Below are positions 1-64,000 of a stretch of DNA of 64,000 nucleotides, in pieces. Positions within the stretch are counted from its first letter, which is position 1. Every line of letters begins with the position of its first letter. The notes beneath the pieces were generated by a model, which made no database searches, was not told the DNA's origin, and saw only the letters and a list, made by a program, of their open reading frames with translations. The stretch comes from Rhodoferax lithotrophicus (lineage in GTDB: Bacteria > Pseudomonadota > Gammaproteobacteria > Burkholderiales > Burkholderiaceae_C). The translations under genes and the position numbers were made by a program. The DNA lies in the NCBI RefSeq assembly GCF_019973615.1, contig NZ_AP024238.1, positions 3,245,989-3,309,988 on the forward strand, read 5' to 3'.

Positions 1-713
1 ACCGGTTTTGGGAGGGGCGCAAGCTGTGGGGCGAGGTGCTGCTGCGCAGCCGAAGCTTGTCGCGTCAATGCCGCAGCCTGATCGCCGGGGAGAAACCTGT
101 CACGATCCATCTGGGCTTGACCGATGTGCGGGTACGCATGGTTCTTCGCGCCATTGCCTTCGCCCACGCGCTGCGACATCTGCTGCGCGATGAGACACCA
201 ATGCCGGAATATCAGGGGCTGCTTGTGTCGTCCGAGCTAGAAGGGCTGTGCCTGGCCGCCAATCAACCTGACTATTTGATGCAAAGAATGGGCGAAGACC
301 TGGAGCTTTGCCTGCGTGAAAAGCGGCTTGACCCATGCTTGGCCAGTGCCATTGATGCCACGCTGTCTGCCATGACTTCCGCTGCCGCCAGCTGTGAACG
401 CATCAAAAGCACGCCGATTCCCTTCTCGTACACCTTGCTGCTGCACCGCACCGCCTATTTGTACTGCTTTCTGCTGCCCTTTGGGCTGGTGGACTCGATT
501 GGTTTCATGACCCCTTTTGTCGTCACCATCGTGGCCTACACCTTCTTTGGCCTGGATGCCTTGGGTGATGAAATCGAGGAACCCTTTGGCGTGGATGCCA
601 ACGACCTGCCCCTCAACGCCATTTGCCGCACCATTGAAATCAATTTGCTGGAATCCCTGGGCTGCGAAGACCTGCCCAAGCCACTGCTTCCTATGAACTA
701 TTGCCTGACTTGA
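1..713 (+). CDS. Bestrophin-family ion channel, C-terminal part (gene cut by window edge)
   Basis: The frame is open from position 3 to the left edge, so the true start lies outside; about 236 codons remain. The residues FWEGRKLW at the edge and the late block FFGLDALGDEIEEPFG, followed by NDLPLNAICRTIEIN, are typical of the bacterial bestrophin (YneE/RFP-TM) family. Those proteins are pentameric inner-membrane anion channels of roughly 300 residues, so perhaps the first fifth is missing. Two hydrophobic stretches are visible, around PFSYTLLLHRTAYLYCFLLP and GFMTPFVVTIVAYTFFG. The next gene starts 31 bases downstream on the same strand, but nothing suggests a shared function. The family call is firm; the ion carried is not known. 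Confidence 0.85.
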   Translation, partial: RFWEGRKLWGEVLLRSRSLSRQCRSLIAGEKPVTIHLGLTDVRVRMVLRAIAFAHALRHLLRDETPMPEYQGLLVSSELEGLCLAANQPDYLMQRMGEDLELCLREKRLDPCLASAIDATLSAMTSAAASCERIKSTPIPFSYTLLLHRTAYLYCFLLPFGLVDSIGFMTPFVVTIVAYTFFGLDALGDEIEEPFGVDANDLPLNAICRTIEINLLESLGCEDLPKPLLPMNYCLT

Positions 714-744
714 GACAACCCACCCCCCTGAAAGCAAACCAACG

Positions 745-2301
745 ATGCAGAACCAACTTCAAGACCGAATCCGACTCCCCGCACTGCGTGAACGTGTGAC
801 CACAGCCGAAGCCGCCGCGCAGTGGATCCAGGATGGCATGACCATTGGCATGAGTGGCTTCACCCGTGCCGGTGATGCCAAAGTCGTCCCCATGGCCCTG
901 GCCAAACGCGCCAGCACCGAAGACCTGAAGATCACCCTGATGACCGGTGCCTCGCTGGGCAGTGATGTGGACAAAACCCTGACCGAGGCTGGTGTGCTGG
1001 CGCGCCGCTTGCCCTTCCAGGCCGACCCGGTGCTGCGTGCGGCCATCAACCGCGGCGACGTGATGTTTGTCGACCAACACCTGTCTGAAACCGTGGAGCT
1101 GCTGCGCACCCGGCAAATGGCACCGATTGACATCGCCGTCATTGAAGCGGTGGCCATCACCGAAACCGGTGCCTTGATTCCCACCACTTCGGTGGGCAAC
1201 AGCGCCAGCTTTGCGATTCTGGCCGACAAGGTGATCGTCGAAATCAACCTGACCCAATCGTTGGAGTTGGAAGGCCTGCACGACATCTTCATCCCCAAAC
1301 ACCGCCCGCAACGCGAACCCATGCCGCTGATGTCGGTGCAAGATCGCATTGGCACCAGCGTGATCGAGATTCCCCCTGAAAAGATCGTGGCCATCGTCAT
1401 CACCGAAAAGCTCGACAGCGCGTCCAACATCCTCCCGGCCGATCACGAAACCGCTGCCATTGCCGCGCACCTGGTGGATTTCTTCAAGAACGAAGTGACG
1501 CAAGGCCGTCTGACCAAGAGCCTGCTGCCGATGCAAGCCGGTATTGGCACCATCGCCAACGCGGTCATGCAAGGCTTCATTAACAGCCCGTTCGAGCACC
1601 TGACCATGTATTCCGAGGTGTTGCAGGATTCCACCTTTGACCTGTTTGATGCCGGCAAGCTCGACTTTGCGTCAGGCTCATCCATCACCCTGTCACCGCA
1701 GAAAAGCCGGGAAGTGTTTGGCAACATCGGCAAGTACAAAGACCGCCTGGTGTTGCGTCCGCAAGAGGTCAGCAACCACCCTGAACTGATCCGCCGCCTG
1801 GGCATCATTGCCATCAACACCGCGCTGGAAGCCGACATCTACGGCAACGTCAACTCCACCCACGTGATGGGCACGCACATGATGAACGGCATTGGTGGCT
1901 CGGGTGACTTTGCACGCAATGCCTACCTTTCGGTTTTTGCCACCAAAGCCACCGCCAAAAATGGCCTGATCTCCAGCATCGTCCCCATGGTTTCGCACGT
2001 GGATCACACCGAACACGACGTGGACATCATCGTCACCGAAGTCGGCCTGGCCGATTTACGCGGCTTGGCCCCACGCGAACGTGCCCAAGTCATCATCAAC
2101 CGCTGCGTGGCCGAGCCCTACCGCGCCATGCTCAACGACTATGTGGAACGCGCCAACCAAGGCGGTGGACAAACACCCCATGTGCTGCAAGAGGCGTTTT
2201 CCTGGCATCAGAAGTTCCGTGAGACCGGGTCCATGTTGCCCGTGAATGCCCAAGCTGAGCACAAAGTTCCCGAAAAGGAAGAAGCGCTGGCGATGGTCTA
2301 A
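745..2301 (+). CDS. Acetyl-CoA hydrolase/transferase family, succinyl-CoA:acetate CoA-transferase type
   Basis: A 518-residue protein of the class I CoA-transferase family that moves CoA between succinate and acetate (AarC/Cat1/YgfH type). Its length matches the family (about 500). The segment MYSEVLQDS holds the expected catalytic glutamate (Glu291) that forms the glutamyl-CoA intermediate. The C-terminal half carries the family blocks NGIGGSGDFARNAYLS and GLADLRGLAPRERA. Likely cytosolic, linking acetate overflow or activation to the TCA cycle. It stands between the bestrophin gene and urtA with its own downstream hairpin, so it is probably a separate unit. Preference for acetate over propionate cannot be told from sequence. 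Confidence 0.9.
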   Translation: MQNQLQDRIRLPALRERVTTAEAAAQWIQDGMTIGMSGFTRAGDAKVVPMALAKRASTEDLKITLMTGASLGSDVDKTLTEAGVLARRLPFQADPVLRAAINRGDVMFVDQHLSETVELLRTRQMAPIDIAVIEAVAITETGALIPTTSVGNSASFAILADKVIVEINLTQSLELEGLHDIFIPKHRPQREPMPLMSVQDRIGTSVIEIPPEKIVAIVITEKLDSASNILPADHETAAIAAHLVDFFKNEVTQGRLTKSLLPMQAGIGTIANAVMQGFINSPFEHLTMYSEVLQDSTFDLFDAGKLDFASGSSITLSPQKSREVFGNIGKYKDRLVLRPQEVSNHPELIRRLGIIAINTALEADIYGNVNSTHVMGTHMMNGIGGSGDFARNAYLSVFATKATAKNGLISSIVPMVSHVDHTEHDVDIIVTEVGLADLRGLAPRERAQVIINRCVAEPYRAMLNDYVERANQGGGQTPHVLQEAFSWHQKFRETGSMLPVNAQAEHKVPEKEEALAMV

Positions 2302-2310
2302 CTTGCCAGC

Positions 2311-2330
2311 GGCACGTTCACCAACGTGCC
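2311..2330 (+). terminator. Hairpin downstream of the CoA-transferase gene
   Basis: A perfect 7-bp stem GGCACGT/ACGTGCC with a 6-base loop starts 10 bases after the stop codon. No T-run follows, so it is either a weak terminator or a 3' stabilising hairpin. Confidence 0.45.
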
Positions 2331-2358
2331 ACAACGGGTTGAATCTGCGAGTATTTTA

Positions 2359-2395
2359 AGTCTCTAGCGCTTATGGAATAAGCGCTAGAAGCTAT
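2359..2395 (-). repeat. 37-bp palindromic repeat, copy 1 (intergenic, upstream of urtA)
   Basis: This is the most symmetrical copy: a perfect 10-bp inverted repeat CTAGCGCTTA/TAAGCGCTAG (2364-2388, 5-base loop). A second hairpin, GCTATAT/ATATAGC (2391-2407), follows directly. Read on the minus strand it fits ATAGCTNCTNGCGC-N9-AAGCGCTAGAGGCC. Confidence 0.8.
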
Positions 2396-2452
2396 ATTAA
2401 ATATAGCAATCATGGGCAAAACTTCAAGTGTGATTGCCGTGTAAGAGGGAAG

Positions 2453-2563
2453 GTACCCACGACCACCCATCGTCACGGCTTAAACAGCCGAGCGGGTACA
2501 CGATCAAGCAGGTGGGCAGTACAACACCCATCAGCACCACACCCCATACGCCACTCGGCGTAT
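2453..2563 (+). ncRNA. Possible structured leader of urtA (three-way junction plus hairpin)
   Basis: The stretch 2302-2675 has no convincing gene. Within it, GTACCC (2453-2458) pairs with GGGTAC (2494-2499). The enclosed sequence forms two short hairpins: ACGA/TCGT (2459-2473) and CGGCT/AGCCG (2476-2490). A 7-bp hairpin ATACGCC/GGCGTAT with loop ACTC follows at 2546-2563, then TTTCCC. I do not recognise a known riboswitch class, and structures of this size can arise by chance. Confidence 0.3.
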
Positions 2564-2675
2564 TTCCCAAACCTCTGTGCTTCCCTAAAGTCACCCCATC
2601 GCCGCTTGAAAGCCTGAAGTGAACCCCAGGCCCACACCCGGCGACAACGGTTTCATCAACTTTGGAGTAGCACAC

Positions 2676-3947
2676 ATGTCATCTTTGAATTCACGTCGTT
2701 TTACCCTCAAGGCGCTTACCGCCGCCGTCGCGCTCGGCACCCTGTCGGCACTGCCGGTTCAGGCCGCTGACACCATCAAGGTCGGTGTTTTGCACAGCCT
2801 GTCTGGCACCATGGCCATTTCTGAAACCGTGTTGAAAGACACCGTGCTGATGGCCATTGAAGACATCAATGCCCACGGTGGCGTGCTTGGCAAACAACTC
2901 GAACCGGTGGTGGTCGACCCGGCCTCCAACTGGCCACTTTTTGCTGAAAAGACCAAGCAGTTGCTCGGTCAGGACAAGGTTTCCGTCATCTTCGGTTGCT
3001 GGACTTCGGTGAGCCGCAAGTCGGTGCTGCCCGTGGTGGAAGAAATGAACGGCTTGCTGTTCTACCCAGTGCAGTATGAAGGTGAAGAACTCTCCAAAAA
3101 CGTGTTCTACACCGGCGCGGCTCCCAACCAGCAAGCGATTCCCGCCGTGGACTATTTGATGAGCAAAGACGGCGGCGCGGCCAAGCGCTGGGTCTTGCTG
3201 GGCACGGACTACGTCTACCCCCGCACCACCAACAAAATCCTGCGCGCCTACCTGAAATCCAAGGGCGTGGCGGACAAGGACATTGACGAAAAATACACCC
3301 CATTTGGCCACTCAGATTACCAAACCATCGTGGCTGACATCAAGAAGTTCAGCGCCGGTGGCAAGACCGCCGTGGTGTCCACCATCAATGGTGACTCCAA
3401 CGTGCCGTTCTACAAGGAACTCGGCAACGCCGGCCTGAAGGCCAAAGACGTACCGGTGGTGGCCTTCAGCGTGGGTGAAGAAGAGTTGCGCGGTGTGGAC
3501 ACCAAGCCGCTGGTCGGCCATCTGGCCGCCTGGAACTACTTCATGAGCATCAAGAACCCGACCAACACCGCGTTCATCAAACAGTGGAGTGACTACGCCA
3601 AGGCCAAGAAATTACCCAACGCCGACAAACCTCTGACCAACGACCCTATGGAAGCCACCTGGATCGGCATTCACATGTGGAAGCAAGCCGTTGAAAAAGC
3701 CAAGAGCACCGATACCGACAAGGTGATTGCCGCCATGGCTGGCCAAAAGTTCAAGGCACCCAGCGGCATCATGTCTGAAATGGACATGAAAAACCACCAC
3801 CTGCACAAGAGTGTTTTTATTGGTGAAGTCAAGGCTGACGGCCAGTTCAACGTGGTCTGGAAAACACCTGGCCCGGTGAAGGCCAAGCCATGGTCACCCT
3901 ACATTGAAGGCAATGCAGGCAAGCCTGACGAACCCACCAAAAAATAA
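2676..3947 (+). CDS. urtA: Urea ABC transporter, substrate-binding protein UrtA
   Basis: A 423-residue periplasmic binding protein of the branched-chain amino acid (Peripla_BP_6) class, subfamily UrtA/FmdD, which captures urea and short amides. The start at 2676 is chosen over an upstream in-frame codon because GGAG sits 7 bases before it and because it places the export signal at the N-terminus. That signal contains SRRFTLK (Tat-like) and ends near PVQA. The mature protein begins with DTIKVGVLHSLSGTMA and contains FGCWTSVSRKSVLP, both typical of UrtA. It heads urtABCDE. A strong hairpin separates it from urtB, as is often seen when the binding protein is needed in excess. I found no sigma-54 site in the 374-base leader. 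Confidence 0.95.
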   Translation: MSSLNSRRFTLKALTAAVALGTLSALPVQAADTIKVGVLHSLSGTMAISETVLKDTVLMAIEDINAHGGVLGKQLEPVVVDPASNWPLFAEKTKQLLGQDKVSVIFGCWTSVSRKSVLPVVEEMNGLLFYPVQYEGEELSKNVFYTGAAPNQQAIPAVDYLMSKDGGAAKRWVLLGTDYVYPRTTNKILRAYLKSKGVADKDIDEKYTPFGHSDYQTIVADIKKFSAGGKTAVVSTINGDSNVPFYKELGNAGLKAKDVPVVAFSVGEEELRGVDTKPLVGHLAAWNYFMSIKNPTNTAFIKQWSDYAKAKKLPNADKPLTNDPMEATWIGIHMWKQAVEKAKSTDTDKVIAAMAGQKFKAPSGIMSEMDMKNHHLHKSVFIGEVKADGQFNVVWKTPGPVKAKPWSPYIEGNAGKPDEPTKK

Positions 3948-3970
3948 GCTTTAAGTCTGTCACATGTAGT

Positions 3971-3999
3971 TGTCGTTGCGGGCCTGGCCCGCAACGACA
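3971..3999 (+). terminator. Strong hairpin between urtA and urtB
   Basis: A perfect 13-bp stem (left arm 3971-3983, right arm 3987-3999) with a CTG loop. There is no T-run, so partial termination or protection of the urtA mRNA 3' end is more likely than full termination, since urtBCDE must be read through from here. Confidence 0.6.
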
Positions 4000-4078
4000 C
4001 ACCACGAAAGATGCCTTTGAGTCTGAAGAAATTGCAGCGTGGGCACTGACCACCGTACCCACCCTACAGGTTCTGATC

Positions 4079-5650
4079 ATGTTCAAAAGACTATTTCTAA
4101 TTGCTACACTTTTAATATCTACCAGCGTTTATTCCATAAGCGTTGAAGAGGTAAAAGCCATCACATTAGGTGAAACCGATGCACGCATTGCGGCACTCGG
4201 CAAAGCCATGCAAACCGCAGATGACAAAACCGCAACTTTTTTGCAAGCCTTGTCTGACGATGCGGTCAAGATCGCAGGAGACAAGGTGTTTGTGGTCAAG
4301 GACGACAAGGCCTTTGATGCCGTTACCGGCACGGAACTGGCTCTGCCCGACGATGCCGAAGATGTGATCAACAACAACCGCATGCGTGGTGAAATTGATT
4401 CGGCACTGGCTGCACTCAAACTCTTTTCCAAAGACGACACGGTACGCGCTGCCGCCGTGAAACAACTGCAAAGTGATGCCGATGAAACCAAGCTGCCCCT
4501 GATTGAGAAAGCCTTGGTGACCGAACAAAATCCCGGCATCCAAGAGCAGTTGGGTATGGTGCGCGCGGCAGCCCTGTTGAACAGCACCGACAAAGCCAAA
4601 CGCCTGGAAGCCGCCAAGTTGCTGGCCACCAGCGGCCAGGCCAACACCAAAACCATGTTGCTGGCACGGCTGGCGCAAGAACCAGACAGAGAAGTCAAGG
4701 CCGCCCTGGGTGCAGCGCTGCGCCAGGTGGAATCTGCGCTGGCCTGGGGCGACAAACTGGGCGCACTGTTCAGCGGCATCAGTCTGGGCTCGATCCTGCT
4801 GCTGGTGGCCCTCGGCCTGGCCATCACCTACGGGCTGATGGGTGTGATCAACATGGCACACGGCGAGCTGATGATGATTGGCGCTTACGCCACCTATGTG
4901 GTGCAGGGCCTGTTTCAAAAATACCTGCCCGGCGCGTTTGACTGGTATTTGCTGGCTGCCGTGCCGGTAGCATTCATGGCCTCCGCCTTGATGGGTGCGG
5001 CGCTGGAGCGCTCGGTGATTCGTTTTCTCTATGGCCGCCCGCTGGAAACCCTGCTGGCCACCTGGGGCATCAGCCTGATGCTGATGCAGTTGGTGCGCAG
5101 CCTGTTTGGCGCACAAAACGTAGGGGTGGAAAACCCGTCGTGGATGAGTGGTGGCGTGCAGGTGCTGGGTAACTTGTCGCTGCCGTTCAACCGGCTGGTG
5201 ATCATCGGCTTTGCCCTCTTTGTGCTGGTGGCCGTGTCGTGGCTGATCAGTAAAACGCGCCTGGGGCTGTTTGTGCGCGGGGTCACACAAAACCGCCCGA
5301 TTGCCTCGTGTATGGGGGTCAACACGGCGCGGATTGACACCTACGCCTTCGCCCTGGGTTCCGGCATTGCGGGCTTGGCCGGATGTGCTCTGAGCCAGGT
5401 CGGCAACGTGGGGCCGGATCTGGGCCAAGGCTACATCGTGGATGCTTTCATGGTGGTGGTGCTGGGTGGTGTCGGCCAGTTGGCAGGCACGGTGTACGCC
5501 GCTTTGGGTCTGGGTATCCTGAACAAGTTTCTGGAGGGGCTGACCGGTGCGGTATTGGCCAAGATTGCGGTGCTGGTATTCATCATCATCTTTATTCAAA
5601 AACGACCCCAAGGCATTTTTGCCATGAAAGGCCGCTCGGCAGAGGCATGA
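4079..5650 (+). CDS. urtB: Urea ABC transporter permease UrtB
   Basis: A 523-residue inner-membrane permease of the LivH class. It has the UrtB-specific N-terminal extension: a signal-like segment (residues 1-19), then about 220 alpha-helical, HEAT-like residues predicted outside the membrane. The membrane domain follows from about residue 230 (GISLGSILLLVALGLAITYG), with the LivH motif NMAHGELMMIGAYATY. The length matches UrtB rather than LivH (about 300). It pairs with UrtC to form the channel. The stop codon overlaps the urtC start (ATGA), so the two are probably translationally coupled. Confidence 0.95.
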   Translation: MFKRLFLIATLLISTSVYSISVEEVKAITLGETDARIAALGKAMQTADDKTATFLQALSDDAVKIAGDKVFVVKDDKAFDAVTGTELALPDDAEDVINNNRMRGEIDSALAALKLFSKDDTVRAAAVKQLQSDADETKLPLIEKALVTEQNPGIQEQLGMVRAAALLNSTDKAKRLEAAKLLATSGQANTKTMLLARLAQEPDREVKAALGAALRQVESALAWGDKLGALFSGISLGSILLLVALGLAITYGLMGVINMAHGELMMIGAYATYVVQGLFQKYLPGAFDWYLLAAVPVAFMASALMGAALERSVIRFLYGRPLETLLATWGISLMLMQLVRSLFGAQNVGVENPSWMSGGVQVLGNLSLPFNRLVIIGFALFVLVAVSWLISKTRLGLFVRGVTQNRPIASCMGVNTARIDTYAFALGSGIAGLAGCALSQVGNVGPDLGQGYIVDAFMVVVLGGVGQLAGTVYAALGLGILNKFLEGLTGAVLAKIAVLVFIIIFIQKRPQGIFAMKGRSAEA

Positions 5651-6768
5651 TCATGAACACAAGTTTGACCCCTGTTTCCTTACCCGCCCCGGCACCCTTG
5701 CTCAGTCGCACGGGCTGGGCCGCTTTTTTGCTCGCGTTGATGGTGGTCTGTGCGGTGGCCCCGGTGCTGAATTTGCTGGTACCTGAGGGCAGCCTGTTCC
5801 ATCTGAGTGACTACGGCGTGGGCTTGCTCGGGCGCATCATGTGTTACGCCATTTGTGCGCTGGCCATGGATTTGATCTGGGGTTACACCGGCATCCTGAG
5901 CCTGGGGCATGGTTTGTTTTTTGCTCTGGGCGGCTATGCCATGGGTATGTATCTGATGCGCCAGATTGGACTGGACGGTAATTACAAAAGCGCTTTACCC
6001 GACTTCATGGTGTTTCTGGACTGGAAGACCTTGCCCTGGCACTGGACGTTTTCTGACAGCTTTGTCGCCACCCTGTTTCTGATCATTGCGGTGCCGGGTC
6101 TGGTAGCGTTTGTGTTTGGCTACTTTGCCTTTCGCTCACGTATCAAAGGGGTGTACTTTTCCATCATCACCCAGGCCATGACCTTTGCGGCCATGCTGCT
6201 GTTCTTTCGTAATGAGACCGGGTTTGGCGGCAACAACGGCTTTACCGACTTCAAGCGAATTCTGAACATTCCGATTGCCACACCCAACATGCGTATGACC
6301 TTGTTTGTCATGACCGGTGTGACCTTGCTCGGCTTTTTCCTGCTGGCACGCTGGCTGATCAACAGCAAGTTTGGCCGGGTGCTGCAAGCCGTGCGGGATG
6401 CCGAAACACGGGTCATGTTCAGCGGCTACAACCCGCTGGGCTACAAACTCACCATCTGGACGATCTCGGCCATGATGTGTGGTGTGGCCGGAGCACTGTA
6501 TGTGCCGCAAGTAGGCATCATCAACCCCAGTGAAATGAGCCCGGCCAATTCCATTGAGATTGCCATCTGGGCCGCCGTGGGAGGCCGCGCCACGCTGATC
6601 GGGCCAATTCTGGGCGCGTTCATCGTCAGTGGGGCCAAGAGCTGGCTCACCGTGGCCTACCCCGAGTTCTGGCTGTATTTTTTGGGAGCCCTGTTCATTG
6701 GGGTCACGCTGTTCCTGCCCGACGGTGTGGTGGGTTTGGTCAAAAAGCTGAAAGGTGGTGCGAAATGA
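5647..6768 (+). CDS. urtC: Urea ABC transporter permease UrtC
   Basis: A 373-residue LivM-class permease. The ATG at 5647 overlaps the urtB stop; a second ATG at 5653 is also possible. Motifs include LIWGYTGILSLGHGLFFALG near residue 80 and AMMCGVAGALYVPQVGIINP in the second half, with about ten membrane helices. It is the second half of the urea channel and is coupled at its end to urtD by another ATGA overlap. Confidence 0.95.
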   Translation: MIMNTSLTPVSLPAPAPLLSRTGWAAFLLALMVVCAVAPVLNLLVPEGSLFHLSDYGVGLLGRIMCYAICALAMDLIWGYTGILSLGHGLFFALGGYAMGMYLMRQIGLDGNYKSALPDFMVFLDWKTLPWHWTFSDSFVATLFLIIAVPGLVAFVFGYFAFRSRIKGVYFSIITQAMTFAAMLLFFRNETGFGGNNGFTDFKRILNIPIATPNMRMTLFVMTGVTLLGFFLLARWLINSKFGRVLQAVRDAETRVMFSGYNPLGYKLTIWTISAMMCGVAGALYVPQVGIINPSEMSPANSIEIAIWAAVGGRATLIGPILGAFIVSGAKSWLTVAYPEFWLYFLGALFIGVTLFLPDGVVGLVKKLKGGAK

Positions 6769-7646
6769 CCCCCGAACTGATGGAGCAAAACGCCCGCCAT
6801 GCCGAGCAGTACCGCGCGGCCCACCCAGGCCAAAGCGGCAGCACCGAGTCGGGTGGCCGCGAAGCCGCGTTCTCACACCTGGCCGTGCCCGGCGAAGTGG
6901 ACACCACCCATGGCCGCATTCTGTACCTGGAAGACGTGAACGTGAGTTTTGACGGCTTCAAAGCCATCAACCAACTCAGCCTGGACATTGCCCCCGGTGA
7001 GTTACGCTGCATCATCGGCCCCAACGGTGCGGGCAAAACCACCATGATGGACATCATCACCGGCAAAACCCGCCCGGATTCTGGGCAGGTGTTTTTTGGC
7101 AGCACCATCGACCTGCTGCGCTACAAAGAATCTGAAATCGCCCAGATGGGCATTGGCCGCAAATTCCAGAAACCCACGGTGTTTGAGCAGCTCACCGTGT
7201 TTGAAAACCTGGAACTGGCTTTGAAAACCAACAAGGCTGTCACCGCGTCGATGTTGTTCAAGCTGGATTCAACGCAGAGCGACCGGCTGGCCGAGGTGAT
7301 ACACACCATCCATCTGGCGGACAGCGTGTCGCGTCAGGCCGGTTACCTCAGCCACGGGCAGAAGCAGTGGCTGGAGATTGGCATGCTGCTGATGCAAGAC
7401 CCCAAGTTGTTGCTGCTTGATGAACCCGTGGCGGGCATGACCGATGAGGAAACCGAGCGCACGGCAGAGCTGTTTTTGTCTCTGAAAGGCAAACATTCGC
7501 TGATGGTGGTGGAGCATGACATGAGCTTCATCAACACCATCTCGGACATCGTCACGGTGTTGTGCGACGGCTCTGTTTTGGCGCAGGGCACGCTGGCGCA
7601 GGTGCAGGCGGATGAGCGGGTGATTGAGGTGTATCTTGGAAGATAA
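6765..7646 (+). CDS. urtD: Urea ABC transporter ATP-binding protein UrtD
   Basis: A 293-residue LivG-class ATPase. After an unusual polar N-terminal tail of about 50 residues, the ABC domain shows Walker A GPNGAGKTT, signature LSHGQKQWLEIG, Walker B LLLLDEP and the late switch histidine VVEHDM. LSHGQ in place of LSGGQ is normal in this subfamily. It powers UrtBC together with UrtE. The operon is interrupted immediately after it by a 543-bp inverted repeat. Confidence 0.95.
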   Translation: MTPELMEQNARHAEQYRAAHPGQSGSTESGGREAAFSHLAVPGEVDTTHGRILYLEDVNVSFDGFKAINQLSLDIAPGELRCIIGPNGAGKTTMMDIITGKTRPDSGQVFFGSTIDLLRYKESEIAQMGIGRKFQKPTVFEQLTVFENLELALKTNKAVTASMLFKLDSTQSDRLAEVIHTIHLADSVSRQAGYLSHGQKQWLEIGMLLMQDPKLLLLDEPVAGMTDEETERTAELFLSLKGKHSLMVVEHDMSFINTISDIVTVLCDGSVLAQGTLAQVQADERVIEVYLGR

Positions 7647-7650
7647 GTTT

Positions 7651-8193
7651 GTAGGCCGGGTATTCGCCCCGGCGGGCGACTCACTTTCTTTCGCTTCGCC
7701 GAAAGAAAGTAAGCAAAGAAAGGGCGACCCTGCTGTCTGCGTCCCTTCGCTTCGCTACGGGCAACCTGCGGTGCTCGCTGCAGGTGGGGGCCCGCTCGAA
7801 CTCGGCTATCGCCTCAAACAATCGCGTGCCCTGATCCACCTGCAACTGCGCTCCTCGGCGCCTATAGAAGGGACTCAAGTCCCCGTGCTCGTGGCGCTGC
7901 GCACCACATTGCACCGGGGTGCGTGGCATCCCCCGCGCTGCAATGCCCGGCGCAGCCGGGCGAGCAGTGCTGACTCCTATGCCGTGGTGCGTCGGCGAGT
8001 AGCGCAGGGCTGGGCGGATCAGGGCTCGCGATTGTCTGAGCGAAGCGAGTTCGAGCGAGACCCCGCCCAGACCGAGCAACGCAGCGAACCGGCACGCAGT
8101 GACGGCAGCGCATTCGGCTCGCCTTCTCTTTGCTTACTTTCTCTTGGCGAAGCAAAGAAAAGTGCCTCGCCCGCCGGGGCGAGACCCGGCCAA
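7651..8193. repeat. Long imperfect inverted repeat inside the urt operon
   Basis: The ends are imperfect inverted copies: GCCGGGTATTCGCCCCGGCG on the left matches the reverse complement of the right end (GCCGGGTCTCGCCCCGGCG). The next 45 bases (AGAAAGTAAGCAAAGA in both arms) match too. The similarity continues inward for about 200 bases per arm, including the shared CTCGAACTCG and ACAATCGCG. No frame resembles a protein, so the overlapping open frames are not called as genes. Elements with the AAAGTAAGCAAAGA terminus are, to my knowledge, common between genes in this family. In RNA it would fold into one very long hairpin between urtD and urtE. Confidence 0.85.
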
Positions 8194-8230
8194 CAGCCGC
8201 ATCAAAAGCCATAAAAAAGGATAAACACAG

Positions 8231-8923
8231 ATGCTGAACGTCAAAAACATCAACCAATACTACGGCGGCTCCCACATCCTGCGCGACGTGAACCTGCAAG
8301 CCACTTTAGGCCAAGTCACCGTCATCCTGGGCCGCAACGGCGTTGGCAAAACCACCTTGCTCAAAAGCCTGATGGGCTTGGTGCCGATCAAGACCGGTAG
8401 CATCGAGTTCGATGGCAAGTCAATCCAGAACGCCACGCCTTATGAGCGAGCCAGAGCCGGTATCGGCTTCGTGCCCCAAGGCCGCGAGATTTTTGCCAGA
8501 TTGACCGTCGAAGAAAACCTGCGCATGGGCCTGGCCTACAAGCCTGCCCGCACGCCGATTCCGCCTGAGCTGTTTGAGTTGTTCCCGGTGTTGAAACAAA
8601 TGCTGCACCGCCGTGGCGGCGACCTGTCCGGCGGTCAGCAGCAGCAACTGGCCATCGCCCGGGCTCTGGCTGCAGGGCCCAAACTGCTGATGCTGGACGA
8701 GCCCACCGAAGGTATCCAGCCCAGCATCATCAAGGACATTGGCCGTGTCATCCGCATGTTGGCCGACCGTGGTGACATGGCCATTGTGCTGGTCGAGCAG
8801 TACTACGACTTCGCCCAAGAGCTGGCCGACAACTACGTGGTGATGGAGCGCGGAGCCGTCAAAGCCCAAGGCTTGGGTTCAGCCATGGAAGCGAATGGCG
8901 TGCGGCAGATGGTGGCGATTTGA
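8231..8923 (+). CDS. urtE: Urea ABC transporter ATP-binding protein UrtE
   Basis: A 230-residue LivF-class ATPase with Walker A GRNGVGKTTLL, signature LSGGQQQQLAIA, Walker B LLMLDEPTEGIQP and VLVEQYYDFA. AAAAAAGGAT 8-17 bases before the ATG supplies a ribosome site. It is separated from urtD by 584 bases filled by the long inverted repeat, so its expression may depend on readthrough or on a promoter in the element. It is the last urt gene; no urease gene follows, and the next gene is convergent. Confidence 0.95.
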   Translation: MLNVKNINQYYGGSHILRDVNLQATLGQVTVILGRNGVGKTTLLKSLMGLVPIKTGSIEFDGKSIQNATPYERARAGIGFVPQGREIFARLTVEENLRMGLAYKPARTPIPPELFELFPVLKQMLHRRGGDLSGGQQQQLAIARALAAGPKLLMLDEPTEGIQPSIIKDIGRVIRMLADRGDMAIVLVEQYYDFAQELADNYVVMERGAVKAQGLGSAMEANGVRQMVAI

Positions 8924-8931
8924 AGACGATC

Positions 8932-10053
8932 TCATTGCGCCACCATCACACGATTGCGCCCTCCTGACTTGGCACGGTAAAGCGCCTGATCGGCACTTCT
9001 GAACAGCGCATCAGACGTTACGCCATGACCCGGATAGGTGGCGATGCCGACCGACAACGTGACCTGAATCCGAAAATCACCAAACGTGATGACGGTTTTT
9101 TCAAAGGTCTTTCGGTACAGTTCGGCTCGCTCCTGGGCAACCACTTGTTGCATACCGGGTAACAGCAACAAAAACTCCTCACCACCATATCGGCAGGCAA
9201 TGTCTGTGGCGCGTGTTTGCAACATCATGGCCAGATGTTTCAACACTTCGTCACCCGCTTGATGACCATAGGTGTCGTTAATTTGCTTGAAATGATCGAT
9301 GTCCATCAGGATCAGGCTCAATGCTTGCCCGTCGCGTTGGCAACGCGCAAGCTCACGTGCCATGGTGGAGTCAAGGTAACGCCGGTTGTAAAGACCGGTC
9401 AGCGCATCACGGTTGGCCTGCTCACGTAGCCTGATCTGCAAGGCATGGATTTCGTCAAGCTGCTGTTTGAGGATCAGATTGGCGGATTGCAAGGCTTGCT
9501 CACTCGAACGCAATCGCACACGCGTTTCCTGCAGCTTCAGTGTGCGCGTGTGAGCACCACTGGCAACCACCATCAGGTACAAAAATATGCAAGCAATATT
9601 GAAAGCCGTGACCGGGCCACTGGTATGCAGCGACACATGCAAGCCTGTGGTGGCCACCACCATCGACACACCTGTAGCCATGACGGCCAAGGCGATCAAC
9701 ACCCCCTTGAGTCCACGAAACATGGCAAGATTGATGGTTGAAGCCACGACCAGAATGAAGGTGATCCACAGCGGGAACTCCAGCACGGCAGCCCATACAC
9801 CCAGCATCAAGGTATCCAGCAGCATATGGTTCAGCTCGGTGCGTCCGGCATCGCTGGCACGTTTTGCGCGCCAGTACAACACATGGGGGTAAACCAGAAA
9901 CTGCAGCGCGAAAAACGACCACACCATCACGCTGTAATCTTTGCTCGCCATGTGTGCGCCGAGCGCCACAAACAGCAAGGCGAAAAATACAGACCGATTC
10001 CGGTAGTTCATCTGGACAATCCAGCTGCCTGGTTTAACTTCTGTAAGGGACAT
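8932..10053 (-). CDS. Membrane diguanylate cyclase (GGDEF)
   Basis: A 373-residue protein. About six hydrophobic helices in residues 15-180 resemble a MASE-type membrane sensor. A coiled-coil linker (SSEQALQSANLILKQQLDEI) and a C-terminal GGDEF domain follow. The active site is intact (RYGGEEFLLLLPG), and RATD five residues before it is a complete RxxD inhibitory site. It should make cyclic di-GMP from two GTP with product inhibition. It is convergent with urtE, 8 bases away. The signal sensed is unknown. Confidence 0.9.
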   Translation of the reverse strand: MSLTEVKPGSWIVQMNYRNRSVFFALLFVALGAHMASKDYSVMVWSFFALQFLVYPHVLYWRAKRASDAGRTELNHMLLDTLMLGVWAAVLEFPLWITFILVVASTINLAMFRGLKGVLIALAVMATGVSMVVATTGLHVSLHTSGPVTAFNIACIFLYLMVVASGAHTRTLKLQETRVRLRSSEQALQSANLILKQQLDEIHALQIRLREQANRDALTGLYNRRYLDSTMARELARCQRDGQALSLILMDIDHFKQINDTYGHQAGDEVLKHLAMMLQTRATDIACRYGGEEFLLLLPGMQQVVAQERAELYRKTFEKTVITFGDFRIQVTLSVGIATYPGHGVTSDALFRSADQALYRAKSGGRNRVMVAQ

Positions 10054-10100
10054 GGTTCGCTGTTAAAAAAGATGTGTTGCCAATGTACCGACAGGTGAAG

Positions 10101-10589
10101 TCAGGCCTGAAACTCAAATCGCTGCTCATTCACTTCTGCGCCCCACTGCGTGCCATGCTGTTGGAACACCAGGCGAAAGCCAAATTTTTCATAAAGATGC
10201 CGTGCAGCATCAAGCCCCTCAAAAGTCCACAGATAAGCCCGGTGGTACTGCTTTGACCGACAAAACTCCATTGCTGAAGCAAGCAGTGTTGACCCAACTC
10301 CTGTTCCACGCATTCTTTCCGAGGTGATGAACCAGCGAAGATGCGCCCCACCCTGCCCGGCGTGGGAACCGTCAATGGCAATTGATCCCTCTATTTGGCC
10401 GTCTTGCAGCACCAGCCAAAGCCCGTCCCGCTCACTGTCATACCGTTCGCAAAACTCGGCAAGCTCTCGCGCCACCTTGCTCTCAAAGGGCAAACCAAAA
10501 CCAACAAGTTCGCTGTAATAACGGGCATGAAGCTCTGCAATTCTGCCGATGGAACCAGGTAAATAGTCCTTGTGAAGGCTTGGGGTCAT
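10101..10589 (-). CDS. GNAT-family N-acetyltransferase
   Basis: A 162-residue single-domain acetyltransferase. The start at 10589 (MTPSLHKDY) is chosen because a longer reading would overlap capA. The acetyl-CoA loop is visible as RMRGTGVGSTLLASA, followed by the C-terminal YEKFGFRLV typical of GNAT proteins. The fold resembles the GNAT half of MarR-GNAT fusions, with no DNA-binding part here. The substrate is unknown. It lies 47 bases after the capA-like gene and may be co-transcribed. Confidence 0.85.
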   Translation of the reverse strand: MTPSLHKDYLPGSIGRIAELHARYYSELVGFGLPFESKVARELAEFCERYDSERDGLWLVLQDGQIEGSIAIDGSHAGQGGAHLRWFITSERMRGTGVGSTLLASAMEFCRSKQYHRAYLWTFEGLDAARHLYEKFGFRLVFQQHGTQWGAEVNEQRFEFQA

Positions 10590-10636
10590 GATGAATGCCT
10601 GCCCGGCTACACAGGGAGGTTCGTGCAAACCATTCC

Positions 10637-11623
10637 TCAGTCCCCAGCGCGGCAAACCTGAATATCGCTTTGCCCTTGCTGCCAACAGGGGCTGGATACT
10701 GCCTTGTCAAGCGACGGAATACCGTCCATGCTGATGCGGGTTGCCACGATGCTGAAACCGGTCACACCTTGCGGTGTGAGCTGCAGGCGCAGCACCCAGG
10801 CTTGGCGTTGGCGGTGGTTGTCGGTTTCTTTCATGACAAAGTTGCCCACGCTGTAAATGATGGGTTTGCCTTTGTAGAGCTCAATGTCTTGTGTCACATG
10901 CGGGTGGCCGCCAATCACGGCATCGGCTCCGGCATCCACCATCAGGCGTGCCAGTTGGTGCTGGCGGGGATTGGCCACCAGCTCATTTTCCCAACCCCAG
11001 TGCATCACAGGAATCACCAGATCCGCGTGGTAAAAACTCCGGGCTTTTTGAATATCAGCCACCACTTGTTCATCTTCGCTCCAGGCCACACCGGGGGCGT
11101 TGAAATCGGCCTCAAAACTGCGCGGCATGAACTCGTTGTAACCCAGCACAGCAACGCGCAGGCCTTTGCGCTCAAACATCTGGGGGGTGTGAGCCTCGGT
11201 CAGGTTGTGCCCACCGCCAAAATAGCCCAGCTTGGCCTTTGGCAGCAGTTCCAGCATTTCAGCAAAGGCCTCACGCCCAAAATCGCCTGAATGGTTGTTG
11301 GCCAATGCCAGGGCATCAAAGTGGCGTTGGAGCACCGGCAACACTTGGGGATGGGCACGGAAGGTGTAATTCTTGTCACCCGCAGAGCCGGTGGTAGCCA
11401 CCACACATTCCAGATTGCCCAGACGAATGTCGGCTTGTTGAAAGACATTTTCAAAATCGGCAAAGGGATCGCCCCCTTGGCGGATCATGTCGCCAGCGGT
11501 GTCGTCCAGGACAATGTCACCGGCAAACACCAGGGTAACCGGCAGGGTGGGTTCAGCGGCCAGTACCAGCGCACTGGTCAGCCACAAAAGCAGGGTCAGG
11601 CTGTGTTGCAGCATCGTTTTCAT
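10637..11623 (-). CDS. CapA-like metallophosphoesterase family protein (PGA_cap domain), secreted
   Basis: A 328-residue protein with a signal peptide (cut after about VLAAE). The CapA/PgsA domain shows FAGDIVLDD, the LGNLECVV segment, DALALANNHSGDFG, VMHWGWENEL and GGHPHVTQD. These histidines and asparagines fit a calcineurin-like metal centre. In Bacillus the family acts in poly-gamma-glutamate capsule export, but in betaproteobacteria most members are uncharacterised, and no capBC genes are here. Its ATG overlaps the stop of the upstream small secreted protein (ATGA), suggesting coupled synthesis of two exported proteins. Confidence 0.85.
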   Translation of the reverse strand: MKTMLQHSLTLLLWLTSALVLAAEPTLPVTLVFAGDIVLDDTAGDMIRQGGDPFADFENVFQQADIRLGNLECVVATTGSAGDKNYTFRAHPQVLPVLQRHFDALALANNHSGDFGREAFAEMLELLPKAKLGYFGGGHNLTEAHTPQMFERKGLRVAVLGYNEFMPRSFEADFNAPGVAWSEDEQVVADIQKARSFYHADLVIPVMHWGWENELVANPRQHQLARLMVDAGADAVIGGHPHVTQDIELYKGKPIIYSVGNFVMKETDNHRQRQAWVLRLQLTPQGVTGFSIVATRISMDGIPSLDKAVSSPCWQQGQSDIQVCRAGD

Positions 11624-12033
11624 GGTTGCTCCCCCTGCAGGGTGCAGCTGTAGATCAATTCCCGGCCCACCGGTCCAGCATAAAGGCGCTGTGTACCGGT
11701 CAACGGGGTGGAAGGGGAAGTGGTTTTGAAAGGGGGTAGAAAAATGGCTTCCTGAATCAGCAAGGGTTGCGTGCGGGTGTCCAGGTAGGCGTAAAGCTTG
11801 ATGTAATCCACCCGTGCCGCATGCCCCACCATCACGGCTTTGAACCAGAAGCGCCCGCCAATGTCCACACTGGGCACGGTGTATGGATCGTTGACCGCCA
11901 GAGTTTCCAGCACTTGGGTGCTGCCCGCGTAGGTGACATCACAGCGCAGCAGTGCATCGGCCGAAACCATGGGTGAATACATACAAGCTCCCAAAACCAG
12001 GGTAGCCGTCGTCATACGGAGTAAAAATTTCAT
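11620..12033 (-). CDS. Small secreted protein of unknown function
   Basis: The start at 12033 (MKFLLRMTTATLVLGA) gives a 137-residue protein with a clear signal peptide cut after about MVSADA. The mature part has two cysteines (LLRCDVTY near the start, IYSCTLQ near the end) that could form a disulfide across a small beta-rich domain. I do not recognise the family. The stop overlaps the CapA-like start, so the two proteins are likely made together and exported to the periplasm. Confidence 0.7.
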   Translation of the reverse strand: MKFLLRMTTATLVLGACMYSPMVSADALLRCDVTYAGSTQVLETLAVNDPYTVPSVDIGGRFWFKAVMVGHAARVDYIKLYAYLDTRTQPLLIQEAIFLPPFKTTSPSTPLTGTQRLYAGPVGRELIYSCTLQGEQP

Positions 12034-12096
12034 GGCACCGATTTTGCAGGACACTTGCGTTGCATCTGTTAAAAAATGAGAAAAGAGGCAGGATGC

Positions 12097-13236
12097 TCAT
12101 AACCGTACAACAACAGCATCCAGATTCAGTGCCTTGATCTTTCTGGCAGCTTCACCCGCTTGGTTCAAACCGGCAAATGGACCCACCCGAACCCGGATCA
12201 GCTCCCCTTTGACACCATGTACACGCTGGTTGATGACTGGCAAACGCGCATTGCGAAGCTTGTCCTGTACGCGCTGCGCATTGGTGGCGTTCGCAAACAA
12301 ACCTACATTGACATAAAAATGTCCCACACTGGCCGGCTTGGATGGAAGTCTCTTTGGTGACGAGACCGACAGAACAGATACAGATGCCACCGTAACAGGT
12401 GCAGACACTTCGCTGGCCGGTACCGATGCCGTGGTCACTGGTGCGGATGCCCTACGAACAGGTTCAGATGGCATGCGGGCAGGTACAGATGCTGCCAGAC
12501 TCGGCGCTGAGGCGACCGGTTGTGGCATCGATACCGCAGGCACCGGGTCGCTAGGCAGGGTGCCCAACGCAACGCTTTGAAGGGGCGAGGATGCAACATT
12601 CAGCGGCGGAAAGGCACTTGGCAGGGGTGCTGACGCTGGAGCCTCTTGCACACGCGCTGTGGCGGATGAGGCTGTTGTTTCAGTTTCAGATGAATATCGC
12701 GTCAAAAGCGGCATACACGGTGGCAACACCACGCACAACAGCGCCAAATTTCCGACCAAAATTCGGATGAAACGCTGACGCGAGCTGCTTTGACCCACCA
12801 AAAGCTTGCAAGCCTGCTCCAGTTTGGCAGAAGCCACAATAGCCGCCTCCAGATTTTTTCGCGTTGCACGGTAAAAAAGGGCATTGCCCCCGATACCCGG
12901 CAAAACAAACAGCAAAACTAGACCACTCAACCCGACAAGAAGCTCAGCCAGCTCAGACCAATTCAACACCAAGCGACCCAAGCCCAGAGTAAGGAGTGGA
13001 AGGAACACCAGCACCGCCAGATATCCCAGTGCATAGCCCCGCAACCCCCGGAACACCAGCCAATTGAAGGTACACAGGCTGGCGGCCCAGTTCCATGACA
13101 GACCTGCGCGCCCTGAGGCTTCAAAACGGGTGAAGATCGGTAGATAAAAGTCGGTGTTGATGGGCCCGATGGCTGCTCTGAACAGCATCGTGATCGTGGG
13201 TTCGGGCTGGCGAGCCTGCGTCTGGGGTGGGGGCAT
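12097..13236 (-). CDS. DUF2628 membrane protein with C-terminal SPOR domain
   Basis: A 379-residue protein starting at 13236 (a TTG lies 24 bases upstream in frame). The N-terminal part has FYLPIFTRFEASGRAGLSWN, typical of DUF2628, and three or four membrane helices to about residue 205. A low-complexity linker of about 100 residues (Ala/Ser/Pro/Val) follows. The last 75 residues form a SPOR domain (FYVNVGLFANATNAQRVQDK ... IRVRVGPFAG), which in other proteins binds denuded septal peptidoglycan. The inferred topology anchors the SPOR domain in the inner membrane facing the cell wall. The role is unknown; cell division or envelope maintenance is plausible. Confidence 0.75.
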   Translation of the reverse strand: MPPPQTQARQPEPTITMLFRAAIGPINTDFYLPIFTRFEASGRAGLSWNWAASLCTFNWLVFRGLRGYALGYLAVLVFLPLLTLGLGRLVLNWSELAELLVGLSGLVLLFVLPGIGGNALFYRATRKNLEAAIVASAKLEQACKLLVGQSSSRQRFIRILVGNLALLCVVLPPCMPLLTRYSSETETTASSATARVQEAPASAPLPSAFPPLNVASSPLQSVALGTLPSDPVPAVSMPQPVASAPSLAASVPARMPSEPVRRASAPVTTASVPASEVSAPVTVASVSVLSVSSPKRLPSKPASVGHFYVNVGLFANATNAQRVQDKLRNARLPVINQRVHGVKGELIRVRVGPFAGLNQAGEAARKIKALNLDAVVVRL

Positions 13237-13316
13237 AAACCGGGTGAAGTTTTCAGGCAAACATGCGATCCATCGTTTTGATTGGGCGACAGATCATACC
13301 TGTGCAGTCAGATCCC

Positions 13317-14483
13317 TCAGGCCCGAACCAACCGCAGCAACGTGATCTCTGAAGCAGCCCCCAAACGCTTGGGTGGCCCCCAATACCCGGTTCCCCGACT
13401 GGTGTACACCCACAGCGACTGCAGTTTGTGCAGCCCGGCGGTGAACGGTTGCTGAAATTTCACAAAGTGGTTCCAGGGCCAGAATTGCCCACCATGCGTG
13501 TGACCCGAGAGTTGCAGATCAAAGCCAGCCTGCTGGGCCGCCGCCGCACTGCGCGGCTGGTGTGCCAGCAGCAGCTTGAACACCGCCTGGGCTGGCGCAC
13601 CGGCCATGGCCGCATGGGGGTCGCTGCGATGGGTTTCGTCAAAATGATGGGCACTGAAATCAGTCACACCGGCCACCACCATCATGGCTTGTTCAGGGTC
13701 TTGCGCATCGCGATTGTGGTGAATCAGCACATGCTCATTCATCAACACGCGGATACCCAGATCACGCACAGCATCAATCCAGCCATGAGCGCCAGAGTAA
13801 TACTCATGATTGCCCGTCACGAAGAAAGTGCCATGCGTGGAGGTTAATGCCGCCAATGGAGCCACCTGGCCACGTAATTCAGCCACACTGCCATCCACCA
13901 GATCACCCGTGATGGCCACCATATCGGCTTTCAGGCTGTTGACTCTGTCCACGATGCGTTTCAAATAAGCCGCCTGGATGGTTGGCCCCACATGGATGTC
14001 ACTGATCTGCGCCAGGGAAAAACCGTCAAGCGCTGCGGGCAGATTGGCAATGGGCACATCAACCCACACCACCGCAGCGGTACGCCGTGCATTGAAGAAT
14101 CCCCACAGCGTCGCCAGCAGCGCCAGAACCGGCACCAGCAAAGCACTGTCTGCTCGAAAGTGGGCCACCGAAAACAACGCAGGTTCAAACCGATCAAAAC
14201 CAAGCACAGCCAGCAGCCCAACTTCCCGCAGCACCGTCAGCACCAGCAAAGAAGAACCCAGCCCCATACACAGCAGTCCCAGCCAGGTCAACAGCCTGGC
14301 CAACACGGGTGTGGCCAGGCGCTTTGCCAGAAACCCCATGGGCAGCAGCCCGGCAGACACCAACAACAAAACCCACAGTGCCATGCCCAGCCACGCACTC
14401 TCAGCGGCCAGGTCTGGTGCAAGACACCAGCCAACCCAAGCATGCAAAAGGAAAGAAACCAGAAAAAGGGGAACAACAGACAT
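13317..14483 (-). CDS. Membrane-anchored metallophosphoesterase
   Basis: A 388-residue protein with four or five N-terminal helices (to about residue 130) and a calcineurin-like phosphoesterase domain. The metal ligands are all visible: ISDIHVGP (DxH), ITGDLVDG (GDxxD), VTGNHEYY (GNHE) and LSGHTHGGQ (GHxH). The architecture matches YaeI/YkuE-like enzymes, some of which act on lipid-linked phosphates. The substrate cannot be assigned. Confidence 0.9.
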   Translation of the reverse strand: MSVVPLFLVSFLLHAWVGWCLAPDLAAESAWLGMALWVLLLVSAGLLPMGFLAKRLATPVLARLLTWLGLLCMGLGSSLLVLTVLREVGLLAVLGFDRFEPALFSVAHFRADSALLVPVLALLATLWGFFNARRTAAVVWVDVPIANLPAALDGFSLAQISDIHVGPTIQAAYLKRIVDRVNSLKADMVAITGDLVDGSVAELRGQVAPLAALTSTHGTFFVTGNHEYYSGAHGWIDAVRDLGIRVLMNEHVLIHHNRDAQDPEQAMMVVAGVTDFSAHHFDETHRSDPHAAMAGAPAQAVFKLLLAHQPRSAAAAQQAGFDLQLSGHTHGGQFWPWNHFVKFQQPFTAGLHKLQSLWVYTSRGTGYWGPPKRLGAASEITLLRLVRA

Positions 14484-14598
14484 TCAGATACGCGCCTATG
14501 CCGGAGCAATAACGCCGAAGCTTCAATGTTCCTATATGGTGCCTTCCGGCGTAGATTCAAGATCGGCTAGAGCGGATCGGGTGTTATCTCATCCTTGG

Positions 14599-16155
14599 TC
14601 AAACAACATTTTTATAGCTGTTGCGCAACTCACGTTTGAGCAGTTTTCCACTCGGGTTTTTGGGTAGCGCATCCACGAAGATGACACGTTTGGGGCTCTT
14701 GAAACTGGCCATTTGACTTCTACAAAATGACACCACGTCTTCTTCGCTGAGCACTTGGCCGAACTTCAGCACAATCACGGCTGTGACCGCTTCCACCCAC
14801 TGCGGGTCAGCCAGTCCAATCACGGCGACTTCACTGACCTGGGGCATTTTGTAAATCATTTCTTCGACTTCACGGCTGGCAACGTTTTCGCCACCGGACT
14901 TGATCATGTCTTTCTTGCGATCCACCACACTGATGTACCCCTCGTCGTCAATGATGCCCAAGTCCCCGCTGTGAAACCAACCACCCGCGAACGCAGCACG
15001 GGTTTTCTCTTCATCCTGAAAATAGCCCAGCATCAGGTGGGGTGATCGGTGAACGATTTCACCGACCTCGCCAGGCATGACGTCTTGCATGTCGTCATCT
15101 ACCACACGTGTCTCTACGTTCAACACGGGCCGTCCGCAGGAGCCGGGTTTACGCAACTGATCATCTGGCCCCAACAGGGTTGCCAAAGGGGCGATCTCGG
15201 TCTGCCCGTACAGATTCCAGAGGCGCACCAGCGGCAGTCGGGTGGACAGTTCACGCAACACCTCAACGGGCATGATGGAGGCACCGTAGTAACCTTTCAC
15301 CAGACTGCTTATCTTCTCGGCATCCAACAAAGGAGAGCGCAAAAGCGCTATCCACACCGTGGGGGCCGCAAAAAAACTGGTGATCCTGAACCTTTCCATC
15401 AAAGCAAGCAGATTGTCGGGAACCGGTTTTGCGGTGATGATGTTGGTGCTTCCAACAAAAATGCTGGGGCCAAAAAAGACATCCAACTGGGCGCAGTGGT
15501 ACATCGGCAGGGCGTGTAAGGTGATGTCAGAGGCGGCAATCTCGGCATCCGCAATACAACTGACATACTGCCAGAGCACTGCGTCATGGGTGAGCATGGC
15601 ACCTTTGGGACTGGATTCTGTGCCGCTGGTATAGACAATTTGCAGCAAATCGGTTCCCGTGAAGCTGGTTTCCGGTAACGGATCTTGACAAGCGGCCAAG
15701 TCGTCAAAGTGATGCATCCCTTGTACCGGCGCAGTGACTTCTTCTGACGGAATCCAGATAAATTCGCGCACCTGCGTTTGCAGCGCTGCTGCAGCGTGCG
15801 CCAATTCGGCAAGACCGCTGTCTGTGGCTAAAAAGCGGGCTCCCGCGTGGCGCAAGATATAAGCAACTTCATCAGCCTTCAGCATGAAATTGATCGGTAC
15901 CAGCACGGCACCCAGGCGTGCCAATGCAAAACGAAGGGCCGCAAAACCATGAGAATTGCGTGCCAGCACAGCCACACGTTCACCTTGTGTGACTCCCAGT
16001 TGGGAAAGACCTGCTGCCAGTTGTGACACCAGGACATCAAATTCCTGGTAAGTCCATTGGGTGCTGCCGCAGATGATGGCAGTTTTGGAAGGAAATCTGA
16101 GTGCCGTGCGGCGCAGCACATCACTCAGGGTTTGGCGGCGAATTGTCGATGTCAT
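14599..16155 (-). CDS. Acyl-CoA ligase (AMP-binding, long-chain fatty-acid type)
   Basis: A 518-residue adenylate-forming enzyme. The start at 16155 follows GAGGAG 9 bases upstream. The AMP loop VYTSGTESSPKGAML, the core GWFHSGDLGIIDDEGY and the hinge VDRKKDMIKSGGENV, with a near-terminal lysine region NPSGKLLKREL, give a complete catalytic set. It should activate a carboxylic acid to its CoA thioester. With the thiolase and acyl-CoA dehydrogenase upstream it forms a partial beta-oxidation operon; the substrate (fatty, branched or aromatic acid) is not evident. Confidence 0.9.
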   Translation of the reverse strand: MTSTIRRQTLSDVLRRTALRFPSKTAIICGSTQWTYQEFDVLVSQLAAGLSQLGVTQGERVAVLARNSHGFAALRFALARLGAVLVPINFMLKADEVAYILRHAGARFLATDSGLAELAHAAAALQTQVREFIWIPSEEVTAPVQGMHHFDDLAACQDPLPETSFTGTDLLQIVYTSGTESSPKGAMLTHDAVLWQYVSCIADAEIAASDITLHALPMYHCAQLDVFFGPSIFVGSTNIITAKPVPDNLLALMERFRITSFFAAPTVWIALLRSPLLDAEKISSLVKGYYGASIMPVEVLRELSTRLPLVRLWNLYGQTEIAPLATLLGPDDQLRKPGSCGRPVLNVETRVVDDDMQDVMPGEVGEIVHRSPHLMLGYFQDEEKTRAAFAGGWFHSGDLGIIDDEGYISVVDRKKDMIKSGGENVASREVEEMIYKMPQVSEVAVIGLADPQWVEAVTAVIVLKFGQVLSEEDVVSFCRSQMASFKSPKRVIFVDALPKNPSGKLLKRELRNSYKNVV

Positions 16156-16206
16156 GATGTTTGTCTCCTCGTTCATTTTTATGTCAATGTGTGATCAGTC
16201 CGCGGT

Positions 16207-17397
16207 TTATTCCAGGCGCTCGAGAATGGTTGCGGTAGCCATGCCGTGCCCAATACACATCACCTGCAAGCCAAACTTTCCGCCACGGTGTTCAAGGCCA
16301 CAGAGCATTTTGGCCATCAGCGCTGCACCGGTTCCACCGAGCGGGTGGCCGTGGGCAATGGCACCGCCCCAGGGATTGAGTTTGTCGGTATCGGGTTGAA
16401 ACTCTCGCACCCAGCACAAGGCCACCGTGGCAAAGGCCTCGTTGAGTTCGATCCAGTCCATGTCTGCCATGGTCAGCCCGGCCTTTTTAAGTGCCATGTG
16501 GGTCGCAGGGATCACGCCGGTGAGTTGCATGACAGGGTCTGAGCCGGCGACAACCCGTGCCAGAAAGCGGGCTTTGGGTTTGAGTCCGAGCCGAGCAGCC
16601 GCTGCACGGCTACCGAGCACGATGGCACTGGCACCATCAGACACCTGGCTGGAATTGGCGGCTGTCACCACGCCGGTTTCTGCCGAGCGAAACACCGGTG
16701 CCATGCTCTTCATCTTGTCGTGGTCAATGACGGCACGCACCCCTTCATCATGATCCAGTGTGAAAGCTGTGCCATCCTTGTCCACGCCCGCAACTGGCAC
16801 GATTTCTTGATGCCAACCGGCCAACCTGGCGGCATGGGCGCGGCGGTGGCTTTCAATGGCAAAGTCATCCAAGGCTGCGCGTGAGAGCTTCCACTGGTCG
16901 GCAATGCGCTCTGCACTCTCCACCTGATGTGGAATGGGGTAACGCGACAAGATGTCGGGGTGAAGGTTGTCAAAACCACTGAAAGCCTGTTTACCCAGTG
17001 TGAGATCCAGAAACATGGGTACCCGACTCATATTTTCTACACCGCAACCGATGGCAAAGTCCAGGTCACCCGCCGCTATCGCCTGTGCTGCGGCATGCAC
17101 TGCAAATTGGCTGGAACCACACATCCGGTTCAGGCTGACCCCGGGCACTTCGGGTGGCAGCCCGGCCAGCAGTGCGGCTTGGCGAGCAATGTTGGCACCC
17201 TGTTCGCCCGCCTGGCTAACGCAGCCTGCGATGACATCACCAATGGCTTCACCAGGGACACCTGATCGCTCCAGGGCGGCAGCCAGGATGCCCGCCAGCA
17301 GTGCATCTGGTCTTGTTTCCCGAAGGGCTCCATTGCGGCGACCAAAAGGGGTACGCACAGCGGCAAGAATCACGGGTTCGTTGGTTAGGTTGGGCAT
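16207..17397 (-). CDS. Acetyl-CoA acyltransferase (thiolase)
   Basis: A 396-residue thiolase. The start at 17397 follows AAAGGA. The nucleophile cysteine is in NRMCGSSQFAVHAA (near residue 90), and the base residues are in GGAIAHGHPLGGTGA and the final MCIGHGMATA. It would split 3-ketoacyl-CoA to acetyl-CoA and a shortened acyl-CoA, or condense acetyl-CoA. It is 13 bases after the acyl-CoA dehydrogenase gene and upstream of the ligase. No enoyl-CoA hydratase or hydroxyacyl-CoA dehydrogenase is here, so those steps are encoded elsewhere. Confidence 0.92.
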   Translation of the reverse strand: MPNLTNEPVILAAVRTPFGRRNGALRETRPDALLAGILAAALERSGVPGEAIGDVIAGCVSQAGEQGANIARQAALLAGLPPEVPGVSLNRMCGSSQFAVHAAAQAIAAGDLDFAIGCGVENMSRVPMFLDLTLGKQAFSGFDNLHPDILSRYPIPHQVESAERIADQWKLSRAALDDFAIESHRRAHAARLAGWHQEIVPVAGVDKDGTAFTLDHDEGVRAVIDHDKMKSMAPVFRSAETGVVTAANSSQVSDGASAIVLGSRAAAARLGLKPKARFLARVVAGSDPVMQLTGVIPATHMALKKAGLTMADMDWIELNEAFATVALCWVREFQPDTDKLNPWGGAIAHGHPLGGTGAALMAKMLCGLEHRGGKFGLQVMCIGHGMATATILERLE

Positions 17398-17410
17398 GGT
17401 TTTAATCCTT

Positions 17411-18547
17411 TCAGGCGCGTGCCATTTCTTTGGCGATGATGTTGCGTTGTATTTCACTGGTGCCTTCGTAAATCTGCAGTACCTTGGCATCACGGAACAA
17501 CTTTTCCACCGGGTATTCGGTGCTGTAACCCATGCCGCCAAAAACCTGGATGGCTTCTGTGGCGCACCACATGGCGGCATCGGCGGCGAATGCTTTGGCT
17601 ATTGAGGCTTGCATGGTGCAGCGCTGGCCCTGATCGGTCATCCAGGCTGCCTGGTAGGTGAGCAGGCGTGCCGCTTCCAGGCGCATCTGCATCTCGGCCA
17701 GCTTGTGGGCGATGGCCTGGTGTTCTATCAACGGTTTGCCCATACTGATGCGGGTGCGGGCGTAGACCAGCGATTCATCCACACAACGCTGAATCAGGCC
17801 CAGACCAAAGGCGGCCACCATGGGGCGCGAACGATCAAACACCTTCATGGCCAAGCCAAAACCGCTGCCTTCTTCATCAAGGCGTTGGGCATCCGAAACA
17901 AACACATTGTCAAAGAACAACTCTGCGGTGGGCGCGGCACGTTGACCCAGCTTGCTCATGGCGGGCCCTACCGTGAAACCTTGACTGCCACGCTCCACAA
18001 TAAAAGCCGTCATGCCCTTGTAGCCGGCTTGCGCATCGGTCTTGGCAAACACCACAAAGAAGTCAGCCAGAGGCGCGTTGGAAATCCATATCTTGCTGCC
18101 ATGGAGGTACCAGCCGCCTTCAGCCCTGGTGGCCCGGGTGCGAATACCTGCCACATCGGAGCCTGCGCCCGGCTCGGTCAGCCCAAAGCTGGCAAAGCGC
18201 CCAGCCATAAGGGGGGCAAGGTAACGCTGTTGTTGTACCTTGCTGCCCCCCAACACCAAAGGCTCAGCGGCCAGGGTGTTGATACACAGCGCGGTGCCAA
18301 TGCCCAGACAGGCACGGCACAACTCCTCGGTCACCAAGACCAGCTCCATACAACCCAGACCGGCCCCGCCTACGCTTTCCGGCAAGGTCAGGTTAACCAG
18401 CCCCAGTTCAACGGCCTTGGCCTGTACCTGCATGGGAAACTCTTGTTGCAGGTCTGCCTGCACGGCCAAGGGCCGGATTTCCTTATCGGCGAACTGCCGT
18501 GCCAAATCTTGGATCTGGCGTTGTTCGTCGGTCAGTTGGAAGTTCAT
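17411..18547 (-). CDS. Acyl-CoA dehydrogenase
   Basis: A 378-residue FAD enzyme of the medium/short-chain acyl-CoA dehydrogenase type. It has FGLTEPGAGSDVAGI (FAD/substrate loop), KIWISNAPLADFFVV, and the C-terminal IYEGTSEIQRNII with the usual flavin-contact segment. It introduces the first double bond of beta-oxidation and passes electrons to ETF. It is first in the operon, divergent from the AraC-type regulator. A 16-bp tandem duplication sits just upstream of its start codon. Confidence 0.93.
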   Translation of the reverse strand: MNFQLTDEQRQIQDLARQFADKEIRPLAVQADLQQEFPMQVQAKAVELGLVNLTLPESVGGAGLGCMELVLVTEELCRACLGIGTALCINTLAAEPLVLGGSKVQQQRYLAPLMAGRFASFGLTEPGAGSDVAGIRTRATRAEGGWYLHGSKIWISNAPLADFFVVFAKTDAQAGYKGMTAFIVERGSQGFTVGPAMSKLGQRAAPTAELFFDNVFVSDAQRLDEEGSGFGLAMKVFDRSRPMVAAFGLGLIQRCVDESLVYARTRISMGKPLIEHQAIAHKLAEMQMRLEAARLLTYQAAWMTDQGQRCTMQASIAKAFAADAAMWCATEAIQVFGGMGYSTEYPVEKLFRDAKVLQIYEGTSEIQRNIIAKEMARA

Positions 18548-18558
18548 GTGTGTTCTGT

Positions 18559-18590
18559 TGTTTAAGGGTTCTATTGTTTAAGGGTTCTAT
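18559..18590. repeat. Tandem duplication of a 16-bp unit
   Basis: TGTTTAAGGGTTCTAT occurs twice back to back (18559-18574 and 18575-18590), 12 bases upstream of the acyl-CoA dehydrogenase start, in its leader or promoter. The rest of 18591-18801 is AT-rich and probably holds the divergent promoters; TATGAT at 18719 is a possible -10 for the regulator gene. Confidence 0.8.
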
Positions 18591-18801
18591 TGATGACCAT
18601 GACCTTGCAGGCAACGTCATATAAATTGCATATCAGGCCAATTGGGATATGTATCGATTAACTTTCATGATGCTTAATTTCCCTTGAATAAGGTTGTGCA
18701 ACTTGTAAAGTTTGGATTCTATGATTGCCTTTTAGAATTCACTATGACAAAAGCAGCCTATTCATTTGCATTTCGAGCCAACTAAGGACGCATCAAAAAT
18801 C

Positions 18802-19869
18802 ATGCTGAATGCACTTCCAGGTTCGCTGTCTCCCACCGTTCCCATGACACTGGCCACAGAATTACTGACAGGTCTGGAACTGGATCAAGAGGTCATTCGC
18901 AAAGTGATTGAGCGTGCCAACATCGCCCCTGAGTTGTTTCAGGAATCCGGCGCGCGCATATCGATCGAACAGTTTTCGCGCTTTTACCGCCAATTGGCCA
19001 TCCTGCTGGATGATGAAACACCCGGCTTTTTTTCTCGCCCCTTGCGTCAAGGCAGCTTGAAGTTCTTGTGCCTGGGCATGTTTGGCTCACCCAATCTCGA
19101 CATTGCCTTGCATCGTTTCAGAAGTTACTTCCGCCTGGTGCTTGATGACATGGGTTTTGAGGTCACGCGCAGTGGTCATTTGACACGTATCGCCCTGGTT
19201 GAGCATGTGCGCCCCCAAGGCTCGCGCGTGTTGGTGCACGAAATCATGCTGAAGTTGGTACACGGTGTGGCCTCCTGGATGATTGATCGAAAAATTCCAC
19301 TCGTGCAAGTAGACTTCGCCTACCACCGGCCGCAGCGGGCATCGGAATATGTGTACCTCTTCCCTGGCCCTATCCATTTCGACAAGACGCAGACGGCGCT
19401 TTATATGGATTCGGAATATCTCTCGGCACCAATTCGCAAAAACATGGGGGCGTTCAGTACCTTTCTTCGTAATGCTCCGGCTGATTGGCTTTACGTTCCA
19501 TTCAGCGAAAAAATGCAGACCCATCGGGTGCGGGACTATCTGGAAACCCGCTTGGGTGAGCAACCAACGCTGGAATCCACTGGCAGGGCCTTACATTTCT
19601 CCAAGAGATCGCTGTCGCGCCGCCTTGCAGAGGAAGGCACAACTTTTCAGGCCATCAAGGACGAACTGCGCCGGGATATGGCGATCAACCAATTGCTGAA
19701 ATCCAACCTATCGGTGACCGACATCAGCCTGTCCATTGGTATTGAAAATCAGAGTGTGTTCAACCGGGCCTTCAAGCTCTGGACAGGAAGTACACCTGGA
19801 TCGTACCGACGTTTTGGCTCTTTAAGCAAAGGGACTTCGGTGAAACAGGAACCCGTGGAGTCAACCTGA
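18802..19869 (+). CDS. AraC-family transcriptional regulator (OruR-like)
   Basis: A 355-residue regulator. The ATG at 18802 is preferred over a TTG 36 bases earlier. The N-terminal 200 residues resemble the Arabinose_bd/OruR-type sensing domain (FSRFYRQLAILLDDETPGFF), and the C-terminal 100 residues form two helix-turn-helices, the second in the segment VTDISLSIGIENQSVFNRAF. It is divergent from the acyl-CoA dehydrogenase-thiolase-ligase operon, and regulation of that operon in response to a related acid or acyl-CoA is the natural inference. Confidence 0.88.
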   Translation: MLNALPGSLSPTVPMTLATELLTGLELDQEVIRKVIERANIAPELFQESGARISIEQFSRFYRQLAILLDDETPGFFSRPLRQGSLKFLCLGMFGSPNLDIALHRFRSYFRLVLDDMGFEVTRSGHLTRIALVEHVRPQGSRVLVHEIMLKLVHGVASWMIDRKIPLVQVDFAYHRPQRASEYVYLFPGPIHFDKTQTALYMDSEYLSAPIRKNMGAFSTFLRNAPADWLYVPFSEKMQTHRVRDYLETRLGEQPTLESTGRALHFSKRSLSRRLAEEGTTFQAIKDELRRDMAINQLLKSNLSVTDISLSIGIENQSVFNRAFKLWTGSTPGSYRRFGSLSKGTSVKQEPVEST

Positions 19870-19884
19870 ACAGCCATGTCCAGT

Positions 19885-19921
19885 CCAGAAACCAGGAAAA
19901 CCGCGCTCCTGAAATTTCTGG
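19885..19921. terminator. Hairpin between the convergent araC-type and cobA genes
   Basis: The outer stem CCAGAAA/TTTCTGG encloses an inner stem CAGGA/TCCTG, in the 95-base gap where both operons end. It could serve as a bidirectional terminator; the runs of A and T inside the outer stem are its only T-tract. Confidence 0.45.
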
Positions 19922-19932
19922 CCCCATCAACC

Positions 19933-19957
19933 GGCATAAATACACGTGATTGTGTTG
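19933..19957. repeat. 25-bp repeat shared with 57115-57139, copy 1
   Basis: The segment from GGCATAAA to GTGATTGTGTTG is nearly identical to 57115-57139, differing only by small indels. Both copies sit at or just after the 3' end of a plus-strand gene. Confidence 0.6.
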
Positions 19958-19964
19958 TAAACCC

Positions 19965-20780
19965 TTAACCGGCAACCACACGCAAAGGCTGTTGGGTGGT
20001 TTGTAGTGCCAGCAAACCCTGCATCACATCACCCACCACCATCACACTGGGGCTGGCCAAATTTTCACGGACGACCGTCTGCGCCAGTTCACTCAGCCTA
20101 CACACCACATAGCGCTGACCAGGCTGGCTAGCGTTTTGAATGATGGCCACCGGGGTGCTGTGCGGCAAGCCACACAACAAACCTTGCTCAATGTGAGCTA
20201 CCCCCGTCACACCCATGTAAATCACCAGAGTCAAACGTACACGATGGGCTGTGGTGGCCAGTTCGTGCCAATCGATGCCGGTATCGCCTGGCTTGGCGTG
20301 CCCGGTCACAAACACCACACCGTGTGCATGCTCGCGGTGCGTCAGCGGCACGCCCAGTGAGGTTACAGCGGCCAGACCGGCGGTGATGCCGTTGACCACG
20401 GTCACCGTGACACCTGCTGCGCGCAAATTTTCCACCTCTTCCCCACCCCGGCCAAAAACAAACGGATCACCACCTTTGAGGCGCACCACCCGCTCACCTT
20501 CACGCACAGCCAGCAGAATCAGTTTCTCAATAAACCGCTGGGGAGTTGACTTGCAGCCGCCGCGCTTGCCCACATGAATGATGCGTGTACCTTGCTTGGC
20601 AAGCGCCACCACCTCGTCGCTGACCAGGTCATCCACCAGAAGAAGGGTCGCCGACTCAATGGCTCTGAGCGCTTTGACGGTCAGCAATTCAGGGTCGCCC
20701 GGACCCGCACCAACCAGCGTGCACTGGCCCCATGCGGCATGTGCCTGGGTGAGCCCTGCAGATGTGGTGATATTTTTCAC
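19965..20780 (-). CDS. cobA: Uroporphyrinogen-III C-methyltransferase (siroheme pathway)
   Basis: A 271-residue SUMT that adds two methyl groups from S-adenosylmethionine to uroporphyrinogen III, making precorrin-2. It starts with GTG at 20780, supported by GAGGAG 7 bases before. Motifs are LVGAGPGDPELLTVKAL near the N-terminus, VGKRGGCKSTPQ, RLKGGDPFVFGRGGEE and GVPLTHRE. No CysG dehydrogenase/ferrochelatase part is fused, so precorrin-2 is finished by another enzyme. It is last in the nitrate assimilation operon, fitting the siroheme need of NirB. Confidence 0.95.
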   Translation of the reverse strand: MKNITTSAGLTQAHAAWGQCTLVGAGPGDPELLTVKALRAIESATLLLVDDLVSDEVVALAKQGTRIIHVGKRGGCKSTPQRFIEKLILLAVREGERVVRLKGGDPFVFGRGGEEVENLRAAGVTVTVVNGITAGLAAVTSLGVPLTHREHAHGVVFVTGHAKPGDTGIDWHELATTAHRVRLTLVIYMGVTGVAHIEQGLLCGLPHSTPVAIIQNASQPGQRYVVCRLSELAQTVVRENLASPSVMVVGDVMQGLLALQTTQQPLRVVAG

Positions 20781-20807
20781 ACCGTACTCCTCATATTTGT
20801 TTTGAAC

Positions 20808-23681
20808 TCACGCGGGGGCAGCCTGCATTTGCCGCACCATACGCTGTAACTGCGGTACACATGAGCCGCAATTGGTGCCACATTTCAGAGCCGATTGCAG
20901 TGATGCCAGTTTGTCACCAGGCTCGCTGGTGCAGCTCTTCAGGTGTGACGCAATAGCCATGTCGGTCACGTTAAAACAGGTACAGACTGGCGTGCCGCGC
21001 GACACCACGGGCAGCGGCGGCGTGGCGCCCGGTACCAGCAAGGCACGACCATAAGAATGGGCGGGCAACTTGTCTTTGAGCAGCGTGGTGATCCAGCTTT
21101 GGGCGCGGGTATCACCCGCCAGCAGAAAGCTGTCAAGCGAAGTCTGGGTGTCGCCCTCCCGCAGGTGAATGGCCCGCCGTTGTCCGCGCTTGTGATCTGA
21201 ATAACGCAAGACATTTACACCGTCAAGGCGCAACAAAGCCTCAATTTTCTCCAGCACCACATCCGGCACAGGCTGGTGGTGGGCGGCTCGAAACTGCAAA
21301 CCACAACACTCAGAGGCCCCCCCATGAGGTGCGCCATCAGAAAACGGCACCACACTGGCAAAGGCAAACTCCCGCAACAATGCCTGAAGCGCCATGAGGA
21401 CAGTCAGCACACTGGCCTCAGGCAGCCAGGCCACGGCCAAAAGGTTCCACGGCAAATCCGCCTTCAGAATCTTGACGGCGCTGTGCTTGAACTCAGGCTG
21501 TTTGGAATCTGGGCAAAACACTGATGTGGTGAGCGCATTAACCCCTGCCAGCCGTTGACCGGTAGCGCTGATGCCACTCAGAAACTCTTCACCCCAATGC
21601 ATCGCGATAAAGGCCTGATTCACCGCCACTTCTGCGCTGGCTTGCACTGGCAGCATGATGGAGCCCTGCTTGCTGGTGACGTGCACCAGTTCACCGGGCT
21701 GGAGTGCCAGCTTGGCCAGGTCCTGCGGGTGCAGGGCCACCACAGGTTCGCTGGCATGACCAAATAATCGCCCCAGCGTACCGGTGCGGCTCATGCCATG
21801 CCACTGGTCACGCAAGCGGCCCGTGGTGAGTGAAAACGGGTAGCGGGCACTGCGTGGCTCAGCGACCGGACGATAGACGGTGCTGACAAAGCGGGCTTTG
21901 CCATCTGGTGTGGGGAAGACGGCATCTTCGTAAAGTCTTGCCTGGCCTTGCTGTTCACCCGCTTTCAAGGGCCATTGCTGGGGGGCTTGCTCCAGCATGG
22001 CGTAACTCATGCCGGTGATGTCCAGGTCACGGCCACGGGTGGATTCACGGTGTTCATTCCAGATCGACTCGGGGTTGGTGTAGGGAAAGAGCGTACGTGA
22101 ACCCGTCTCCGGGATCGGCATCCGCGGGGGGAGCAGGGCTTCCAGACGCTGCGCGAAATGGGTGGCAATGTGCCAGTCGTGGCGAGCTTCTCCGTTGGGG
22201 CGGATGGCGGCGCGCACACGACTGATGCGCCGCTCTGAATTGGTCACCGTGCCTTCTTTTTCGCCCCAGGTGGTGGCGGGCAACAGCAGATCCGCATAGG
22301 CACAAGTGGCGGTGCTGGCAAAGGCTTCTTGCACCACCACAAACTCGACGCGCTCAAGTGCCCGGCGCACGGTGGCTTGATCGGGCATACTTTGCGCCGG
22401 GTTGGTACAGGCAATCCACAAGGCCTTGATTTCACCGTCGGCCGCCGCCTGGAATAGTTCCACCGCAGTTTTGCCGGGTTGGGAGGGCACCTCTGGCACC
22501 CCCCAAAGTGCGGCCACCTCCCTGCGGTGCACCGGGTTGCCCAGATCGCGGTGACCCGACAGCAAATTGGCCATCCCCCCCACTTCACGGCCGCCCATGG
22601 CATTGGGCTGGCCGGTCAGTGAAAATGGTCCGGCACCGGGTTTCCCAATTTGTCCGGTAGCCAGATGCAGGTTGATCAGTGCGGCATTTTTGGCGCTGCC
22701 ACTGCTGGATTGGCTCAACCCCTGGCAATACAGACTTAAGGTTGGTTTTCGGCCTGTAGCCCTTGTTGTATCTGCGCTAGAAGCTATAAAGTTTGAATCA
22801 TCCCGGGTGTCTAGACCGGCAAACAGGCGCGCTGCCTGCAGCAAATCAGCCTGTGAGATGCCGCAGATCTGCGCCACCAACTCAGGTGTGGCATCACGCA
22901 CCGTGGTTTTGAGCGCATCAAAACCGCTGGTATGGGCGGCCATAAACGCCTGATCCACCCAACCCTCCCACAACATGAGGTGCAACATGCCGTTGAACAG
23001 CATCACATCGGTGCCCGGCAAGATCGGCAGATACACATCGGCAATGTCTGCGGTATCCGTCTTGCGCGGATCCACCACAATGATTTTCAGGGCTGGATTG
23101 GTTTTGCGGGCGTCTTCAATGCGCCTGAACAGGATCGGGTGCGCATAAGCCGTGTTGGAACCCACGATAAAAATGGTGTCCGCATGGCCGATATCGTCAT
23201 AACAACTGGGCGGTGCATCCATACCCAATGCCTGTTTGTAGCCAGCGACTGCGCTGCTCATACACAGGCGCGAGTTGCTATCAATGTTGTTGGTGCCGAT
23301 CAGGCCTTTGACGAGTTTGTTGAAGACGTAATAGTCTTCGGTGAGCAACTGGCCGGAGATGTAAAACCCCACTGCATCCGGGCCGTGCTGTGTGATGGTA
23401 CGGGCAAAACGCTGAGCCGCCAGATCAAGCGCGTGATCCCAGCTGATCTGCTGCGTTGGGCCATGGCGTTGCAAGCGCTGCAAAGGTTGCAACAAGCGGG
23501 TTTGCCCGGTCACCACACTGCTGGCCGTCAGGTGCAGGGTCGACCCCTTGCTGCACAAGCGCCCGAAGTTGGCCGGATGGTCGGGGTCACCACGCACGCC
23601 GGTGATCTGCTTGCCATCGGATTGAATGATCACCCCGCAGCCCACGCCGCAGTAAGGACAGGTTGAACGTGTTTCAGTCAT
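20808..23681 (-). CDS. nasA: Assimilatory nitrate reductase catalytic subunit with C-terminal BFD domain
   Basis: A 957-residue cytoplasmic molybdoenzyme reducing nitrate to nitrite. The N-terminal [4Fe-4S] ligands are CPYCGVGC and the later FGRLCSKGS. The bis-MGD core contains NSRLCMSSAVAGYK and YCQGLSQSSSGSAKNAALIN, and the C-terminal lobe has TGRLRDQWHGMSRTG. The end is a BFD-type [2Fe-2S] domain (CTCFNVTD ... CGTNCGSC). An ATG 9 bases earlier (23690) is equally possible; neither has a clear ribosome site. A copy of the 37-bp repeat is inserted in frame near residues 299-311, just before SLYCQG. No flavin reductase subunit is adjacent. Confidence 0.95.
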   Translation of the reverse strand: MTETRSTCPYCGVGCGVIIQSDGKQITGVRGDPDHPANFGRLCSKGSTLHLTASSVVTGQTRLLQPLQRLQRHGPTQQISWDHALDLAAQRFARTITQHGPDAVGFYISGQLLTEDYYVFNKLVKGLIGTNNIDSNSRLCMSSAVAGYKQALGMDAPPSCYDDIGHADTIFIVGSNTAYAHPILFRRIEDARKTNPALKIIVVDPRKTDTADIADVYLPILPGTDVMLFNGMLHLMLWEGWVDQAFMAAHTSGFDALKTTVRDATPELVAQICGISQADLLQAARLFAGLDTRDDSNFIASSADTTRATGRKPTLSLYCQGLSQSSSGSAKNAALINLHLATGQIGKPGAGPFSLTGQPNAMGGREVGGMANLLSGHRDLGNPVHRREVAALWGVPEVPSQPGKTAVELFQAAADGEIKALWIACTNPAQSMPDQATVRRALERVEFVVVQEAFASTATCAYADLLLPATTWGEKEGTVTNSERRISRVRAAIRPNGEARHDWHIATHFAQRLEALLPPRMPIPETGSRTLFPYTNPESIWNEHRESTRGRDLDITGMSYAMLEQAPQQWPLKAGEQQGQARLYEDAVFPTPDGKARFVSTVYRPVAEPRSARYPFSLTTGRLRDQWHGMSRTGTLGRLFGHASEPVVALHPQDLAKLALQPGELVHVTSKQGSIMLPVQASAEVAVNQAFIAMHWGEEFLSGISATGQRLAGVNALTTSVFCPDSKQPEFKHSAVKILKADLPWNLLAVAWLPEASVLTVLMALQALLREFAFASVVPFSDGAPHGGASECCGLQFRAAHHQPVPDVVLEKIEALLRLDGVNVLRYSDHKRGQRRAIHLREGDTQTSLDSFLLAGDTRAQSWITTLLKDKLPAHSYGRALLVPGATPPLPVVSRGTPVCTCFNVTDMAIASHLKSCTSEPGDKLASLQSALKCGTNCGSCVPQLQRMVRQMQAAPA
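22751..22787 (-). repeat. 37-bp palindromic repeat, copy 2 (in frame within nasA)
   Basis: On the coding strand it reads ATAGCTTCTAGCGC-N9-AAGGGCTACAGGCC, encoding IASSADTTRATGR. It adds residues just before the conserved SLYCQGLSQSS segment of NasA and is in the same reading frame as copies 4, 8, 9 and 12. Confidence 0.85.
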
Positions 23682-23741
23682 GATGAGCATTTCTGGCAAG
23701 GGCGAACCGTGGTGTGTTGGAGGTGTCTTGATCTGTCGCGG

Positions 23742-24125
23742 TCAGGCACACACCGTATGCTGGGTCGGGCCCGCCACCGGACGGGTCAGATTAATGGCGT
23801 GACTGGCCAACTCGGCAACCAGCAGGAACACTTGACCCGCTTCCACCTTGACGCTGAATTTGGGTGTGCAGCCGTCGTCAGGCGCAGCCGCTTGGCCGGT
23901 GCCCAAACCAATCGTCCAGTTATGCAGCGGGCAGGCCACGCTGGTGCCAAACACAATGCCCTGGCTCAGCGGGCCGCCTTTGTGTGGACAGCGATCCAGC
24001 AGGGCAAACACCTCATTTTTGTCGTTGCGAAACACCGCCACGTCCAATCCTTGGGCACGGCTCACCCGGCGTGAACCCAGAACGGGAATATCTTCGATGG
24101 CGCAAACCAGTGTCCAGTTGTTCAT
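23742..24125 (-). CDS. nirD: Nitrite reductase small subunit
   Basis: A 127-residue Rieske-fold protein that partners NirB. The Rieske ligands are present (RCPHKGGPLSQG and ACPLHNW), as in actinobacterial and many betaproteobacterial NirD and unlike the cluster-less enterobacterial form. It lies between nasA (60 bases) and the PilJ-domain gene (66 bases, with a palindromic repeat between), so nirB and nirD are not adjacent here. Confidence 0.93.
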   Translation of the reverse strand: MNNWTLVCAIEDIPVLGSRRVSRAQGLDVAVFRNDKNEVFALLDRCPHKGGPLSQGIVFGTSVACPLHNWTIGLGTGQAAAPDDGCTPKFSVKVEAGQVFLLVAELASHAINLTRPVAGPTQHTVCA

Positions 24126-24140
24126 TTTGCTATTCCTTTT

Positions 24141-24177
24141 GTAGCTATTGAAGCTTGTTTTATAAGTGCTAGAGGTT
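24141..24177 (+). repeat. 37-bp palindromic repeat, copy 3 (between the PilJ-domain gene and nirD)
   Basis: GTAGCTATTGAAGC-N9-AAGTGCTAGAGGTT with a T-run after it. It fills most of the 66-base gap, 16 bases upstream of the nirD start codon. Confidence 0.75.
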
Positions 24178-24191
24178 GATTTTTTATATAT

Positions 24192-24989
24192 TCAAACTTT
24201 GATGGCGGAGTACAAGGCGGTCACCGAGTCCATCGTAGTCAGCAGGTTTTCGCTGGCCTGAAACACCTCCGTCATGGATCGGTCTGTGCCGCTGCCAGGT
24301 TTCAGTTTTTGCAACGCGTTGTCAAAAAACACCCATTGCCCTTGCGCCTGCTGCAGCTCTTGCCGGATGCGTGTCGTGGCCAGCGGTGAGTCATACAAAA
24401 CCGCATTGGCACCGACAAATTCGCTGCGGGCCTTCATGATCTCGGCGATGCTGCTGGCAGCACCCACATCCAGCCGGGCCGCCAGATAGAACTTGGCCAT
24501 ACGTTGGCTGAGCATGCGTTGTCGACCCGCCAGATTAACCAGTTTGCCGACAGGTTTGCCCAGAGTGGCCTCGTATTGACCGGTTCCCTGGTTGGCCAAG
24601 GCCAGCACCTGGCTGTCTTGCATCAACAGATGGGCTGCAGCGCTTTTATCGGGCTGGGCACCAATCAACGCCGTCTTGTAATCACTCCACTCCAGCTCCA
24701 GCTTGCTGTAGGTGAGCTTGATCTCCGGGCTGGGCGCAAACGCTTTGAGCTCAATGAGTTGCCGGTCAAACAAGGCCATGGACTTGTCCAGCACACGCTG
24801 GGCATTGGGAGGCTCGATACCCTGCACCAATGCCAACCAGGCCTTGGCCATACGCTGGCTGAGCATGCGTTGTCGCCCGGCCTTGTTGATGGCATCCGGC
24901 AGGTCAAGCACCTGTGTGTGGGCCGAGGTGCCCAACCAGAGGGCCCATGGTGCGGCACCAAGTGCGGTCAAATAGGTTCTGCGTTTCAT
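24192..24989 (-). CDS. Exported PilJ-domain protein without output domain
   Basis: A 265-residue protein starting at 24989, with KRRTYLTALGAAPWALWLG as a Tat-like or Sec signal. The mature part contains two copies of the PilJ/NIT-like helical motif, NKAGRQRMLSQRMAKAW and NLAGRQRMLSQRMAKFY, about 130 residues apart. This is the type IV pili methyl-accepting chemotaxis transducer N-terminal domain, related to the periplasmic nitrate-binding bundle of NarX. There is no later membrane helix, kinase, HAMP or GGDEF part, so it should be free in the periplasm. Its place between nirB and nirD suggests a role tied to nitrate/nitrite, but no function is established. Confidence 0.8.
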   Translation of the reverse strand: MKRRTYLTALGAAPWALWLGTSAHTQVLDLPDAINKAGRQRMLSQRMAKAWLALVQGIEPPNAQRVLDKSMALFDRQLIELKAFAPSPEIKLTYSKLELEWSDYKTALIGAQPDKSAAAHLLMQDSQVLALANQGTGQYEATLGKPVGKLVNLAGRQRMLSQRMAKFYLAARLDVGAASSIAEIMKARSEFVGANAVLYDSPLATTRIRQELQQAQGQWVFFDNALQKLKPGSGTDRSMTEVFQASENLLTTMDSVTALYSAIKV

Positions 24990-25017
24990 CAAAGGTTTCC
25001 GTAGGTTGGGCGCAGAC

Positions 25018-27477
25018 TCAAGCTGGCTGCGCTTCTATCTTGATGGTGTGAAACTGCCGGGTGTCCACCGCTGCCTTGTCAAATTCAAACCATGGATCGG
25101 GTTCACCGTCCAGCGCAAATTGCAGTTGCGCCCACAGCGCCTGGCGACCCGCAGCGTCTTCCACAATGCGTTTCTTGACGTAATCCAGACCAACACGGTT
25201 CACATAGTGCACGGTGCGTTCCAGGTACCAGCCTTCGGTGCGGTACAACTCACAAAACGCGCCGGTGTATTCCAGCACCTCAGCGGCAGTTTTGACCTTG
25301 ACCAGAAAGTGCGCGACTTCGGTCTTGATACCGCCGTTGCCCGCCACATACATTTCCCAGCCGCTATCGACACCGATGATGCCCACATCCTTGATACCCG
25401 CCTCGGCACAGTTGCGCGGGCAACCACTCACGGCAAATTTCACCTTATGCGGGGCGTACATGCGCCACATGGCGCGCTCCAGATCTTTACCCATCTGGGT
25501 GCTGTCTTGGGTGCCCATGCGGCACCATTCACTGCCAACACAGGTTTTGACAGTGCGTAACGCCTTGGCATAAGCATGGCCGCTGGGCATGCCAATATCT
25601 TGCCAGACCGCCTGCAGGTCTTCTTTTTTCACACCCAGCAAATCGATGCGCTGGCCGCCGGTGACCTTGACGGTGGGAATCTTGTACTTGTCCACCACAT
25701 CGGCAATCCGGCGCAATTCACTGGCCGTGGTTTCACCACCCCACATGCGGGGAATCACACTGTAGGTGCCATCTTTCTGGATGTTGGCATGGCTGCGTTC
25801 GTTGATGAAGCGGCTTTGTGGGTCGTCTCGTGCCTCTTTGGGCCAGGTGCTGATCAGGTAGTAATTCACCGCCGGGCGGCAAGACGCACAACCATTGGGC
25901 GTTTTCCACTCCAGAAAGGCAAAGACATCGGCGATTTTGAGCAGTTTGTTGCTCTTGATGGCATCGCGCACGGCTTGGTGCCCATGGTCGGTGCAGGCGC
26001 ACATGGCCTTGGTTTTGGGTGTGGCCGAGTAGTCACCACCAGCCGTAAACATCAGCAACTGCTCGACCAGCCCGGTACAAGAGCCGCATGAAGCACTGGC
26101 CTTGGTGTGTTTGCGTACTTCATCCAGCGTGAACAGGCCTTTTTCCTTGATGGCTTTGCAGATGGTGCCTTTGGTGACGCCATTGCAGCCGCAGACCTCG
26201 TCGCTGTCTTTCATGGCGGCGGCTTTGTTCTGGCCCTGGTGGCCGACGTCGCCGATGTTGCTCTCGCCAAACATCAGTTTGTCGCGGATGTCGGCAATCG
26301 GGCGACCGTCGCGCAGCAGCTTGAAATACCAGCTGCCATCGACCGTGTCGCCATACAGGCAGGCCCCAACCAGTTTGTCGTCCTTGAGCACCAGTTTTTT
26401 GTACACCCCGCCTTGGGGGTCACTCATGATGATGTCTTCAAAGCCTTCGCCGCCGGAAAAGTTGCCTGCGCTGAACAAATCAATGCCGGTGACCTTGAGT
26501 TTGGTCGAGGTCAGCGAGCCGACATAGCGCCCAATGCCAAACTGCGCCAGATGGTTGGCCGCGACCTTGGCCTGCTCAAACAGCGGGGCCACCAGGCCGT
26601 AAGCGGTGCCACGGTGTGCGGCACATTCACCCACCGAGTAGATACGTGCGTCGGTGGTGGTTTGCAGCGTGTCGTTGACCACAATACCTTTGTCGCAGTG
26701 CAGGCGCATGCTCTGGGCCAGTTCGGTGTTGGGCCGAATGCCCACCGCCATCACGACCAGATCGGCGGGTACCTCGGTGCCGTCTTTGAATTGGATGGCG
26801 GTCACGCGGCCATCGGGGCCACCAACCAGCGCCTGGGTTTGGGCCCCCATCAGGAAATTGAGGCCACGTTGTTCCAGGGATTTTTGCAGCAGCTTGCCCG
26901 CCACGTCGTCCAGCTGGCGGTCCATCAAGGTGGGCATGACGTGCACCACACTCACCGTCATACCGCGCAGCATCAGGCCGTTGGCGGCTTCCAGCCCGAG
27001 CAAACCGCCCCCAATCACGACCGCGTGTTTGTACTGGGTGGCGGCATCGATCATGGCTTGGGTGTCGGCAATGTCGCGGTAGGCAATCACCCCTTTCAAA
27101 TCCTTGCCCGGAATCGGCAGCATGAAGGGGTTGGAGCCAGTGCACAGCAGCAGGCGGTCGTATTCAGCGCTGAGGGTTTCACCCGCAGCGTTTTGGGCAT
27201 GTACCAGGCGTTTGACCCGATCCACCGAGGTGACACGCCAGCCCGCATGTAAGGTGATGTGGTGGTCGGTGTACCACTCAAACGAGTTCAGCACGATCTC
27301 GTCAAGAGTTTGTTCACCGGCCAGCACCGGGCTGAGCAAGATGCGGTTGTAGTTGGGATGTGGCTCGGCACCAAAGACGGTGATGTCGTACAGCTCGGGG
27401 GCGATTTTGAGCAGTTCTTCCAGGGTACGCACACCGGCCATGCCGTTGCCCACCATCACGAGTTTCATTTTTTTCAT
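25018..27477 (-). CDS. nirB: Nitrite reductase [NAD(P)H] large subunit
   Basis: An 819-residue cytoplasmic enzyme reducing nitrite to ammonium with NAD(P)H. Order: FAD/NAD-binding domains (VMVGNGMAGVRTLEELL at the N-terminus, VVIGGGLLGLEAANGL near residue 150), two BFD-type segments (CGCNGVTKGTIC ... CGSCTGLVEQ and a second CACTDHG ... GCASCRP), then the siroheme/[4Fe-4S] half with TCVGSEWCRMGTQDS and SGCPRNCAEAG supplying the four cysteines. GGAGAA 5-10 bases before the ATG is a good ribosome site. It is inside the nrtABC-nirB-nirD-nasA-cobA operon. Confidence 0.96.
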   Translation of the reverse strand: MKKMKLVMVGNGMAGVRTLEELLKIAPELYDITVFGAEPHPNYNRILLSPVLAGEQTLDEIVLNSFEWYTDHHITLHAGWRVTSVDRVKRLVHAQNAAGETLSAEYDRLLLCTGSNPFMLPIPGKDLKGVIAYRDIADTQAMIDAATQYKHAVVIGGGLLGLEAANGLMLRGMTVSVVHVMPTLMDRQLDDVAGKLLQKSLEQRGLNFLMGAQTQALVGGPDGRVTAIQFKDGTEVPADLVVMAVGIRPNTELAQSMRLHCDKGIVVNDTLQTTTDARIYSVGECAAHRGTAYGLVAPLFEQAKVAANHLAQFGIGRYVGSLTSTKLKVTGIDLFSAGNFSGGEGFEDIIMSDPQGGVYKKLVLKDDKLVGACLYGDTVDGSWYFKLLRDGRPIADIRDKLMFGESNIGDVGHQGQNKAAAMKDSDEVCGCNGVTKGTICKAIKEKGLFTLDEVRKHTKASASCGSCTGLVEQLLMFTAGGDYSATPKTKAMCACTDHGHQAVRDAIKSNKLLKIADVFAFLEWKTPNGCASCRPAVNYYLISTWPKEARDDPQSRFINERSHANIQKDGTYSVIPRMWGGETTASELRRIADVVDKYKIPTVKVTGGQRIDLLGVKKEDLQAVWQDIGMPSGHAYAKALRTVKTCVGSEWCRMGTQDSTQMGKDLERAMWRMYAPHKVKFAVSGCPRNCAEAGIKDVGIIGVDSGWEMYVAGNGGIKTEVAHFLVKVKTAAEVLEYTGAFCELYRTEGWYLERTVHYVNRVGLDYVKKRIVEDAAGRQALWAQLQFALDGEPDPWFEFDKAAVDTRQFHTIKIEAQPA

Positions 27478-27502
27478 GGGGTTCTCCTCTATCAGGACAA
27501 AA

Positions 27503-28390
27503 TCACAAGGACAGCGCCAACACGGCGGTGATCCGGTTGTTTGATGCCACCGGCATCACGATGGCATCACCCATCAGGGCGGGTACACCACTGGCGAAGA
27601 CCTGACCCACCGTGCCCATGCCCAGTTCCAGCCGGTCGTCACTGATCGGCTCGGCAATCGAGTGGTATTCCGAAAAACTGAAGCTGTGTGACAAGTGGGA
27701 GACCAGGGCATCGGGCTGCCAGACATCCACCTGCCTGGCAATCGGCGTGGCCAGTGCACTCAAAAAGGCCAGCACATAAACGTTGCCGTCGGTCGCACTG
27801 CAGGGCAGGGCAAAACCCCGGTTGATGCCCACCTTGACCGCGCTGTCAGCACGCAAAAAGCCGGAACCCCGCCCCAGATCGGGCATAAACACCGGGGCCT
27901 GGTTCTCCCAAGTGCGCCCGGGCAAGCCGGTGCCCTGCCTGAAACTGGTGCTGCGCGAGAGAAATTCAAAGGTGTCGCCGGTAGTGCCGTAATAGCCGTC
28001 CAGCAGCGTCATGTCGCTGGATTTTTCGGGCTGGTTGTGCCACAGCTCCACCGCCCCGGCATGCTCCTCATCATCGCCACAAAACAGCACCACCACCGTG
28101 CTCAGACGCTCGCCAACGAACACCGGTAGAGCCACCGCGCAGGTCAGGCCTGCGGCCTTGGCGGCCGCGGCGCGGTGGAAACCAGGGGCCTGCAGGCTCT
28201 TGAGCATCAGCGGGTGACCCGCCTCCCAGGCCTGGCCGGGCAAACCTTCGCCTTTGCCAAAACACAGGTTACGGGTGGCGGCCTCCAACCGTTGGGCATC
28301 CCCAAACAAACCACCGCCAAATTCCAGCAAGTCGCCATCGGCACTGGATACCCAGTATTCAACCGCGCGGATGAAAGTTTTCTTGTTCAT
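27503..28390 (-). CDS. Tandem GAF-domain protein in the nitrate operon
   Basis: A 295-residue soluble protein built of two similar GAF-like halves. Each has a G-x-GLPG-x-W segment: GEGLPGQAWEAG near residue 48 and GTGLPGRTWENQ near 153. A weaker third occurrence is GMGTVGQVFASG near 260. No kinase, helix-turn-helix or cyclase domain is fused. It sits between nrtC and nirB, 25 bases from nirB. A sensor or redox partner role in nitrate assimilation is an inference; no ligand can be named. Confidence 0.75.
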   Translation of the reverse strand: MNKKTFIRAVEYWVSSADGDLLEFGGGLFGDAQRLEAATRNLCFGKGEGLPGQAWEAGHPLMLKSLQAPGFHRAAAAKAAGLTCAVALPVFVGERLSTVVVLFCGDDEEHAGAVELWHNQPEKSSDMTLLDGYYGTTGDTFEFLSRSTSFRQGTGLPGRTWENQAPVFMPDLGRGSGFLRADSAVKVGINRGFALPCSATDGNVYVLAFLSALATPIARQVDVWQPDALVSHLSHSFSFSEYHSIAEPISDDRLELGMGTVGQVFASGVPALMGDAIVMPVASNNRITAVLALSL

Positions 28391-28408
28391 GGCGTTGTCC
28401 GATCAGGC

Positions 28409-29245
28409 TCAGGCGGCTTTTTCCACATGGCTTTGCCGTGTGTACAAGAAGTCGATCACGGCCTTGCGGTACTGCACATAGTGGCGGTCTTCGGCCAGAG
28501 CCACCCGGTTGCGTGGGCGATCCAGCTTGACCGACAACACTTCACCGATGGTGGCCGAGGGGCCATTGGTCATCATCACGATCTTGTCGCTCAGCAACAC
28601 GGCTTCGTCCACATCATGGGTCACCATGACCACCGTGCTCTGGGTGCGGGCCACAATCTCCAGCAACTCGTCCTGCAGTTTGGCGCGGGTCAGCGCATCA
28701 AGTGCACCAAAAGGTTCGTCCATCAGCAGCACTTTGGGCTCCATGGCCAGGGCGCGGGCAATACCCACACGCTGTTTCATGCCACCGGATATCTCGCCGG
28801 GGCGTTTTTGCGCCGCTGCGGTCAAACCAACCATGTCCAGTGCCGCGTTGGTGCGCTGGGTCAGTTGGGCCTTGTTCTCGGACGCTGCGCCAGTGGATTT
28901 GTTGGCCGCACCAAACACCCGCTCGACACCCAGGTAAACGTTCTCGAAACAAGTCAACCAGGGCAATAGCGAGTGGTTCTGGAACACCACCGCACGGTCT
29001 GGGCCAGGGCCAACAATTTCCCGGTTGTCGCACAACAAGTGGCCCTGGGTGGGGGTGGTCAAGCCGGCGATCAGGTTCAGTAGCGTCGATTTGCCGCAAC
29101 CCGAGTGGCCGATCAGGGCGACAAATTCACCCTTGGCCACCGTCAGGTTGATGTCCCGCAGAGCGCAAAACGGGCCTTTTTTGGTCTTGAAAGTTTGCTC
29201 GACGTTGACAATGTCGATGAACTTGGTGGTTTGGTTGGCATGCAT
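28409..29245 (-). CDS. nrtC: Nitrate ABC transporter ATP-binding protein
   Basis: A 278-residue ATPase of the NrtD/SsuB/TauB class with Walker [10 protein letters not shown], signature [13 protein letters not shown], Walker [13 protein letters not shown] and switch VTHDVDEA. It lacks the NrtA-like C-terminal domain of cyanobacterial NrtC, so this is a single-domain ATPase. CTAAGGAA before the ATG is the ribosome site. With the permease 9 bases upstream and NrtA it forms the nitrate/nitrite importer. Confidence 0.92.
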
Positions 29246-29254
29246 GGTTTTTCC

Positions 29255-30187
29255 TTAGCTCTTGACTTCTTCAAAGGTAAAGGCCGTGGCAATCTTGATC
29301 AGTGCGTATTCCAGAATCAGCCCGACGATGCCAATCACAAAGATGGCGATGATGATGTTCTTGACGTTCAGGTTGTTCCACTCGTCCCAGACCCAGAAAC
29401 CGATGCCCACACCACCCGTCAACATCTCAGCGGCCACAATCACCAGCCAGGCCGTGCCGACCGCCAGGCGCACCCCGGTCAACATGTAGGGCAGCACCGA
29501 GGGGAACAGGATTTTGGTGACGATCTTCCACTCGCTCAGGTTCAAGACGCGGGCCACATTCATGTAGTCCTGCGGCACCCGTTGCACACCCACGGCGGTG
29601 TTGATGATCATCGGCCAGATCGAGCAGATGAAGATCGTCCAAATGGCAGCCGGATTGGCCCCCTTGAACACCAGCAGGCCAATCGGCAACCAGGCCAGTG
29701 GCGACACCGGGCGCAGCAGGCTGATCAGCGGGTTGAACATGCGGCTTAAAAACTCAAAGCGACCAATTGCAAAACCGGCCGGAATGCCCACCGCAGCGGC
29801 CAGGCCAAAACCCACGGCCACCCGCTCCAGGCTCATCAAAATGTTCCAGCCCACGCCCTGGTCGTTGGGGCCCGTGCGGTAAAACGGGTCGCTGAAAATC
29901 ACCACCGCTTGTTTGAAGGTATCGGTGGGCGACGGGATGCTGCTGGCGGTGCTGATGCTGACCAGCGCCCAGATCCCGATCAGCAGACCCAGGCCCAGCA
30001 GCGGAGGCAACACGGTCAGCACCAGGCCACGCCAGTCATAACCTGGTTTTTGAGGATATTTTTGGCCTGTAGCGCTTGTTGAATGTGCGCTAATAGCTAT
30101 TTTTTTCATAGTGTTTTGAGGTGCAGAAGAAGTGACAGGCTCGGAGCCTGCAGCTTCCTGTGGCGAGTGAAAAACGGCGCTGACCAT
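29255..30187 (-). CDS. nrtB: Nitrate ABC transporter permease
   Basis: A 310-residue permease. The start at 30187 (MVSAVFHSPQ) has AAGGAA 8-13 bases before it; the next ATG is 30110 (MKKIAISAH). Five or six membrane helices lie from about residue 55, and the EAA loop is near RVPQDYMNVARVLNLSEW. Residues 30-42 (IAISAHSTSATGQ) are encoded by a copy of the 37-bp palindromic repeat, so part of the cytoplasmic N-terminal tail is repeat-derived. Substrate nitrate is inferred from the operon. Confidence 0.92.
   Translation of the reverse strand: MVSAVFHSPQEAAGSEPVTSSAPQNTMKKIAISAHSTSATGQKYPQKPGYDWRGLVLTVLPPLLGLGLLIGIWALVSISTASSIPSPTDTFKQAVVIFSDPFYRTGPNDQGVGWNILMSLERVAVGFGLAAAVGIPAGFAIGRFEFLSRMFNPLISLLRPVSPLAWLPIGLLVFKGANPAAIWTIFICSIWPMIINTAVGVQRVPQDYMNVARVLNLSEWKIVTKILFPSVLPYMLTGVRLAVGTAWLVIVAAEMLTGGVGIGFWVWDEWNNLNVKNIIIAIFVIGIVGLILEYALIKIATAFTFEEVKS
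30064..30100 (-). repeat. 37-bp palindromic repeat, copy 4 (in frame within nrtB)
   Basis: On the coding strand ATAGCTATTAGCGC-N9-AAGCGCTACAGGCC, encoding IAISAHSTSATG in the permease's N-terminal tail. Confidence 0.88.
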
Positions 30188-30245
30188 GGTGTTTTCCTTA
30201 TCAAAGTGAGTGAGAGGCACGCAGGGCTCACCACGAGGGCTGCCG

Positions 30246-30301
30246 CACACCGGTGGAAGGGTGTGTAGCGGTCCTCAACAGTGGCAACGCGGCTACGTTG
30301 C
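30246..30301. terminator. Two hairpins between nrtA and nrtB
   Basis: CACACC/GGTGTG (30246-30265) and GCAACG/CGTTGC (30284-30301) lie in the 134-base gap. No T-run follows either, so they more likely protect the nrtA transcript end than stop transcription. Confidence 0.4.
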
Positions 30302-30321
30302 GTGAACTCGGTCGGTGGGTG

Positions 30322-31566
30322 TCAGGCCTTGACTTTGAAGCCGTCGGCGTATTTCTTGGGGTCTTTGCCGTCCCAGACCACACCATCCATCAGTTTGCTG
30401 GTGCGCATCACGTCCTTGGGAACCGGCGTTTTGCTGGCCGTGGCAGCCTGTTTGTAGAGGTCGATCTGGTTGATCTCTTTGGCCACCGCCAGGTAATCAG
30501 GGTGGCCTTTCAGCAAACCCCAGCGTTTGTGCTGGGTCAGGAACCACATGCCGTCGGACAGGTAGGGGAAATTGACCGCACCGTCGTTGAAGAACTTCAT
30601 GTAGTTGGGGTCGTCCCAGGTTTTGCCCAGACCGTTTTGGTAACGTCCCAGAATACGCTGGTTGATGGCATCCACGCTGGTGTTGACATACGACTTGGCG
30701 GCAATCGTCTCGGCCATCTTGGATTTGTTTTGCAGCCCTGCATCAATCCATTTGCCGGCTTCCAGAATGGCAGCAGTCACGGCGCGTGCGGTGTTGGGGT
30801 ATTTTTTGACGAAGTCGCCGGTGGTACCCAGCACTTTTTCAGGGTGGTCTTTCCAGATGTCCTGGCTGGTGGCGGCGGTGATGCCAATGCCGTCAATGAT
30901 GGCGCGGTGGTTCCAGGGCTCACCCACGCTGTAGCCATCCATATTGCCCACACGCATGTTGGCCACCATTTGGGGTGGCGGCACGGTGATGACCTTGGCA
31001 TCTTTCATTGGATTGATGCCGTTGGCTGCCATCCAGTAATACAGCCACATGGCGTGGGTCCCCGTGGGAAAGGTTTGGGCAAAGGTGTATTCGCGCTTTT
31101 CTGCCGCCATCAGTTTGGCCAGGCTGGGGCCATCCACCGCGCCTTTGTCCGCCAGTTTTTTGCTCAAAGTGATGGCCTGGCCGTTGTTGTTCAGGGTCAT
31201 CAGCACCGCCATGTCTTTCTTCGGGCCACTGACACCCAGATGTACACCGTAGATCAGGCCATACAACACGTGGGCAAAGTCCAGCTCACCGGTGACCAGC
31301 TTGTCACGCACACCGGCCCAGCTGGCTTCTTTGGTAGGGACAATCTTCACACCGTATTTTTTGTCCAGCCCCAGCTCAGCGGCCATGACCACGCTGGCAC
31401 AGTCGGTCAGCGGAATAAAACCGATCTTGACCTCGGTTTTTTCCGGGGCATCCGAGCCCCCGGCATAGACCATGGAGCGCAGTGCCGGGCTGATGCCTGC
31501 CGCACCCACTGCGGCAGTTTGCAATACCGCACGGCGGCTGAGGCTGGATTTAAGAAGATCAGTCAT
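30322..31566 (-). CDS. nrtA: Nitrate-binding protein, Tat-exported
   Basis: A 414-residue binding protein of the NrtA/CmpA family. The N-terminus has SLSRRAVLQTAAVGAAG, a twin-arginine signal. KIGFIPLTDCASVVMAAELG and HVLYGLIYGVHLG are typical of nitrate-binding members. AAGGAA before the ATG is a good ribosome site. It heads nrtABC-nirB-nirD-nasA-cobA, and its leader carries a sigma-54 promoter and a NasT-type attenuator. Because it has an export signal it is the transporter's binding protein rather than the cytosolic sensor NasS. Confidence 0.94.
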   Translation of the reverse strand: MTDLLKSSLSRRAVLQTAAVGAAGISPALRSMVYAGGSDAPEKTEVKIGFIPLTDCASVVMAAELGLDKKYGVKIVPTKEASWAGVRDKLVTGELDFAHVLYGLIYGVHLGVSGPKKDMAVLMTLNNNGQAITLSKKLADKGAVDGPSLAKLMAAEKREYTFAQTFPTGTHAMWLYYWMAANGINPMKDAKVITVPPPQMVANMRVGNMDGYSVGEPWNHRAIIDGIGITAATSQDIWKDHPEKVLGTTGDFVKKYPNTARAVTAAILEAGKWIDAGLQNKSKMAETIAAKSYVNTSVDAINQRILGRYQNGLGKTWDDPNYMKFFNDGAVNFPYLSDGMWFLTQHKRWGLLKGHPDYLAVAKEINQIDLYKQAATASKTPVPKDVMRTSKLMDGVVWDGKDPKKYADGFKVKA

Positions 31567-31594
31567 GACAAGGTTCCTTCAAGTGTTTCGGAAA

Positions 31595-31724
31595 TAAAAA
31601 AAGGCATCCTCACGTGGCCATCTGCAACCGCGAAGTTGCTGTATGCCCGTGGGGACGCCTTTGTCCTGTTTTGACCGTCACCACCCGCCGTTGGAAGGTA
31701 TCAGTCAAGTGACCATCATTGGTC
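31595..31724 (-). ncRNA. nas leader RNA: two hexaloop hairpins and an intrinsic attenuator
   Basis: Read on the minus strand, hairpin P1 is GACC-AATGAT-GGTC (31711-31724) and P2 is GGAC-AAAGGC-GTCC (31653-31666). Both have six-base loops with A at position 1 and G at position 4, the ANTAR recognition rule. P2 overlaps the 5' arm of a terminator: AGGCGTCCCCACG (31648-31660) pairs with CGTGAGGATGCCT (31602-31614) around a further hairpin, with one mismatch, and a run of seven T follows. P2 and the terminator are therefore mutually exclusive. NasT, an ANTAR protein, is encoded just upstream. Confidence 0.85.
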
Positions 31725-31737
31725 TTCCTGAATACCA

Positions 31738-31753
31738 TGCAATTGGCATGCCA
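31738..31753 (-). promoter_or_regulatory. Sigma-54 promoter of nrtA
   Basis: TGGCATGCCAATTGCA on the minus strand matches TGGCACGrNNNTTGCW almost fully, with correct GG to GC spacing. Transcription would begin near 31727, just before hairpin P1 of the leader. Confidence 0.85.
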
Positions 31754-31786
31754 GCCTGATCAATACCCTTCATAGCTACAAATTAA

Positions 31787-31823
31787 ATAGCTACTTACAC
31801 TAGGAAATAAAGGGCTACATGCC
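31787..31823 (+). repeat. 37-bp palindromic repeat, copy 5 (nasT-nrtA gap)
   Basis: ATAGCTACTTACAC-N9-AAGGGCTACATGCC followed by ATTTTTTT. It lies between the NtrC-like site and the sigma-54 promoter of nrtA. Confidence 0.8.
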
Positions 31824-31858
31824 ATTTTTTTAATATATGCATAGTTGCCTGCGGTAAG

Positions 31859-31873
31859 GCACTGCAATTGTGC
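31859..31873. promoter_or_regulatory. NtrC-type binding site upstream of nrtA
   Basis: GCACTGCAATTGTGC fits the NtrC dyad GCAC-N7-GTGC exactly. Its centre is about 113 bases upstream of the -24 element at 31753, within the usual enhancer range. Confidence 0.65.
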
Positions 31874-31884
31874 AACGCACCAAT

Positions 31885-32529
31885 TCAGGACATCAAGTCG
31901 GCCACATCCAGCATACGCTGAGCCACCTCAGCCAACTTCAGCCCTTTATCCATGGCCGTTTTGCGCATTTTCTTGAAGGCCTCGTCTTCGCTCAGACCCT
32001 GGCGCTGCATCAGCAGCCCTTTGGCGCGGTCAATCAGCTTGCGGTCACGCAACTCGGCGCTGAGTTCATCGCGCTCACTCTGGGTGCTGGCCAGGGTTTG
32101 CAGCAAGGCCTGTTCGTGCTGGAAACGTGCCATCGCCACGTCCAGAATCGGGCGGATGCGCTCCGGCTTGAGACCGGCCACGATGTAGGCCGACACCCCG
32201 GCGGCCACGGCGGCACGGGCGTTGTTGCTGTCATCGTCATTGGTGAACATGACAATCGGACGGCGTGCGTCACGCGTGGCCATCACCACATGCTCCAACG
32301 CATCACGCGCATCACTCTCGGCATCCACAATGATCATGTCAGGCTGCAACTGGGCAATACGCTCGGTCAGAAACACGTCGGCAGGCAGACTGGCCACCAG
32401 GTTGAAGCCGTTTTCAAGCAGCCCGATGCGCAGGCTGCGTGAACGATCCGCCTGAGAACGCGCCTCATCGTCTGAGCTGGCTACTTCCAGGTCAGGGGCC
32501 ACCACCACAATACGCAAAGAGGGACTCAT
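31885..32529 (-). CDS. nasT: Nitrate-responsive ANTAR antiterminator NasT
   Basis: A 214-residue regulator. The N-terminal receiver-like domain (LRIVVV at the start, PDMIIVDAESDARDALE in the middle) has an extra stretch near residues 15-28, rich in Ser, Asp and Arg. The C-terminal ANTAR domain spans about residues 145-205 (RKLIDRAKGLLMQRQGLSED, then AFKKMRKTAMD). In Azotobacter and Paracoccus, NasT binds two-hairpin nas leaders and prevents termination when released by NasS. The matching RNA lies directly downstream here. No NasS gene is adjacent. Confidence 0.93.
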   Translation of the reverse strand: MSPSLRIVVVAPDLEVASSDDEARSQADRSRSLRIGLLENGFNLVASLPADVFLTERIAQLQPDMIIVDAESDARDALEHVVMATRDARRPIVMFTNDDDSNNARAAVAAGVSAYIVAGLKPERIRPILDVAMARFQHEQALLQTLASTQSERDELSAELRDRKLIDRAKGLLMQRQGLSEDEAFKKMRKTAMDKGLKLAEVAQRMLDVADLMS

Positions 32530-32623
32530 AGGTCAAAACTGCCGCAAGATTCAGGCCATACCCGAAAAAAGTGCCCGCCATGAATAACCGGGAGGACCAT
32601 CTTGGCGCGGCCTTGGCAGAACA

Positions 32624-33454
32624 TCACGTTGCCCATATCCGGGGCCGAACTGCTGGCAACTGCCAGAAATGGGCCCGCCAACTCACCCATATCTGGCTAA
32701 GCAGCTGCATGGCAGGCTCCACCAAAGGCGACAACACACGCACCACCATGACCTGGCTATTGGGGCAGGTCACGCCCGCGGTCTGGCGCAAGCCATGGGC
32801 ATCGATCAGTTGGCGGGCCAGGTCAAGACCGGTTTCACGGCGGCCTCTTGCCAGTGCAGAGCCGGTGACAAAAAACAGTGAGGCCATGCAGCGGTGCCCG
32901 GCCAGGCCCAGCGGGCCATTCATGAGCCGGGTGTCCAAGGCATCCACCCGCCCCCGTTCCATCCAGACACCCGGCATCTCAAGATGCTGCAAAAAGCTGC
33001 CTTGCTCAAACGGCAAGTCGGCACTGGGCAAACCAAGCGCCGTCACATCCCAACCGATCAATTCAGCTTGTGGAGCCAGGGACAGCGTCAATTGGTTTTC
33101 GGCCAGACACCGGTTGTAGCAAATAGTCTCCATGGGCAACCATTCCAGACGTGCCTGATCGGCCAGGGTGATCTGCGTACACTGCCTCGCGGGTTCACCT
33201 TCCGAGCGGTAAAACCGCGTCGCGCCGGGCGTGGTCACCAGGCCATGTGCTGCACCGCTGGCCGCAATCGTGATGTCCAGTGTGTCCCCACCCACCAAGC
33301 CGCCCGGCGGATGCACCAGCACGTTATGGCAAATGGCATCCCCTTCCGGGTACAGGCTCTGTAACACCCGCAGCGGCCCCTTGTGGGTATGCCGTGCCAC
33401 ACTGCGCTGCTGCTCGATGGTGTACTGAATGTTAAGTTGGGCGTGCCATGTCAT
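32624..33454 (-). CDS. ureD: Urease accessory protein UreD
   Basis: A 276-residue full-length UreD/UreH, which with UreF and UreG delivers nickel to apo-urease. Typical segments are VLVHPPGGLVGGDTLDI near residue 46, TTPGATRFYRSEG near 72 and the C-terminal LPAVRPRIWAT. It is 10 bases downstream of a small gene that follows amt, and is followed by nasT, not by ureA. No urease structural gene occurs anywhere in the window, so those genes lie elsewhere or are absent. Confidence 0.92.
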   Translation of the reverse strand: MTWHAQLNIQYTIEQQRSVARHTHKGPLRVLQSLYPEGDAICHNVLVHPPGGLVGGDTLDITIAASGAAHGLVTTPGATRFYRSEGEPARQCTQITLADQARLEWLPMETICYNRCLAENQLTLSLAPQAELIGWDVTALGLPSADLPFEQGSFLQHLEMPGVWMERGRVDALDTRLMNGPLGLAGHRCMASLFFVTGSALARGRRETGLDLARQLIDAHGLRQTAGVTCPNSQVMVVRVLSPLVEPAMQLLSQIWVSWRAHFWQLPAVRPRIWAT

Positions 33455-33464
33455 GGACGCTAAT

Positions 33465-33755
33465 TTACCTGATACCCCTGATGTAACGAATCAGGCCAGT
33501 CCCCTCGTTGCTCAGATCCGTCTTTTTGTAAGTGGTTTGCGGGCGTGCAGGCAGCATCACTGCGGCCAATTTTTCCGCCAACTCGGCCAGATCATCGTGG
33601 CCTTCTTTTTGGGCATAGTCCATGGAAAACCGAATGATTTCCTCAGCGTATTCCCGGTTGCAGGCCATCCATTCGGTATCGGTGACACGGCCGGTTTTAC
33701 GCCGCAGCATGACATGCATGCGAGCAGCCAGGGCAATTTTTTCACTGGTTGACAT
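33465..33755 (-). CDS. Small conserved-looking protein between amt and ureD
   Basis: A 96-residue soluble, mostly helical protein starting MSTSEKIALAARMHVMLRRK at 33755. It is lysine/arginine- and glutamate-rich with no membrane helix, cysteine pair or known motif. The gaps of 13 bases from amt and 10 to ureD argue for co-expression. I do not recognise the family; a link to nitrogen use is only by position. Confidence 0.7.
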   Translation of the reverse strand: MSTSEKIALAARMHVMLRRKTGRVTDTEWMACNREYAEEIIRFSMDYAQKEGHDDLAELAEKLAAVMLPARPQTTYKKTDLSNEGTGLIRYIRGIR

Positions 33756-33768
33756 GGTTTTACTCCCA

Positions 33769-35157
33769 TCAAGTGCCAAGTTGTTCCCGATGTAATGAAA
33801 TGTCCAAACCGGTTTGCTCTGACGTTTCATCCACCCGCAAGCCCACCCAAACCTTGGTGATCCACAACAGCAAAGCACTCATAACCCCGCTGTACAGCAC
33901 CACAATCACCACACCGGCCAGTTGCACCATCAGCTGCCCCTGCATGCCGGAGATACTTTTGCTGGCCAGCACACCCGTGAGCAGAGAGCCCACGATGCCG
34001 CCAATACCATGGACACCAAACACGTCCAGCGAGTCATCCGCATTCAGCATACGTTTGAGGCTGGTTGTCCCCCAATAGCAGGCCAACCCGGCTACCGCAC
34101 CAATCAACAATGCCGCCCGGGGTGTTACAAAACCTGCGGCGGGTGTGATGGCCACCAAGCCTGCCACCACACCAGAGCACAAACCTAGAAGCGAGGGCCG
34201 GCCACGCACAACCCACTCCCCCATCATCCAGAAAAATGCGCCGGCAGCGGCAGCGATTTGAGTCACCGCCATGGCCAGACCGGCACGCCCGTCTGCAGCC
34301 AATGCCGAACCGGCGTTAAAACCAAACCAACCCACCCACAGCAGCCCTGCCCCCACCATGGTGAGGCCCAGGTTAAACGGTTGAAAGGGTTCACGTCCAT
34401 AGCCTTTGCGCGGGCCTAACGCATAGGCACACACCAGGCCGGTGACCCCGGCGTTGATGTGCACCACCGAGCCACCGGCAAAATCCAGCACCCCCATTTG
34501 CGCCAGCCAACCACCCGGCTCCCACACCCAGTGTGCAATCGGTGCATAAACCAGCACCGACCACAAACCAATGAACCACAACAGTGCTGAAAACAGCATA
34601 CGCTCAACCACCGCACCCACGACAAGTGCCGCAGTGATGATGGCGAAGCTGAGCTGGAACATGGCAAACACCGACTCTGGCAGGTTGGGGGCGATGTAAC
34701 TCACCGCCACCTGTCCGGTATCTTTGAGATAGTCCAACCCGACAAACCAAAGACGGTCTGCACCACCCCACCAGAGGTTGCCTGGAGTAAAGGCTACTGA
34801 ATACCCCACCGCAAACCAGAGCAGGGTCACCACGGCAGCAATCGCCACCACGCTGGCCAATGTATTGATGAAGTTTTTACGCCGGATCATGCCGCCGTAA
34901 AACAAGGCGATGCCAGGCAACGTCATCAACAGCACCAGGGCCGTGCTGGTCAGCATCCATGCCGTGTCAGCGCTATTGATGCTGCTCTGCGCAGCCAAAG
35001 ACGGGTGCGTAGGCGCTGGAACGGGTACAACAGCAGCACTGATGGCACTGGCAGCAGCGCTAGGCGCGCTAGCCAGTTCCTGCGAAGCCGCACCAAAATG
35101 AAAACCCAACAAAACAGCCCAGAGGGCAATCAGTTTAATTAGTCGCATTTTTTGCAT
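33769..35157 (-). CDS. amt: Ammonium transporter
   Basis: A 462-residue Amt/MEP/Rh channel. A signal-like segment (residues 1-25) and an Ala/Pro/Ser-rich stretch precede eleven membrane helices from about residue 60. Motifs are NSADTAWMLTSTALVLLMTL, FYGGMIRRKN, GGSVVHINAGVTGLVCAY with a pore histidine, and FGVHGIGGIVGSLLTG with the second pore histidine. No glnK is adjacent. A sigma-54 promoter 28 bases upstream of the start indicates nitrogen-limitation control. The following small gene, ureD and perhaps nasT could be read from it. Confidence 0.95.
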   Translation of the reverse strand: MQKMRLIKLIALWAVLLGFHFGAASQELASAPSAAASAISAAVVPVPAPTHPSLAAQSSINSADTAWMLTSTALVLLMTLPGIALFYGGMIRRKNFINTLASVVAIAAVVTLLWFAVGYSVAFTPGNLWWGGADRLWFVGLDYLKDTGQVAVSYIAPNLPESVFAMFQLSFAIITAALVVGAVVERMLFSALLWFIGLWSVLVYAPIAHWVWEPGGWLAQMGVLDFAGGSVVHINAGVTGLVCAYALGPRKGYGREPFQPFNLGLTMVGAGLLWVGWFGFNAGSALAADGRAGLAMAVTQIAAAAGAFFWMMGEWVVRGRPSLLGLCSGVVAGLVAITPAAGFVTPRAALLIGAVAGLACYWGTTSLKRMLNADDSLDVFGVHGIGGIVGSLLTGVLASKSISGMQGQLMVQLAGVVIVVLYSGVMSALLLWITKVWVGLRVDETSEQTGLDISLHREQLGT

Positions 35158-35184
35158 CCAACAGTTAAATAATGGTAAACCCTA

Positions 35185-35200
35185 AGCATAGGGCGTGCCA
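35185..35200 (-). promoter_or_regulatory. Sigma-54 promoter of amt
   Basis: TGGCACGCCCTATGCT on the minus strand; TGGCACG is perfect and the -12 element is ATGC. It predicts a very short leader of about 16 bases before the amt ATG at 35157. Confidence 0.8.
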
Positions 35201-35293
35201 CTTATCAGGCTCAGAGGCCCAATGGCTTCATGAGACACACACCCGCTCCCCACGGCAAAGTGCGAGATTTCAGCCCATCAAGGAACATGGAAA

Positions 35294-35392
35294 CCCTGCA
35301 AAGAACATGCAGGGCTGAAGAAAACCGGATACTGCTGACCCACAAGGCGGCTGAAACCCGCCTTGTGGATGCCCTGCGCATGTCAGCAGGGC
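35294..35392 (-). terminator. Three successive hairpins after the porin gene
   Basis: CCCTGCA/TGCAGGG (35294-35314), an 11-bp perfect stem CCACAAGGCGG/CCGCCTTGTGG (35340-35368) and GCCCTGC/GCAGGGC (35371-35392) lie in the 252-base gap between porin and amt. They begin 17 bases after the porin stop (minus strand) and probably end or protect that transcript. No long T-run follows. Confidence 0.55.
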
Positions 35393-35409
35393 ATATAAAC
35401 CTTCAAGGA

Positions 35410-36447
35410 TCAGAACCTGTGGCGCACACCAAGACCCAAACTGGTGCCGCTGTCAAACGAGGTGATCTCATCTCTCATCAACATGGCGTACAAATCGGTG
35501 CGCTTGGACAGGGTGTAGTCGTAACCAACCGTGGTGGTGGTGCGGCTTGTATTGGCCACATCATTATTGGTGCGAGCAACAGCGGCCAGCAATTTGCCAG
35601 CACCCAGAGGCGCAGACACACCCAGCGAGGTGGTTTGCTTGTCTATGGTGTTGGCAGCGTTGCTGGATTTGCCCGTGGTAACAAACAGCTTCACCACGCT
35701 GGCATCATAGGTACCACCCATCATCCAGGCCGTTTGTGTCCCCGAGGCCAGGACCGCGTTGGGCGGGAAAGGGTTGTTGATTTCGTCGCGTTCCCAGTAA
35801 GCAGTCAGACCCAGAGGGCCGGCGCTGTAAAACAGGTTGAACCCCACGTTGTGTGCACTCTCGTTGACTCCGGTGCCCTGCTCGCCAAACTGGTAGTGCA
35901 GGTTGCCTTTGAGCCCGCCAAAGGTGGGGGAGCTATAGGTGATCTGGTTTGACCAACCTGTGTCTGCGGGAACCGTACCTGTCCAGCGATAGGCACCAAA
36001 GGGCCCAACCGGGACACTGGAATGCAAGACCAGTGGCGAGAAGGTGTACGAGTCGCCCATCGGGTTAAACAGGATGGTGGGCAAGAAATTGGGCGCTTTG
36101 CCACGGCCGAGCGTGAGGGTACCCAGTTCGCTGGACAGGCTCACGTTGGCATCGCGTGAGAATTGCGGATCTCCAAAACGGCCGGTTGCACCCGTGTCGG
36201 TTTGAAAGAAAGATGTCAGCGTAAAGCCGGCTTTCATGCCACCGCCCAGGTCTTCAGTACCGGTCATGCCCCACCAGGAAGTGGTCATGCCGCCACTCCC
36301 AACCACAGATTTGCTCTCGGCATCACCTGCCATACGCATGCTGCCTGCATAAGCATCCACCAGGCCCATCAATTGAACTGTACTTTGTGCTTGAGCACCC
36401 AGCGCCAACACGGCCAAGCCCGTTGCCAACATTGTTTTTTTCATCAT
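35410..36447 (-). CDS. Outer-membrane porin (Gram-negative porin family)
   Basis: A 345-residue trimeric-type porin. The start at 36447 has GGAA 7-10 bases upstream. A signal peptide ends at GAQAQS, the mature protein opens with STVQLMGLVDAYAGS, and the last residue is phenylalanine (GLGVRHRF), the usual barrel end. The loop-3 type GGGMKAGFTLTSFFQTDTG follows the first strands. It lies between an ABC importer and amt, with its own sigma-54 promoter, so it may serve passage of nitrogen solutes through the outer membrane. Confidence 0.92.
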   Translation of the reverse strand: MMKKTMLATGLAVLALGAQAQSTVQLMGLVDAYAGSMRMAGDAESKSVVGSGGMTTSWWGMTGTEDLGGGMKAGFTLTSFFQTDTGATGRFGDPQFSRDANVSLSSELGTLTLGRGKAPNFLPTILFNPMGDSYTFSPLVLHSSVPVGPFGAYRWTGTVPADTGWSNQITYSSPTFGGLKGNLHYQFGEQGTGVNESAHNVGFNLFYSAGPLGLTAYWERDEINNPFPPNAVLASGTQTAWMMGGTYDASVVKLFVTTGKSSNAANTIDKQTTSLGVSAPLGAGKLLAAVARTNNDVANTSRTTTTVGYDYTLSKRTDLYAMLMRDEITSFDSGTSLGLGVRHRF

Positions 36448-36499
36448 GCTGTATTCCAAAAAAAATGAATAAAAATATGCGAATCGCGGTCAAACAATA

Positions 36500-36515
36500 C
36501 GCAATTACCATGCCG
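36500..36515 (-). promoter_or_regulatory. Sigma-54 promoter of the porin gene
   Basis: CGGCATGGTAATTGCG on the minus strand keeps GGCA, G at position 7 and TTGC with correct spacing. It predicts a leader of about 40 bases to the porin start at 36447. Confidence 0.7.
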
Positions 36516-36526
36516 AAAAAATCAGA

Positions 36527-37294
36527 TCAATGTCCCTGAGAACCCCGGTGCGCCCAGGCGGTGGTATGTTTTTCAATCACGCTGAAAAGCTCATACATCA
36601 CCATGGCCATGGCACCAACCACCACCAGTCCGGCAAAGGCCAAGCCCATTTGCATTGACGAGCCAGCGGAGATCAGCAAGTAGCCAATGCCTTCGTTGGC
36701 AGCGGTCATCTCACTCACCGTGGTGCCCACAAAGGCCAGCGTAATGGCCACCTTGAGCGAGCCGTAAAAATAGGGCATGGAACGTGGCAGGCCAACCTTC
36801 ACCAGCACATCCCAGCGTTTGGCACCCAGCACACGCAACACGTCCTCCAGCTCGGGCTCCAGTGTGGCCAAACCGGTGGCAATGTTGACCATGATCGGAA
36901 AAAAGCTGATCAGAAATGCGGTCAGGATGGCCGGGCCCACACCAATACCAAACCACACCACCAGAATGGGCACAAAAGCCGCCTTGGGCAAGGCGTTAAA
37001 AGCGGTCATCAACGGGTAAATAGCCGCATAGGCCAGGCGCGAGCTGCCAATCACAAAACCCAGCAACACACCCACCACAATGGCCAGCCCAAAACCCACC
37101 ATCGTCACCCAAAAAGTGCGCCAGGCATGCCCCGCGATGGTGTCCCTGAATTCCCAAAACTGCGTCCAGATGCGCCACGGGCTGGGGAAGATGAATTCCG
37201 ACACATCAAATGCCGAACACAGCACCTGCCACAACACCAGAACCACCATCAACAGCAGCCAGGGTGACCAGATTTCCATTTGTTTTTTGTTCAT
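36527..37294 (-). CDS. NitT/TauT-family ABC transporter permease
   Basis: A 255-residue inner-membrane permease with six helices and the SsuC/TauC-type EAA segment (EDVLRVLGAKRWDVLVKVGL). It is 9 bases downstream of the ATPase gene and belongs with the binding protein 38206-39234. Substrate unknown; nitrate, taurine, sulfonates, pyrimidine precursors and nitriles all use this class, and the surroundings favour a nitrogen compound. Confidence 0.88.
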   Translation of the reverse strand: MNKKQMEIWSPWLLLMVVLVLWQVLCSAFDVSEFIFPSPWRIWTQFWEFRDTIAGHAWRTFWVTMVGFGLAIVVGVLLGFVIGSSRLAYAAIYPLMTAFNALPKAAFVPILVVWFGIGVGPAILTAFLISFFPIMVNIATGLATLEPELEDVLRVLGAKRWDVLVKVGLPRSMPYFYGSLKVAITLAFVGTTVSEMTAANEGIGYLLISAGSSMQMGLAFAGLVVVGAMAMVMYELFSVIEKHTTAWAHRGSQGH

Positions 37295-37303
37295 GACAGG
37301 GCC

Positions 37304-38131
37304 TTATTGAGGAATGGCTGCACCGGTTTGGCGTATGGCACCGATATGGCCACGTAACTCATGCACCATGTCACCAAATTCCTGGGTGTAGGTGATTTCA
37401 AGGTCGCGTGGTCTTGGCAAATCAATCTCACGTTTCACCACGAAACGGCCTGGGCTTTTACTCATCACGTACACGGTGTCAGCCAGAAAAACACTTTCGC
37501 GCAGATCGTGTGTGACCAGAATCACGTTGAACTGCTGTTCAGTCCACAAGTCGCGCAGAATGCACCACAACTCTTCACGGGTGAAGGCATCCAGTGCACC
37601 AAAAGGCTCGTCCAGCAGCAGCATCTTGGGCTCATGGATCAGCGCACGGCAGATGCTGGCACGCTGCTGCATGCCGCCTGAGAGTTGCCAGGGAAATTTG
37701 TCTTCATAACCACCCAAACCTACTTTTTGCAAGAGTTTGCGGGCACGCTCCTCGTACTCTTGACGCTTTTGCTTGAAGTTGCTTCGGTAAGGTTCCACAA
37801 TTTCCAGCGGCAGCAATACGTTGTCCACGGTGGTTCGCCAGGGCAACAAAGACGGGGCCTGAAACGCCATGCCGGAGATTTTCAACGGCCCGGTGACAGG
37901 TTGCTGGTCGATCAGGATTTTGCCCATCGAGGGCATCTTCAGGCCGGTGGCCAGTTTCATGAAGGTGGATTTGCCGCAGCCTGACGGCCCGACGATGGCA
38001 ATGAACTCGCCCTGACGCACCTTCAGATCAATAGCCTCGACGGCAAACTGGTTTTGTGCCAGCAAGTCGTCGTTATAGGCCAGCCAGACATCGCTAAAGT
38101 CCACAAACCAGGGACTGGGTGTTTTTTGCAT
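37304..38131 (-). CDS. NitT/TauT-family ABC transporter ATP-binding protein
   Basis: A 275-residue ATPase with Walker A GPSGCGKSTFMK, Q-loop MAFQAPSLLPW, signature QLSGGMQQRASI, Walker [15 protein letters not shown] and the switch VTHDLRE. An additional C-terminal 30 residues (VHELRGHIGAIRQTG) extend past the core. It is transcribed between the binding-protein gene and the permease. Confidence 0.9.
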   Translation of the reverse strand: MQKTPSPWFVDFSDVWLAYNDDLLAQNQFAVEAIDLKVRQGEFIAIVGPSGCGKSTFMKLATGLKMPSMGKILIDQQPVTGPLKISGMAFQAPSLLPWRTTVDNVLLPLEIVEPYRSNFKQKRQEYEERARKLLQKVGLGGYEDKFPWQLSGGMQQRASICRALIHEPKMLLLDEPFGALDAFTREELWCILRDLWTEQQFNVILVTHDLRESVFLADTVYVMSKSPGRFVVKREIDLPRPRDLEITYTQEFGDMVHELRGHIGAIRQTGAAIPQ

Positions 38132-38147
38132 TTTTATATAAGAAATT

Positions 38148-38185
38148 AGGCTCTAGCGCTTTATTTATAAAACGTCAAAAGCTAT
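38148..38185 (-). repeat. Palindromic repeat, copy 6 (38 bp, one extra base)
   Basis: On the minus strand ATAGCTTTTGACGTT-N9-AAGCGCTAGAGCCT. It fills half of the gap between the binding-protein and ATPase genes. Confidence 0.75.
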
Positions 38186-38205
38186 CAAAAAAAGAGCAAA
38201 AAAAT

Positions 38206-39234
38206 TTATTTTTTGGGCAGGATATTCAGCTCAGCCTTGCTTGGCAAAAAGCTGCCGTTCCACACGGTGTCCGGGTTGACGCGGGTTTTGGTATTAAACG
38301 CATCCGACACCTGACTGGCCATCAGCGACAAACGCGGGCCATTCACCTGGCCAAACCCTTCGGCTCTGGCGTTGGCGCTGTTGATGGCGGTATCAATCGC
38401 CAATTGCAAACGGCGGGTTTCCAACGGCACATTCACAATGCCGTCACGCGCTTTCACATAGGTGATGGAGGCACCCGGGTTAGCCATCACGTCTTTGGCA
38501 CCTTTGGTAAACGCAGCCAGAAAGGCTTTGACCGCGGCCGGGTTTTCCTTGATAAGTTTGGGGCTGGCAATGATGGCATTGCCATACAGCTTGACCCCGT
38601 AGTTGGGGTATGGCAGCACCACCACATCAGCAGCTTGTATGCCACGCGCTTCCAGATTCAGCAGCGAGGTGAAGGTGAAGCCGGTGATGGCATCCACATC
38701 GCCGCGCACCAGCATGGTTTCACGCAGTGGCGGGTCCATGGCGGTCCAGGTCACATTGGTCACCGCATTGGCTTTGGCAAAAATCGGGAAGGCACGGCGG
38801 CCTGCATCAAACACCGGGGCACCTAGTTTTTTGCCACTCAAATCAGCGGGGCTCTTGATGCCGGATTTTTTCAACGCCATCACCGAGGCCGGGGTGTCGT
38901 TGTAGACCATCATCACCGCCACCGGTTTGCTGGGGGCATCAGGGTTGTTGGCATGGAATTCCATCAAGGCCGCCAAGTCGGCAAAACCCATGTCATACGC
39001 ACCTGAGGCCACACGGGTCACCGTACCACCAGAACCATTGCCAGCATCCACGGTCACATCCAGCTTGGCATCCTTGAAGTAGCCTTTGGCAACGGGCGTA
39101 AGAAACAAGGCGCTGGGACCTTCAAAGCGCCAATCGAGCTGAAACTTGATGGGGGTCGTTTGCGCTTGAACCAAACCCACAAAACTGACGCAGGTCACCG
39201 CCAGGGCTTTTCGAATGAAATGGAAGTTTGTCAT
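38206..39234 (-). CDS. ABC transporter substrate-binding protein, NMT1/THI5-like
   Basis: A 342-residue periplasmic binding protein with a signal peptide ending near GLVQAQ. The mature part opens with IKFQLDWRFEGPSALFLTPV and has GSGGTVTRVASGAYDMGFAD, the usual TauA/SsuA/NMT1 pattern of a ligand-loop glycine run. It leads a three-gene importer under its own sigma-54 promoter, so its ligand is probably used as a nitrogen source. Not close enough to NrtA to be called nitrate-binding. Confidence 0.85.
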   Translation of the reverse strand: MTNFHFIRKALAVTCVSFVGLVQAQTTPIKFQLDWRFEGPSALFLTPVAKGYFKDAKLDVTVDAGNGSGGTVTRVASGAYDMGFADLAALMEFHANNPDAPSKPVAVMMVYNDTPASVMALKKSGIKSPADLSGKKLGAPVFDAGRRAFPIFAKANAVTNVTWTAMDPPLRETMLVRGDVDAITGFTFTSLLNLEARGIQAADVVVLPYPNYGVKLYGNAIIASPKLIKENPAAVKAFLAAFTKGAKDVMANPGASITYVKARDGIVNVPLETRRLQLAIDTAINSANARAEGFGQVNGPRLSLMASQVSDAFNTKTRVNPDTVWNGSFLPSKAELNILPKK

Positions 39235-39266
39235 GATGGCTTAAATGAATAAAGGTTCACCCATCA

Positions 39267-39282
39267 AGCAATAAAAGTGCCA
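39267..39282 (-). promoter_or_regulatory. Sigma-54 promoter of the ABC transporter operon
   Basis: TGGCACTTTTATTGCT on the minus strand; TGGCAC and TTGC-T match the consensus with correct spacing. The leader to the binding-protein ATG at 39234 would be about 22 bases. Confidence 0.85.
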
Positions 39283-39319
39283 AACATCCTCTCTCACAGA
39301 GGAAAAGACGATAGCCGGT

Positions 39320-41812
39320 TTACACCAATGGCCAACTCAGACAACTCAATGGCAATTGAGCCACTGGCACGGGTTTGCCAAACAGGTAACCCTGAAACAA
39401 TTTGCAGCCGCGCTGGGCCAGAAACTGCCACTGCCCATGGGTTTCCACCCCTTCTGCAACCACGCTCAGATTCAAACTCTGCCCCAGCGTGATCACGGTC
39501 TGGGCAATCGCCGCGTCATGGGAGTCGGTGAGCACATCACGCACAAAACTCTGGTCAATCTTGAGTTGATCCAAGGGCAGACGTTTGAGGTAGGACAAGC
39601 TGGAGTAGCCGGTACCAAAGTCGTCCAGTGAAAAGGTCACCTGCATGGTGCGCAAGGCCTGCATTTTTTCAATCACTTCCAGCATGTCGGTGACCAGCAG
39701 GCTTTCGGTGATCTCAAGTTTGAGCAAATGCGCCGCCACACCCGTGGCGCGCATGACCTCAAGGACTTGCTCCACAAACTCGGGGTGGCGAAATTGGCGG
39801 GCACTCACATTCACGGCCATGGTGAGCTGGGCCGTGGCGGGCTGGGCCGCCCATTGCACCAATTGCTCGCAGGCCTTGCGCAACACCCATTGCCCCAGCG
39901 GCAGGATCAGGCCGGACTGCTCTGCCTGGTCAATAAACTCCATCGGCGACAACAAGCCGCGCCGTGGATGCTGCCAGCGCACCAGAGCCTCAACCCCCAC
40001 CATCTGGGCCTGCTCATCCACCACCGGTTGGTAAAAAAGCACCAGCTCCGAACGTTTGAGGGCCAGACGCAATTCACGGTCAATAGCCGTACGCTGAGCC
40101 ACCAGCGCCTGCATGGTGGGGTCAAAAAACCGCATGGTGTTGCGTCCGGCAGATTTACTCTCGTACATGGCCAGATCCGCCTGTTTGAGCAATTCATCCA
40201 CCGATTTGACCTGTTTGGAGAGCAAAGCCACCCCAATACTGGGGGTGCTGAGTAGCTCCTGCTTGTTCAACTCATAGGCATGGTTCAGGTTGAGCAGAAT
40301 TTTGTGCCCGACTTTTTCCGCCAGTGCCGTGACCAGCTGCACATCGGTACCCAACTCCTCCAGCACCACCACAAACTCATCCCCACCCAAACGGGCCACG
40401 GTGTCGGCCTCACGCACACTGCCTTGCAGCCGTTGAGCCACCTGGCGCAGCAGCATGTCACCCACGTCATGGCCCAGGGTATCGTTGAGGTCTTTGAAGT
40501 TGTCCAGATCAATAAACAGCACCGCGCTGATGGATTCGCTGCGTGCAGCACTGAGCAAGGCCAGTTGCAAGCGGTCCAGCAAAAGCCGGCGGTTGGGCAA
40601 CCCGGTGAGGGCATCGTAAAAAGCCAACTGCTCAATTTTTTCTTCGGCCAACTTGCGCTCGGTGATGTCCGTGACAAAGCCACTCATAACCACCGCACCC
40701 TCCGCCTCCTGCTCGGGCACACCTTGACCAAGCAACCAGCGCACCTGGCCATTGGGCAGCAACAACCGGTATTCATGTTGCCAGGGCTGCAGACTTTGCA
40801 GGGCCTGACGCACAGAAAGCTTGAACGCCTGCACGTCATCGGGGTGATGCAAATTCAGAGTGCAGTAGGCATCTTGCAAAATGGCTTGTGCGGTAAAACC
40901 TGGGTAAATTTGACTAGCAGGTTCACTGATAAACAAAAACTCCAGCACACCATCGGCGTTGCGCCGAATTTGAAAAACCACACCGGGCAAACGGCTGGTG
41001 ATTTTTTCAATAAAAGACAGCCGGTCCTGCAAGGCCAGTTCAGTTTCACGCTCGCGGCTGATGTCCTGCACCACCCCAAAGTGAATTTCCGATGGTGCGT
41101 TGTCCGAGAGCCGCTGCATGCGCCCGCGCAATGTCAGCACCCGTCCATCAGGGCGCTGCCAACGGTAGTACAAGGTCTCGCCATCCAGAGCTTCACGCGC
41201 TGCAAGGAATGCCGGTTTATCCTCAGACAGAATCCAGCTACGCCCATCGGAGGATGGCTGTACCGAGCCGGGCTCCAGTCCCGTCAACTGGTACAAGCCT
41301 TTGGACAACACCAGGTGATCAGGCTCCGGCCCTGATGTCCAATACCCCACTGAGGCCAAGCTCTCCATGGCCTCAAACAGCCGCAGTTGCTGGTTTAAAC
41401 GCTCGTTGGTGGCCTTGAGCAGTTGCTCACTGGCCAACAAGGCAATTTGTGCCGTCCGCTCACCAGTCACGTCTTTCAGGTAGCTCAGCAAATACGACTC
41501 ATCATTCCACTCAAACCGGGACATGCTCAACTCAAACCGTATCTGGGTTTGATCCGGTCTCACCAGGGAGAGAGGTAAACCGCGCAATTCACCCGTTTCA
41601 TGCAAAACGGCAAGCGCCTGCAAACGCCGCGTGTGACTGGGCCACAGACCGATGTCGACCGAACTCAAACCCACAACCTCACGCTGGCTCAAACCCGTCA
41701 TACGCGACCATTCGGCATTAACAGCCACATACACGCCATCACTCTCGCGGCTGAGAGATGCCGCAACCGGAATATGGTCAAAAAACAAATGCCGATCGGG
41801 CGAATCAAACAT
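39320..41812 (-). CDS. Cytoplasmic PAS-GGDEF-EAL protein
   Basis: An 830-residue cyclic di-GMP protein with no membrane helix. The start at 41812 follows GGAG. Three PAS-like domains come first (residues about 1-115, 140-260, 275-395), then GGDEF with intact VARLGGDEFVVVL and an RxxD site (READ) five residues before, then EAL with VEALVRWQHPRRG and DDFGTGYSSLSYLKRLPLDQ. Both synthetic and phosphodiesterase sites look intact, so net activity cannot be predicted. It stands alone between the ABC importer and a lipoprotein gene. Confidence 0.93.
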   Translation of the reverse strand: MFDSPDRHLFFDHIPVAASLSRESDGVYVAVNAEWSRMTGLSQREVVGLSSVDIGLWPSHTRRLQALAVLHETGELRGLPLSLVRPDQTQIRFELSMSRFEWNDESYLLSYLKDVTGERTAQIALLASEQLLKATNERLNQQLRLFEAMESLASVGYWTSGPEPDHLVLSKGLYQLTGLEPGSVQPSSDGRSWILSEDKPAFLAAREALDGETLYYRWQRPDGRVLTLRGRMQRLSDNAPSEIHFGVVQDISRERETELALQDRLSFIEKITSRLPGVVFQIRRNADGVLEFLFISEPASQIYPGFTAQAILQDAYCTLNLHHPDDVQAFKLSVRQALQSLQPWQHEYRLLLPNGQVRWLLGQGVPEQEAEGAVVMSGFVTDITERKLAEEKIEQLAFYDALTGLPNRRLLLDRLQLALLSAARSESISAVLFIDLDNFKDLNDTLGHDVGDMLLRQVAQRLQGSVREADTVARLGGDEFVVVLEELGTDVQLVTALAEKVGHKILLNLNHAYELNKQELLSTPSIGVALLSKQVKSVDELLKQADLAMYESKSAGRNTMRFFDPTMQALVAQRTAIDRELRLALKRSELVLFYQPVVDEQAQMVGVEALVRWQHPRRGLLSPMEFIDQAEQSGLILPLGQWVLRKACEQLVQWAAQPATAQLTMAVNVSARQFRHPEFVEQVLEVMRATGVAAHLLKLEITESLLVTDMLEVIEKMQALRTMQVTFSLDDFGTGYSSLSYLKRLPLDQLKIDQSFVRDVLTDSHDAAIAQTVITLGQSLNLSVVAEGVETHGQWQFLAQRGCKLFQGYLFGKPVPVAQLPLSCLSWPLV

Positions 41813-41943
41813 CAAACACTCCAGGGCGGAACAAGCCAATCATGGGCCCCGACTTTACATGCTGTATGCGTTCACTTGACAGGGCGAAGCCCCCTGTTCA
41901 AGCGGACAGCCCGCCCATACCAATAAATTTTTGACACCAAGCG

Positions 41944-41981
41944 CTACACCCGGCCAACCAGAGCCAGATTGGCCGGTGTAG
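41944..41981 (-). terminator. Hairpin downstream of the lipoprotein gene
   Basis: CTACAC-CCGGCCAA pairs with TTGGCCG-GTGTAG (one bulged base) 27 bases after the lipoprotein stop. On the minus strand AAAAATTT follows 11 bases later, a weak terminator tail. Confidence 0.45.
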
Positions 41982-42007
41982 CACCGTGGCAAACAAGCCT
42001 GTGACGG

Positions 42008-43864
42008 CTATTGACTTTGTACTGACTTGGATAACCCAAAACGCCGGCCAACGGCATCCATACTCTGTAGCCACACCCCGGCATTACTGACCGTTCCTAC
42101 GGTCAATGGGGTTCCCAGACCAATGAGGGCGGTCGTGTCCGTGGGCAAGAGGTTTTTCTCAACACGGAAGTAGTTGGCCCCAGTGGTCGTATTCGCCCAG
42201 ATATTCATATCCTTGGCTTGTAAGCCATTGGGTAGGGTCCAACTCACGGCCACACTCTTGTCTGCAACAACCGTGTTGAGTGTGAGCGGTGCACCATCAA
42301 TGGTGATCGCTGTGATGCTGGGGAACATCGCGTTCGTCAGTGCACTGGTGACTATGGGTTGTTTGGGCAAAATCTGCTTGTAACCCGCTCCATTCAACGA
42401 ATTGCCGTTGCTGTCTTTCAGGATCACCGTGTATTCGCTGTTGTCAAGCGCTTGTGTAATGTTGACGCATTGGGTCGTCACGGTTTGATTGTTTCCGTCA
42501 GTGGTGCCACATTCAATGGCAACCGTGTCTGTGTTGGCGGAGTTACTCAACCTCAACTCACGATTTTGCGTATCCTGAACCATGGTGATGCCATTGCCAA
42601 GGCCTGGACCGGTGATCAGAGCAGAAGCCACTGGGGTGTGCCCTGCTGTGCTGTTGTACGCAAACGGGTCAATCCAGATATTGATCCCACTTTGAATGGA
42701 TGATCCCTGCGCCCCGCCAAAACCATTGACTGCGGGTAGCACGGTCCACTCATTACGACGGGCTTGTGCGTACAGCGAGAGATCGGCAATTCGTCCGTCA
42801 CCCTGAACCATCCAGACATTGTTCAACTTGACCATCTTGAGCAAAATCTTTTCGGAGAAGGATGGCGTATTGGATGTCACCACGGCAGTCAACGTACCCG
42901 ACAGGCCTGAGGCATCAAGCGCAATCGCCACACTGCTGAATTTCATGCCAATAGCCGATGCTTGGGTAGACATCTCGGTGGCAAATTGAGCGAACCCTTT
43001 ACCACCCATCATGAAATTGCTGGAGGTATCAAAAACACCGGCATTCATCATCGCAGCGGTGCTGGGTAGACTGTTGGCAAACAATGCGGCAAAACTGTTG
43101 AGCTTGGTGATGACCGACTGCAAATCGGTCACTCTCTCAGGTGTGAAGTCTGAAATCTTGGTACTGTCCACCGGCGTGGCATCATCGCCGCTGCCCGTGG
43201 CATCGTCAGTGGAAATAACCGCTTGAGATAACGCATTTCTGATCGTGAAGACGTTGGTGGCGGTATCAGCCTCCACCTTGACCAGATCAAGCACGGCATC
43301 TATGCCAGAGTGGTCAGCGGCAAACGAAGAGCGCAAAAGGTCAATACTGTCGCTGATACCCAAGGCTGTCAGAATTGGTTGTAACTTGGCCTGCAAAGCC
43401 GTCTCGGCCGCAATCAACTTGCCTGATGTGATCAAAGCACCAATATTGCCAATATTGGCTGGATTGCTGAAATAAGTCTCTGCCAGTTGCGCTGCAATGT
43501 TGGATACCAACATATTCGTGAATGGGGTCACATTCACCGTCCCCCCCACATCCGCAGATGTGGCCGCTGAATAATAGGTGACCGTCGTATTACCTACGGT
43601 ACCAGCAGCCTTCAGCACAAAAGGCCCCGTCATGTCGGCGACATCAATGGAGTAACGACCATTGGCCTCGATATTGGCTGTTTTCGTCATGCCTTTGCTG
43701 TCCGTGATGAGAACCGTGCCAATCACTGCCGCGCCACCCGCCACAGTGCCAGAAAGGGTTTTTGATGCCACAGAAACCCCCCCTCCGCCCCCGCCACATC
43801 CGGCCATGAACAAACCGGCAAGGGCAGTTGTCAATGCAAGTTTCTTGAACGTAAAAGTAGCCAT
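42008..43864 (-). CDS. Predicted lipoprotein of unknown function
   Basis: A 618-residue protein starting at 43864 with GGAG before it. The signal ends in a lipobox LFMAGC followed by six glycines, so the mature protein is a lipid-anchored outer- or inner-membrane protein. Residues 30-110 look like a carboxypeptidase regulatory-like beta sandwich (LSGTVAGGAAVIGTVLITDS). The rest is Ala/Thr/Ser/Asn-rich with few charged clusters, like large surface or extracellular lipoproteins. No catalytic motif was found. It appears to be monocistronic. Confidence 0.75.
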   Translation of the reverse strand: MATFTFKKLALTTALAGLFMAGCGGGGGGVSVASKTLSGTVAGGAAVIGTVLITDSKGMTKTANIEANGRYSIDVADMTGPFVLKAAGTVGNTTVTYYSAATSADVGGTVNVTPFTNMLVSNIAAQLAETYFSNPANIGNIGALITSGKLIAAETALQAKLQPILTALGISDSIDLLRSSFAADHSGIDAVLDLVKVEADTATNVFTIRNALSQAVISTDDATGSGDDATPVDSTKISDFTPERVTDLQSVITKLNSFAALFANSLPSTAAMMNAGVFDTSSNFMMGGKGFAQFATEMSTQASAIGMKFSSVAIALDASGLSGTLTAVVTSNTPSFSEKILLKMVKLNNVWMVQGDGRIADLSLYAQARRNEWTVLPAVNGFGGAQGSSIQSGINIWIDPFAYNSTAGHTPVASALITGPGLGNGITMVQDTQNRELRLSNSANTDTVAIECGTTDGNNQTVTTQCVNITQALDNSEYTVILKDSNGNSLNGAGYKQILPKQPIVTSALTNAMFPSITAITIDGAPLTLNTVVADKSVAVSWTLPNGLQAKDMNIWANTTTGANYFRVEKNLLPTDTTALIGLGTPLTVGTVSNAGVWLQSMDAVGRRFGLSKSVQSQ

Positions 43865-44279
43865 GACAAACTCCAAAAAAGTTGACCATGTGCTCTTATG
43901 AACCCCCACGCCAAAAGCGACGTGGTATCAGGGTTATGAAATGGCAAAAATTCAGAGACGCCCCAATGGGCAGAACACTTATCTGCTCTGGCTCAACGTA
44001 AGAACCGACCAACTATAAAACTGCCTTATGCCGTATTCAAGCCAGGATCACCAGCAAAATCACTGAACCATGATTTACCGCAAGGTTTGTCGAAATAGGC
44101 ATGTCTTTGAATCTGGCTCGACGGCCCCTCTCCGGCGACCTCTTACTTGGACATACGCGGCCTCTGGTGGAGGCTGAAGCCTGTGCAGTGCCACTTGATA
44201 ACGGGTACCAGACTACCCCACATTCAAGCTCGGCAACCCCAAACCATAACTTACGGTGGAGCTTGCTAGACTCTCCAAG
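43865..44279. other. 415-bp divergent spacer, no gene recognised
   Basis: This is the intergenic region between the divergent lipoprotein and mutS genes. A 60-codon open frame at 44101-44283 looks like chance. No hairpin, tRNA or sigma-54 site stands out; it presumably holds both promoters. Confidence 0.5.
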
Positions 44280-46889
44280 ATGACGGAACTTAATAAAGCA
44301 CATACCCCCATGATGACCCAGTACCTGGGCCTCAAAGCGGACTACCCCAACACCCTGCTGTTTTACCGCATGGGCGATTTTTACGAGCTGTTTTATGCCG
44401 ATGCCGAAAAAGCCGCCCGCCTGCTCAACATCACCCTGACCCAGCGCGGCCAGAGCGCCGGGCAACCGGTCGTCATGGCGGGTGTGCCGTTTCATTCAGT
44501 CGACACCTACCTGGCGCGCCTGATCAAGCTGGGCGAGTCGGCGGCCATTTGTGAACAAGTGGGCGATGTGGCCACCGCCAAAGGCCCGGTAGAACGCAAA
44601 GTGGTGCGGGTGGTGACCCCCGGCACCCTGACCGACCTGGAGCTGCTGGCGGACAAAACCGAATCCCTGCTGCTGGCGGTGCACCAGGGCCCGCGCAACA
44701 CCTGCGGCCTGGCCTGGCTGAGCGTGACCCAAGGTGAAGTGATGTTGGCTGAATGCCCCAGCGACGACCTGAACGACTGGGTGCTGCGTATTGGTGCCGG
44801 CGAATTGATCTACAGCGCCGGTGCCACACCAGCGTTTGAAACCCGGCTGCGCTCGGTGGGCACCAGCGTATGCATCAGCGTGCGGCCCGACTGGCAGTTT
44901 GATGCCGGACTGGGCCAGCGCACCCTGCTCACCCACCTGAATGCCGCCAGCCTGGCGGCCTGGGGTGCGCAAGACCGGCCACTGGCCCATGCCGCCGCCG
45001 CCGCCCTGCTGGCCTATGCCGAGCACACCCAGGGCCGCAGCCTGACCCACATCCACAGCGTGCGGGTGCAGCGTGCCGGTGAACTGATTGACCTGCCACA
45101 AAGCACCCGGCGCAACCTGGAGCTGACCCAAACCCTGCGGGGTGAGGATTCGCCCACCCTGTTTTCGCTGTTGGACACCTGCATGACCGGCATGGGCAGC
45201 CGCCTGCTCAAGAGCTGGTTGCTGCAACCCCAACGCAAGCGCACTGAAGCCCAACAACGCCTGAGCGCCATTACCGTGCTGCGCAACAGCCATACGGGGG
45301 CACCCACCGGACTCTGGCAAGCGCTGCGCGAACAACTCAAGGGCAGTACCGATGTAGAGCGCATCACCGCCCGCATCGCCCTGCGCCAGGTGCGCCCGCG
45401 TGAGCTGCTGGGTTTGTACAAGACACTACAAAAAACAGAGCTTCTTGCGCCCGTCATACAAGGGCTAGAGGCCTATTTGACTCACATATCCGAGCATTTG
45501 CAGCCCCCTGCAGGCTGTGCCGACCTGTTGACCCGCGCCATTGCGCCCGAACCCGCTGCGCTGGTGCGCGACGGCGGTGTGATCGCCAGCGGTTTTGATG
45601 CCGAGCTGGACGAGTTACGCGCCATCCAGACCAACTGCGACAGCTTTTTGCTGGATCTGGAAGGGCGTGAAAAAGCCCGTACCGGCATTGCCAATTTGCG
45701 CGTGCAGTTCAACCGAGTGCACGGCTTTTTTATTGAGGTGTCACAAGGCCAGCTCGACAAAGTCCCCGACGACTACCGCCGCCGCCAGACCCTGAAAAAT
45801 GCCGAGCGCTTCATCACGCCCGAACTCAAAGCCTTTGAGGACAAGGCCTTGAGTGCCTCCGAGCGGGCCCTGGCGCGGGAAAAGTGGCTGTATGACCAGG
45901 TGCTGGATGCCCTGCAAGCCCATGTGCCGCCCCTGACCCGCCTGGCCCGCGCCCTGGCCACGCTGGACGCGCTGTGTGCCCTGGCAGAGCGCAGCCTGAC
46001 GCTGGACTGGTGCGCCCCACAGTTTGCCAAAGAGCCTTGTCTGGACATCGTGCAAGGCCGCCACCCGGTGGTGCAAGCCCGGCTGGCCGAGACCAGCTCG
46101 GGGGCCTTTATTGCCAACGACACCCATCTAGGCCCCAAACAGCGCATGCAAATCATCACCGGCCCGAACATGGGGGGTAAATCCACCTACATGCGGCAAA
46201 TTGCGGTGATCACCCTGCTGGCCAGCATGGGCAGTTACGTGCCCGCAGCCAGTTGCCGCCTTGGCCCCATCGATGCCATCCACACCCGCATTGGTGCCGC
46301 CGACGACCTGGCCAACGCGCAATCGACCTTCATGCTGGAAATGCTTGAAGGGGCCCAAATCCTGCACGCCGCCACCCCGAATTCACTGGTGTTGATGGAC
46401 GAAATTGGCCGGGGCACCAGCACCTTTGACGGCCTGGCCCTGGCCAGCGCGATTGCCACCCAGTTGCACGACAAAACCCAGGCCTACACCTTGTTTGCCA
46501 CCCACTACTTTGAGTTGACCGAGTTCCCGGCCACCCACCACGCCGCCATCAACGTGCATGTGAGTGCTGCCGAGTCGGGCCGCGATATTGTGTTTTTGCA
46601 CGAAATCCAGAGCGGCCCGGCCAGCAAGAGCTACGGTATTCAGGTGGCACGGCTGGCGGGTATGCCCGCTGCGGTGCTCAACCACGCCCGCCACACACTC
46701 GAAGCGCTGGAGGCGCAAGCCAGCCAGCACCAGGCCCAGGTCGATTTGTTTGCGGCTCCACCCACTACAGAAACCATAGCTACCAGCGCCGTGAATACGG
46801 CGCTGGAGGCCATCAACCCTGATGATCTGAGCCCGCGCGAGGCGCTGGAGGCGCTGTACCGGCTCAAGAAACTGAGCAACGCCAGTTGA
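44280..46889 (+). CDS. mutS: DNA mismatch repair protein MutS
   Basis: An 869-residue MutS. The start at 44280 ([10 protein letters not shown]) is preferred to a GTG at 44256; no strong ribosome site is visible. The mismatch-binding motif is in [20 protein letters not shown] (Phe-x-Glu region). The C-terminal ATPase has Walker [15 protein letters not shown], Walker [18 protein letters not shown] and ATHYFELTE. Two copies of the 37-bp palindromic repeat lie in frame: residues 386-398 ([12 protein letters not shown]) and 833-844 ([13 protein letters not shown]), the latter in the linker before the C-terminal helix. The rest is normal, so repair function is probably kept. Confidence 0.96.
45437..45473 (+). 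repeat. 37-bp palindromic repeat, copy 7 (in frame within mutS)
   Basis: AGAGCTTCTTGCGC-N9-AAGGGCTAGAGGCC. It is read in a different frame from copies 2, 4, 8, 9 and 12: the element's TAG falls on a codon boundary and has become GAG, avoiding a stop. Confidence 0.88.
46776..46811 (+). repeat. Palindromic repeat, copy 8 (36 bp, in frame within mutS)
   Basis: ATAGCTACCAGCGC-N9-GGCGCTGGAGGCC, one base shorter than the consensus, encoding [12 protein letters not shown] near the MutS C-terminus. Confidence 0.8.
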
Positions 46890-46895
46890 GCCCCG

Positions 46896-47585
46896 TCAAC
46901 CCCGAGTCATCATTGCAAGGGTGTGATCTATAAAGTAATGCAAAAACAAGGCATCCTGCTGTGCCAGACTGTCGAACTCCACACCGTAGTGGGCCAACGC
47001 GCCTTTTTCCTCCCAACTGCGCACGGTGGCGTGCAGCACCAGTTCACAACTCACCTCCTCCATGCGGATGGGCAGCACAAAAGAGAGTGCTTCATTTTGT
47101 TGCCAGACCTGATTGGGGGCCTCAATCAGGGCACCGGTCATGCTCAGGTTCAGCATCAAGGCCTGTTGAGGTGTGCCCCCCGCAAAGTCCACACTCACGG
47201 GGCGATGCATCCGTACCCGGTAAGACTTGCGCACCTGGCGCGCCTCAATTTTTTCGGGATAAGAAAAATGCACATAGGGAAAAGGGCGGTTTCGCGCACG
47301 CAGTACCCGACTGGTGAAGGCATAAACATGCATGCCTTCCATGGCGTGAAAAACAAAATCCTGCCCAATTTGCATCCATAAACCCTTGTCGTGCAAGATG
47401 GGCAGCGTGGTTAGGAAGCTCTTCCCCCTTAACGCACCAATATACTCTACCTGGTGGCGCACCTGCGCCAGGGTGGGGTCGCGTGGCCGCATGTACAGCG
47501 ACAATCCAACCCGTAAGCCCATATCGTCGAAGGTTAATCCGCGTTCAACCGTTGGATTTGTATCCTGCTTGATGGTATGGTTCAT
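46896..47585 (-). CDS. PilZ-domain cyclic di-GMP receptor (YcgR-like)
   Basis: A 229-residue protein starting at 47585 (MNHTIKQDTN). The N-terminal 110 residues resemble the YcgR N-terminal domain (GLWMQIGQDFVFHAMEG). The C-terminal PilZ domain has the RxxxR site (RKSYR) and NLSMTGALIE (NxSxxG), so cyclic di-GMP binding is expected. YcgR proteins slow the flagellar motor, but no flagellar genes are here. It converges on mutS with 6 bases between. Confidence 0.88.
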   Translation of the reverse strand: MNHTIKQDTNPTVERGLTFDDMGLRVGLSLYMRPRDPTLAQVRHQVEYIGALRGKSFLTTLPILHDKGLWMQIGQDFVFHAMEGMHVYAFTSRVLRARNRPFPYVHFSYPEKIEARQVRKSYRVRMHRPVSVDFAGGTPQQALMLNLSMTGALIEAPNQVWQQNEALSFVLPIRMEEVSCELVLHATVRSWEEKGALAHYGVEFDSLAQQDALFLHYFIDHTLAMMTRG

Positions 47586-47732
47586 GATTTCCCGTGATGG
47601 GCCTCTGGGCCAGTGATGTTCCCCATCTTCACCAAATCTATCCACAATAATAACGGTTATGAATGCAGGGCTTCAAGGCCTGTCCGATAGGGCATCTGCA
47701 TTGCCAAATTTTCTTCCTTGCCAACTATCCCT

Positions 47733-48563
47733 ATGACATATTGCGTCGCCATCAAACTCAACGCCGGACTGGTGTTTCTGTCCGACTCTCGTACCAACGC
47801 TGGTCTGGATCAAATCAGTACCTTTCGCAAAATGATCGTATACGAGAAGCCTGACGACCGCTTCATGGTGCTGCTTTCTGCGGGCAATCTGAGCATTTCT
47901 CAGTCCATTCGTGAAATCCTTCAGGTTGAAAAACTCAAAGACCACGAAGAAGACGCCGAAGCCATCACCATCTGGAATGCCAAAAGCATGTTTGATGCCA
48001 CGCGCGTACTGGGTTCAGCCATTCGCCATGTATACGAGCGTGATGCTGCGGCACTTAAACAAGCCGGGGTGGACTTCAACGTGTCGCTGATTTTTGGCGG
48101 TCAGATCAAGGGGGAAGGCATGCGCCTGTTCCAGGTGTACTCCGCAGGCAACTTCATTGAGGCCACGCCAGAAACCCCTTACTTCCAGGTAGGCGAATCC
48201 AAATACGGCAAACCGGTGCTGGACCGCGTGATTACCCCCAACACACCATTGGATGAAGCTGCCAAATGTGCGCTGGTGTCCATGGACTCTACCCTCAAGT
48301 CCAACCTGTCCGTCGGTCTGCCGCTGGACATGGTGGTCTACGAGGCCAACCAGTTCCAGACTGACAAGGTGGTGTGTATTGACGAACACAACCCCTATTT
48401 CAAGATGATGCACAGCAGCTGGGGCGTGAAACTGCGCGAAGTTTTTGACAGCATTGAAGACCCTACCTGGGACGATGGCAAAACCGATGTACCGCTGATG
48501 CAGCCTACCGGCCGGAACCTGCCGCTGAAAAAAATCACCTCACCCAAAGAAAAGCTGATCTGA
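47733..48563 (+). CDS. Anbu-type proteasome-like peptidase
   Basis: A 276-residue protein of the Ntn-hydrolase/20S proteasome family, subgroup Anbu. The ATG at 47733 gives MTYCVAIKLNAGLVF, so removal of Met exposes Thr1. Asp17 (FLSDSR) and Lys32 (FRKM), counted from Thr1, complete the expected catalytic set. An upstream TTG in frame would block the N-terminal threonine and is rejected. Anbu usually lies beside alpha-E, transglutaminase-like and ATP-grasp genes; none is here, the neighbours being a PilZ gene and an alpha/beta hydrolase. Substrates and physiology of Anbu are poorly known. Confidence 0.88.
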   Translation: MTYCVAIKLNAGLVFLSDSRTNAGLDQISTFRKMIVYEKPDDRFMVLLSAGNLSISQSIREILQVEKLKDHEEDAEAITIWNAKSMFDATRVLGSAIRHVYERDAAALKQAGVDFNVSLIFGGQIKGEGMRLFQVYSAGNFIEATPETPYFQVGESKYGKPVLDRVITPNTPLDEAAKCALVSMDSTLKSNLSVGLPLDMVVYEANQFQTDKVVCIDEHNPYFKMMHSSWGVKLREVFDSIEDPTWDDGKTDVPLMQPTGRNLPLKKITSPKEKLI

Positions 48564-48658
48564 AAACCTGGCCGGGACAAAGACGCGCCAGGGACAGACC
48601 CTGCACCCTGTGACGCGTGATTCAACCGAAAATGGCGAATGACTTCATTTGAATAACC

Positions 48659-49507
48659 ATGCCAAGCCACCAAGCCCCAACCACCCACATCGTTTTTTCG
48701 CACGCCAACAGCTATGGCGCAGGCACTTACCGCGTGCTTTTTGCCGCCCTCAAGGCCCGTGGGTTGGTGGTTGATGCTATCGACAAATTTGGCCATGACC
48801 CGCGTTACCCGGTCACCAACAACTGGCCACATCTGGTGCAGCAATTGGTGGACTTCACACAAGCCAGCGTTGAAAGCACGGGCGGTGCACCGGTGTTCCT
48901 GGTAGGCCATTCACTGGGGGGATTCTTGAGTTTGATGGCAGCCAGCCAGGCCCCCAAGTTGGTGCGTGGCGTGCTGCTGCTGGACTCCCCCATTGTGGGT
49001 GGCTGGCGTGCCACAGCCCTGGGGCTGGCCAAACGCACCCAACTGGTGGGATCGGTGTCACCCGGCGCGGTCAGCCGCAAGCGGCGCGAACACTGGCCAG
49101 ACCAAGCCGCCGCCCTGGCACATTTCAAAAGCAAAAGGGCTTTTGCCAAATGGCATCCACAAGTGCTGGAAGACTACATTGCCCATGGCACCCATGATGC
49201 CGAGCACAACGGAAAAACCCAACGGGTGTTGAGTTTTAAGCGCGATATTGAAACCGCCATCTACAACACCTTGCCAAGCAATATGGAAGCCTTGCTGAGC
49301 CAACGCCCGGTGAAATGCCCGGTAGCCTTCATTGGCGGCACACAATCGGCCGAAATCAAGCAAGTGGGCATGTCCACCACACAACGCATCACACATGGTC
49401 GCATTCTGATGCTGGATGGCAGCCACCTGTTTCCCATGGAAAGACCACAAACCACGGCAGCCACCATGGAAGCCGCCCTGCTCAACCTGTCCAAATCAGC
49501 TTTCTGA
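48659..49507 (+). CDS. Alpha/beta hydrolase
   Basis: A 282-residue soluble hydrolase. HIVFSHANSYGAGTYR supplies the oxyanion-hole strand, VGHSLGG the nucleophile serine elbow, and DGSHLFPMERP near the end the catalytic histidine. No signal peptide. It is 95 bases downstream of the Anbu gene on the same strand. The substrate is unknown. Confidence 0.88.
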   Translation: MPSHQAPTTHIVFSHANSYGAGTYRVLFAALKARGLVVDAIDKFGHDPRYPVTNNWPHLVQQLVDFTQASVESTGGAPVFLVGHSLGGFLSLMAASQAPKLVRGVLLLDSPIVGGWRATALGLAKRTQLVGSVSPGAVSRKRREHWPDQAAALAHFKSKRAFAKWHPQVLEDYIAHGTHDAEHNGKTQRVLSFKRDIETAIYNTLPSNMEALLSQRPVKCPVAFIGGTQSAEIKQVGMSTTQRITHGRILMLDGSHLFPMERPQTTAATMEAALLNLSKSAF

Positions 49508-49536
49508 GGGTGGCCAACGGGCCAAACCACTGCGTG

Positions 49537-51213
49537 TTACGGCGTTACAGCCGTTTGCTCTGGCGTTTTACGTGGCAAATAAACCGTGAACGTGGTTCCG
49601 TGGCCCACCTCACTGAGCACATCAATGTGGCCAGCATGTTTTTTGACAATGTCGTAAGACAGGGATAAACCCAGCCCCGTACCCTTGCCAACCGGTTTGG
49701 TCGTGAAAAACGGGTCAAAAATCCGCTGCAAGTTTTCCGCTGGAATGCCTTGGCCACTGTCTTGTACCTGAATCCAGACCTGGCTCTCGTCAAACCCGGT
49801 TCGCACCGTGATCTTGCCTTTCTCCTGAATCGCATGGGAGGCATTCACCAGTAGATTCATGAACACCTGATTCAGCTGGAAGGGGTAACACCACACCGGC
49901 GGAATGCCGGCATACTCCTTCACCACTTCGGCCTTGTACTTCAGCTCATTCCAGACCACACGCAAGGTACTGTCCAACCCAACCTCCAGATCGGCCCACT
50001 GATTTTTGGATTCGCCCACATGAGAGAAGTTTTTCAGATCCTGGACGATACGGGTCACCCGCTTCAGCCCATCCAAGGATTCATCAAGCAGCTCGACAAT
50101 GTCATTTCGCATGAACTCAAAATCAATTTCTTGCTTGATGAGCATCACCTGAGCCCGCTGCGCCTCTGGCAGTTCTGCCTCAATGTGCTGATAGGTTGAC
50201 AACAAACGCAGCAAATTCTCCACATAATGCTGCAAAGATCCCATATTGGAATTGACATAACCCACCGGGTTATTGATCTCATGTGCCACCCCGGCCGCCA
50301 GTTGGCCAATGGAGGCCATCCGCTCGGACTGCAACAACTGTGCTTGCGCCGCCTCCAGTTCCTTGACCAGCACCGCCAGGCGCTCCTTCTCATCCACCAG
50401 GACACCGTTCAAGGCCTCCAGATCGGCCGTTCGCGCCCGTACTCTTTGCTCCAATTGATCACGTGACTCACGCAAAGCCTGGGCATCCAGCATACGCTGC
50501 GTAATATCCTGAACACTGAACACGCGCCCAATGATCTGCTTGTCCAGATACTGAGGGCGTGAACTGATTTCAAACACACGCCCATCAATGTGGGTGAAGG
50601 TGTCCGTCATTTCCTCGGCATCCACAATCGTCTTCAGACGTGAGCCCAGCAAAACGGACTCCTGCACCGACTGGGCGATGAAATCCAGGATTTGCTGTTC
50701 ATTCTGCGCCTCGAGCAACGCTTCCGGTATGGCCCATATTCTGCCGAACTGCCGATTCATGCCATTGATCTTGCCTTGCCAATCAACCACCAGAATGCCG
50801 TTTCCTGTGGACTCCAGCGTGGCACGCAACTGCGACAGCGTTTGCGCCAGCACATCCTGCAATTTCTGCACATCCTGCGTCAAGGTGGCCTGCACCAGAA
50901 TCAGTGAGCGGCCGTTGTGCGGCAGCCACCGAATCGACTTGCTGACACTCAACAGCTCACCAGAGGCACTCAGGTATTGCCCCTCCTGCTGATCAAGCGC
51001 CTGGTCTAGGCCGTTTTTGACATCTTCCCAATAAAACACATCCTGCAGCGCACTTTCAATATCGGTGATGGGCAAACCCTTCAATTGCTCGGCTGAATAG
51101 CCCAAAGCATGTGAGACCTTGGCATTGGTCTGAACAATTCGCAGGGTGTCAGGGTCCACCAGCATCAGCATCTCCGAGCTGTGATCCAGCATGAGTTGCT
51201 CCAGACTGCTCAT
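49537..51213 (-). CDS. Soluble PAS-PAS sensor histidine kinase (orphan)
   Basis: A 558-residue cytoplasmic kinase with two PAS domains (about residues 1-115 and 130-250), a coiled coil ([20 protein letters not shown]) and the phosphoacceptor helix [17 protein letters not shown]. The ATPase domain carries [11 protein letters not shown] (N box), DSGQGIP (G1) and [13 protein letters not shown] (G2). No response regulator gene is adjacent, so its partner is elsewhere. The signal is unknown; PAS domains without a membrane anchor suggest an internal redox, oxygen or small-molecule cue. Confidence 0.92.
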
Positions 51214-51340
51214 GGTGGGTTGCCCGTGTGCTTCATCGCGACAGCATCAAAGCTGCAACCAGCCCACTTGTGTGGACTCCAAGACGTGCTGACCCACCCG
51301 AAGCTGATCGATCTTCATGAGATCAGGCACGTTCATCACA

Positions 51341-52174
51341 TCATGCAGACCAGGTCACCACACCACTCCAGGCCGTGACCAGCACCACCAGGCCAAACGC
51401 AATGCGGTAATAGGCAAAGCCGACAAAACTGTGGCTGGCAATGTAGCGCAGCAACCAGCGGATACACAGCCAGGCGCTGAAGAACGACACCACCAGACCC
51501 ACCCCAAACAATGGCAAATCCGCCAGGGACAGCAGAGCACGCTCTTTGTACAAGCTGTAGGCCCCGGCACCAATCAGCGTCGGGATGGCCAGGTAAAAAG
51601 AAAAATCCGTGGCTGCCTTGCGGCTCAAACCCAGCAACATGCCACCAATGATGGTCGCCCCGCTGCGGCTGGTGCCCGGAATCATGGCAAAACATTGCAC
51701 CAACCCCACTTTAAGCGCATCCATGGCGGTCATGGCATCCACGTCCTGGATACGGGCTACCGCCGGGTCTTTTTCCTGGCGACGTTCGGCCCAGAGAATG
51801 ATGAAACCACCGATGATGAACGTGCTGGCAACCACCACCGGGGTAAACAAGTTGGCTTTGATGGCTTTGCCAAACGCCAGCCCCAGAATCACAGCCGGAA
51901 AAAATGCGATCGCCACATTCAGTGCAAAGCGCTGTGCCTGCTTTTCAGTGGGCAAGTCTGCGACCGTGTCGCGGATCTTTTGCCAGTACACCAGAATCAC
52001 CGCAAAGATGGCCCCGGTCTGGATGGCAATGTCAAACACCTTGGCTTTGTCGTCATCAAACCCCAGCAAGGCCCCGGCCAAAATCAGATGCCCGGTACTC
52101 GAAATTGGCAAAAACTCGGTCAACCCCTCCACCAGGCCCATGATGACGGCCTTGATCAACAACACAATATCCAC
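51341..52174 (-). CDS. uppP: Undecaprenyl-diphosphatase
   Basis: A 277-residue BacA/UppP membrane enzyme that recycles undecaprenyl diphosphate for cell-wall synthesis. The start is GTG at 52174, supported by AAAAGGAG 5 bases upstream. Motifs are [18 protein letters not shown] near the N-terminus and [15 protein letters not shown] in the middle, with seven or eight helices. It is divergent from the LytS-type kinase gene. Confidence 0.95.
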
Positions 52175-52308
52175 AGAAACTCCTTTTGAAGAGCCGCAAT
52201 TATCACTGGGCACACTTAAACAGGCCTTAGAGGCATTTCACACCAATGGCGGGCACTTTGTCGCAAATCTGTGAATACACACACTTGCCACGGCACAATC
52301 AACGCGCC

Positions 52309-53346
52309 ATGAACCAAACCCCCAACGTCCGGCGATGCATTCAAGCCGCCGCCTTCAATACCGCCATTGCCGTGGGCATTACGGTCTTTGGCGAGCATGA
52401 CTTCCTCAGCAACCTGGTGTATTCCCAGTGTATTGGGCTAAGCATCTGGCTGCTGATTGAGGTGGGGCAATACAAGCTGATTCTGGACTACCCCAGTCAA
52501 TGGCGGCGTTTGTTCTGGCTGGTACCCCTTTGTGTGGTGACAGGTTATCTGCTGGGCACCATGCTGGCAGGCAAGTTGCTGGCGCACCCGGGCTTTGACT
52601 ACTGGGTGGATCAACCGCGCAAAGCACTGGGTTTTTTGCTGGTCAGTCTGGCCGCGGGTGGTGTGATCACCTATTTTTTCTTCAGCCGTCTGCAACTTGC
52701 CAGCGCCCGTGAGGCCATGGCCCGCACCCAGGCCCAGGCCGAAGCGGCACAGCGCCAGGCGGCCGAGTTTCAGCTCAAACTGCTGCAAAGCCAGCTGGAA
52801 CCCCACATGCTGTTCAACACCCTGGCCAATTTACGTGCCCTGATGGCCCACAACCCCGAGCAGGCGCAACACATGCTGGACCACATGGTGGCCTATCTGC
52901 GTGCCACCTTGAGTTCATCACGCACCACCTTTCATCCGCTGCAAACCGAATTTGACCGCCTGCGTGACTACCTGGAGCTGATGGCCGTGCGTATGGGACC
53001 ACGCCTGAGTTACGTGTTGGACCTGCCCCCCGAGCTGACCACTGCGCCCGTGCCTGCCCTGCTGCTGCAACCCCTGGTAGAAAACGCGATCCAGCACGGA
53101 CTGGAGCCCAACATTGAAGGCGGCAGCATCAGCGTACACGCCCGCCTGGAGCCGCCATCACTGGTGCTGGAGGTACAGGACAGCGGTGTTGGCCTGCCAG
53201 AAGGTGAGCCCACACCGGGCTTCGGTTTGACCCAGGTGCGCGAACGTCTGGTCACGCTGTATGGTACTCATGGAACTATTGAATTTATAGCTACCAGCGC
53301 ATGCACTACCTGCGTGAGAGTCACATTTCCTTATAAAAAGCCATGA
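52309..53346 (+). CDS. LytS/AlgZ-type sensor histidine kinase
   Basis: A 345-residue kinase. The start at 52309 (MNQTPNVRRC) is preferred to an in-frame ATG at 52246. Four membrane helices (residues about 15-135) precede the His_kinase domain, with the phosphoacceptor in LQSQLEPHMLFNTLANLRAL and the ATPase features LLQPLVENAIQHG and DSGVGLP. It forms a two-component system with the LytTR regulator, whose ATG overlaps its stop. Residues 327-338 (IATSACTTCVRV) are a degenerate copy of the palindromic repeat near the end of the ATPase domain. Confidence 0.93.
   Translation: MNQTPNVRRCIQAAAFNTAIAVGITVFGEHDFLSNLVYSQCIGLSIWLLIEVGQYKLILDYPSQWRRLFWLVPLCVVTGYLLGTMLAGKLLAHPGFDYWVDQPRKALGFLLVSLAAGGVITYFFFSRLQLASAREAMARTQAQAEAAQRQAAEFQLKLLQSQLEPHMLFNTLANLRALMAHNPEQAQHMLDHMVAYLRATLSSSRTTFHPLQTEFDRLRDYLELMAVRMGPRLSYVLDLPPELTTAPVPALLLQPLVENAIQHGLEPNIEGGSISVHARLEPPSLVLEVQDSGVGLPEGEPTPGFGLTQVRERLVTLYGTHGTIEFIATSACTTCVRVTFPYKKP
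53287..53323 (+). repeat. 37-bp palindromic repeat, copy 9 (in frame within the kinase gene)
   Basis: ATAGCTACCAGCGC-N9-CTGCGTGAGAGTCA: the first half is well kept, the second matches 8 of 14 positions. Encodes IATSACTTCVRV. Confidence 0.65.
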
Positions 53347-54224
53347 ACCAGCCCCATACCCCCAGCGCCTTGATTGCGGAAGACGAGCCACTGCTGGCCG
53401 CCGCCCTGCGCCAGGAGCTGGCGCGTGCCTGGCCCGAGCTGCAACTTCTGGCCAGTGTGGGCGACGGCCAGTCTGCCGTGGCACAAGCGCTGGCGCTGCA
53501 GCCCGATGTGCTGTTTCTGGACATTCGTATGCCGGGCCTGAGTGGCCTGGAAGCCGCCGCCGAGCTGATGGACGCCTGGCCCACCACCTTCGGCAGCCCG
53601 GCGTTCCCGGCCCTGGTATTTGTCACCGCCTATGACCAATACGCCTTGCAGGCCTTTGATGCCCAAGCGGTGGACTATCTGCTCAAGCCGGTGCAACCCG
53701 AGCGCTTGAAAAAAACAGTGTCCAAAGTGCAGATGACGCTTGCAGCACAAGCGCAAGCAGCTATTCATACCATAGCAAATAAAGCCCCCGATACCAGCCC
53801 ACTGGAGTCCACCTTGGCGCAACTGCGGCACTTGCTGGCCGCCACCAGCACCACCCCGGGCACGGCGAACCCGGCCATCGGCTCAGGCCGTACAGTGCCA
53901 GCCCCACTCCAGCACATTCAAGCCAGCGTGGGCAGCACCATCCACTTGCTGCCGGTATCCGAAGTGGTGTACTTTGAAGCAGCCGACAAATATGTACGCG
54001 TGCTCACCAGTGAGCGCGAAGTGCTGATCCGCACCCCGTTGAAAGAGCTGTTACCCCAGCTGGAGACCAGCTTTTGGCAAATCCACCGCAGCACGGTGGT
54101 CAACACCCACTGCATCGACAGCGTGACCCGCGACGAGGCCGGCAAGCTCTGGCTGCACTTGCGCAACCGACCTGAGCGGCTGGCAGTCAGCCGCCTGTAT
54201 GCCTACTTGTTCAAGGCGATGTAG
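53343..54224 (+). CDS. LytTR-family response regulator
   Basis: A 293-residue regulator. The receiver domain (residues 1-125) has the acidic pair in IAEDEP, the phosphorylated aspartate in VLFLDIRMPG and the lysine in DYLLKPVQ. A linker of about 70 residues follows, part of it (129-141) encoded by a copy of the palindromic repeat. The C-terminal LytTR DNA-binding domain has VVYFEAADKYVRVLT and FWQIHRSTVVNTHCI. AlgR/LytR relatives bind direct repeats at target promoters. The start overlaps the kinase stop (ATGA). Confidence 0.93.
   Translation: MNQPHTPSALIAEDEPLLAAALRQELARAWPELQLLASVGDGQSAVAQALALQPDVLFLDIRMPGLSGLEAAAELMDAWPTTFGSPAFPALVFVTAYDQYALQAFDAQAVDYLLKPVQPERLKKTVSKVQMTLAAQAQAAIHTIANKAPDTSPLESTLAQLRHLLAATSTTPGTANPAIGSGRTVPAPLQHIQASVGSTIHLLPVSEVVYFEAADKYVRVLTSEREVLIRTPLKELLPQLETSFWQIHRSTVVNTHCIDSVTRDEAGKLWLHLRNRPERLAVSRLYAYLFKAM
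53728..53764 (-). repeat. 37-bp palindromic repeat, copy 10 (within the lytTR regulator gene, antisense)
   Basis: On the minus strand ATAGCTGCTTGCGC-N9-AAGCGTCATCTGCA. It is inserted opposite to the gene's direction in the receiver-LytTR linker, which tolerates AAQAQAAIHT-type sequence. Confidence 0.75.
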
Positions 54225-54257
54225 TGCGGCCAGCTTATTCATAAAGCTGCTAGAGTT
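54221..54257 (+). repeat. 37-bp palindromic repeat, copy 11 (over the lytTR gene stop)
   Basis: GTAGTGCGGCCAGC-N9-AAGCTGCTAGAGTT. The gene's TAG stop (54222-54224) lies at the position of the element's own TAG. The 5' half is degenerate. Confidence 0.55.
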
Positions 54258-54290
54258 GCTCCCACCCTAGCCTTGTCTAGACTTGTCTTC

Positions 54291-57131
54291 ATGTTCAACA
54301 CCACCATGCGCCGGTTCAACCTAACTCGCCCATTCTCGCTGCTGGCTTTTGTCTTGATGGCCATCGCGGCGGTCACGCTCGTCCAGCTGGTTCGACAGCA
54401 GGAAATTGGCCAAATGGAGCGAACCGCGCAAGACCGCAACGTCAGCCTGACCCGGGTCTTCAGCTCCTTTCTGGCCACCGAAATTAACGCACTGATTGCC
54501 TTACCCCCAACAGCGCCCCCCAATCCAACTGAGCAGGCCAGGTACCTGCACAACAAAATTGCCCAACTCAGCGCCGATTCGGGCATCCACCGGGTGAAGA
54601 TATACAACACACAAGGTGTCACCATTTTCTCCACCGAACCCCATCAAATCGGTGAGAACAAAGGCCTAAACCCTGGTTTTACCGCGGCACTCCATGGACA
54701 AGTTGCCAGTGATCTGGTGTTCCGCAACCAATTCAGCTCCTTTGAGCGGGTTCTGGAAAATGTGGATTTGGTGTCAAGCTATGTCCCGATCACCGTTAAT
54801 AACCGCGTCAGCGCTGTGGTTGAGGTGTACCAGGATGTCACCTTACTGGTTAAACGCATTGACCATACCTTGTGGCAGGTCTGGTCCATCGTGCTGGCAG
54901 TCTTGGTACCGCTTTACCTGATACTGATCCTGGTGGTGGCTCGCAGCCAGAAGCTTCTTCGCGGCAACGAGGCGCTGCTTGAGGCCTCCAACAGTGCGCT
55001 TGACCAGCGCGTCACGGAACGCACCCAGGCACTGCAACAAAGTGAAACGCGTTTTCGCTGCCTGAGTGAAATGTCTTCGGATTTTTATTGGGAAACAAAC
55101 GCGGAACATCACTTTACGCTGCGCACGCTGAGCAAAAATGAATCCGAGCAACCCTTGCACCAGCTGAATACACTCATTGGAAAAAGACTCTGGGAGATAC
55201 CTTACTGCGGACCGGACGAAGCCGCCTGGCAAGCACACCGCGCCACCTTGGATGCGCATTTACGGTTTCGTGATTTTGAAATTGTCCACCTGGATGCACA
55301 GGGACAACGACGACACATCAGCCTCAGCGGAGACCCTCAGTTTGATGCAGAAGGTGTGTTCACCGGCTACCTGGGTGTAGGCAGTGACATCACCGAACGC
55401 AAGCAGGTTGAGGCCGATTTGCGCATTGCGGCATCTGCCTTTGAGTCGCAAGAGGCCATGATGGTGACCGATGCCAAAGCGGTGATTTTGCGCATCAACC
55501 AAGCTTTTACAGACATCACCGGCTACAGCGCGGAGGAAGTCCTTGGACACACCCCCCACATCCTGGCTTCCGGCCGTCACGATGCTGACTTCTACCGCAA
55601 CATGTGGATCGCGATCAACCGCGACGGGGTATGGAAAGGCGAAATCTGGGATCGACGCAAAAACGGTGAGGTCTACCCCAAATGGCTCACCATTTCTGCG
55701 GTCAAAGACCGTCAGGGACAGGTCACACATTACATCGGCACCCACTATGACATCACGGAGCAGAAGAAGTCTGAGGAAAAAATTCACGAACTGGCTTTTT
55801 TTGATCCACTGACGAACTTGCCCAACCGTACCTTGTTGCGTGACCGGCTGAAACAAGCTGTGGCGGGATGCCATCGCAATCAGGTCTTCGGTGCCTTGAT
55901 GTTCATTGACCTCGATCATTTCAAGACCCTCAACGACACCCATGGTCACAACATAGGTGATTTACTTCTGCAACAAATCGCCAAACGGCTGGTATCCAAC
56001 GTGCGGGAGGGTGACACCGTGGCCCGTTTGGGTGGCGACGAGTTTGTGGTGATATTAAAAAATCTGGGTGAAACCGCTGATCACACCGCCTTGTTGACCA
56101 AACAAATTGGCGAAAAAATTCTGGTCGAACTGAGCCAGACCTACCACCTGGATAACCTGAATTACCACAGCTCGGCCAGCATGGGTGCTACCTTGATCGA
56201 TGGTCTTGAGACTTCCATTGACGAGTTGCTCAAACAGGCCGATATGGCCATGTACAAATCCAAAGATGCCGGTCGCAACACCCTGCACTTTTTTGATCCG
56301 GCCATGCAGCGCGGTCTGCTGGAACGCAATGCCCTGGAGTCTGATCTGCGTGATGCACTGAACCAAGGTCAACTCGAATTACATTTCCAGCCACAAATGT
56401 CGATCAACGGCGGTATTTATGGTGCCGAAGCCCTGGTACGCTGGCATCACCCGCAGCGCGGCATGGTCTCACCCGTCGAATTCATCGGTTTGGCGGAAGA
56501 AACCGGGCTGATCCTGCCGCTCGGTCTTTGGGTGCTGGAAACCGCCTGTCGACAATTGGCAAGTTGGGCCACGCAACCTGAATTGGCCCATCTGACCCTG
56601 GCGGTTAATGTCAGTGCCAAGCAAATTCTGCAGCCGAATTTTGTCGAACAGGTACTTCACGTATTGGCTTCCACGCAACCCAATCCACACCACCTGAAAC
56701 TGGAATTGACTGAAAGTTTGCTGATAGACAACCTGGAAGATGTGGTCGGCAAAATGAAGGCACTGAAGCTGCATGGTGTCGGTTTTTCGCTGGACGACTT
56801 TGGCACCGGTTACTCGTCTTTGTCCTACCTCAGCCAGTTGCCGCTGGATCAGCTCAAGATTGACCGAAGTTTTGTCATGCACATTGATTCACAAGACCGT
56901 GCCATGGCCATTTGCGCCGCCATCATCAGCATGGCGCACAGCTTGAAACTGCGTGTGGTGGCGGAAGGTGTTGAAACTGAAGCTCAGCGCTACATCCTCA
57001 ACACGGTGCACCACTGCGATTACATCCAAGGCTATCTGTACAGCAAACCTTTGCCGATTGCCGGGTTTGAAACCTTTGCGACCCAGCATCTCGGTGCCGC
57101 CAAAGCCACCACAAGGCATAAAAATACGTGA
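54291..57131 (+). CDS. Membrane sensor PAS-PAS-GGDEF-EAL protein
   Basis: A 946-residue protein (ATG 54291; an in-frame TTG lies at 54273). Helix 1 (residues about 14-35) and helix 2 (VWSIVLAVLVPLYLILILVV, near 195-217) enclose a periplasmic Cache-like sensor. Two PAS domains follow, then GGDEF (VARLGGDEFVVIL with RxxD site REGD) and EAL (GAEALVRWHHPQRG, DDFGTGYSSLSYLSQLPLDQ). Both enzymatic sites look intact. It is convergent with the small YedY-like gene. Confidence 0.94.
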   Translation: MFNTTMRRFNLTRPFSLLAFVLMAIAAVTLVQLVRQQEIGQMERTAQDRNVSLTRVFSSFLATEINALIALPPTAPPNPTEQARYLHNKIAQLSADSGIHRVKIYNTQGVTIFSTEPHQIGENKGLNPGFTAALHGQVASDLVFRNQFSSFERVLENVDLVSSYVPITVNNRVSAVVEVYQDVTLLVKRIDHTLWQVWSIVLAVLVPLYLILILVVARSQKLLRGNEALLEASNSALDQRVTERTQALQQSETRFRCLSEMSSDFYWETNAEHHFTLRTLSKNESEQPLHQLNTLIGKRLWEIPYCGPDEAAWQAHRATLDAHLRFRDFEIVHLDAQGQRRHISLSGDPQFDAEGVFTGYLGVGSDITERKQVEADLRIAASAFESQEAMMVTDAKAVILRINQAFTDITGYSAEEVLGHTPHILASGRHDADFYRNMWIAINRDGVWKGEIWDRRKNGEVYPKWLTISAVKDRQGQVTHYIGTHYDITEQKKSEEKIHELAFFDPLTNLPNRTLLRDRLKQAVAGCHRNQVFGALMFIDLDHFKTLNDTHGHNIGDLLLQQIAKRLVSNVREGDTVARLGGDEFVVILKNLGETADHTALLTKQIGEKILVELSQTYHLDNLNYHSSASMGATLIDGLETSIDELLKQADMAMYKSKDAGRNTLHFFDPAMQRGLLERNALESDLRDALNQGQLELHFQPQMSINGGIYGAEALVRWHHPQRGMVSPVEFIGLAEETGLILPLGLWVLETACRQLASWATQPELAHLTLAVNVSAKQILQPNFVEQVLHVLASTQPNPHHLKLELTESLLIDNLEDVVGKMKALKLHGVGFSLDDFGTGYSSLSYLSQLPLDQLKIDRSFVMHIDSQDRAMAICAAIISMAHSLKLRVVAEGVETEAQRYILNTVHHCDYIQGYLYSKPLPIAGFETFATQHLGAAKATTRHKNT

Positions 57132-57139
57132 TTGTGTTG
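57115..57139. repeat. 25-bp repeat shared with 19933-19957, copy 2
   Basis: GGCATAAAAATAC then GTGATTGTGTTG; it spans the stop codon of the GGDEF-EAL gene. The same string recurs after the AraC-type gene. Confidence 0.6.
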
Positions 57140-57191
57140 GCCCAGGCGCGTTGATTCAGCACCGGAACGTACCGTTCTGGTGCTCGCCACC

Positions 57192-57794
57192 TCACCCCTC
57201 TTTGACCTCCATGTGGTAGGTGGCCCAGGGGCAATTGGCGAAACGCTCGGGCAAGGTTTTGGCCATCATGTCGGGGAAACGGTCTGCGTCATACACCGCC
57301 CACAACGGGCCCAGTCCGCCCAGCGCCATCGGCCGGCCATCCAGGTGCGTGGCGACGATAAAGCGGTATTTGGCAGCATCTGCGGCAGACACCTGTGCGG
57401 CATATCCGTCCACGGCACGCAGGAAGAACGCGGTCTTGGCGGTGACCTTGACACCACTGGCTTTCATGACATCCAGCAGCAGCGGGCCCTTGAGCGTATG
57501 GACTTTGCCGTCGTATTCCAGCGTAGGCTTGATGGTCACCGCAGGCATGGCCGTGAGTGCGGCAAAGTCAAACGTTTGCGCTTTGGCAAACTGCAGCTTT
57601 TGCTTGCCCATCATCTGATCCAGCGCCGGGTCAAACGCCCCGCGATTACCCGTACCGATCAAACCACTCACGGTCAGCAAAGTGGGGCCAGAGGCCGATT
57701 TGGGGCCGTTTTGCGCGTGCGCCAGAGTCGGCAGCACGCTGGCACCAGCTACCGCACCAAGCAGGCTGGCATTGAGAAAATCACGTTTTTGCAT
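57192..57794 (-). CDS. Exported oxidoreductase molybdopterin-binding-like protein, probably without Mo cysteine
   Basis: A 200-residue protein starting at 57794 after AAGGAG. The N-terminus QKRDFLNASLLGAVAGAS is a Tat-like signal with KR for RR, cut near AHAQN. The mature 170 residues resemble the small YedY/sulfite-oxidase-fold proteins (LKGPLLLDVMKASGVK, FLRAVDGYAAQVSAAD, GPLWAVYD). The cysteine that binds molybdenum in YedY-type enzymes is not seen; the only cysteine is near the C-terminus (FANCPW). A binding or sensing role beside the neighbouring GGDEF-EAL sensor is possible. Confidence 0.7.
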   Translation of the reverse strand: MQKRDFLNASLLGAVAGASVLPTLAHAQNGPKSASGPTLLTVSGLIGTGNRGAFDPALDQMMGKQKLQFAKAQTFDFAALTAMPAVTIKPTLEYDGKVHTLKGPLLLDVMKASGVKVTAKTAFFLRAVDGYAAQVSAADAAKYRFIVATHLDGRPMALGGLGPLWAVYDADRFPDMMAKTLPERFANCPWATYHMEVKEG

Positions 57795-57845
57795 AGGTTG
57801 GCTCCTTGAAAAAATGCATGGTACAGACAAAATCAATGGGGTGCT

Positions 57846-59291
57846 TCAGGCCATCCAATACAGACCCAAGCCAGCCAGCGCACAAGCAGCCATCACCGGC
57901 ATCACCCCCAGTTTGTAGCGCAGCAGTGCCCACAAGGCCATGGCCATCAGGCCCAGGGCGGCCACATCCATCTTCAAGCCAAAATAGCCTCTAGCGCTTG
58001 ATTCATAAGCAATATGCACTATAAAAAACACAGCAAGACTGGCCATCACACCCACCACCGCTGCCGTAATGGCCTTCAGCGGAGCCGTGAATTGCAACTT
58101 GCCGTGGGTGGACTCCACCAATGGCCCACCAGCCAGAATGAAGATGAAAGACGGCAAAAAAGTGAACCAGGTCACCACGCTGGCCGCCAGGGCGGCCCCC
58201 AGAAACAGCGCCTCTGGCCCCAGCACCTGCTTGGCCCAGCCACCCAGAAAACCCACAAAGGCCACCACCATGATCAGCGGGCCGGGGGTGGTCTCCCCCA
58301 AGGCCAGGCCGTCCATCATCTGCGCTCCTGTGAGCCAGCCAAACTGATCCACCGCACCCTGGACCACATAGGGCAACACCGCATAAGCGCCGCCAAAAGT
58401 CAGCAACGCCGCCTTGGTAAAAAACCAGCCCATTTGTGTGAGTGCACCCGCCCACCCCTGCCAGGCCATCAGTACCCCCATGGGCAACAGCCACAAAGCC
58501 AGGCCCGCCGCCAGCACCTTGGCCAGTCTGGTTTTTTTGAACCGGGCATGCCGTGGTGTGGGGGTGTGGTCGTCTATCAACGCCGGTTGATGTGTACCAC
58601 CCACCACCGTGGCCGCGCCATGCCCGCCACCGGCAGCGAATTGCGCGGGCAGCCAACGCTGGCCCAGCCAACCGGCCAACGCCGCCGCCAGCACCACCCA
58701 GGGAAACGGCAGCTTGAATACCGCAATAGCTATAAAACTAAGAGCTGCTATCGCCCATAAAACAGGCGCTTCAGACGGTTTTTTTAATGTTTTTGAGCCC
58801 ATGCGGTGCACCGCCTGCAGCACGATCGCTGCCACGGCGGGTTTGATGCCATACAACAGCGCCGCCACCCAGGGCACGTTGCCAAACGCCACGTAAACCC
58901 AACTCAAACCGATCAGGATAAACAGCGAGGGCAAGACAAACAGCGCCCCCGCCACCACCCCGCCCCAGGTGCGGTGCATCAACCAGCCGATGTAGGTGGC
59001 CAGTTGCTGCGCCTCCGGGCCGGGCAACAGCATGCAATAGTTCAGCGCATGCAGAAACCGCGCCTCGGAAATCCAGCGTTTTTCCTCCACCAGCTCACGG
59101 TGCATGATGCCAATTTGCCCAGCCGGGCCACCAAAACTGATCAAGCCCAGACGCAGCCAGAATTTGAAAGCCACCCCAAAAGACACGGCTGGCGGCATGC
59201 CTGAACATGCGGATGGTTGCGCCGCTGGGTCCGCAGACGTGTCAAGCGGCGCGGGAAGGTTTGAAGAAGTAAGCGGTTTTGCAGTGTCCAT
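57846..59291 (-). CDS. chrA: Chromate transporter ChrA
   Basis: A 481-residue two-domain CHR protein, the long form that exports chromate. The N-terminal repeat has FWLRLGLISFGGPAGQIGIM and LNYCMLLPGPEAQQLATYIGW; the C-terminal repeat has FFTKAALLTFGGAYAVLPYV and LALGETTPGPLIMVVAFVGF. About ten helices in total. Two copies of the palindromic repeat lie in frame: antisense at residues 172-184 and sense at 424-435 (IVHIAYESSARG). Single-gene chrA is common; no chrB is beside it. Confidence 0.95.
   Translation of the reverse strand: MDTAKPLTSSNLPAPLDTSADPAAQPSACSGMPPAVSFGVAFKFWLRLGLISFGGPAGQIGIMHRELVEEKRWISEARFLHALNYCMLLPGPEAQQLATYIGWLMHRTWGGVVAGALFVLPSLFILIGLSWVYVAFGNVPWVAALLYGIKPAVAAIVLQAVHRMGSKTLKKPSEAPVLWAIAALSFIAIAVFKLPFPWVVLAAALAGWLGQRWLPAQFAAGGGHGAATVVGGTHQPALIDDHTPTPRHARFKKTRLAKVLAAGLALWLLPMGVLMAWQGWAGALTQMGWFFTKAALLTFGGAYAVLPYVVQGAVDQFGWLTGAQMMDGLALGETTPGPLIMVVAFVGFLGGWAKQVLGPEALFLGAALAASVVTWFTFLPSFIFILAGGPLVESTHGKLQFTAPLKAITAAVVGVMASLAVFFIVHIAYESSARGYFGLKMDVAALGLMAMALWALLRYKLGVMPVMAACALAGLGLYWMA
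57986..58022 (-). repeat. 37-bp palindromic repeat, copy 12 (in frame within chrA)
   Basis: On the coding strand ATAGTGCATATTGC-N9-AAGCGCTAGAGGCT, encoding IVHIAYESSARG between two C-terminal helices of ChrA. Confidence 0.85.
58741..58777 (+). repeat. 37-bp palindromic repeat, copy 13 (within chrA, antisense)
   Basis: AGAGCTGCTATCGC-N9-AGGCGCTTCAGACG on the plus strand, opposite to chrA. On the coding strand it is read through as SEAPVLWAIAAL. Confidence 0.7.
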
Positions 59292-59537
59292 GGGTCATCC
59301 ATTCAAAGTTGCAGCTGTTGGACGGGACACCGTCTTGGAGCTTTGTCAAGCCCGATGCCGGGGAGCTGTTACCCCGACAAAATCACTTTAGCACAGGCCC
59401 ATGACCCTTGCGTGAACGCCCAAGTCAACGCCATCAAAGCGAACTGTTGAGAAGGTATGAGGAATGGCCGAAGAAGTGCTCGCGCAAATCAACGCTAGTC
59501 GATAGCGCCTCACAAGCAAAAATCCACACCACCCCCC
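59292..59537. other. Spacer between chrA and the oxygenase gene
   Basis: 246 bases with no recognisable gene. A GGGG/CCCC hairpin lies near 59358-59374. A 13-codon frame from 59463 has no support. It presumably carries the chrA promoter. Confidence 0.4.
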
Positions 59538-60515
59538 TCATCGCCCGTCCAGCAGCGGATTGCGGTAACTGTGGGTGGCACTGATGCGTTTGTTGAGGTA
59601 ATCACCCGCCTTTTGCACCGGGTATTTGGGCAACTCACCGGGTGGCAGACAGGTGTCCAGGCAGGCAATGTCGGTGTGGTACGGCGGCGTGACAAACAGG
59701 GGAATCGAATAGCGATCCTGAAACGCCGGATTCACCACCCGGTGTGGGTTGGATATCCAGCGGTCATTGGTCCAGATCGCCATCAAGTCGCCGATGTTGA
59801 CCACCAGCGCCTGCGGCGGTACCTGCACCGCAATCCACTCACCACTGCGCTTCATCACCTGCAGCCCGCCCACACCGTCGTCAGCCAGCAGCGTGACGGA
59901 GCCATAGTCGGTGTGCACACCACTGCCCAGCTGGTTTTCTGCCAAGGGCGTGATCGACTGCGGCGGGTAATGGACAAACCGCAGGTGGTACATGGTTTCA
60001 CCGGGCTGATCAACAATGAAGTCATCCGGTTTACCTAACGCCCGGGCCATGGCGCGCTGCACCCGGTAAGCGGCCTCTTTGGCCTGTGCGTAATAGGCCT
60101 CCCAAGCGGTACGAAAGCCGGGGGTGGAAGGCCACTGGTTGGGGCCAAAAAACGGCGTGCCCGCCAGCACATCGGGGTGGTTCGGGCCAGCTTCACCTCC
60201 AGTGTCCAGCGTTTCCTTCAGGTCACCTTTCTGGCTTTCGTCCAGCGCCTCGGTGGCAATGCCCACGTAGCCCCGGTGGTACGGCGACCTGGCGATGGCA
60301 ATGGTGTTCTTGCTCGCCAGCGGCTCGGCAAAGAACAAGGCAGATTCGGCCAGCATCCGCGCCTTGACCTCGGGCAACACGCCGTGACCAGTGATCAGGA
60401 AAAAACCGGTTTCACGGCAAGTCTCGTCCAGCAGCCGGGCCGCGGCATCCTGTGCGGCAGAAGGTGCTACGCCAGTGGCAAAACAGCTGACATCAATCGT
60501 AGGCAATGAGGGCAT
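59538..60515 (-). CDS. 2-oxoglutarate/Fe(II) oxygenase, isopenicillin N synthase family
   Basis: A 325-residue cytosolic enzyme. The start at 60515 (MPSLPTIDVS) follows AAAGGA. The N-terminal DIOX_N part is ETGFFLITGHGV. The C-terminal jelly-roll has the iron ligands HTDYGSVTLL (HxD) and NPHRVVNP, and RYSIPLF (RxS) for 2-oxoglutarate. Bacterial members are often annotated as ethylene-forming-enzyme-like or IPNS-like, but substrates are mostly unknown. It is divergent from the binding-protein/diguanylate cyclase pair. Confidence 0.9.
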   Translation of the reverse strand: MPSLPTIDVSCFATGVAPSAAQDAAARLLDETCRETGFFLITGHGVLPEVKARMLAESALFFAEPLASKNTIAIARSPYHRGYVGIATEALDESQKGDLKETLDTGGEAGPNHPDVLAGTPFFGPNQWPSTPGFRTAWEAYYAQAKEAAYRVQRAMARALGKPDDFIVDQPGETMYHLRFVHYPPQSITPLAENQLGSGVHTDYGSVTLLADDGVGGLQVMKRSGEWIAVQVPPQALVVNIGDLMAIWTNDRWISNPHRVVNPAFQDRYSIPLFVTPPYHTDIACLDTCLPPGELPKYPVQKAGDYLNKRISATHSYRNPLLDGR

Positions 60516-60678
60516 GGTGGACTTCCTTTGGGGGGTGAATTCGGCCTGGAGACAAGCTTCCCGGACGGAGTATCGCAGCCGATGCACAAGATTTTGTACG
60601 CCCACGAGCCGCCTGAACTCAGCCAGAAGCGGCGACGACAAACGCCGCTTTGCTTCGCCCACAAAAATAACAAAAACA

Positions 60679-60715
60679 ATAGCACTTCACGCAACAACCA
60701 CAGGCACTACAGGCC
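60679..60715 (+). repeat. 37-bp palindromic repeat, copy 14 (intergenic)
   Basis: ATAGCACTTCACGC-N9-AGGCACTACAGGCC. It lies in the 319-base spacer between the oxygenase and the binding-protein genes. The rest of the spacer shows only an AGCGGCG/CGCCGCT hairpin near 60627. Confidence 0.75.
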
Positions 60716-60834
60716 AAAATCATTGTGATTAAGTGCCGATTTTCCGGATTTTTGCCCCCTCCTATCATGCGAAGCGTCTGCCGATGCCCCTTACACTTCG
60801 CCAAGATGTGATCCTCAACAACGACTGGTCAAGT

Positions 60835-61848
60835 ATGGACGGAAACAAGTTCCCTCTCACGCATGCGTCTCCCAACGCGCGTCGGCTGCTGCTGGGGCTG
60901 CTGCTGGCCCTGATTTCCGATGCAGCCATGGCGCAAGGACAGAAGGTGTTTCGCATCGGCGTGACCAAAATCGTGGCCCATGCTGCGCTGGACGCAGATG
61001 AAAAAGGGTTTGAAGCCGGTCTGGCCAGCTCGGGCTTCAAGGAAGGTGTCAACGTGAGCTACCTGCGGCGCAACGCACAGGGTGACATGGCTGCTGCCGA
61101 ATCCATCGCCCGCGAGTTTGTGGCCGAAAAAGTGGACCTGATCCACGCCATTGCCACCCCGACGGCACAGGCCGTGATGCGCTCGGGCGGTCATATTCCC
61201 ATGGTGTTTTCCTCGGTCACCAACCCGGTCGGCGCAGGTCTTGTGCCGGGTAACAGTGCGTCCGGCCAGAAAACTGGCACCCACGTGACCGGTGTGAGCG
61301 ACCTGTGGCCAGTTCGCCTGCAGTTTGAAACCTATGCGCGAGTGCTGCCCGCGGCCAAAACCTGGGGCACCATTTACAACCCGAACGAAGCCAACTCGGT
61401 GTCCCACATTCAGGCCATGCGTGCAACCGCGAAACAGCTGGGCCTGACCCTGGTCGAGGCCACCGTGACCAAGGGCGACGAAGTGCCTGCCGCTGCGGCG
61501 GCTTTGGCCAAGAAGGTGCAGGCCATCACCATCACCTCGGACAACACCACCGTGGCCCGGATTGATGCCATTGCCCAGGTGTGTGAGCAGCACAAAATTG
61601 CGCTGTTTGCCGGTGATGTGGACAGCGTGGCGCGTGGTGCCGTCATGGCCTATGGGCTGGACTATTTCCTGGTGGGCTACTCAGCGGGCAAGAAGGCCGC
61701 GCTGGTGCTCAAAGGCATTCAGCCGGGTGATGTGCCCTGGGGTCAGGTAGAAAAATTCAGCCTGGTCATCAACACCCGCGCGGCCAGAGCCCAGGGTGTG
61801 AGCCTTGCGCCAGACTTGCTGGCCCGGGCGGACAAGCTCATTCAATGA
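60835..61848 (+). CDS. Periplasmic ABC-type binding protein (ABC_sub_bind/TrpX-like)
   Basis: A 337-residue protein starting at 60835 (MDGNKFPLTH); an ATG at 60784 is possible. The signal peptide (NARRLLLGLLLALISDAAMA) is cut before QGQK. The mature protein has FRIGVTKIVAHAALD and later VFSSVTNPVGAGLV, typical of PF04392 binding proteins of the TrpX type. No permease or ATPase gene is adjacent; instead a membrane diguanylate cyclase follows after 16 bases. It may feed that sensor rather than a transporter. Ligand unknown. Confidence 0.85.
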   Translation: MDGNKFPLTHASPNARRLLLGLLLALISDAAMAQGQKVFRIGVTKIVAHAALDADEKGFEAGLASSGFKEGVNVSYLRRNAQGDMAAAESIAREFVAEKVDLIHAIATPTAQAVMRSGGHIPMVFSSVTNPVGAGLVPGNSASGQKTGTHVTGVSDLWPVRLQFETYARVLPAAKTWGTIYNPNEANSVSHIQAMRATAKQLGLTLVEATVTKGDEVPAAAAALAKKVQAITITSDNTTVARIDAIAQVCEQHKIALFAGDVDSVARGAVMAYGLDYFLVGYSAGKKAALVLKGIQPGDVPWGQVEKFSLVINTRAARAQGVSLAPDLLARADKLIQ

Positions 61849-61864
61849 TGGATTCGGCACAGGC

Positions 61865-63136
61865 ATGCGGTTTCTGAAAGGCATCTATCTGGCAGTGGCG
61901 ATTTTGCTGCTGACCATTGGTGTGGGCCTGTACGCCGACCTGCGCAGCGAATCCATGCACGTTCAGCACCTGAGAATCCAGCTTGGGCTGGAGCGTATGG
62001 TGCGGCTCAACCAGTCGCTGACCAGTTCGATCACCTTGGCGGTGGTGGAAAAAAACAGCCTGCGCGCGGCCAGCTACGACACCTTGCAAAGCGAGCTTGA
62101 GGCCACCATGCAAGAGGTGCAGGCGCTGACCCAAGGCATGACGCTGGCGGGTGAAATCCTGTCACTGCGTGACCAGCAACACGGTTTACGCTCGTTCGAG
62201 AAACAGGCGTTTGAGCAGATACGCGCCCAGCGGTGGGATGCCGCTTTCCAGGCGTTGCTGGGGGGTGACTACGTCATGATGCTCAAGCTGTATGAAATCA
62301 ACAGCGAATCTGCCGTGGGGGCACTCAGTATCGAGCTGGCCAATAGTGCCCAGCAGCAAAACCAGTTGCGTCAGGCCACCTTGGTGTTGCGTTTGCTGGC
62401 CGTCGTGTTGTTGCTGTGGGTGGGCTGGCGTTACTCCCGGCGTTTGCAGGCCGAGCTGGCCGAGCAGATGCGCCTGCAAAGCGAAATTAGCGAATCCAAA
62501 AATGCGCTGGAAGCCACCGTTCTACAACGCACCGCCGAGCTTCAGGTGGCCAACCAGCAGTTGGAAACCCTCAGCACCACCGACGCGCTGACCGGCCTGG
62601 CCAACCGCCGCAGCTTTGACACGCACTGGGCCGAAGAATGGCAACGCTCCCTGCGCCAAGCCACGCCACTGGCAGTGATCATGCTCGACGTGGATCACTT
62701 CAAAGCCTACAACGACCACTACGGCCACCCGCAAGGTGATGCCTGCCTGCAACGCGTGGGGGAAATCCTGCGATCCTGCATCCGGCGTGCGGGTGAACTC
62801 GCAGCGCGTTATGGCGGTGAAGAATTTGTCGTGATCTTGCCAGGAGCCACCCCCCAACAGGCACTTGAGACGGCGTACAGCATCCTGGGGGCCATTCGTG
62901 CAGCGCGCATACCACACGTCGACTCCCCTACGGCCGACATCGTCACGCTCAGCCTGGGTGTTGCTGCGGCCTCACTCCATGCAACCGGCCAGCGCGAACA
63001 ACTGCTCAATACGGCCGACCTGGCCCTGTACCAGGCCAAGCACCAGGGGCGCAACCGCGTGGTGCTGATAGACCTTGACGAACCAGACACCGCCGTGGCC
63101 ATTGATCCTCAAAACGCCCAAGTCAGCGCCAAATAA
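61865..63136 (+). CDS. Membrane diguanylate cyclase paired with a periplasmic binding protein
   Basis: A 423-residue protein. Helix 1 (IYLAVAILLLTIGVGLYADL) and helix 2 (LRLLAVVLLLWVGWRY, near residue 190) flank a helical periplasmic domain of about 150 residues. A coiled coil and a GGDEF domain with intact ARYGGEEFVVILPG follow. The residue pattern at the inhibitory site is RAGE rather than RxxD, so product inhibition may be weak. It is 16 bases downstream of the binding-protein gene and its last 28 bases overlap the convergent outer-membrane gene. Confidence 0.9.
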   Translation: MRFLKGIYLAVAILLLTIGVGLYADLRSESMHVQHLRIQLGLERMVRLNQSLTSSITLAVVEKNSLRAASYDTLQSELEATMQEVQALTQGMTLAGEILSLRDQQHGLRSFEKQAFEQIRAQRWDAAFQALLGGDYVMMLKLYEINSESAVGALSIELANSAQQQNQLRQATLVLRLLAVVLLLWVGWRYSRRLQAELAEQMRLQSEISESKNALEATVLQRTAELQVANQQLETLSTTDALTGLANRRSFDTHWAEEWQRSLRQATPLAVIMLDVDHFKAYNDHYGHPQGDACLQRVGEILRSCIRRAGELAARYGGEEFVVILPGATPQQALETAYSILGAIRAARIPHVDSPTADIVTLSLGVAAASLHATGQREQLLNTADLALYQAKHQGRNRVVLIDLDEPDTAVAIDPQNAQVSAK

Positions 63137-64000
63137 GCCTGGCGGCTCGAAGGCAGCTGGGCCAGCACCGCCTGTGCCGGGCCGCCATACACCCGCAGGC
63201 CGCCCTGCACTTGCACCCGGTCGCCTTTCCACAGCAGCGCGGCCGTCAGCATGCGGCCACCATCCAACGGGTGGTAGAGCAAGTCCAACGAGGGTTGCCA
63301 GCCTTCGTGGTCCCAGCTCAGGCGCAGGTAGAGGTTGCGGCGTTGCAGGTTGGCCGCTGTCCCCAAGGCTTGCGCCTGCCAGGCCAGGTTGCCGGCCACC
63401 GCTGCGGCGGGTGCACCCCAACCTGCCAGACTGCTGAGTTGGCGGTTGCGCGCTGACCAGGTTTGCCACTGCGCATCGCTGGGTGCGCTGCCGTCCCACC
63501 AGGCCTCAGCCAGCAGGCTGAGCTGGCTCGCGTTCGTCCAGGTGCCCCCCAGCAGCAGTTGCGCGACATCGGGTTCACTGGCAGACTGCCACGGGTTGCT
63601 GGCCTGCAAGCCACTGACTGCGGGGCGCATGACCGTGCTGTCCACCCGCTCGGCATAACGCAGAGAGCTGTGCAGCTCCAGCTCATTTGTGGCCACCCAG
63701 GCCAAGGCTGCGCCCAGGCTGGTGCCGGTGTGGGCACCGATGCGGGCAAAGCCGTACCAGTCTGCCGCACCACTGCGCTGGTACAGCCGTGCTGCCAGCG
63801 CGGGTTCCTGTGCACCCAGCGTGTCCGATAAAGCGGTGGGGTTGACCCACACCAGAGACCAGGCGGTGTCGGTGATGAAATGCTCGGCCAGCAGCATAGG
63901 GCGGCCCTCGGGTGTGCTACTGACCAGCGTGCGGCGCACCTCCTGCTGCACCATGTCGTTGGGGCGGTAGCCGTAGCCTACGTCCCAGCTCACAATCTTT
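63109..64000 (-). CDS. Probable outer-membrane beta-barrel protein, C-terminal part (cut by window edge)
   Basis: The frame is open to the right edge (KIVSWDVGYGYRPNDMVQQE), so the start lies outside; about 296 residues are visible. The sequence alternates aromatic and polar residues, with many W/Y in short strands (WYGFARIGAHTG, LYLRLSWDHEGW), and ends in LALTWAF with a terminal phenylalanine, as in barrels inserted by Bam. I do not recognise the family. Its stop codon lies 28 bases inside the end of the convergent diguanylate cyclase gene. Confidence 0.65.
   Translation of the reverse strand, partial: KIVSWDVGYGYRPNDMVQQEVRRTLVSSTPEGRPMLLAEHFITDTAWSLVWVNPTALSDTLGAQEPALAARLYQRSGAADWYGFARIGAHTGTSLGAALAWVATNELELHSSLRYAERVDSTVMRPAVSGLQASNPWQSASEPDVAQLLLGGTWTNASQLSLLAEAWWDGSAPSDAQWQTWSARNRQLSSLAGWGAPAAAVAGNLAWQAQALGTAANLQRRNLYLRLSWDHEGWQPSLDLLYHPLDGGRMLTAALLWKGDRVQVQGGLRVYGGPAQAVLAQLPSSRQAYLALTWAF

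Follow-up and report, generated by a model that had tools for sequence, protein, structure and literature searches.

Close counterparts of the leader analysed here belong to nitrate assimilation operons. Paracoccus denitrificans (nasTS-nasABGHC) and Azotobacter vinelandii share with it a NasT gene, a dual hexaloop, an overlap between the second hairpin (P2) and the terminator, and a nitrate assimilation operon. In Paracoccus, NasT binds the nasA leader, and mutation of a leader hairpin abolishes growth on nitrate (PMC3795266, PMC5424462); NtrC co-controls the nas genes in both Paracoccus and Azotobacter (PMC5424462). The Klebsiella nasF leader and its NasR protein likewise combine nitrate antitermination with two hexaloops bearing A at position 1 and G at position 4 (A1/G4), and SELEX with NasR revealed a preference for such loops together with a C:G closing pair (PMC7496416). 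NasR, however, bears its own nitrate-sensing NIT domain, whereas the NasT protein studied here is a REC-ANTAR protein without one. The eut leaders of Enterococcus faecalis also use a dual-hexaloop antiterminator and an ANTAR protein, but respond to ethanolamine through phosphorylation of EutV by EutW and control another operon. For EutV, both hexaloops must be near each other: natural linkers measure 5–12 nt, and linkers of 14 nt or with 20 additional nt drastically cut induction or abolished antitermination (PMC3369931, PMC8934654).

The window, i.e., the whole 64,000-nt stretch of Rhodoferax lithotrophicus DNA analysed, contains a leader of this kind, and all features of the window described below lie on the minus strand. 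We put the probability at about 0.88 that the leader of the nrtABC-nirBD-nasA-cobA operon is an NtrC/sigma-54-driven, NasT-dependent ANTAR antitermination switch with the hairpins HP2 and HP3 as its pair. It has the properties of ANTAR dual-hexaloop leaders, namely A1/G4 loops, a short linker, mutual exclusivity of P2 and terminator, C:G closing pairs and a covarying stem (HP2). Unlike nas leaders of systems with NasS, this one comes from a genome in which no NasS was found, has nrtABC as the first genes behind it and carries an extra 5' hairpin, HP1. The switch is of a known kind, and an optional third hexaloop and the missing NasS make it a variant.

The sequence bears out the original prediction of a sigma-54 promoter in front of an ANTAR-type attenuator, next to nasT and heading a nitrate assimilation operon, and this order is common to 66 leaders. 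Upstream, the leader adjoins nasT (31885–32529), which encodes an AmiR/NasT-type response regulator of 214 aa with a C-terminal ANTAR domain. The first gene 3' of the attenuator is nrtA (30322–31566), a nitrate-binding ABC substrate-binding protein with a twin-arginine (SRRAVL) signal, whose closest solved structure is 2g29 (NrtA). It is followed on the same strand, with gaps of 9–71 nt, by the permease gene nrtB (29255–30250), the ATPase gene nrtC (28409–29245; TIGR01184), a gene for a GAF-domain protein of 295 aa (27503–28390), nirB (25018–27477; TIGR02374), a gene for a probably exported PilJ-domain protein of 266 aa (24192–24992), nirD (23742–24125; TIGR02378), the assimilatory nitrate reductase gene nasA (20808–23699) and a cobA/cysG C-terminal-type uroporphyrinogen-III methyltransferase gene (sirohaem; 19965–20780). 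All genes of the predicted nrtABC-nirB-nirD-nasA-cobA operon are thus present, but the GAF and PilJ proteins had been omitted from it. By tblastn, the GAF gene turns up in just three of the set's related loci. The PilJ domain contains a NarX-like P-box motif, DAINKAGRQRMLSQRMAKAW, alongside the probable export signal, and the protein is possibly a periplasmic nitrate-binding protein.

Transcription would start from the sigma-54 promoter TGGCATGCCAATTGCA (31753–31738), a −24/−12 element with GG-N10-GC spacing that recurs at the same place in the relatives' leaders. A TGGCA(C/T)-type −24/−12 element occupies the promoter position in 66/66 aligned leaders, having partly served as a criterion for choosing them. 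The promoter geometry predicts that the transcript should begin at approximately 31727. At a distance of 120 nt 5' of the promoter's TGG lies an NtrC-type site, GCACAATTGCAGTGC (GCAC-N7-GTGC; 31873–31859), which the original prediction did not mention; such a site precedes the sigma-54 promoter in 60 of the 66 leaders, while shuffled upstream regions lead one to expect 0.8%. The genome holds one copy of rpoN and an NtrC gene scoring above the curated cut-off, which completes the set of −24/−12 element, NtrC-type site and the two regulator genes that marks a sigma-54/NtrC-controlled promoter. A scanner for sigma-70 promoters and simple terminators returned none in the leader region, its loop limit of 8 being one that misses the leader terminator. 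An ntrC mutant of Acidovorax citrulli shows no nitrate use (PMC10052978), and, judging from the gene order of relatives, the "nasS" of that study may well be nrtA.

For the structure of the leader, a NasT scan yielded 80 loci, mainly from Rhodoferax, Acidovorax and other Comamonadaceae, and 65 relatives plus the window make up the 66 leaders. Their order is promoter, HP1 (usually), HP2, HP3 and terminator. Folding of 31727–31596 gave three structures, HP1, HP2 and the terminator. HP2, TTGACTGATACCTTCC[AACGGC]GGGTGGTGACGGTCAA (31671–31708, loop 31692–31687), lies between HP1 and HP3, is the larger hairpin with a long imperfect stem, and is part of the minimum-energy fold; fold, alignment and covariation agree on it. 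The attenuator had been called complete, and its promoter, two named hairpins and terminator are all there, but HP2 had been overlooked, probably owing to the internal mismatches in its stem in the window. Its loop reads A1-A2-N-G4 in all 66 leaders; a scripted count arrived at 63/66 by choosing another stem in L014, L017 and L047, where the loops are AACGGC or AATGGC. The covariation search of orthologous leaders that the original prediction had proposed gave a strong signal centred on HP2, with a whole-structure value of 0.314 compared to 0.132 for shuffled and 0.04–0.07 for slid alignments, and 0/500 column shuffles reached the observed value. Two-sided changes were found in seven of the eight HP2 core pairs (alignment A3, 34 leaders), making HP2 the element best supported by covariation. 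In the window, a C-G pair closes the loops of both HP2 and HP3.

HP2 and not HP1 is identified as P1 because, with its entire stem formed, HP2 is separated from HP3 by about 4 nt, slightly under the eut range of 5–12 nt, compared with 44 nt from HP1 against an EutV limit of about 12 nt, and because the HP2 loop is kept in every leader with strong covariation, while the A1/G4 rule is broken in 24/66 HP1 loops. Several Acidovorax leaders (L045–L049, L053, L055, L057, L059, L061 and others) contain an extra hairpin with an unconstrained loop between HP2 and HP3, which may keep the effective linker short. The leader is the single one of its type genome-wide (109 bits, with the window itself belonging to the training set); the leader model's only second match falls at this position on the other strand and represents no further leader.

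HP3, GGAC[AAAGGC]GTCC (31653–31666), is P2 and shows A1/G4 in 66/66 leaders. Its stem does not vary within alignment A3, so covariation is silent on this pairing, and its conservation is equally accounted for by the terminator arm. The intrinsic terminator (31596–31662) ends in seven T (31602–31596), followed by nrtA with its ATG at 31566, as had been predicted for a P2 loop AAAGGC overlapping the terminator. The terminator segment folds at −34.8 kcal/mol, and RNAalifold independently recovers it from the aligned leaders. In a sequence truncated behind HP3, this hairpin folds instead of the terminator; the two are mutually exclusive because the 5' arm of the terminator consists of the HP3 loop and 3' arm.

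From this arrangement, we infer NasT binding, the order of events and the nitrate response as follows. Under nitrogen limitation, NtrC bound approximately 120 nt upstream would activate RNA polymerase-sigma-54 at 31738–31753, and by default the transcript would stop at the terminator (31662–31596). Active NasT, encoded just upstream, would engage the HP2 hexaloop AACGGC and then the HP3 hexaloop AAAGGC. With HP3 held as a hairpin, the 5' arm of the terminator would stay unpaired, and the polymerase could enter nrtA and the downstream genes.

Two Rfam families were considered as a home for the leader and rejected on score, P11 (RF00625; 20.2 bits, cut-off 70) and narK RNA (RF03032; 21.3 bits, cut-off 43.2), and at these cut-offs neither model found a match in nine related loci. 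We take P11 and the Pseudomonas nirBD-nasA-cobA leader to be NasT-dependent nas leaders. The narK RNA, named after a different downstream gene, has a consensus of a −24/−12-like stretch, a hairpin and GAC[AAAGAC]GUC, and matches 31752–31652 weakly. With their matches falling within 31603–31765, both models look like sigma-54 promoters followed by ANTAR dual-hexaloop leaders. The P11 model reads CCcG[AuaGAA]CgGG plus GGAC[AAAGGC]GUCC, though it is filed as an sRNA gene.

Although the leader accounts for the way in which NasT would gate the operon, the original statement that the attenuator explains nitrate induction of the whole operon went too far, as NasS was not found in the genome. Of the NasS-NasT system, the protein with REC-like and ANTAR parts is present. 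A search for a cytosolic NasS with or near nasT found none; the exported NrtA gave the best matches in the genome, together with a pair of cyanate-type binding proteins. A query with Paracoccus NasS matched only these same three proteins, and the NasS profile matched NrtA best with 304 bits. The two further high-scoring proteins are discarded as a hidden NasS, lying in a cyanate-type cluster with cyanase. These cyanate/nitrate-type binding proteins (L004, L005; G000:C1 4728780–4733161) have twin-arginine-like signals, and the cyanase gene belongs to their cluster. A second ANTAR gene (L002; G000 268164) is likewise dismissed as NasT, since its product is a REC-ANTAR regulator and a PAS/histidine-kinase gene immediately precedes it.

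Of the 151 family genomes surveyed, 76 have a NasT-like match (a few of them weak), and NasT without NasS is usual in the family. Five genomes (G231, G269, G276, G311 and G326) gave profile scores in the NasS range, but the proteins are exported type-2 NrtA. The wider class sample contains both layouts, nasT with a cytosolic NasS (L108) and nasT followed by an exported NrtA (L107, L109). The protein beside nasT at L120 (G055) has a twin-arginine signal and branches close to the root of the NasS clade, as though an exported binding protein had given rise to NasS.

Several explanations of how NasT is controlled here were weighed. One is that NasT is free of any hold by NrtA or NasS, with NtrC alone providing the nitrogen control or another sensor, e.g., the operon's GAF or PilJ protein, acting on NasT; we regard this as possible, with the odds somewhat against it. 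Several genomes have NasT without NasS, and both proteins named belong to the operon. However, an attenuator with an unregulated antiterminator has no evident use, and the GAF gene turned up in just the three related loci mentioned.

Another explanation, which we consider tentative and on balance unlikely, is that the Tat-exported NrtA folds in the cytoplasm prior to export and there sequesters NasT until nitrate binds, thereby replacing NasS. Besides the missing NasS, the position of nrtA directly after nasT in most relatives is in its favour, as is the twin-arginine motif present in the exported members of the window's NrtA lineage that were examined. Further support comes from loci in which an NrtA of the window's lineage, and not NasS, stands beside nasT without an export signal: L026, L163, L164 and L165 in one clade and L123, L130 and L133 in a second, which L121 joins on a very long branch. 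Each of the seven signal-less loci continues with another NrtA, which is exported and belongs to a different subfamily. In the NrtA tree, a quick one with SH-aLRT support only and long branches flagged, the two groups fall into separate, well supported clades, the first nested in exported Burkholderiales NrtA. The signal-less proteins retain nearly all of the expected nitrate-site residues in an alignment to NrtA 2g29, which we take to be W, Q, H, P and K. Elsewhere, NrtA has thus shed its export signal on at least two occasions yet remained beside nasT, and a regulatory role would be the simplest explanation for that retention after loss of export. This suggests, without proving it, that proteins of the NrtA lineage can sense nitrate for NasT. 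The basis is purely evolutionary, however, and some other genomes with NasT but no NasS (L138, L145 and L148) have an NrtA from a different subfamily that lacks the twin-arginine motif. Evidently, NasT can do without a partner of this kind, which speaks against a general NrtA-sensor rule.

The 5' hairpin HP1, GACC[AATGAT]GGTC (31711–31724), lies just 3' of the predicted start. In the minimum-energy fold, it is a 5-bp stem with the tetraloop AUGA, A1 of AATGAT pairing with U6, and this is probably its form in the window's lineage. Leaders of the Rhodoferax group frequently show a GNRA tetraloop here (GCGA, GCAA, GTAA), with a varying closing pair (A-U, G-C, C-G). The stem is kept with compensatory changes; in alignment A3, most of it does not vary and two pairs carry two-sided changes. 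HP1 is missing or replaced in a few leaders. In L012 (5582–5714), an unrelated hairpin with a GAAA tetraloop takes its place, which suggests that a 5' hairpin as such is maintained. A1/G4 occurs in 42/66 HP1 loops, split into 22/22 of the long-linker (Acidovorax-type) leaders versus 20/44 of the others. By itself, a 4-bp A1/G4 hexaloop is weak evidence, with about 0.05 expected per 130 nt in the window. Here, HP1 is most likely a 5' structural hairpin rather than P1 of the pair, and possibly a weak extra NasT site.

In an extension of the recruit-then-transfer model proposed for EutV, HP1 could offer NasT a third place to dock, increasing its local occupancy before the polymerase has made HP2 and HP3. 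All 22 Acidovorax-type leaders keep A1/A2/G4 in HP1 with eight distinct loop sequences, and AATGAT in the window conforms to the A1-A2-N-G4 consensus. Moreover, 24 further nasT-linked leaders outside the first set, each with P1, P2 and terminator, were inspected, and in 8 of them a further A1/G4 hexaloop lies no more than 100 nt upstream, compared to 0.9 expected and a maximum of 6 in 500 shuffles, which preserved base composition only, related leaders moreover not being independent. A/G was by far the commonest upstream loop class (8/22). Examples are L111, L125, L132, L133 and L164, with three canonical loops in succession in L164 and L111. Against such an array, which we hold to be doubtful, many HP1 loops in the window's lineage have lost the rule or turned GNRA-like, and in the window loop A1 is able to pair with U6. 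The published descriptions are of two hexaloops, with one additional single hexaloop noted in the EutX RNA (PMC8934654). We found no account of three hexaloops in an attenuator in the literature searched, most subscription journals lying outside the search.

The pair originally named, HP1 (AATGAT) with HP3 (AAAGGC), is very improbable: A1 and G4 do occur in both loops in the window and the HP1 stem is conserved, but the spacing exceeds the published limit, the loop rule fails in HP1 of the 24 leaders mentioned, the intervening and universally conserved HP2 fits far better, and Polaromonas leaders L082 and L089 have lost HP1 while retaining HP2 and HP3.

With HP2 and HP3 as the pair, the corrected assignment supplies testable bases for mutation. 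The survey also draws attention to the nitrate sensor in bacteria whose NasT lacks a NasS partner and to a possible contribution of a third hexaloop to the capture of NasT. A combined model for the large group of NasT bacteria without NasS, which we rate as speculative and rather unlikely, would have NrtA, in its folded form prior to Tat export, act as the cytoplasmic nitrate sensor that holds NasT until nitrate binds. NasS-like cytosolic sensors would then have evolved anew on two or more occasions, when NrtA shed its signal once uptake had passed to a second transporter; a three-hexaloop array in place of two may be a further feature of the leader. If NrtA does sense nitrate, the operon would be transcribed under the control of one of its own products, a transport protein intercepted during export.
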